This document shows positions 1-23,622 of a stretch of DNA of 23,622 bases, in pieces. The stretch comes from a virus. The stretch lies in the IMG/VR virus record IMGVR_UViG_3300049914_000158, positions 1-23,622 of that record; one strand, given 5' to 3'. The notes below the pieces were generated by a model that was not told where the DNA came from, did not search any database, and saw nothing but the letters and a program-made list of their open reading frames with translations. Position 1 is the first letter of the stretch. Each line of letters starts with the position of its first letter. Made by a program: the position numbers and the translations under genes.

Positions 1-33
1 CTATTCACTAACGACTATTCACTAACAACTATT
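1..33. repeat. A/T-rich heptad-type tract
   Basis: The 14-base unit CTATTCACTAACRA occurs twice in tandem, followed by a partial third copy. The unit splits into heptads of the TATTCAC / TAACRAC type. Related heptad tracts occur at 2593-2655, 11470-11500, 21626-21652 and 23246-23276. No coding function is visible. Confidence 0.6.
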
Positions 34-41
34 GTGCCGAT

Positions 42-107
42 GCGGCGGGTATCAGGGGTGAACCCGCCGCCGGCTTTTTGTCCTGATTTATCAGGACTGT
101 TTTTTTT
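42..107 (+). terminator. Double hairpin with plus-strand U tract
   Basis: GCGGCGGGT (42-50) pairs with ACCCGCCGC (62-70). Next to it, GTCCTGA (80-86) pairs with TCAGGAC (91-97), followed by TG and eight T residues ending at 107. This is a good intrinsic terminator for transcription on the plus strand, that is for a gene entering from the left edge. On the minus strand the T run becomes an A run before the hairpin, so it should not stop the capsid transcript. The run overlaps the capsid stop codon. Confidence 0.55.
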
Positions 108-1089
108 AGCTCGCTCTCAGCGTGTCAATCATGTAGGTAAGCAGATTGGCTTCAGCCGTCGCCACTTCATCGGTATTTGCTCTAACTCGCAGAATCTCCG
201 CCCTGAAATTATCATCGTAGTAGCGTTCGACAACTGGGAATACCGGTGAATCCTTGCTCCAAAGCATCGTTCTCCATGCTCCGGGAATTTCAAGCGGAGC
301 ATCTGCTCGTGGTGACAATACCGCCAGCATCGCCTTGCCGCTGCCCCATATCTTCGACAGGCTTTCCGTTTGACCTTCGGGGGCAGTGTCGTAAGAAAGC
401 TCTGGTACCAATACCTGTCCAATCTCGAGGATTGTTGCGAGGTGTAAAGGTTTGAGAACCGCAGGTCGAACCCCGTTGTTTTCACCGAATGTGTACTTAA
501 CCTGGTCTTTAATTGCCGCGGTTGCGCACATCAATTTAAAATCTGTTCGCGGACAGATCAGGGTTATTCTGCTTCTCGAAATTCCGGTTTTCGCAACGAT
601 TGCCTCGATGCCGGTTTCAATATCGCTTGCTGGATCTGCGTTGGCGGCCGTTGCCCAGCTTGTCGCGGCATTATTTGGCGTGTAAATACTGGTATTCATA
701 ACCAGTTGCGATATCCTGTATTCTCTGTTCAGTCTGACTTTATGTGTGGTGATAATAGTCCGGGCCCTTTCGCAGTCAAGGAAACTGCTATATCGGCGCT
801 GTACCTTATCGTACAGTTTGTCCGAAAGACCCCTGTCTTCGCAGTCGTAAGAACCGCTGTCAAAGACGCTCTCAATGAAGTTATATCCTGATTTTTCACT
901 TACGGTGTCATCGTCCTTTTTCAGGAAGTTTTCACGCGTGATAATCGGGTAAGAGGCTGCCGGCTCTTCGACCTTATTTATCGGGGCCACAATATCGCCG
1001 ATAAATCCCTGCTGCGCAAGTTCGGCATCGTATTCTGATGCTATCTGCGATAAATCTTTTCGCAACGTTGCGGTTGTACTCAATCCCAT
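106..1089 (-). CDS. Major capsid protein
   Basis: This 327-residue protein is most likely the major head protein that forms the icosahedral shell. It resembles the gpE-type capsid proteins that accompany GpA terminases and gpB portals. Seen features that fit are the length, the N-terminal stretch rich in acidic and polar residues, the central segment NREYRISQLVMN and the C-terminal PVVERYYDDNFRAEILRVRAN. The ATG at 1089 has a strong AGGAGA site six bases upstream, which fits a highly expressed gene. It follows the decoration gene, as D precedes E in lambda. The leader is unusually long and structured, with an intrinsic terminator at 1207-1252 and two further hairpins before the ribosome site. 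The family call rests on position and sequence character, since no catalytic motif exists to confirm it. Confidence 0.8.
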   Translation of the reverse strand: MGLSTTATLRKDLSQIASEYDAELAQQGFIGDIVAPINKVEEPAASYPIITRENFLKKDDDTVSEKSGYNFIESVFDSGSYDCEDRGLSDKLYDKVQRRYSSFLDCERARTIITTHKVRLNREYRISQLVMNTSIYTPNNAATSWATAANADPASDIETGIEAIVAKTGISRSRITLICPRTDFKLMCATAAIKDQVKYTFGENNGVRPAVLKPLHLATILEIGQVLVPELSYDTAPEGQTESLSKIWGSGKAMLAVLSPRADAPLEIPGAWRTMLWSKDSPVFPVVERYYDDNFRAEILRVRANTDEVATAEANLLTYMIDTLRAS

Positions 1090-1100
1090 GATATATCTCC

Positions 1101-1172
1101 TAAAAATTTAAGTTAAATTTTTTACCCCGTATTCTCAGAAGTTTCGAACCTCGAAGAGAAACTTAAAGGGGC
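1101..1172 (-). repeat. Class A composite palindromic element, capsid leader
   Basis: In minus-strand order, a C/G box pair (CCCCG at 1125-1129, GGGG at 1168-1171) encloses the stem AAGTTTC (1139-1145) / GAAACTT (1158-1164). An A/T palindrome follows, TAAAAATTT (1101-1109) with AAATTTTTTA (1115-1124). The capsid Shine-Dalgarno sequence begins directly after this palindrome. The layout matches 2512-2592. Confidence 0.75.
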
Positions 1173-1206
1173 GTTAATTCCGTATTGACTTTCTACTAAG
1201 GGCAAC

Positions 1207-1252
1207 AAAAAAGGCGGTCTGTCTAAGAGGTATGAGCCCTCATACAGCCGCC
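1207..1252 (-). terminator. Intrinsic terminator between decoration and capsid genes
   Basis: On the minus strand GGCGG (1252-1248) pairs with CCGCC (1217-1213). Inside is a perfect seven-base stem, GTATGAG with CTCATAC (1230-1245). Six T residues follow (1212-1207). Placed between decoration and capsid genes, it would reduce read-through into the capsid gene unless antiterminated, or it could act as an RNA 3' end or processing site. Confidence 0.65.
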
Positions 1253-1266
1253 CTGTTTTATTGCCT

Positions 1267-1300
1267 ATTTGATTCTCAACCCGTCGGTCCTGAATCAAAT
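1267..1300. repeat. Nine-base inverted repeat
   Basis: ATTTGATTC (1267-1275) is the exact reverse complement of GAATCAAAT (1292-1300), with a 16-base loop. It is the first of the stacked hairpins between the decoration stop codon (1340) and the capsid start (1089). Confidence 0.5.
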
Positions 1301-1339
1301 TTAATTTATTTACTTGTAAAATTTTTGAATTTTGAAAGT

Positions 1340-2500
1340 TTAAGCCGCAGGCAGTATCACTTCCGCTGCATTGGCTGCAAAATCGCCGAGAGCTGCAATC
1401 GCATAGGTTGTGCCTGTCAAACTGTAACAGTTCAATACGTTCAAAATCTGTGTGTCCTGTCCGCCATTGCCGCCGCCATCCAATACAACGCAATTTCTGA
1501 AAGTTGATACAGAGGCAATCGTTGCCGTGCCGAATTGTATATCTCCATCGAATTGCATATTTGTGAATTCAAAACGGTCATCAGTATTCTTCGGGGCGAT
1601 ATACAGTAATCCTTCCATGAAATCATGCCGTCCATTGCAGTAAACTTTTATTGCATTGCCGGCAACCGTGTGAACAACATTGAGAGATTTGACAGTTTCA
1701 TCATGCTGTTCAAAAGACACATTAGACAAATTTAAGATGAGCTTTCTGCCGACATTGTTGTTATCGACAGTAATACCTTTCACAGTGCCGGGGGCTGATA
1801 TTGTCAGATTTGACAGCATCGCCTCAAAAGAAGAAGTCTGGACAGTGGGGTCTATGAGTACTATCTCAGTTTCAGCGTTAAGAGCGACTGCTTCTGAAGA
1901 TTCATCTCCAATTATGACGGCGCCGCTATCGCCAGATAGTCCTCTTATGCTCACGCCGTTGATACTTGGCCATACAAAGGCTTCTGGATATGTGCCCGGC
2001 AGAAGCATAATTGTCTTGCGTGCAGTCGTTACAGCCGCCACTGCCGCGGCAATCGTCAGCAGAGGTGATGCTAAAGAGCCATCCCCTGAGTCGTCGCCGT
2101 TAGGACTTACCCATATCAGACTTGTTGCAATTCCACCGGAAATTGCACCTGTATTTCTCCATACCATTGCGGAAATTATAGCATTGGCAGCAGTCGCCGC
2201 CTGCCCCATGCTCTTGCCAATACATCCACCAACCGCCGCATCGCTGACCTTGCCGTCGTCGGCAGGATAAATATTGGTATTTGCGGCAATTGCCTTTGCG
2301 CATGTTACACGTTCGATATTACCTTTGAGTGGATATATCGTCACCGGTTTGGTTATTGCCACTTTTTCACCGGTAATTCCATCAGGACTCTCACCTGAAT
2401 CGCAGTAAACAGCCGTGTTGCCGGATAACTTAACCAAACGATCCATTTCCAAGGCCTCTCCGGATGTTGCCGCGAACGGCCCTTCATTTCTTGTCGCCAT
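1340..2500 (-). CDS. Head decoration protein with C-terminal beta-helix-like domain
   Basis: The 386 residues form two parts. Residues 1 to about 115 look like a small phage capsid decoration/stabilisation protein of the DUF2190 kind, with MATRNEGPFAATSGEALEM at the start, KVAITKP and TNIYPADDGKVSD, and many Gly and Ala. From about residue 125 the sequence changes to WVSPNGDDSGDGSLASPLLTIAAAV, followed by LLPGTYPE and repeated short hydrophobic and Asn/Thr/Ser strands. This is typical of right-handed parallel beta-helix (pectate-lyase-like) proteins with a DUF1565-type opening. I infer a surface-exposed module attached to the shell. The gene sits between protease/scaffold and capsid, where lambda gpD lies. 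The ATG at 2500 has AGGAGA upstream. Usual decoration proteins are about 110-130 residues, so the fusion is the odd part. Confidence 0.7.
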   Translation of the reverse strand: MATRNEGPFAATSGEALEMDRLVKLSGNTAVYCDSGESPDGITGEKVAITKPVTIYPLKGNIERVTCAKAIAANTNIYPADDGKVSDAAVGGCIGKSMGQAATAANAIISAMVWRNTGAISGGIATSLIWVSPNGDDSGDGSLASPLLTIAAAVAAVTTARKTIMLLPGTYPEAFVWPSINGVSIRGLSGDSGAVIIGDESSEAVALNAETEIVLIDPTVQTSSFEAMLSNLTISAPGTVKGITVDNNNVGRKLILNLSNVSFEQHDETVKSLNVVHTVAGNAIKVYCNGRHDFMEGLLYIAPKNTDDRFEFTNMQFDGDIQFGTATIASVSTFRNCVVLDGGGNGGQDTQILNVLNCYSLTGTTYAIAALGDFAANAAEVILPAA

Positions 2501-2511
2501 TTTTTATTCTC

Positions 2512-2592
2512 CTAAAAAATTTAATGTTAAATTTTTTAGCTCCCGGTTTATCAACGAGTTTTATAACCTTGAAAATAAAACTCAGAGGGAGC
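2512..2592 (-). repeat. Class A composite palindromic element, decoration leader
   Basis: GCTCCC (2539-2544) and GGGAGC (2587-2592) enclose the stem GAGTTTTAT (2556-2564) / ATAAAACTC (2575-2583). Next to it is the perfect palindrome CTAAAAAATTT (2512-2522) / AAATTTTTTAG (2529-2539), which runs into the AGGAGA site of the decoration gene. It closely matches the copy at 15741-15792. Confidence 0.8.
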
Positions 2593-2655
2593 CATTATTA
2601 ACTTTTTACTTATAAACTTTTACTCTTTTGCTCTGTTAACTTATTTACTTTTCAC
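2593..2655. repeat. A/T heptad tract
   Basis: The plus strand reads as a run of degenerate units of the ACTTTTT / ACTTATA / AACTTTT kind. It directly abuts the class A element at 2512-2592. It fills the gap between protease and decoration genes and holds no open frame. Confidence 0.45.
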
Positions 2656-2664
2656 AATTCGCTA

Positions 2665-3192
2665 TCAGCAGTTGATATCAGGCTGCTTAGCTATCATCCA
2701 CGCCTCATAGGATTTCGGCAGGGCTTTTGCCGCCGTAATCATCGCATCGCCTTTTTTCACTCCGGCCTTTTCGCCGTCTTTGACGAGCTGGCGGACCTTT
2801 GCCATATAGGTCTCTTTCTTGCCATCATCCGTTCCGGCTGCGGCGTTAACATCTGCGGCTTGTTTGCCGTCACCGAGATTGTCGGTTGCGGCAACCTTCA
2901 CGGGCGGATTTCCCGCTGCAGCAATAGCTTCCAGCTTCTTATTTGCCGCCGCCAGTTCATCCGAGATTTTCTTGTTCTCGGCTTTCAGTGCCGGCACGAG
3001 CATTGCCGTTGCCGCCGTTACATCGCAGTTGGGGTCGGCGACCGCCTTTTCCAAAAGTTCCTGATTGCCTGCAAGGACTTTTGTTACGGCCAGGATGCGA
3101 TTATTGTTTGCTGTTACCGCTGCAGCGACCGCATCATTTTTTTGTTTCTCAATTTCGTCGGCGGTAAGTTTACTTTCATTTTTCTCTGCCAT
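2665..3192 (-). CDS. Nested scaffolding protein, internal in-frame start
   Basis: An internal ATG at 3190-3192, in frame with the protease, opens a 175-residue Ala/Lys/Glu-rich protein starting MAEKNESKLTADEIEKQ. GGAG lies at 3204-3201, seven bases ahead of the ATG, which is a good ribosome site. The segment has a coiled-coil-like part (ALKAENKKISDELAAANKKLEAI) and a basic C-terminal part. In lambda, Nu3 is made from an internal start of gene C in the same way and acts as the head-assembly scaffold. The site and composition are seen directly; production of the separate protein is inferred. Confidence 0.68.
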   Translation of the reverse strand: MAEKNESKLTADEIEKQKNDAVAAAVTANNNRILAVTKVLAGNQELLEKAVADPNCDVTAATAMLVPALKAENKKISDELAAANKKLEAIAAAGNPPVKVAATDNLGDGKQAADVNAAAGTDDGKKETYMAKVRQLVKDGEKAGVKKGDAMITAAKALPKSYEAWMIAKQPDINC

Positions 3193-4128
3193 TTTAGTAT
3201 CTCCATTAAGCTCACTATCATTGTTTGCGGCAGTCGTCGAGACGAGCTTATTATCCCGAACTACCGCCGATTTATTGTCTATAATTATTTCTTTTAAGGT
3301 TGCTATGCCGTCCACCAGTCCGGCCTCAATCGCCTTTGGTGCCGAAAGAACTCTGCCATCTGCGATCGGTGCCAAATCCTCAATTGACATTCCCCTGCCT
3401 GCCGCTACATCTTTGACGAATAAATCATGCAGGGCGCGTATTCTGGTTTCAATGTCATCCAGATTTGCAAGCTTGACCCCGGGTACCGCGACGCCCTTAT
3501 ATTTTCCGGTCGATAAAACTTTGTATTCGTAACCTTCTCTTTCGGCCGCCTTGCTCGAATCCTCGATAACTACATACACCCCGATAGACCCCGCTTCGCC
3601 TCCGCGATTGATGTAAACTTCGCTCGCCTGGCTTGCCAGCCAGCAGGCGCCGGATGCGGCGATATCTTCAATAAAAGCTAAAACTGTTTTAATTTTATTC
3701 ACTTCGGATATTTTTTGAGCCAGGTCCGGAATTCCGGCAGCCGAGCCGCCCGGACTTTCAACGTGTAAAATTATTCTGTCCACAGTCGGGTCGGCCAGTG
3801 CTTTATCTATATCGGCACTGATTTGCTCGACAGATGTGCCCCTTGCCTGTGAAATGCCGTTGACCTGCGATGAATGCTTTGCTAAAACCCCATAAACCGG
3901 TATTATCGCCGCTCCGTTTTCAACGTAATACCCGCCGTTTGGATTTTCGTTTGTTTCTTTTTTTCCTGAAGCTGCCAGAATTTCCTTAATCTCATCGCCT
4001 GTAAGTTTCAGCCCGCCGGCATGCCTGACAAATACATCTTTCATTTTACCCAGGATAACCGGCTCCATCAGCCAGAGTGTTTCCTGCAGGAATGAAAAAA
4101 TAATTTTATCTTTAATTGTTTGCGTCAT
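2665..4128 (-). CDS. Prohead protease, S49 (SppA/ClpP-like) family, with C-terminal scaffold region
   Basis: This 487-residue protein corresponds to lambda gpC, the capsid maturation protease. Residues 70-290 carry the S49 fold: IIPVYGVLAK, then HVESPGGSAAG (about 123-132), then IAASGACWLAS with the nucleophile Ser159 in the conserved ASGA setting. The partner Lys lies in STGKYKG (about 209-211). Residues 313-487 are Ala/Lys/Glu-rich and predicted helical, as in scaffold proteins. The ATG at 4128 overlaps the portal stop codon (ATGA) and has a GAGAGG ribosome site. The fusion of protease to scaffold with an internal start is known for lambda C/Nu3. The assignment is confident. Confidence 0.88.
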   Translation of the reverse strand: MTQTIKDKIIFSFLQETLWLMEPVILGKMKDVFVRHAGGLKLTGDEIKEILAASGKKETNENPNGGYYVENGAAIIPVYGVLAKHSSQVNGISQARGTSVEQISADIDKALADPTVDRIILHVESPGGSAAGIPDLAQKISEVNKIKTVLAFIEDIAASGACWLASQASEVYINRGGEAGSIGVYVVIEDSSKAAEREGYEYKVLSTGKYKGVAVPGVKLANLDDIETRIRALHDLFVKDVAAGRGMSIEDLAPIADGRVLSAPKAIEAGLVDGIATLKEIIIDNKSAVVRDNKLVSTTAANNDSELNGDTKMAEKNESKLTADEIEKQKNDAVAAAVTANNNRILAVTKVLAGNQELLEKAVADPNCDVTAATAMLVPALKAENKKISDELAAANKKLEAIAAAGNPPVKVAATDNLGDGKQAADVNAAAGTDDGKKETYMAKVRQLVKDGEKAGVKKGDAMITAAKALPKSYEAWMIAKQPDINC

Positions 4129-5747
4129 TTTTTGCCTCTCTCGGTATTTTCATCGTCTTCCGAAGATGTTTTTCCGGAAGCTGGAGCTGGTGTTTTGGGG
4201 GATTCAACGGTAGATGATGGAATCCCTTTTTCTATAAGCAAAGCAAGTTCTTTTTTACGGGTATCGAAAACCGTTTCCATAACCTTGCCTTCATCTTCAA
4301 TCCATTCCGTCAGAGTTCCCGCTCCCGCTTTGATTCGTTCAATATAAGACTGTACTTCTTTGTATGGATCTACCCATGCCCATCGGGGTGGGGTAAAGGC
4401 AAGTTTGTATGCGTTGGCAATCGGCGATAAATCGCCCGATGCAATCCATTTACTCATCAGCCAGTTATAACGCCGCTGAATACACCAATCGCGAATAAAT
4501 ACCTGCCAGCATTTAAATACTCTATATGCCTGAAGGAGTGATGCCCTGGCAGAACTGTAATTTGTCTTTGAAAAATCCAGTAGAATAAGTTCAAGAGGAA
4601 ATCCGACGGCGCAGCCTATCATCCGCAGGGTTGTAACGATATAAGGCTCAAATGCCTGCGATGGTCTCTTGCCGCCGTGTTCTTCTATCCTTTCGCCGCT
4701 CAGTAAATCAAATATCATGCCGGGTTCAGACCTGAGCAGTTTCTCGTAAGTTGTTTCCGAGTCCGCCGTGGAATTGGGATCTGTTTGTGTGGTTACGCCG
4801 GGCAGTGCTGTGGTTGCGTCCGGCCTTATAATCGAGAAAATTTTGCAGGCATCAACTTCTGCTGCCAGCATTTCGGCATCAAGGTATCCTTCCAGCCGAC
4901 CAAAATAACCCATACACGGGGCCAGTACGGGAACTCCGCGGGTCTGACTGAATCTGTTTCGATTAGCGATTAGTGTTGCGTTTGAAGCGTCAATTCGCTG
5001 CGCCTTTGTATAATCGCCAATCCACCCCTGAAAATAAGTATTATCTTTCGGGTCTGTTATGTAATAAGCCGCATGCCTGCCATTTTCATCCAGTTCAACC
5101 CCGCCGATAACTCTGCGCCCGTTCCAGCCGTAGCCGCCGATTGGCGAGACAAGACAATGAGATTCCAGACACTGGATAGTTTCATCGGCAAGATAATTAT
5201 GCAGGATATCGCCATCGGTAAATAATGCGCGGGTAGAATAATATATAATATCCTGAAAATTAAACAGTCCGCGATGCTCGGCATTTTTATTATGTTCCTC
5301 AAGCAATGCCGCGGCGTCTCGATTAAATGATTCATCTGAACTATCAGGTCTAAAGGCATATTCAGGTCCCGAAATGTTTTCACACGCCCGTTCGATGACT
5401 CCGTGCATTAAAGGGGAATTTCTATCGGTGTCGCGAACATTCTCTCGCAAATTAAACAGTGTGATATCGTCCTGTGCGTTATCAGCATTGCCCGCTGCGT
5501 TGAGATTTTTGCGGCCCTTCCTGCCTCTGCCTGCCTGGGTAACATCGTAACCGCCGGCCAGAATCGTATTGCCATACCGATTCAATGTTCTTTTTTGTGC
5601 CCATGCCGGCGAAAACTTATCAGCCACTTTATCGATTATATTCGGCGGAAACTTTTTATCAGCCGCTTCGGCAAGAGCAGTGCCTCGCCCTTTGACTATT
5701 TCACGCAGGGCAAGAGTTGAAGCAAATTGCTGCTCTTTACCGGCCAT
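4125..5747 (-). CDS. Portal protein, lambda gpB family
   Basis: This 540-residue protein forms the dodecameric portal ring at the head vertex through which DNA is packaged. Family marks are the conserved NPLMHGVIERACENISGP-like stretch (here DRNSPLMHGVIERACENISG), QCLESHCLVSPIGG, YYITDP, RGVPVLAPCMGYFGRLEGYLDAEMLAAEVDACKIFSIIRP, and DFSKTNYSSARASLLQAYRVFKCWQ with the family's NYSSARA motif. Its length is normal for the family. It overlaps gpW at its start (TAATG) and the protease at its end (ATGA), so the head genes are translationally coupled. The C-terminal tail is charged and low in complexity. Confidence 0.92.
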   Translation of the reverse strand: MAGKEQQFASTLALREIVKGRGTALAEAADKKFPPNIIDKVADKFSPAWAQKRTLNRYGNTILAGGYDVTQAGRGRKGRKNLNAAGNADNAQDDITLFNLRENVRDTDRNSPLMHGVIERACENISGPEYAFRPDSSDESFNRDAAALLEEHNKNAEHRGLFNFQDIIYYSTRALFTDGDILHNYLADETIQCLESHCLVSPIGGYGWNGRRVIGGVELDENGRHAAYYITDPKDNTYFQGWIGDYTKAQRIDASNATLIANRNRFSQTRGVPVLAPCMGYFGRLEGYLDAEMLAAEVDACKIFSIIRPDATTALPGVTTQTDPNSTADSETTYEKLLRSEPGMIFDLLSGERIEEHGGKRPSQAFEPYIVTTLRMIGCAVGFPLELILLDFSKTNYSSARASLLQAYRVFKCWQVFIRDWCIQRRYNWLMSKWIASGDLSPIANAYKLAFTPPRWAWVDPYKEVQSYIERIKAGAGTLTEWIEDEGKVMETVFDTRKKELALLIEKGIPSSTVESPKTPAPASGKTSSEDDENTERGKK

Positions 5748-5971
5748 TATGCCCTCCCCGATATATCGGCAAGCAGAATAGTAACTCTGGTTCCGCTTTC
5801 GCGGGCGGCCTGGACGGCGAGTTTTTCGACGACGAGCTGAAGTTCATTCAAATCGCGATATGTATAACTGCGAAGGCCCACTTGTACCTGTTTAGTCCCG
5901 CCGGCATCGGTTAAAAGTGCCAAATAGGCGGTCTTTGCCGCTTCGAAAAGTTCTGTAAACGTTGCGCTCAT
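5747..5971 (-). CDS. gpW-like head-tail joining protein
   Basis: The product is 74 residues, close to the 68 of lambda W, and has the same layout: an N-terminal helix (FTELFEAAKTAYLALLTD), a short beta hairpin (KQVQVGLRSYTYRDLNEL) and a second helix (LQLVVEKLAVQAARES). In lambda gpW completes the head and binds below the portal. The position just before the portal gene matches W-B order. The start lacks a normal ribosome site: an AGG lies one base from the ATG, and a promoter-like pair sits just upstream (see 5979-6006). Confidence 0.75.
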   Translation of the reverse strand: MSATFTELFEAAKTAYLALLTDAGGTKQVQVGLRSYTYRDLNELQLVVEKLAVQAARESGTRVTILLADISGRA

Positions 5972-5978
5972 GCCTGCG

Positions 5979-6006
5979 ATTATGGGCTTGTCAATGATAA
6001 AAACAA
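5979..6006 (-). promoter_or_regulatory. Possible promoter for a leaderless gpW transcript
   Basis: On the minus strand TTGTTT (6006-6001) and CATAAT (5984-5979) are 16 bases apart. The ATG of gpW begins seven bases after the -10-like box. If used, transcription would start at or next to the ATG. The -35 match is partial and the region is A/T rich, so this is tentative. Confidence 0.25.
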
Positions 6007-6012
6007 TACCCT

Positions 6013-6032
6013 AAACCGCACATGTGCGGTTT
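6013..6032. repeat. Perfect 20-base palindrome
   Basis: AAACCGCACATGTGCGGTTT is its own reverse complement. On the plus strand a T-rich run follows it, so it looks like an intrinsic terminator in that direction. On the minus strand it lies just after the stop codon of the 177-residue gene and before gpW. It could be a weak bidirectional terminator or a protein-binding site. Confidence 0.55.
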
Positions 6033-6037
6033 TATTT

Positions 6038-6571
6038 TTATTTTTTGCTGTTTTTGTTAAAATTTTCCGACTGCGCAAACGTAAATTTATGTGTTCTCGG
6101 CCCCGAACACTTCAAACGGTATCGAACAACCCTGCTTTTGTCTTGAAAAATCGTCTTAACTTCCGAACCGATTATACTCGCCGGATATTTACAGTATTTG
6201 CACAGGGTATTTTCCCGCAAAACCTGCTTGTCGCCGCCGAGTTTTTTTGCCCTGACGATTTTTACGAGCACATCCGCATCCGCATCGCTCGGCAGATGTT
6301 CCTCTTTGCATATCGCCCGTAGTTCAGGCAGAGAAAGTTTACCGATAGCATCGAGTTTGATTTTACTCAGAATTATCGGCCCTTTCTCGTTGCCGGTTTC
6401 CTTGGGAGGTGGCGCTGAACCTTTTTCTTCCGCCGGAAGTTTCGCCTTTTCCGCAAGCTGTTTTAATTTTGCCAGCTTCGCCGGCTCTGCATTTTCCCTG
6501 ACTGCATCGTCTTTTGTCAGGCATTCTCTGCGGAGTTGTTGATACTCTTTTTTTTCGGTTTCGTTTAGCAT
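6038..6571 (-). CDS. Unknown head-region protein with SAP-like and zinc-ribbon-like parts
   Basis: I do not recognise a named family. The 177 residues show a charged helical N terminus (about 1-50), a Pro/Glu/Lys-rich linker (50-65), a segment KLSLPELRAICKEEHLPSDA (about 79-98) that resembles a SAP-type helix-extension-helix, and a C-terminal stretch with CKYC followed by a later Cys (KCSG), which may bind zinc. It lies between the large terminase and gpW, where small head-completion or DNA-binding proteins are common. The start at 6571 has AAAGGA upstream. A nucleic-acid-binding role during packaging is an inference. Confidence 0.6.
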   Translation of the reverse strand: MLNETEKKEYQQLRRECLTKDDAVRENAEPAKLAKLKQLAEKAKLPAEEKGSAPPPKETGNEKGPIILSKIKLDAIGKLSLPELRAICKEEHLPSDADADVLVKIVRAKKLGGDKQVLRENTLCKYCKYPASIIGSEVKTIFQDKSRVVRYRLKCSGPRTHKFTFAQSENFNKNSKK

Positions 6572-6595
6572 TTGTGAATCCTTTCATAAAAATTA

Positions 6596-8518
6596 TTAGT
6601 TATTACCATTATTATTGAATCGATTCATTTTTCCTGTCCGCCGCTGCGGATTATCTTTACTTTCCCCCGGGTCCCTCAGCATCCTTGCCCCCAGAAGGTC
6701 CGCCGCGAATTTTGCACCGACGACATTATCCCACCAGTGATTTGGCCTGTGGCTGTCTTTGGGAATCCAGATATATATTTTTCGTTTTCCCACTCTTTCA
6801 GCTCGTCTCTCTTCGCTGCACAACTGCTGCAGCAGTTCGAAGCTGGCGTCTTTTGGAATCTGCATATACCCGGGCCCGGGCATCTCCGCCCGAAAAAGCA
6901 GCTCATGAACGGTATTTTTTATTTCATTGACGTTTATATCGAATCGCGGAATTGGTGCGTGGTCCTTATCGTTCCTGCGGTATATGCCCGCCCGCACGGA
7001 TGGATCGCCCTTGACCGCTATTAAAGGCGCCCATGTGATTTTCCTGATAAAATTAAAAGCCGTTTGTGTATTATAGCCGACATCGATCGCCGTAACGATT
7101 GGAGAAAGTTTTTCATCGGGTTTATTTTGTCGGCTATATCGCATCTTCAAAAATTCTTCAACCGGCCCCCAGTTGGCAAGTTCTGATGTATCACCCGATT
7201 CGAGCCTGTCGTAATATATAATAGCTGATTGATACAGGTATCCGAATCCTACCGCTGAGATGTAAAAATGGTCTTTCTGAACATCGACATGCTGCGTTAT
7301 AATCTGGACATATTCGGGCACCTCGAGCATTTTGTAATCGCCTTTGTGGCTGGTCAGTTGTTTCTCATCTGTCTTTTTGATAATCTCATAGAACGGCAGG
7401 CCCAGTTGCGAATTGAAAAAGTCCTGCAAAGGCTCTTTATTGCCGGTTTGTTTTTCCCTGTTCGCCGCCACCCACTCGGCGGCCAGATCCGCTACAGTGC
7501 AGAACATCGGAGCCAGCATAAGGGCATGGATATGATATCCGAAATGGTTCGTATTTGGTATTTGTCCGATAATCTTGCCATCAATTACTTTGCAGCTTTC
7601 CGGACACCATATTCCACCGCTCGCGGCCAGCCATCGTTCCTGTTCGCTCCACAGAACTCCGCAGGCCGGGCATACATACCGGCTGTGAATGCCATCTGCA
7701 TAAGTTTCCGGCTCGAGGAAATTTGCGTCTTTATCTTTATCAATAACGACATTCCACCAGCTCATTAAATGCCAGTTGAAACAGTGCGGGCACTTGATCC
7801 ACCACGACCGGCGGTCTGACTTTTTATATTCGGCGTGAATCAGATCATCTTCAATAACGGGAGTTGATATGACTAAAATCTTCCATCTGCCCTTGAATGT
7901 CCTGACCCTTTTTTTTGCCAGTGATACAGGGTCGGATTCTCGCCCGCTTTTTGGAGGGTATTTGCCTACCTCATCGAGTATCACATAGCAGACCGGGTTA
8001 TCGGCAAGCGCTGCCGGGCTTCCCGACCAGGATATATAAATAATCTCGTTATCGAGAATTGTTTCTTTGCCGCTGTTGAGGTTTTCTGCCTTTTGATTCG
8101 GCAGATGACGCAAAAGTTTCGGGCAGGCCTTGAACATCGGGCGAATCCTCGTATTGATTCTTCTGTTTGTATCATCTTCTCTGGGCAGGTTTAAAAGTGT
8201 CGGCGCTGGTGCCTGGTCGATTGTGCATCCGATAAAGATATTAGTCAACTCCGAGCCGGCCGCCTGTGAGCATTTCATCTCTGTTACCTGGCAGTGGCCT
8301 ACGGCGGACAGTCTCTGCATCGGTTCGATTTGGTATGGTGTATAGTAATTGCTCCACGGCCCGGGCAGTGCCGCTGTCAGGTCCGGTATGACGTAATTTT
8401 CCTCCGCCCATATTTCCATAGATACTTTTTCTTTATCAATAAGGATTTCCATCTCCTCCTGCTGGATCGTCAGGGGATGTATTACCGGTAACTGAATTTC
8501 CGAGTTACTGAGTTTCAT
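6596..8518 (-). CDS. Terminase large subunit, GpA family
   Basis: This 640-residue protein is the packaging ATPase and nuclease. The N-terminal ATPase part has an atypical Walker A region near CSQAAGSE (83-90), and Walker B with catalytic glutamate in VCYVILDEVGKYP (about 176-187). Zinc-type cysteines follow (Cys243, 246, 283, 286), as often in GpA proteins. The C-terminal nuclease part shows acidic residues in QHVDVQ (about Asp412) and TAIDVGYNT (about Asp479). Length and order match lambda gpA. The start overlaps the small-subunit stop codon by ATGA. The product works with the portal and small subunit at the procapsid. Confidence 0.9.
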   Translation of the reverse strand: MKLSNSEIQLPVIHPLTIQQEEMEILIDKEKVSMEIWAEENYVIPDLTAALPGPWSNYYTPYQIEPMQRLSAVGHCQVTEMKCSQAAGSELTNIFIGCTIDQAPAPTLLNLPREDDTNRRINTRIRPMFKACPKLLRHLPNQKAENLNSGKETILDNEIIYISWSGSPAALADNPVCYVILDEVGKYPPKSGRESDPVSLAKKRVRTFKGRWKILVISTPVIEDDLIHAEYKKSDRRSWWIKCPHCFNWHLMSWWNVVIDKDKDANFLEPETYADGIHSRYVCPACGVLWSEQERWLAASGGIWCPESCKVIDGKIIGQIPNTNHFGYHIHALMLAPMFCTVADLAAEWVAANREKQTGNKEPLQDFFNSQLGLPFYEIIKKTDEKQLTSHKGDYKMLEVPEYVQIITQHVDVQKDHFYISAVGFGYLYQSAIIYYDRLESGDTSELANWGPVEEFLKMRYSRQNKPDEKLSPIVTAIDVGYNTQTAFNFIRKITWAPLIAVKGDPSVRAGIYRRNDKDHAPIPRFDINVNEIKNTVHELLFRAEMPGPGYMQIPKDASFELLQQLCSEERRAERVGKRKIYIWIPKDSHRPNHWWDNVVGAKFAADLLGARMLRDPGESKDNPQRRTGKMNRFNNNGNN

Positions 8519-9579
8519 AAATTCTCGATAAGTTCCCTGAATTTTTTATTCTGTCCTTCGTTCAATTTAAGTTCGATTGCAGAGTTAGCCAGCTCGTTGC
8601 ATATCTCAGCGAACGAGGCCGACAGGATTTTCCTGATTCTCTCGAGGGGCTGATTTTCCAATAGCCCGGGGAGTTTATCTGTCCTCTTGTCGAACGAATT
8701 TTTAAGGAATTGATGTCGGGCGAGCAGTCCCGCTATGACCTGATTACGATCGAGGAGCTGACCTATTTTTTCTTTCAGTTCAAGGTCGAGCATCTCGGCC
8801 TTTTTATTCCGCAGCACCTCCGGCTCGGTTATTTTGGTTGTCTGTTTCGTTTCGAGTGTGAATTTTTCAAACCACTTCAAAAACACTGCAAGGTTATAGC
8901 TGCCATCTGAATTGCGGCTCAGTCCGTAATTTCTCGGCCATTCGTATTCGACGGTTTGGCGGGTTTTGCCCGTCAGTTCCTGCATTTGTTTGCTGGTAAG
9001 GTGCATAAAATCTGCCGCCTGGTGTGCGATTTCTTTGCGCATTAGTTTTTCGAGCTGTTTGAGCGCCGATGGCGACGCCATGCCGACCATTTCGAGCCAT
9101 TTGCCTTTTATAGCAAGCAGTGTTTTAAGTCTGGCCTGGTTCCATGTATTTGAGGCCTCAAAATCTGACAGGAATATTTTATCAAGTTCGCCGGCGGATA
9201 GTCCCAGTTCGCTTTCGGCCTCGGCGATGGTGTAGTTTTTCCCGCCGAAGTCGGCGATATTCTTCAGGAACGTTCCTCTCTCCCAGGCTTTCTTTAAATG
9301 CGGTTTTTCGGCAAAAATTTCATTCAGGGATTTTTGCCGCCCCGCCCCTTTGAGCTGCTTGGATTTAATTTTCTTTGACCTGGTCAAAGAAAATTGCGGG
9401 GTTAGCTCCGCCTCCGCAATGCTCTTCCCTGCCATTGCCAAATACTTCAATGATGCCGCATTGAGCATATATGTATTTGGCAATGCCCCCGGGTTTTCAG
9501 AAGTTTTACGTTTCAATCCCGTCAGGGGCCTTGAGGTAAAACTTTGAGGGGGCTGCGTTTTATTGTTCTTTTTCTTCAT
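8515..9579 (-). CDS. Terminase small subunit with repeat-derived N terminus
   Basis: The 354-residue product lies just before the large terminase, as Nu1 does before A. Residues about 185-225 (TSKQMQELTGKTRQTVEYEW) form a Nu1-like winged helix-turn-helix, followed by a long helical region, suited to DNA recognition and binding of the large subunit. Residues about 100-180 contain a second helix-turn-helix-like part (YTIAEAESELGLSAGELDKIF). Residues about 9-80 are almost wholly encoded by three palindromic repeats (9340-9401, 9431-9486, 9485-9553). The ATG at 9579 has no clear ribosome site. A later start is possible, for example the ATG encoding MAGKSIAEAE, which lies within the repeat block. 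Function is fairly sure from context; the N terminus is not. Confidence 0.72.
   Translation of the reverse strand: MKKKNNKTQPPQSFTSRPLTGLKRKTSENPGALPNTYMLNAASLKYLAMAGKSIAEAELTPQFSLTRSKKIKSKQLKGAGRQKSLNEIFAEKPHLKKAWERGTFLKNIADFGGKNYTIAEAESELGLSAGELDKIFLSDFEASNTWNQARLKTLLAIKGKWLEMVGMASPSALKQLEKLMRKEIAHQAADFMHLTSKQMQELTGKTRQTVEYEWPRNYGLSRNSDGSYNLAVFLKWFEKFTLETKQTTKITEPEVLRNKKAEMLDLELKEKIGQLLDRNQVIAGLLARHQFLKNSFDKRTDKLPGLLENQPLERIRKILSASFAEICNELANSAIELKLNEGQNKKFRELIENL
9340..9401 (-). repeat. Class B palindromic element inside terS
   Basis: CCCCGC (9340-9345) and GCGGGG (9396-9401) enclose a perfect 13-base stem, AATTTTCTTTGAC (9367-9379) with GTCAAAGAAAATT (9383-9395). Read in frame on the minus strand it gives LTPQFSLTRSKKIKSKQLKG. 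The peptide and DNA match the copies at 18845-18906 and 20774-20829. Confidence 0.85.
9431..9486 (-). repeat. 13-base inverted repeat inside terS
   Basis: CATTGCCAAATAC (9433-9445) is the exact reverse complement of GTATTTGGCAATG (9473-9485), with a 27-base loop. It touches the class A element at 9485 and takes the place of the small second hairpin seen beside other copies. Confidence 0.7.
9485..9553 (-). repeat. Class A palindromic element inside terS
   Basis: GCCCCC (9485-9490) and GGGGGC (9548-9553) enclose AAGTTTTAC (9501-9509) / GTAAAACTT (9536-9544). The conserved core CCTTGAG is present. The loop is longer than in other copies. It encodes residues about 9-31 of the terminase small subunit. 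Confidence 0.8.
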
Positions 9580-9585
9580 CGCTGA

Positions 9586-11160
9586 TTACGCCGATTCGAA
9601 TAATGGTTTTTGGTTTTTATCCTGTTGTTTTATTGGTATTCCGGTCTGTATCGCCTTAATTCTGGCCTCTGCAATTTTGCAGTAATCGGCCTCTTTCTCG
9701 ATTAAGACAAAATCCCTGCCTGTATTTATACATGCCAGAGCCGTTGTTCCGCTCCCGCCGAACGGGTCAAGCACAATTCCGCCGCCTTGAGGCCTTTGGC
9801 CGAAACCCCGCGCGCTAGTTTTCTCGGCTTCCGAGGAAACTGCGGGGGGTGTCATCGTTAGCTTGCAAAGATACTCCATCAGGTCAAGGGGTTTTACGGT
9901 GGGATGAAAATTTGCTACTGGTCTGTTTCTATCTAATCCTTTTGCCACATCTTCAGTATAGCCTTTTGCATTGCTACCACCATTTTTCAATGGCATTCCC
10001 TCACATCCAACATTCCTCTCTGCCTTATCCGCCTTTGCGGTATAGAAAAAGCGAGAAACCCCTCCCTGATCAGAATAACCACTTATCTTTGAAGCATCTG
10101 TTCGTTTGTTACCCCACGACATAGGGTTTGGTGATGTGCCACCTTTGATTCCAACAGAGCTTTGAGTTTGAACTTGTTCATCTAACATCGCTGCTGATTC
10201 GGAATCCAAAATAACATTTGCCGGCCATCGGCCTTTGTTTAATCCAGTAGAATCTCTTGCTGGAGTTATACTGGTGTTCCAAGTACGACTGGTTTCATAA
10301 GGACCATGTTTATTATTTCTTCCCACTTCTTCATCCGTACCTATCCTTGCCCCATCTATATTCAGCCCTGCGACTCCGTGCTTGAGTGCGTTGTCTGTAA
10401 AAGTTCCATCCAAAGGCTTCATCGCAACGATAATCGGCTCAAAGGCAGGCTTTAACGCCGTCCCCCAGCCGTTCCAGAGCTTGGCCTCATCGGTAATGGG
10501 TTCTGATTTGGGACACTTACACGGGTCCGGACTAAATAATAATTTCCCGCATTGCAAACATCGTTTATATCGCTTACTACTTTTTGTCGGGTCATTTTGT
10601 TTTGTGCAATTTAAAAATTCTGTTTCATTTACTTTTCTGAAGTTTTTCCACGCATTCTCGAATTCTTTTTTGTCCGGTTTTCTGCCGAGTTTTTCGGTCA
10701 GTTCTTTAATACAGGCTTGCTTATCGAACATCAGGCTGATATTCGCCGACTTTGGAAATCCGCTGCCGTAGAGCCACATAATCGTATCTCTAATTTGCCA
10801 GCCTGCATCTTCGATTGCGCAGGCGATTCTGTGGCTCGTCCTGCTGCCTCCAAAACAGAGCATGAAAGCCCCCGGCTTTGCGACCCGCAGGGCTTCACTT
10901 GCCCATTCAAATGTAAAATCATAAAGACCGCCGGTCTTGAATCTCGGCAGGATTTTAAAATTCTTTTTTACTTTAGGGTCGTTTTCGCCCTCGTTGCCCG
11001 CCTGTCCGAATTGCGATTTATCAAATGTGTCCCAGTGTTTACCCATAAATCCCAGTCCATAAGGTGGGTCTGTAATGATTGTATCGAAAGTATTATCGCC
11101 AAATTCCCGCATAACTTCCAGACAGTCCCCATAGATAATTTGATTTATCGGCAATTCCAT
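9586..11160 (-). CDS. DNA methyltransferase, beta class (N4-cytosine or N6-adenine)
   Basis: The 524-residue enzyme transfers a methyl group from S-adenosylmethionine to an exocyclic amino group in DNA. Motif IV, TDPPYGLGF (about 30-38), comes first and motif I, LDPFGGSGTTALA (about 464-476), comes last, which is the beta-class order. HPTVKPLDLMEYLCKL precedes motif I as usual. At about 198-213 a CxxC...CxC segment (CLQCGKLL...CKC) may form a small zinc knot. Residues about 438-457 (AVSSEAEKTSARGFGQ...) come from a palindromic element that splits the normally contiguous TPPGG-LDPF region. No restriction gene is adjacent, so phage self-protection or gene regulation is likely. It lies directly before terS. 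Confidence 0.9.
   Translation of the reverse strand: MELPINQIIYGDCLEVMREFGDNTFDTIITDPPYGLGFMGKHWDTFDKSQFGQAGNEGENDPKVKKNFKILPRFKTGGLYDFTFEWASEALRVAKPGAFMLCFGGSRTSHRIACAIEDAGWQIRDTIMWLYGSGFPKSANISLMFDKQACIKELTEKLGRKPDKKEFENAWKNFRKVNETEFLNCTKQNDPTKSSKRYKRCLQCGKLLFSPDPCKCPKSEPITDEAKLWNGWGTALKPAFEPIIVAMKPLDGTFTDNALKHGVAGLNIDGARIGTDEEVGRNNKHGPYETSRTWNTSITPARDSTGLNKGRWPANVILDSESAAMLDEQVQTQSSVGIKGGTSPNPMSWGNKRTDASKISGYSDQGGVSRFFYTAKADKAERNVGCEGMPLKNGGSNAKGYTEDVAKGLDRNRPVANFHPTVKPLDLMEYLCKLTMTPPAVSSEAEKTSARGFGQRPQGGGIVLDPFGGSGTTALACINTGRDFVLIEKEADYCKIAEARIKAIQTGIPIKQQDKNQKPLFESA
9789..9847 (-). repeat. Class B composite element inside the methyltransferase
   Basis: CCCCGC (9806-9811) and GCGGGG (9842-9847) enclose AGTTTTCTCGG (9817-9827) / CCGAGGAAACT (9831-9841), with one G-T pair. 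A second hairpin, GGCCTTTGGCC, lies at 9791-9801. In frame it gives PAVSSEAEKTSARGFGQ, alignable with PAISVEATKIKSEQL from 20774-20829. Confidence 0.82.
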
Positions 11161-11400
11161 TTACTTCACGTTCTCTGTGGTAATAAATTTCTTTTTCCAT
11201 TTGAAAAATCCCTCGATTGCCAGCAGCAGGAAAATGAAATCTCTTATTGCCAGGCTCCACACACCCATCGCGATATGCAGTATCAGGCTCAGGGAATTTG
11301 ACACAATCCAGATTTTGAAGCATACCGCCATTTTTCGGTTATTGAATATTACTCCCGCCACAGCCAGCGCCATCGAGATATAGCCAATTGTTTCAATCAT
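11161..11400 (-). CDS. Small three-span membrane protein, PnuC-like half
   Basis: The 79-residue product shows three hydrophobic stretches (about 4-19, 28-47 and 52-67), with IGYISMALAVAGVIFNNRK, WIVSNSLSLILHI and AIRDFIFLLLAIEGFFKWKKK. This pattern is known from small phage membrane proteins that resemble part of PnuC or SemiSWEET transporters, with the WxxSN and FxxLxxxGxxxWxK features. The C-terminal ITTENVK is encoded by the CACAGAG-type repeat at 11164-11182. Transport is not shown; a holin-like or membrane role is equally possible. Confidence 0.6.
   Translation of the reverse strand: MIETIGYISMALAVAGVIFNNRKMAVCFKIWIVSNSLSLILHIAMGVWSLAIRDFIFLLLAIEGFFKWKKKFITTENVK
11164..11182 (-). repeat. 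CACAGAGAAC-type leader repeat
   Basis: The minus strand reads ACCACAGAGAACGTGAAG. It lies just before the methyltransferase ATG and encodes the end of the preceding membrane protein. A longer version is at 21230-21260, also directly before an ATG. In both places one frame reads TTEN. Confidence 0.55.
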
Positions 11401-11415
11401 AATTTCTCGAATCTT

Positions 11416-11469
11416 AAACTTGCCCGCCCCTGGCGGTTCCTTAATCCCCGCCTTCGCGGGGACAAGTTT
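11416..11469. repeat. Three-way-junction-like repeat
   Basis: AAACTTG (11416-11422) pairs with CAAGTTT (11463-11469). Inside are two hairpins, CCGCC/GGCGG (11424-11436) and CCCCGC/GCGGGG (11446-11461). It fills the gap between the 65-residue gene and the membrane-protein gene, next to an A/T heptad tract at 11470-11500. Confidence 0.6.
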
Positions 11470-11500
11470 TTTATTTTTAATTTTTGATATTTGATTTTTC

Positions 11501-11698
11501 TTACGCCATCGGCCCTATATAAAGCACCGTCAAATGCAGGTTAGCAAACGCCTGCAGTATCGTAAAATATTCTGTATGTATTTTGTGAATTTCCGCCAGT
11601 GCTTTATCCCTCCCGCAGCTGCACGGTACTTTGCAGGTGGTATTCATCAGGCAGTCGCATTCCGGCAGGTGGTGGAAGTACTTTTCAATTTGGTCCAT
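11501..11698 (-). CDS. Small cysteine-rich phage protein, unknown
   Basis: The 65-residue product has four to five close cysteines, CDCLMNTTCKVPCSCG (about residues 14-29), then RDKALAEIHKIH, a helix. Short phage proteins with a CSCG-(R)-D-(K)-A pattern are common and unassigned; metal binding is likely but not shown. The start has a good GAAGGTGA site produced at the edge of the A/T palindrome at 11707-11732. No further function can be given. Confidence 0.6.
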   Translation of the reverse strand: MDQIEKYFHHLPECDCLMNTTCKVPCSCGRDKALAEIHKIHTEYFTILQAFANLHLTVLYIGPMA

Positions 11699-11706
11699 TT
11701 TTCACC

Positions 11707-11778
11707 TTCAAAAATTCGTTTTAATTTTTGAACCCCGATACTGTATTTTCGCCACTTCAAGGGCGGAAAATTACGGGG
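11707..11778 (-). repeat. Composite palindromic element with A/T palindrome
   Basis: CCCCG (11733-11737) and CGGGG (11774-11778) enclose ATTTTCGCC (11745-11753) / GGCGGAAAAT (11762-11771), with one bulged base. The palindrome TTCAAAAATT (11707-11716) / AATTTTTGAA (11723-11732) adjoins it and leads into GAAGGTGA before the ATG at 11698. The element starts one base after the stop of the preceding gene. Confidence 0.72.
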
Positions 11779-12204
11779 TCAATCCGTCAGCATTTTCGGT
11801 ATTTTCCCATCGGCGAGCATTGCCGCAAACTGCGGTGTTAAAACCTGTGCTACTGTCTGGCCGCCGGGCAGGCAGGTCTGGGCAAGGAATACATCTTCGA
11901 ACGTTACAAGCCCGCTGTCTATCAGCTCCAGCGATGCCTTGATCCAGAGCAGCAGCACCCGCCACAATCGGCGGAATTCTCTCTGCTGCTCAATTTCTCC
12001 GCAGGCTTTTTCGCTGAATTTTTCTCTTGGCGGCAGAGGGATGGACAGCTTAATGACCCTGTCTTTGTATTTGAATCCTATGCAGGCGCCCTTGGATGCG
12101 GTTCCGTAGTAAAAGCCATCGGCTCCATAGCGGATTAGTGTGCGCTCGATTTCAGTCTTGGTTCTCTCAATCGGCACGCTCGTATTACTCGCATAATTAC
12201 TCAT
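11779..12204 (-). CDS. Conserved-type phage protein, unknown function
   Basis: I choose the ATG at 12204 because GAGGAA sits six bases ahead and it overlaps the previous stop codon by eight bases; a longer frame to 12294 only reads across the neighbour. The 141-residue product begins MSNYASNTSVPIERTKTEIERTLIRYGADGFYYGT and continues with GFKYKDRVIKLSIPLP. This opening resembles a recurrent uncharacterised phage protein often found near replication genes. No catalytic motif is seen. The C terminus ends right at the palindromic element 11707-11778. Confidence 0.68.
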   Translation of the reverse strand: MSNYASNTSVPIERTKTEIERTLIRYGADGFYYGTASKGACIGFKYKDRVIKLSIPLPPREKFSEKACGEIEQQREFRRLWRVLLLWIKASLELIDSGLVTFEDVFLAQTCLPGGQTVAQVLTPQFAAMLADGKIPKMLTD

Positions 12205-12928
12205 AATATTCCTCATCTTCTGCCAATTCTTCTTTTCGCTCTCGAGCCGCATGTCTTGCCGCATCATCGACATTTGCCAAATCGCCCCTGTCATGTACCC
12301 ATTCTGTCCGTTCTAATTTTTCAATTCCATATCTTGATACTTCCGCCCAGACAAGTGCTTTGCCCTGCGGTTTGCCGCACCAGAGCCCTCGGGGAAACTG
12401 TTTGACAAATTCCCGCTTCCATTTTTCCTCATCCGGCGGTCCGAACAGATTCGCCTCAACCAGTGGAAATAAATCCATAATTTTTTTAGTCAGTTCGAAA
12501 CCCATATATTTACCATTGCTGTAATTTCTCCCGATCAGATATAGCCACCATCCCTTAAATGCAAATCCGCTAAATGCAAATCCGCCGACACCCGGGCACC
12601 AGAACACCCACACATACATCGGCACTCTTTTAATTTCTTCCGAATCATAGTTCTCTTCGATTTCTTCAAACCTTGCGGCCTGTCTTTTTCGCCGCCGCTC
12701 CATAACCATATCCCACGTTACCGCTCGCCGATAAATCCCATTGGATTCATAACCTGCTACATCAGGCGGCGGCTGAAGAATTCCCGGCCAGTGTTTTAAT
12801 CTCAAAAGGAAATCCCGCGGTACAAAACTGGTCGGTTCGAATCTATCTTCATAATCCGCCGGTAGATCTCTCAATGGACGAATGCACATACCATTCTTTT
12901 CAGCTTGTTCCAAAAGTACGTTACTCAC
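12197..12928 (-). CDS. Unknown 243-residue protein, GTG start
   Basis: I do not recognise the family. The start is GTG at 12928, set by a strong GGAGGTGA site and a GTGA overlap with the preceding gene. The sequence has an N-terminal basic helix (MERRRKRQAARFEE, about 76-89), a Trp/Phe/Gly-rich centre (YVWVFWCPGVGGFAFSGFAFKGWWLYLIGRN), and an acidic C terminus. The centre contains a perfect 15-base tandem duplication encoding GFAFS/GFAFK. The centre could sit at a membrane but is too interrupted for a clear span. Confidence 0.6.
   Translation of the reverse strand: MSNVLLEQAEKNGMCIRPLRDLPADYEDRFEPTSFVPRDFLLRLKHWPGILQPPPDVAGYESNGIYRRAVTWDMVMERRRKRQAARFEEIEENYDSEEIKRVPMYVWVFWCPGVGGFAFSGFAFKGWWLYLIGRNYSNGKYMGFELTKKIMDLFPLVEANLFGPPDEEKWKREFVKQFPRGLWCGKPQGKALVWAEVSRYGIEKLERTEWVHDRGDLANVDDAARHAARERKEELAEDEEYYE
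12556..12585 (-). repeat. Perfect 15-base tandem duplication in coding sequence
   Basis: TAAATGCAAATCCGC occurs at 12556-12570 and again at 12571-12585. It adds five residues in frame to the 243-residue protein (GFAF repeated). Confidence 0.9.
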
Positions 12929-13167
12929 TTTTCACCTCCGCCTTTTTGTGCCAATTCCCATATTTCAGATTGCAACCCGCCGGTTAGTCCTGTTTGTTTT
13001 ATGGCCCCAGCAATCCTCAGGGCATTGAAAGTATCTTGCCGGACCATCTCACCGCCCCATACGCCGTTCTCCGAGCGGCGCTGTAACTCTATCCAGCCAT
13101 CGCCGACCAGTATGCTTCCATCATCTTTTTTCATTTGGGCAAGTATTTTCAATTGATGCGATGTCAT
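12925..13167 (-). CDS. Unknown 80-residue protein
   Basis: The product starts MTSHQLKILAQMKKDDGSI and is mixed alpha/beta in character. HQLKILAQM could be the first helix of a small winged-helix fold (HQLKILAQMKKDDGSILVGDGWIELQR). This is a guess. GGAG lies seven bases before the ATG at 13167. It is the first gene after the long non-coding region 13168-13580 and probably the first gene of a transcript starting there. It overlaps the next gene by GTGA. Confidence 0.6.
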   Translation of the reverse strand: MTSHQLKILAQMKKDDGSILVGDGWIELQRRSENGVWGGEMVRQDTFNALRIAGAIKQTGLTGGLQSEIWELAQKGGGEK

Positions 13168-13580
13168 TTTTTTCTCCGTGAAATCTGTGGCTAAAATTAC
13201 CTATCAAAACTGCGAACCCGGCCTCAAAAAACAATCCCAAAGCGGGGCGAGTGCCTGAAAATCTAAAATAGCCGCTTGAAATCGCGTTTTACCCTGCCAA
13301 ATCCGTCCCGAAAGCGGGGCAAATAATGCCCTCAAAATGTCATAAGTGCTTGTAAAACAAGGATGTAAAACGAATAAAAAAAATATTTCAAGCACTCGCC
13401 CCGCGCCAGGCTTTGATCCGCTTTCTCTAAAGTTGCGGGAAGGACCCGCAACATAAGTCCTTAAACTAACATAGCTTATAAGCGTTATTATACGGTTTAT
13501 TGTTGCTTTTGCCATCGTTTTAATCTTATCTATTTTAACGCAAGTCCTTGTTTTACATCACTTTACATACATAAAATAAA
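13168..13580. other. Structured non-coding control region
   Basis: No convincing gene lies here. GCGGGGCGAGTGCCTGAAAAT (13242-13262) is nearly the reverse complement of 13385-13404. GTTGCGGG (13432-13439) / CCCGCAAC (13445-13452) form a hairpin with a five-base loop, and AAGGAC/GTCCTT interlock with it. TGTAAAACAAGGA (13351-13363) recurs inverted at 13545-13557. TGTAAA boxes occur four times: two direct (13351, 13364) and two inverted (13552-13557, 13562-13567). GCTTATAAGC (13474-13483) is a perfect palindrome. The set suggests a promoter-operator region with a long structured leader, or a replication origin near the replication-like gene. Confidence 0.6.
13474..13515 (-). promoter_or_regulatory. 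Possible promoter with operator palindrome
   Basis: The minus strand has TATAAT (13492-13487). Sixteen bases upstream is TGGCAA (13514-13509), a weak -35 match. The palindrome GCTTATAAGC (13474-13483) lies just after the -10 box, near the expected start point, where a repressor could bind. The transcript would have a leader of about 310 bases before the gene at 13167. Confidence 0.4.
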
Positions 13581-14762
13581 CTAACTAAATCCCTTTTTGC
13601 TTTGCAAATTCCCTGCTCTTGCCACTCTCAATAGCCCTTTGAATATGGTCCACCAGACAGCCCGTGGATTACGTGTGCCGGGCTTTCTGCGGCGATTAAC
13701 GCAGAGTTTATTCGCTTCAAACACAGCTCTGTTCCAAAGCATTGTAAGTGTTGCTGGGTTGAGTTTGGCATTCTGTGCCATTGCCCATGCAGATGCAAAG
13801 CTGGCCAGTTCGCTTAGGTCTTCTGTTGCTTGGCGAGTATTTACACTTGACTCAATCGGTTGTCGCCTGAATATGGTGTGGAATATTTCTCCTGCGAATT
13901 GACTACATGATGGTTCATAGAGTCTATCCATCGCCCCTGCTATGCTGCTATTAACCGAGCCTGGGGGACTCTTGCCAGTTGTCTGGCCTTTATCCCCCAT
14001 AGCTTCGGGAATCGGCGGGTTTACGGGTAAGGATTCGGGTTTAGTCTCATCTTGCATTGTGCCTGTAATGCCCTTCCTTTGTCCATCTGGTTGCTTTTCT
14101 TTCGGGTTACGGGTTTGGGCTTGGTTTGTTTTAGTTGAACCTGCTGGAACTTGTCCTGCTTGGGATATTTTACTTTTCTCTCGGGTTACGGGTTTACCCG
14201 TTTTTTTTCTTTTAGTTTTCTTTCCGCTTTCGCTTTCCGTTTGTGCGGGGGTTTCCGGAATTTTTGCAGATTTCTGCGGATTTTCCGGAACTTCTGCCGG
14301 CGGTAATACATTTTCAAACGTAACCTCCGGCAGTGTAATAAGTTCTATCAATCCGACAGATTGCAGAGCGGCCAATTCCTGCCTGCATGTCTTCTGGTCT
14401 ATTTTCAGCCAGCGGGCGATGCGGTCAATACCAGCGGGCCTATGCTGATGCAATAAACAGCCTCTGCTCCGATATTGATATATATCATTGGCTGCCCGGC
14501 GAATCAATTCATTCAACGTCCCCTCCAGGGTTCTCCAGTTCTTTTTCTCTTTAAGTTCCTCGAGCTGATCCATAAAATGTCGCGATTCAGCATCAGCGCC
14601 TGCTGTTACATACGCCCGTGTATATTGCAGCGTCCCCTTTTTGCCTTTATCATCGCGATATTCATATCGCTCCCCGAATCTCGATACACACCAAACTTTT
14701 TCAGGGGGGATTGATTTGTTTTGTTTTTTCGCTGCTGTCTTTCGCCCTGCAGTCTTTGCCAT
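13581..14762 (-). CDS. Replication-initiator-like winged-helix protein
   Basis: The 393-residue protein has three parts. Residues about 60-155 contain a winged-helix module (TLNELIRRAANDIYQYRSRG...GIDRIARWLKIDQKTCRQELAALQSVGLIELI), like the N-terminal DNA-binding domain of phage replication initiators or replisome organisers. Residues about 165-285 form a Lys/Pro/Gln/Ser-rich linker. The C-terminal part (about 290-393) is helical and basic with Trp residues (AVWWTIFKGLLRVARAG). The ATG at 14762 has GAAGGAC about nine bases upstream. The non-coding region 13168-13580 follows its stop codon. The replication role is inferred from the fold and context. Confidence 0.6.
   Translation of the reverse strand: MAKTAGRKTAAKKQNKSIPPEKVWCVSRFGERYEYRDDKGKKGTLQYTRAYVTAGADAESRHFMDQLEELKEKKNWRTLEGTLNELIRRAANDIYQYRSRGCLLHQHRPAGIDRIARWLKIDQKTCRQELAALQSVGLIELITLPEVTFENVLPPAEVPENPQKSAKIPETPAQTESESGKKTKRKKTGKPVTREKSKISQAGQVPAGSTKTNQAQTRNPKEKQPDGQRKGITGTMQDETKPESLPVNPPIPEAMGDKGQTTGKSPPGSVNSSIAGAMDRLYEPSCSQFAGEIFHTIFRRQPIESSVNTRQATEDLSELASFASAWAMAQNAKLNPATLTMLWNRAVFEANKLCVNRRRKPGTRNPRAVWWTIFKGLLRVARAGNLQSKKGFS
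14094..14195. repeat. Direct repeat of a GGGTTACGGGTTT motif
   Basis: A 23-base unit ending TCGGGTTACGGGTTT occurs at 14094-14116 and 14173-14195 with one mismatch; a diverged copy lies near 14018-14048. The 79-base spacing is not a multiple of three, so the copies encode different peptides in the linker of the replication-like protein. The repeat therefore exists at the DNA level. Confidence 0.6.
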
Positions 14763-14792
14763 ATAATTATTGTCCTTCGGTTACAAAAATAA

Positions 14793-14987
14793 TTATTTCC
14801 CGAACCAACTCCATCCCATCAAGTCCTGTAACAGCTTCAAAATCCCGTGTTTTTTGACTGCCGCGACTCTGCCCATCGCAAAATCTTGTTCATCAATTTG
14901 GTATTCAACAAGGCCTTTCTCTTCGGATATTTTCACCGCCGTTATTACCGCGAGCGTTTTGCCTTTATCTTTTATTTCGATTACCAT
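14793..14987 (-). CDS. Unknown 64-residue protein
   Basis: The product begins MVIEIKDKGKTLAVITAVKISEEKG and ends DLMGWSWFGK. It has an N-terminal beta-rich half and a C-terminal helix (MGRVAAVKKHGILKLLQDLMG). Its ATG overlaps the stop of the zinc-ribbon gene within ATGGTAA and has no good ribosome site of its own, so translation is probably coupled. I do not recognise a family. Confidence 0.55.
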   Translation of the reverse strand: MVIEIKDKGKTLAVITAVKISEEKGLVEYQIDEQDFAMGRVAAVKKHGILKLLQDLMGWSWFGK

Positions 14988-15151
14988 CTTTTTTTATAAA
15001 CCTTCCTGGCCGGCAGTTTTGCTTCTACCGGCACATCTATCGGCTCAAAATTGCCGCCGCCGCACTTGATACATTTTTCCGGTCTCGGATCACATTCATA
15101 ATTATATTTATCACTGCAATCATAACCACACTCAATACATTGCCATCGCAA
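14981..15151 (-). CDS. Small zinc-ribbon protein, TTG start or frameshift product
   Basis: The 56-residue frame begins with TTG at 15151 after AAGGTGAG, and reads LRWQCIECGYDCSDKYNYECDPRPEKCIKCGGGNFEP, a clear rubredoxin-like zinc ribbon (CxxCGxxC ... CxxCGG), then a basic tail. The same frame is open upstream to 15295, through the AP2 gene's stop codon, but has no ATG, GTG or TTG there (IDIEKDLQDEAAIARFRRLEKGE is protein-like). It could therefore be made by -1 frameshifting from the AP2 gene at 15277-15283. It ends inside the start of the next gene. Confidence 0.6.
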   Translation of the reverse strand: MRWQCIECGYDCSDKYNYECDPRPEKCIKCGGGNFEPIDVPVEAKLPARKVYKKRW

Positions 15152-15270
15152 AACCGTCTCACCTTTTTCGAGCCTTCTGAATCTTGCTATCGCCGCCTCA
15201 TCCTGTAGGTCTTTTTCAATGTCTATCCGCCGGGCAGGCGAAACAGATTCAATCTTCCCGACAGCGGCGG

Positions 15271-15711
15271 CTACGGAAAATTTCGTTTTGGCAAACCGTT
15301 CTCAACGAATATCGAATCGGCTTTTTTAGCCGCTTCAATTTCATTGCTGAATAATCCGCCCCACTTATTCCCTTTGCCTTTTACAAAAACTTGAACTTTC
15401 CACTTACCTGACGGTTTGTCCAATAAAACACCAACATATTTTGAGGTTTTTCCCATACGCACCGCTCTTGGTGTGCCTTTAGAGGGCGATATATTTTGGG
15501 GTATGGTTCCCGACTTGCGTCCTCGGCGTGTCGGCTCTGGCGGTACTGGTTGCGGAGCTTTCAGCTCGACTGGTTCGAATCCCTTGAGCCTGCCTCCTTC
15601 CTGACATTCTACCTCGATTGTTTCCTGGCTTTCAACATTCTCTAAAACAACAATTGCCCGTTCGAGCCTGAAGATAGTTTTCCCATCCGTGAAAAATCTA
15701 TTGTTACTCAT
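15271..15711 (-). CDS. AP2-domain DNA-binding protein
   Basis: I choose the ATG at 15711, encoding MSNNRFFTDGK, because AAAGG lies six bases ahead; the frame extends seven codons further only through a hairpin. The 146-residue product ends in an AP2-type domain (about 91-146): SKYVGVLLDKPSGKWKVQVF, KWGGLFSNEIEAAKKADSI, ENGLPKRNFP. Phage AP2 domains usually belong to homing endonucleases or transcription regulators; no HNH motif is seen here. Residues about 60-90 are a Pro/Arg/Lys linker. A canonical-pattern slippery heptamer lies two codons before the stop codon. Confidence 0.75.
   Translation of the reverse strand: MSNNRFFTDGKTIFRLERAIVVLENVESQETIEVECQEGGRLKGFEPVELKAPQPVPPEPTRRGRKSGTIPQNISPSKGTPRAVRMGKTSKYVGVLLDKPSGKWKVQVFVKGKGNKWGGLFSNEIEAAKKADSIFVENGLPKRNFP
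15277..15283 (-). promoter_or_regulatory. Candidate -1 ribosomal frameshift site
   Basis: On the minus strand the AP2 gene reads CGA AAT TTT CCG TAG. The heptamer A-AAT-TTT has the X-XXY-YYZ form in the right frame. Slipping back one base enters the zinc-ribbon frame, which is open to 14981. Downstream, CCGCCG and CGGCGG can form a G/C stem after a few bases. Confidence 0.4.
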
Positions 15712-15723
15712 TTTGTGCCTTTC

Positions 15724-15792
15724 TTCTCGCAAAGCGAGAACTCCCGGGTTATCACCGAGTTTTATTCCTTGAAATAAAACTCAGAGGGAGCT
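15724..15792 (-). repeat. Class A composite element at the radical SAM gene end
   Basis: CTCCC (15741-15745) and GGGAG (15786-15790) enclose the perfect stem GAGTTTTATT (15757-15766) / AATAAAACTC (15773-15782). The second hairpin TTCTCGC/GCGAGAA (15724-15740) lies just before the GAAAGG site of the AP2 gene. The element supplies the last codons (LPLSFISRNKTR) and stop of the upstream gene. Confidence 0.82.
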
Positions 15793-16636
15793 GTATTATT
15801 TTCCTGATTGAATCTTTCCATCTGATATACGGTTTATCTTTCATCAGTTCATAAATTGATTTAACAATTGCCGGCTGTGATACCGCCAATAGCGGCCTGA
15901 CAAATCTTGCCATTTGTTCTTCGGAAACCCCTGTCAGGTCAACCCGCTGCTTGAAGTTTCGCAGCAATCCTATCCAAAAACTATCTGTGATGAATTCTGC
16001 GGTCGCAGAGTAGATATGGTCAACAAACCCATCCAGCAACGGCTCGCAACTTATGCTTGTCTGATACCCGCTTTTGTATGCATAACACAGGCAGCTCATA
16101 CGCTCTTCGAACCTTGGTGCTGAGGGTTCCCAAAAGGCAAGCGTTTCATCGTCGGCTGAACCGATAGTGAACCGCCACATAATTTGTTCTCTGAACCTCT
16201 TAAACTCATCGCATATCGCCGTAACACACCCCCAGTGCGGCTTTGAGACAATTAGCACCTGATTGCCTGCCTCCAGCAGCTTTTGCAGCACAGTAAGGCA
16301 ACTGTCGAGGTTTCCGGGCGTTATATCGTGGGTCGAGGGGAACATTACGGGTTGTCCGGAGGGCAACCCCCGATTTGTCTGAAGTTTCCTACCTTGACAA
16401 GGAAACTTAGAGGGGGCATCTTTGTATTTGGGATATTTCGCATTGACCTTTTTCTGATTTATTGCAGGCTCTGCCCATTGTTTTGCTGTACATTTATGAA
16501 ATCTGTCAACCGCATCGTGCCGGGCATAGCAGTACCGGCAATTATTCTCGCAGCCGAGCTGGATATTAACATTCGTCCCTGCCCATTCTCGTGTGCCTGT
16601 CCTGAGCGAAATCGAAGGGGCGGTTTTAGCTTTCAT
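15752..16636 (-). CDS. Radical SAM protein, phage Gp37/Gp68-like (DUF5131 type)
   Basis: The 294-residue protein carries the radical SAM cluster motif CENNCRYC (Cys29, 33, 36) in VNIQLGCENNCRYCYA, and later family stretches PVMFPSTHDITP, NQVLIVSKPHWGC, WRFTIGSADDETLAFWEPSAP and SISCEPLLDG. The substrate of these phage proteins is not established; relatives include spore photoproduct lyase-like enzymes. Three palindromic elements touch the gene: residues about 5-14 (PSISLRTGTR), about 73-96 (APSKFPCQGRKLQTNRGLPSGQ, an insertion before VMFP) and the last 13 residues. The start overlaps the preceding stop by 11 bases. Confidence 0.82.
   Translation of the reverse strand: MKAKTAPSISLRTGTREWAGTNVNIQLGCENNCRYCYARHDAVDRFHKCTAKQWAEPAINQKKVNAKYPKYKDAPSKFPCQGRKLQTNRGLPSGQPVMFPSTHDITPGNLDSCLTVLQKLLEAGNQVLIVSKPHWGCVTAICDEFKRFREQIMWRFTIGSADDETLAFWEPSAPRFEERMSCLCYAYKSGYQTSISCEPLLDGFVDHIYSATAEFITDSFWIGLLRNFKQRVDLTGVSEEQMARFVRPLLAVSQPAIVKSIYELMKDKPYIRWKDSIRKIIQLPLSFISRNKTR
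16349..16417 (-). repeat. Class A composite element inside the radical SAM gene
   Basis: CCCCC (16367-16371) and GGGGGC (16412-16417) enclose AAGTTTCCT (16382-16390) / AGGAAACTT (16400-16408), with core CCTTGAC. A second hairpin, GGGTTG/CAACCC (16349-16369), adjoins. It is read in a different frame from the copies at 9485 and 15741, yet remains open. Confidence 0.82.
16596..16622 (-). repeat. CCTGAGCGAAATCGAAGGGG-type repeat
   Basis: The plus strand reads CCTGTCCTGAGCGAAATCG followed by AAGGGG. I recognise this as a dispersed repeat seen in many environmental bacterial genomes. It encodes residues about 5-14 of the radical SAM protein, just after its start codon. Confidence 0.65.
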
Positions 16637-16919
16637 TGGGAATTGTCCGTTCTACTAATCCTATTTCAACTTTAAATTTCTCAATCGCATTTTCCGCCAG
16701 GTGTTTTGGGGCTTTGATTTTTAACATATATATCGCTGTTCGATCCTTGCCGATGGTAATTATTTTTTTCATCTCCATTGTAATTATTGGCATTTTCTTT
16801 GCGCACGCACTGCACAAATCCGGCTCAATCCAAAAGCATCCACCCGGGCAGGCTTTTTTGTCCGTGCATCCGCAAACCCGACAGGTTGGGGCTTTATTTT
16901 TTTGCTTTTTTGTTGGCAT
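16626..16919 (-). CDS. Small phage protein with conserved cysteine motif
   Basis: I choose ATG 16919 with GGAG seven bases ahead; the frame upstream reads only across the ParB-like gene. The 97-residue product has CRVCGCTDKKACPGGCFWIEPDLCSAC (about 13-39), a six-cysteine motif that recurs in unassigned phage proteins and probably binds metal. The rest is a basic segment and a helix (APKHLAENAIEKFKVEIGLVER). It overlaps the ParB-like gene by 26 bases and the radical SAM gene by 11. Confidence 0.72.
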   Translation of the reverse strand: MPTKKQKNKAPTCRVCGCTDKKACPGGCFWIEPDLCSACAKKMPIITMEMKKIITIGKDRTAIYMLKIKAPKHLAENAIEKFKVEIGLVERTIPNES

Positions 16920-18504
16920 TAGTTTTCTCCATTGTCCATGATTTAGGTACTGGATATTCCACAACGGCCTTTTTATACATTTCAGCGATGTTAATGCCGA
17001 GCAGCTCCGCGATCGCCTTGGCTGATTTGATATTATCATCCGGGGTTTGAGTTATCGCCCCGCCGTATGTCACCTCTGAAACCAGATTTGGTTTGACGGC
17101 CTCAAACAGCATCGCGGCCAGCTTGTCAACATTTTGGCCGGTCAGGCTCTTAGTAAATTTTGCCATAACTTCCCGCCCGCCATAACAGCCACTGGTACCG
17201 TTATTTTTTTTGACGGCGTTTTCGTACGTTCCTATAAACACCGCCAGTTTCAGGGCCATAAATACTTCATCTTTATCTTTTTGAAGTTTAACATTTTTAA
17301 TTGTGGTTTTGTCGATGGCGACCCTCATTTGCCGCAGCACAGAAAACCACCGCTTGCCCTCGAGTTCTTTTGTTCTTTCCTTCATAGGCCTTTTTACCAG
17401 TTGTCCATCTTCACCCTTTGCCTTTTTCAATGATCCACCGGACTTTGAAACCGGTATGATGTATTTGATCTGCCCATCATCCGTTGATAATGCCGGTATG
17501 GCCTTGTCGTTGTTTTTTGATACCTCTTTATATTCTCTGTTAAAAAATACCTGGCCAAACGATTTACGGAGTTCATAGGCTCCGCTGCTATATTCGTCCA
17601 ATCCTGATATACAAACCAGTTTGGAATGTTCTTTTCTGAGTTCGCCGATTTTGCATAACAAATACGCTTTCGACCGGCAGTGAAAACATTCAGAATCGAG
17701 ACATCTATCATTCTTCTTGAGCTGCTCATCATCAAGCGTATTGTCAAATAGTCCCGGCTGCCGGCTTGTTCTTTTGAGACATTTATCACATCGTACCGTT
17801 TTCTTTTTGCCATTGATTGATATCTCAACGAGTTCTTCCATCTGCCAGGGCACTTTGCTTAAAGACCTCATGAGTTTCGCAACATATTGTTCCACATCCT
17901 GCACAGTCGGAGTTTCTCTGTATTCATACTGGCTAAGCACTTCAAGCTGCAGATCATCCGGCAATCCTACGATCTGCTGGATATGCGATGCCGTCCAATC
18001 TGCAAAACTGCTGTTTTTCGCGAGTACGTCTTTTGCTTTTTTACAGAATTTGGTTTCTATCGCGACCCTCTGAGATACCCACTTTATGCTCTTGCCGAGT
18101 TTGCTCGCCGCTGCGGCGATATCACCTTTATATTTTCTAAGCATTATCGCAGCTGCCCTACCTTCTTCCAGTGGTGACAAATCTTCCCTGCCGAAATTCT
18201 CAAAAAATGTTATATCAAAAGCATCTTCATCGCTGATATCAAAATGAATATTACAGCCTGCGGTTTCAATCTTTGCATCGCTTGCCGCGACCAAACGCCT
18301 GGACCCTGCCAATAGTTCGTATTTGTCCTTCTGTTCCGGATGCGGCCGGACCATAAGAGGTACTTTGATTCCACCTGCCTTTATGCTCTCGAGCAGGTCC
18401 TTGAATGATTGCGTGTTTACGTTCACACGCTGCCGGGGGTTATTGGCACTGGGAATAACATCTTTTAAATTCAATACTTCAAATTTGATATTTTTCGATT
18501 CCAT
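16894..18504 (-). CDS. Large ParB-like protein with zinc-type cysteines
   Basis: The 536-residue protein has a ParB/sulfiredoxin-type N-terminal domain: PSANNPRQRV, the LAGSRRLVAA motif (about 65-74, GSRR), and FFENFGREDLSPLEEGRA (about 100-117), which matches the ENxxRxxLsPiEEA region. A helix-turn-helix follows (DIAAAASKLGKSIKWVSQRVAI, about 128-149). A CxxC...CxxxxCxxC cluster (Cys239, 242, 268, 273, 276) and a long C-terminal part of unknown function follow. ParB-fold proteins can be CTPases that load on DNA, but phage members vary. The start has AGGGAG upstream. A second ParB precedes it, without an adjacent ParA. Confidence 0.8.
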   Translation of the reverse strand: MESKNIKFEVLNLKDVIPSANNPRQRVNVNTQSFKDLLESIKAGGIKVPLMVRPHPEQKDKYELLAGSRRLVAASDAKIETAGCNIHFDISDEDAFDITFFENFGREDLSPLEEGRAAAIMLRKYKGDIAAAASKLGKSIKWVSQRVAIETKFCKKAKDVLAKNSSFADWTASHIQQIVGLPDDLQLEVLSQYEYRETPTVQDVEQYVAKLMRSLSKVPWQMEELVEISINGKKKTVRCDKCLKRTSRQPGLFDNTLDDEQLKKNDRCLDSECFHCRSKAYLLCKIGELRKEHSKLVCISGLDEYSSGAYELRKSFGQVFFNREYKEVSKNNDKAIPALSTDDGQIKYIIPVSKSGGSLKKAKGEDGQLVKRPMKERTKELEGKRWFSVLRQMRVAIDKTTIKNVKLQKDKDEVFMALKLAVFIGTYENAVKKNNGTSGCYGGREVMAKFTKSLTGQNVDKLAAMLFEAVKPNLVSEVTYGGAITQTPDDNIKSAKAIAELLGINIAEMYKKAVVEYPVPKSWTMEKTNANKKAKK

Positions 18505-18532
18505 TTCTAAACTCCCTGATTTTTGTTATTAC

Positions 18533-19603
18533 TTATTTTTTCGTTTCGGCCTTTGCTTTGATCGCAGCCTGAATTTTCTTTATTACCCCCGGGCATTCAT
18601 TCGTAAAGAAAACAACCATCGGTTCGCTGATAATTATCTCTTTTTTATTTTTATTCGCCGTACTGCCGATCGTCAGGAACGCCGCCGCATCCCTGAACGT
18701 GATATTTCTGCCGTCCTTCGATAATGTTGCAATGCCGTCGATATTAAGTTCAACTCCGCCTAATTTGATATTATCATCTTCGCTGCTGCCCTTGGCGCCT
18801 TTAGGCATACTATTTTTCTGGTCTTTTGTCGGTCTTTGACCGACCCCCGCCCCTTTGAAGTTCTCCGATTTAAATTTCTTCTCGCTTCGAGAAGGAATTT
18901 GCGGGGCGCCTTTAGCTCTTTTTGCGATCGCCACCGATGGATGCCTGTCTTCTTCGTCCGGCTGTGAAATCGGCAGCTTGCCGCCTTTGAGTTCATCAAT
19001 GATTTCCTTGGCCCGCTGTTCAGTCGCGGGCGGCTTTGTCGTTGGCGCAATCTGATGGGCCGCCGCCCTTTGTATATCCTTCGGCAGTCCGTAAAGCAAG
19101 TAAGCCTGATGCACTGGTAAAGGGTTCGTTTGGCGGGTTATCATTTGTTTGATATCTTCCGGCAGTTTGAGCAGATTCAATCGCCGGCGGACGGTATCGA
19201 CGGTATAATTAAATTCCTTCGAGATTTGCTCATCGGTAAAATTGATCTCAACGAGCATTTCCATACCCCTGGCCTCTTCGATTGCATTCAACTCTTTGCG
19301 ATGCCTGTTCTCGGCCAATGTCATCCGCAGCATTGTTGTTATATCGAGGTTCTCAAACACCTTCGCCTCAATAGTTGTCACACCCCTGCTTTTCGCCGCT
19401 GCCTCAATACGCCGCTGACCGGCGATGAGCCAGTATTTGCCTTCCTTATGATTCACAAGCACCGGCGCCAGCTGCCCGATTTGTTCGATGGATTGTTCCA
19501 GCGATAAAAGATTCTCGTCGTTGGCTGTCGGGGTTCTCGGATTAAACCCATCAGGGATTTGAATTGATGCTATATCTAAAATTTCAAATTTTCCTTCACT
19601 CAT
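18533..19603 (-). CDS. ParB/Spo0J-family protein
   Basis: The 356-residue product has the standard ParB N domain: LSLEQSIEQIGQLAPVLV, the CTP-binding-type motif AGQRRIEAA (GQRR at 62-65), and LAENRHRKELNAIEEARGM (ENRHR at 98-102). A helix-turn-helix (FTDEQISKEFNYTVDTVRRRLNLLKLP, about 122-148) follows. Residues about 232-253 (APQIPSRSEKKFKSENFKGAG) come from a class B palindromic element in the linker. The C-terminal part (about 275-356) is unlike common ParB dimer domains. AAAGGG lies before the ATG, preceded by a composite element. Partition without ParA is unlikely; regulation or DNA condensation are alternatives. Confidence 0.85.
   Translation of the reverse strand: MSEGKFEILDIASIQIPDGFNPRTPTANDENLLSLEQSIEQIGQLAPVLVNHKEGKYWLIAGQRRIEAAAKSRGVTTIEAKVFENLDITTMLRMTLAENRHRKELNAIEEARGMEMLVEINFTDEQISKEFNYTVDTVRRRLNLLKLPEDIKQMITRQTNPLPVHQAYLLYGLPKDIQRAAAHQIAPTTKPPATEQRAKEIIDELKGGKLPISQPDEEDRHPSVAIAKRAKGAPQIPSRSEKKFKSENFKGAGVGQRPTKDQKNSMPKGAKGSSEDDNIKLGGVELNIDGIATLSKDGRNITFRDAAAFLTIGSTANKNKKEIIISEPMVVFFTNECPGVIKKIQAAIKAKAETKK
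18845..18906 (-). repeat. Class B palindromic element inside parB
   Basis: CCCCGC (18845-18850) and GCGGGG (18901-18906) enclose a 13-base stem, 18872-18884 with 18888-18900 (one G-T pair). In frame it gives PQIPSRSEKKFKSENFKGAG, alignable with the terS insert PQFSLTRSKKIKSKQLKGAG. Confidence 0.85.
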
Positions 19604-19615
19604 AAAAACGCCCTT

Positions 19616-19672
19616 TAAAAATTTAGAGTTTAAATTTTTATCCCCGCGATTAATCCCTAAGGGATTGCGGGG
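19616..19672 (-). repeat. Composite element in the parB leader
   Basis: CCCCGC (19642-19647) and GCGGGG (19667-19672) enclose AATCCC/GGGATT (19652-19666). The palindrome TAAAAATTTA (19616-19625) / TAAATTTTTA (19631-19640) adjoins and leads into the AAAGGG ribosome site. Confidence 0.75.
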
Positions 19673-19698
19673 ACTTGCTTCGATTTTTCTTAATACTG

Positions 19699-19730
19699 CC
19701 CTGCCCGCCGTCGCTTGTCGTCGGGCAGGG
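19699..19730. repeat. CCCTGCCCG / CGGGCAGGG hairpin
   Basis: CCCTGCCCG (19699-19707) pairs with CGGGCAGGG (19722-19730). It lies between the DUF1353 stop codon and the parB leader element. On the minus strand an ATCACCTCCTT-like stretch (about 19735-19746), similar to the anti-Shine-Dalgarno tail of 16S rRNA, precedes it. Confidence 0.6.
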
Positions 19731-19750
19731 CCTTGGAAGGAGGTGATGAT

Positions 19751-20170
19751 TTATTCAATAGTAACAATTTCGTGCCCTGTATTTTCTTTTGGCTCGGTGC
19801 TTCTTTTTGCAAAACTTTTAACCGCCCAGTAAACCCAATCCGCCCTTGCCTTCCACATCCCATCTTCAAGGCAGATTTGACGGAGCAATTCATCGGCACA
19901 ATTCCGATATTTATCCCTGTCAAGCAATCCTTCCCGCATTAACTGGTAAAGGCAATCATGAACAAGTGACCCTCTCATAAAAGTTTTTGTGTCTATCGCC
20001 GGTCCCGATGCCCCATCCCATGCATAGCCATCACTAATAATAAGAAGCCCTGTCCCGTGAAGTGTGGCATAGGGAGTATTGATAAACAGATCCAAAATCC
20101 CTGTTTTTACCATGCAAGGACCGACAGTCCTGTATTTCCAATTTGTCAATAATTGATATTGCAATTTCAT
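19751..20170 (-). CDS. DUF1353-family phage protein
   Basis: The 139-residue product shows the DUF1353 pattern: LITDGYAWDGASGPAID-like (here LLIISDGYAWDGASGPAID, about 43-61), then FMRGSLVHDCLYQLMREG with the conserved HD pair, and ADELLRQICLEDG. Proteins of this family are common near phage tail or lysis genes; their biochemical role is unknown. It overlaps the lipoprotein gene by ATGA, so the two are probably made together. The C terminus is basic. Confidence 0.85.
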   Translation of the reverse strand: MKLQYQLLTNWKYRTVGPCMVKTGILDLFINTPYATLHGTGLLIISDGYAWDGASGPAIDTKTFMRGSLVHDCLYQLMREGLLDRDKYRNCADELLRQICLEDGMWKARADWVYWAVKSFAKRSTEPKENTGHEIVTIE

Positions 20171-20430
20171 TTAGCACCCCCCGCGCCAACGCTCATCTGT
20201 CCCAGTTTAAAAGCAATTTGTGTATCGGATAATTGCCCCTCAAAAGATATATGAATCACTCCATTCGGCTCGACGGCAAGAGCAAATCCGTCTATTTTCT
20301 GGTTGAACCAGCGAGTGTATTCGGCAGTCCATTTGACGCCTTCCGGTGTAATTTTGGTCACTTTGATATTTGCGCAACCCGCTGCGGTCAAAATCACTGC
20401 ACATAAACCAAAGATAATCAGATTTTTCAT
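20167..20430 (-). CDS. Small lipoprotein
   Basis: The 87-residue product has a type II signal peptide: MKNLIIFGLCAVILTAAGC, with lipobox LTAAGC and the modified Cys at 19. The mature part (about 68 residues) is beta-rich and not recognised. GAAGGAC lies about eight bases before the ATG. Together with the adjacent single-span protein it could form an envelope or lysis function, for example a spanin-like pair. That is an inference from membrane types only. Confidence 0.75.
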   Translation of the reverse strand: MKNLIIFGLCAVILTAAGCANIKVTKITPEGVKWTAEYTRWFNQKIDGFALAVEPNGVIHISFEGQLSDTQIAFKLGQMSVGAGGAK

Positions 20431-20442
20431 AATGCCTGTCCT

Positions 20443-20583
20443 TCAAAAATTACTATCAACTCTTATTTCAAAATCACTATCATCCTTATCTTCGCTGTTG
20501 TAAGCCATATAAACGCTGAACACTATCCAGGCAATCACACCGATTATAATGGCGAAATTTTTAATTTTTTCTTTGATGCCCAT
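20443..20583 (-). CDS. 46-residue single-span membrane protein
   Basis: The frame runs from the ATG at 20583 to TGA at 20443. It encodes MGIKEKIKNFAIIIGVIAW, then VFSVYMAYNSEDKDDSDFEIRVDSNF. A basic N terminus, one hydrophobic span (about 10-29) and an acidic C-terminal tail give an N-in topology. AAGGG lies eight bases upstream, within the end of the preceding gene, which it overlaps by 23 bases. It stands directly before the lipoprotein gene. Candidates are a small holin, an inner-membrane spanin-like partner or a superinfection factor. Confidence 0.65.
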   Translation of the reverse strand: MGIKEKIKNFAIIIGVIAWIVFSVYMAYNSEDKDDSDFEIRVDSNF

Positions 20584-20743
20584 AAAGCTTTTCCCTTAAT
20601 TGAGCGTTTTGTACCAGTGTTTTATTTAGAATCCGGCTGCAAAATTGCAGCTCATCCTTGTGCCCTTTTGCCTCCGCCGCACGGAGTTTATCGCCGAGCG
20701 TTATCGTCGTCATAATATGCACTTCTAAAAATGGTAATTTCAT
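20561..20743 (-). CDS. Unknown small protein, about 50-60 residues
   Basis: The frame gives 60 residues from the ATG at 20743, which has AAAGGAC upstream within a composite element; an ATG ten codons later (MTTITLGDKLRAAEAKGHKDEL) is an alternative start. The product is mainly helical (KLRAAEAKGHKDELQFCSRILNKTLVQNAQLREKLYG). No family is recognised. Confidence 0.5.
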   Translation of the reverse strand: MKLPFLEVHIMTTITLGDKLRAAEAKGHKDELQFCSRILNKTLVQNAQLREKLYGHQRKN

Positions 20744-20752
20744 CCCTTGTCC

Positions 20753-20829
20753 TTTAAAAACCTTGTTTTTAAACCCCGCTCTCGAGCTGCTCCGATTTAA
20801 TTTTCGTCGCTTCGACGGAAATTGCGGGG
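20753..20829 (-). repeat. Class B composite element, end of the 75-residue gene
   Basis: CCCCGC (20774-20779) and GCGGGG (20824-20829) enclose AATTTTCGTCG (20799-20809) / CGACGGAAATT (20813-20823). TTTAAAAA (20753-20760) / TTTTTAAA (20766-20773) form the A/T palindrome before the next ribosome site. The element supplies the C-terminal PAISVEATKIKSEQLESGV and the stop codon region of the 75-residue gene. Confidence 0.85.
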
Positions 20830-20996
20830 TCTTTCGTCTCCGTTTTCATCGCCTTAAATAAATGTTCCGTCCGTTCGCCGCCCAGGTACCGCCGAAGCAG
20901 GATTGTAAGCCGCACCCTTTTGGCCGATTTAAAATCGCTTTTAACTATCGCAGCGTTGACCTTTTCAACGAGTTTATCCTGATCAAATTTGCTCAT
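20769..20996 (-). CDS. Unknown 75-residue protein with repeat-derived C terminus
   Basis: The product starts MSKFDQDKLVEKVNAAIVKSDFKSAKRVRLTILLRRYLGG and is helical and basic. The last 19 residues come from the class B element, so the ancestral protein was probably shorter or had another end. The start overlaps the previous stop codon by ATGA. No function is recognised. Confidence 0.55.
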   Translation of the reverse strand: MSKFDQDKLVEKVNAAIVKSDFKSAKRVRLTILLRRYLGGERTEHLFKAMKTETKDPAISVEATKIKSEQLESGV

Positions 20997-21229
20997 GGTT
21001 TTTTGCCCTGCTTTTTCTGCTCTTGATTAAGCTGCTCAACAAAATCCGCTATATCCCGCAGGCATTCGACGGTAAATGCCATATAACTTTCCGGGAGGAA
21101 TTCAAACTCTTTCCATTGTGGCCACCATATACAAACTCCGAGCATTACACCTTTTTTATTCCAGCATTCCCAGTTGAGATCTATAGAAGATTTTTCAAAC
21201 CGGATAAATTTATATTCCGTTTTCAGCAT
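20993..21229 (-). CDS. Unknown 78-residue protein
   Basis: I choose the ATG at 21229 (MLKTEYKFIRFEK); the frame continues upstream to 21400 but there only shadows the neighbour gene. The product is rich in Trp and aromatic residues (LNWECWNKKGVMLGVCIWWPQWKEFEF) with a C-terminal helix. The start is preceded by a CACAGAGAAC-type repeat that contains GAAGGAC. No family is recognised. Confidence 0.6.
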   Translation of the reverse strand: MLKTEYKFIRFEKSSIDLNWECWNKKGVMLGVCIWWPQWKEFEFLPESYMAFTVECLRDIADFVEQLNQEQKKQGKKP

Positions 21230-21260
21230 CTTTGTGTCCTTCGTGTTCTCTGTGGTGAAT
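21230..21260 (-). repeat. CACAGAGAAC-type leader repeat
   Basis: The minus strand reads as near nine-base units: CACAGAGAA, CACGAAGGA, CACAAAGAT, running into the ATG at 21229. It fills the whole gap between two genes and provides a GAAGGA site. A shorter relative lies before the methyltransferase (11164-11182). Confidence 0.65.
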
Positions 21261-21512
21261 TTATTCGGGGTCGCCGCTTGCCGCTCTTTTGCCGTCCTTC
21301 TTGCCTTTTTTGGATTTCTCCATTTTTTCATCAATCCCCGGCAGGTTTTGCTGAACCGGCTCGATTGTAATATTAACCATTCCGCCATCGTTGACGACAT
21401 CTGCCATTTGTTCTACCTGCCCGGCGGTCAGTTTTAAGGCGCTAAATTTGAGAGTGTTGCTGCCTTTTTTGATCTCGAACTTGTCGATTTTCGCCGTTGT
21501 TAATATTTGCAT
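21261..21512 (-). CDS. Unknown 83-residue protein with lysine-rich tail
   Basis: The product starts MQILTTAKIDKFEIKKGSNTLKFSALKLTAGQVEQMADVVNDGG and ends with a Lys/Gly-rich tail. GAAAGGG lies six bases before the ATG, directly after the hairpin TTCGGCG/CGCCGAA. The N-terminal part is beta-rich. No family is recognised. Confidence 0.6.
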   Translation of the reverse strand: MQILTTAKIDKFEIKKGSNTLKFSALKLTAGQVEQMADVVNDGGMVNITIEPVQQNLPGIDEKMEKSKKGKKDGKRAASGDPE

Positions 21513-21525
21513 AATTTTCCCTTTC

Positions 21526-21592
21526 TTCGGCGTTTCGCCGAACCCTCGATTTATCAGAAGTTTCCAACCTTGAGGGGAAACTTAAAGAGGGC
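21526..21592 (-). repeat. Class A composite element between two genes
   Basis: CCCTC (21543-21547) and GAGGG (21587-21591) enclose AAGTTTCC (21558-21565) / GGAAACTT (21576-21583), with core CCTTGAGG. The second hairpin TTCGGCG/CGCCGAA (21526-21542) runs into GAAAGGG. This layout is the same as 15724-15792. Confidence 0.82.
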
Positions 21593-21594
21593 TT

Positions 21595-22092
21595 TTAAAA
21601 TAAAGTCGTTGCTGTTTGACGTTTTTCACTATTCACTTTTAACTTTTCACTTGCTCCCCCCGCAGTTTTAGCAGCTAAAACTAATCGCGGGGGCCTTCGG
21701 CCCGGCACATCTTTTATATTGCTATACCATCCGTGCGGCACCGGCCGCATATCGTATCTCGGCGCCCAGAAGTGATGGCTCTTGATTCTCTTGACGCCCC
21801 TGATTTCGACCCAGCCGAAAAATACGCCGCGGTCAATTATAAGTCCTTCGTTATCGATTTGATTCTTGCCCATCAACTGGTTTCGCCGGCCGGTGATATC
21901 GCTTTTCTCCCATCGGTGTCGTTGCCATGCCGGTCTTTGATTTTCCACACCCCGCAGATATTCGAGCATCTGGTTATCGCTCATCGGCCCGAACTTCAAA
22001 AAGACCTCATAAACAACCTGCTGGTCTTTGCCGAGAACTATCCCGTTTTCCTCCAGTGCCTTCAGCGATGTTTCGCGGACATTTGTTTTCAT
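21595..22092 (-). CDS. Winged-helix-like phage protein with repeat-derived C terminus
   Basis: The 165 residues begin with a probable winged helix (about 18-85): LGKDQQVVYEVFLKFGPMSDNQMLEYL, SDITGRRNQLMGKNQIDNEGLIIDRG. The middle (FFGWVEIRGVKRIKSHHFWAPRYDMRP) is basic and aromatic. Residues about 130-160 are encoded by a class B element and an A/T heptad tract, giving APRLVLAAKTAGGASEKLKVNSEKR-like low-complexity sequence. The start overlaps the previous stop codon by ATGA. A DNA-binding regulatory role is likely but not proven. Confidence 0.65.
   Translation of the reverse strand: MKTNVRETSLKALEENGIVLGKDQQVVYEVFLKFGPMSDNQMLEYLRGVENQRPAWQRHRWEKSDITGRRNQLMGKNQIDNEGLIIDRGVFFGWVEIRGVKRIKSHHFWAPRYDMRPVPHGWYSNIKDVPGRRPPRLVLAAKTAGGASEKLKVNSEKRQTATTLF
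21626..21703 (-). repeat. Class B composite element plus heptad tract in coding sequence
   Basis: CCCCGC and GCGGGG (21656-21693) enclose AGTTTTAG (21664-21671) / CTAAAACT (21675-21682). The second hairpin GGGCC/GGCCC lies at 21691-21703. A heptad tract (CACTATT, CACTTTT, AACTTTT) lies at 21626-21652. All of it is read through by the winged-helix gene. Confidence 0.75.
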
Positions 22093-22424
22093 GCGGTTGG
22101 TGTTGCCTTTGCGAATCTATTCATTGCCTCTTTAAATTGCGGCGTTCCCGGCTCATAGCCGATTAGTTTCAGCTCTTCTTCGCATATTCTCATATCAATC
22201 TCCAGCTCGCCCGGCCGGTTGCAGATATCAGGCGGAAAAAGACCCATTCGCAGAAAGGTAACAAGTTCCGCCCTGTCGCTAAAATCTGTCTCTACAAAAG
22301 TCCCCTTTTTGTTCCGCCATAAAAATATCAGTTGCGATAAACCGTCCTCTGTTCGTTTGGGTGATATCGTAAAAGGCCCAATTCGTTTTTTCTTGCTGTT
22401 TTTTTTGTTATTCCAAAGGCTCAT
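22089..22424 (-). CDS. Unknown 111-residue protein
   Basis: The product begins MSLWNNKKNSKKKRIGPFTISPKR, then has a beta-rich part (LSQLIFLWRNKKGTFVETDFSD) and helices at the C terminus. It abuts the 3D-domain gene (TAAATG) and overlaps the next gene by ATGA, so it belongs to the same operon. No family is recognised. Confidence 0.65.
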   Translation of the reverse strand: MSLWNNKKNSKKKRIGPFTISPKRTEDGLSQLIFLWRNKKGTFVETDFSDRAELVTFLRMGLFPPDICNRPGELEIDMRICEEELKLIGYEPGTPQFKEAMNRFAKATPTA

Positions 22425-22847
22425 TTAGTCCCCTGCCCCATCGGAGTCAAAAACAGTTACATCCAGATATTGCACACCCCAGTTAAGAGCTTCCTGATGG
22501 GTATCGAAAAACACATCGAGCCTGTCGCCTTTGATTTTCCCGCCGCGGTCCTTAACTTCGACAAGGCCGTATCCGGGAATGTCTAATCTTGTGCCGAACG
22601 GTATTGTCTTATCTGCCGCCGTAAATTTGTCGCCGGGTTTGATTCTGTGGCCGCTTGCGGTAATGCCGTCGGCGTATTTGCCGCAGCATATTTCGCAGGG
22701 GCAGTATGCCGTAACACGGAATTGTTTGATGGTGATATTTTTTGATTGGCCGGCATAAACGGCAGGACAATACGGCACACATACAGGTGCTACTGCTGCA
22801 ATCGATAATGCTGCGATGACGATAATTAAAATTAACGTATTTGCCAT
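22425..22847 (-). CDS. Secreted 3D-domain protein, possible lysis or cell-wall enzyme
   Basis: The 140-residue product has a signal peptide (about 1-33, hydrophobic core LILIIVIAALSIAAVA) and a 3D domain (about 43-133), named for three aspartates: Asp60 in YADGITASG, Asp100 in VKDRGG and Asp111 in RLDVFF. RVTAYCPCEICCGK at its start adds cysteines. The fold is the double-psi barrel of MltA-like lytic transglycosylases, YuiC and Rpf-type proteins. It probably cleaves peptidoglycan or acts in lysis. AAAGGA lies before the ATG at 22847. It is the first gene of the run of minus-strand genes in this window. Confidence 0.85.
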   Translation of the reverse strand: MANTLILIIVIAALSIAAVAPVCVPYCPAVYAGQSKNITIKQFRVTAYCPCEICCGKYADGITASGHRIKPGDKFTAADKTIPFGTRLDIPGYGLVEVKDRGGKIKGDRLDVFFDTHQEALNWGVQYLDVTVFDSDGAGD

Positions 22848-23079
22848 AGGAATCCTTTCCCTTTATCCCGCAGCCTTTTGCCGCGGGGTTCTTTTTCAAA
22901 AACGAGCAGCCGCTGCCCGGTAAAGAAACGCGCGGCCGCTCGCAGGAGGAGGAAGAAATAGAAGATTTCTATTATTCAATTTTAAATGTGAGCAGGACCG
23001 AGTCCGAATTAGCTCCGTCTATCAATCCTGCCCACCACGGCTAAAAAGAAACTGCAAAAGACAATTTGGACCGCTCAGT

Positions 23080-23205
23080 TCAGTAATATACATTGCGATT
23101 CTTCCTGGCGAATAAGTACAACCAGAAATAGCGATCCGTATTAACTTTTAAAAATTGCCCGTCTCTCCGGGCTGTCAAGCCATTGTTCTCCGGCTTTCGA
23201 TTCAT
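23080..23205 (-). CDS. Possible 41-residue protein
   Basis: From the ATG at 23205 the frame reads MNRKPENNGLTARRDGQFLK, then VNTDRYFWLYLFARKNRNVYY. It extends upstream to a TTG at 23253. The basic and aromatic composition is protein-like, but the ribosome site is weak and a hairpin lies inside. It may be a remnant. Confidence 0.25.
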   Translation of the reverse strand: MNRKPENNGLTARRDGQFLKVNTDRYFWLYLFARKNRNVYY

Positions 23206-23245
23206 ACTTGAGTGTTCCGCTCTGGCGATTTGCTGGGCCTTCGCA

Positions 23246-23276
23246 ATTTTCAATCTTCAATATTAAATTTTAAATC
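23246..23276. repeat. A/T heptad tract
   Basis: The plus strand reads in clear heptads: ATTTTCA, ATCTTCA, ATATTAA, ATTTTAA. It lies directly beside the tRNA-like remnant. Confidence 0.6.
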
Positions 23277-23281
23277 CGTAT

Positions 23282-23328
23282 TTGCGGGGGCAGGATTCGA
23301 ACCATCCACCTGAGCTACCAACTGCTGT
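23282..23328 (-). tRNA. Truncated initiator-tRNA-like remnant
   Basis: On the minus strand the 3' end reads GGTTCGAATCC then TGCCCCCGCAA, a T loop and 3' acceptor strand like those of bacterial initiator tRNA. It is preceded by GCAGTTGGTAGCTCAGG, similar to a D arm. The 5' acceptor strand and anticodon arm are missing and the T stem is imperfect, so it cannot be a working tRNA. It could be a phage attachment-site scar or a decayed gene. Confidence 0.5.
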
Positions 23329-23376
23329 AAAAAGAAAGAGGCCGTATGCGGAACATCCGCATAAATAGACGGCCTC
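23329..23376 (-). terminator. Strong minus-strand intrinsic terminator
   Basis: On the minus strand GAGGCCGT (23376-23369) pairs with ACGGCCTC (23345-23338). Inside, TGCGGA pairs with TCCGCA around a three-base loop (23347-23361). TTTCTTTTT follows (23337-23329). It should end a transcript coming from the right, isolating the phage operon. No gene for it to serve is seen in the window. Confidence 0.75.
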
Positions 23377-23622
23377 TCAAGAGTAGTAGTATTATGGGAA
23401 TTTTACAGAATGATTTCGCCGGCGGTAAAAACCTTTGCGGTTCAATTACTGCCGGCTGCTGCTCGCTGCTGTGGGATAGGTTATAAAATTTGAAAAAAAG
23501 CTGTTATTGTTTAAAACGAATAAATTTTTTGAATTGTTGCAATCTATTTTCCAGCCATTGTGCTAATTGTGGAATCCATAATGCCTTAAAAATTTCTTCA
23601 AAAAGCTCTTTTCATGCCTTAT

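Follow-up and report, generated by a model that had tools for sequence, protein, structure and literature searches.

Separate translation weighed against −1 frameshifting at the junction of an AP2-domain gene and a zinc-ribbon gene in a tailed phage

Introduction

Genes expressed by −1 frameshifting, among them dnaX, the IS3-type transposases and the phage tail assembly chaperones, have an in-phase X_XXY_YYZ heptamer near a stop codon and an ORF that continues in the −1 frame. In their review, Atkins et al. draw attention to E. coli sites that are highly shift-prone, and these end in A_AAG (PMC5009743). In the GeneTack survey, recoding was ascribed to 146 of 19,430 frame-transition clusters, and across its 1106 genomes the transitions found in orphan genes were attributed to gene overlaps (one third) and to sequencing errors and indels (two thirds) (PMC3711429). 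The survey figures led us to keep the prior for frameshifting low.

The phage locus described here shares the heptamer and the continuing −1 ORF with these systems. By contrast, no relatives of the pair turned up in which the junction is conserved, no internal Shine-Dalgarno sequence was seen, no structure exceeds background, and the second ORF here has a strong separate start. The first ORF (ORF1) carries the YxGV..GKW..G.F..EIEAA..NFP pattern of phage AP2-domain proteins (PF00847, PHROG 99) and the same NFP end. Those proteins are usually HNH-AP2 homing endonucleases, whereas no HNH motif was seen in the N-terminal half of ORF1, its N-terminal 80 residues matched nothing, and its Pfam score lies below the cut-off. 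The second ORF (ORF2) resembles rubredoxin-like and small zinc-ribbon proteins in its CxxC..CxxC arrangement, with a predicted strand before the first cysteine and another after the last, but differs from them in having no family match above threshold in Pfam, PHROG or NCBIfam.

Results

The window, that is the whole stretch of DNA that we analyzed, comprises 23,622 bases and is the entire IMG/VR virus record IMGVR_UViG_3300049914_000158 (G+C 46%). Its minus strand carries all recognizable genes, including the head module of a tailed phage (terminase subunits, portal, head maturation protease and major head protein). The best relatives of the terminase are ~32% identical and, among sequenced genomes, reside mostly in Omnitrophota MAGs, which points to Omnitrophota as a possible host phylum; no close relative of the phage was found in phage records. 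An alternative genetic code was rejected because TAA, TAG and TGA each terminate genes in the window.

Adjoining the AP2 gene, positions 15752-16636 (minus strand) encode a Radical-SAM-like protein with the motif GCENNCRYC (PHROG 13321, E 4.6e-12; Pfam Radical_SAM weak), whose one distant relative among phages lies in Dulem virus 36. Positions 16894-18504 and 18533-19603 (minus strand) encode a tandem pair of different ParB-like proteins, each consisting of ParB_N plus HTH, and a locus in an Omnitrophota MAG (L106) carries a relative of the first of them ~6 kb upstream of its terminase gene. We also noticed a gap of 413 bases without a convincing gene (13168-13580) and a short ORF, beginning with ATG and scoring well for coding, that spans the gap between two listed genes (20445-20583, minus strand).

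The AP2 gene and the heptamer at its 3' end read as follows:

15271-15711, minus strand: ORF1, AP2-domain protein of 146 amino acids; ATG at 15711, alternative TTG at 15732; ends ..LPKRNFP-TAG
15277-15283, minus strand: heptamer A_AAT_TTT (AAATTTT) in the AP2 frame and in X_XXY_YYZ phase, its TTT two codons before the stop

Residues 90-133 of ORF1 match Pfam AP2 (PF00847) with E 8e-4, at a score of 20.1 bits that falls below the curated cut-off of 33.3. The protein also matches the AP2 part of phrog_99 (HNH endonuclease; E 2.8e-8) and the AP2 domain of plant TEM1 (E 0.003). Its terminal RNFP, in frame 0, lines up with the point where other AP2 domains end, and most of the related viral AP2 loci (n=16, several near-identical) likewise end near an NF(P) motif (..LNFPI, ..LNFPKDK or ..TNF, each followed directly by the stop). 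The AP2 domain of ORF1 is complete in frame 0 and reaches the canonical NF(P) C-terminus. A zinc ribbon follows AP2 in none of the 16 related loci. A single-sequence structure model of the AP2 protein was too poor for use (pLDDT 37), and a likeness between the N-terminus of ORF1 (GKTIFR..FEP) and ORF2 (GETVLR..FEP) was discarded as not significant (p 0.05-0.15).

On the minus strand the AP2 ORF closes with the codons ..CCA AAA CGA AAT TTT CCG TAG, of which TAG occupies 15273-15271. A first-pass annotation of this DNA had placed A-AAT-TTT in the correct frame two codons before the stop, and we found it there, at 15283-15277. The annotation had further described the −1 frame as open for about 100 codons to the end of the zinc ribbon, with no usual start codon before 15151. 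In line with this description, the frame is open for 106 codons, from 15301 to 14984 (stop at 14983-14981), and the first ATG, GTG or TTG within it is TTG 15151. A slip at the heptamer would yield 145 + 98 = 243 amino acids, close to the ~245 residues that had been proposed. In-frame XXXYYYZ heptamers number 39 in 5,767 codons (1 per 148), so that 0.07 are expected by chance in the 10-codon overlap; the presence of one there is suggestive only. The G/C stem that had been placed downstream can indeed be drawn, after a 6-nt spacer, but the RNA following the heptamer folds no better than its shuffles (MFE z-scores of −0.65, +0.42 and −0.45 for 54, 74 and 103 nt, pseudoknot-free folding). By eye, no internal Shine-Dalgarno sequence was seen in the 30 nt upstream of the heptamer.

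Beyond the AP2 stop, the −1 frame continues through a stretch that precedes the zinc ribbon:

15152-15274, minus strand: 41 −1-frame codons, coding-like by codon score and with no canonical start, VAAAVGKIESVSPARRIDIEKDLQDEAAIARFRRLEKGETV
Peptide across a slip at the heptamer: would read NF-SVAAAVGK; predicted −1-frame peptide VAAAVGKIESVSPARR..

The −1 frame had also been called protein-like, a view that codon usage upholds for 15274-15152. Under a model trained on the phage's clear genes, these codons score 0.22-0.23 bits/codon, compared with a mean of 0.165 (sd 0.126) for genuine 40-codon windows and a mean of −0.185 (maximum 0.125) for open off-frame windows; the highest-scoring 41-codon open window in the contig's intergenic gaps reaches 0.200 bits/codon. 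Dinucleotide shuffles were both open and equally coding-like in 0.18% of cases, or ~5% somewhere given the ~25-30 gene junctions in the window. Positive codon scores also occur just upstream of real starts here, for example at 19714-19603. The −1 frame upstream of 15151 is probably coding, and its coding-like character argues against a plain intergenic gap. A structure model places two helices, at low confidence, in the product of this stretch.

The zinc ribbon, its translation signal and the gene that follows are arranged as below:

15159-15164, minus strand: Shine-Dalgarno sequence AGGTGA, 7 nt before TTG 15151, read from the sequence
14981-15151, minus strand: ORF2, zinc ribbon of 56 amino acids from TTG 15151, MRWQCIECGYDCSDKYNYECDPRPEKCIKCGGGNFEPIDV.., from the ORF list and its CxxC knuckles
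14793-14987, minus strand: next gene, 64 amino acids, its ATG overlapping the ORF2 stop (ATGGTAA)

With a 13-nt anti-Shine-Dalgarno sequence, AGGTGA pairs at −8.5 kcal/mol, which beats 83% of the phage's assigned starts and is reached by 3.6% of random internal NTG codons. With a 9-nt anti-Shine-Dalgarno sequence the pairing is less striking (−4.6 kcal/mol, a value that 21% of random starts reach). The phage's starts for which the upstream sequence was checked are all ATG except for one GTG, and a TTG start is thus unusual here. ORF2 contains two CxxC knuckles, CIEC..CIKC, around which strands 40-46 and 76-82 pair in a moderate-confidence model; in this prediction, the zinc ribbon's first strand starts two residues ahead of TTG 15151. 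Starting at M-R-W-Q-C gives a compact zinc ribbon, at the point where small zinc ribbons often begin, and one other viral zinc ribbon begins 7 residues ahead of the same W-x-C-x-E-C-G-Y motif. PHROG 7391 aligned to ORF2 with E 0.08; it matched neither 145 genomes nor controls, so its lack of matches is uninformative. A PDB structure search with the ORF2 model returned no confident match and nothing better than E 0.17. Where ORF2 ends, a run of seven A (14984-14994, minus strand) directly precedes the ATGGTAA overlap with the next gene, which is itself shifted by −1 from the ORF2 frame; the phase of this run makes no canonical heptamer.

We sought the pair of genes in several collections. Searches of IMG/VR with ORF1, ORF2 and the neighboring radical-SAM and ParB proteins gave no relative that carries an AP2-zinc-ribbon pair. 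A search for the fusion in GTDB contigs and in 384 genomes of the Ca. Velamenicoccus phylum found no pair, a search with ORF1 or ORF2 found no phage or plasmid record that has it, and no terminase or methyltransferase relative screened for AP2 and zinc ribbon has both. One zinc match (locus L065) was rejected, as its zinc motif sits inside a protease gene, and the match at another locus (L008) is short and weak. No homologue of the pair, on which the decisive test of junction conservation would rest, turned up in the collections searched; near-identical records may be missing from these scans.

Discussion

We favor an arrangement in which the AP2 and zinc-ribbon genes are translated separately and the −1-frame stretch between them is a remnant, and we give it an even chance; our weightings of the four explanations considered here are judgements, not computed probabilities. 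The AP2-domain protein would end at its natural C-terminus, NFP-TAG, and the zinc ribbon would start at TTG 15151 from its own AGGTGA, giving a 56-amino acid rubredoxin-like protein. The stretch 15274-15152 may be what remains of a zinc-ribbon gene that has lost its original start and that formerly extended further, or shared a frame with its neighbor. Judging by their families, DNA binding is the probable role of the AP2 part, and contact with protein or nucleic acid the probable role of the zinc ribbon. Separate translation is favored because it explains the coding-like stretch, the Shine-Dalgarno sequence and the AP2 end with the least machinery. The strong Shine-Dalgarno sequence at TTG 15151 and the complete AP2 end in frame 0, both left unweighed in the first-pass annotation, argue against the need for a fusion. 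The same arrangement sits less easily with the 41 codons before TTG 15151, which are coding-like in the −1 frame, with a predicted first strand that begins ahead of a TTG start unusual in this phage, and with a Shine-Dalgarno sequence that loses strength against the 9-nt partner; the remnant idea has no supporting relative.

On current evidence, programmed frameshifting ranks second, behind separate translation, and we regard it as doubtful. The Asn and Phe tRNAs would slip at A_AAT_TTT and re-pair to AAA and TTT, producing a minor 243-amino acid fusion beside the 146-amino acid AP2 protein, to which TTG 15151 could add a free zinc ribbon. Such a slip would explain the missing start: past the AP2 stop the −1 frame keeps its coding-like character, and it offers no canonical start until 15151. 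The phase of the heptamer, its distance from the stop and the drawable stem all fit, and pea enation mosaic virus uses a similar site, G_GAU_UUU_UGG_UAG (PMC5009743). However, A_AAT_TTT ends in UUU, unlike the highly shift-prone E. coli sites ending in A_AAG (PMC5009743), no stimulator was found in either the fold or the upstream sequence, and no relative of the pair turned up to show conservation. The AP2 domain complete in frame 0, ORF2's own strong Shine-Dalgarno sequence, the unremarkable fold and the ~7% chance of the heptamer together leave the frameshift reading weak. That a phage of an uncultured host makes a minor AP2-zinc-ribbon fusion by −1 frameshifting at A_AAT_TTT, a recoding context not met in the literature searched, we consider unlikely. 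A non-AUG start of ORF2 upstream of the TTG is the least probable of the four explanations. Candidate codons such as ATA 15190 and ATT 15220 have Shine-Dalgarno energies of −5.6 and −5.0 (phage start median −5.35), but AUA and AUU start codons are rare and neither accounts for the coding-like stretch back to 15274. Scarcely more probable is a one-base indel near 15270-15290, arising in assembly or as a real mutation, that broke a continuous AP2-zinc-ribbon ORF. The coding-like character of the −1 frame reaches all the way to the junction, and in the survey of 1106 genomes errors and indels were credited with two thirds of the orphan frame transitions (PMC3711429). Yet the homopolymers here are just 3-4 nt long, the break would need to fall within ~2 codons of the natural AP2 end, the related AP2 proteins carry no zinc-ribbon extension, and no other clear frame break was found elsewhere in the contig.

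If frameshifting at this site were true, a putative DNA-binding protein would join tail chaperones and transposases as a setting for phage recoding. For now, the locus illustrates that a slippery heptamer and a neighboring open −1 frame are weak grounds for proposing recoding unless the start signals of the second ORF are checked.
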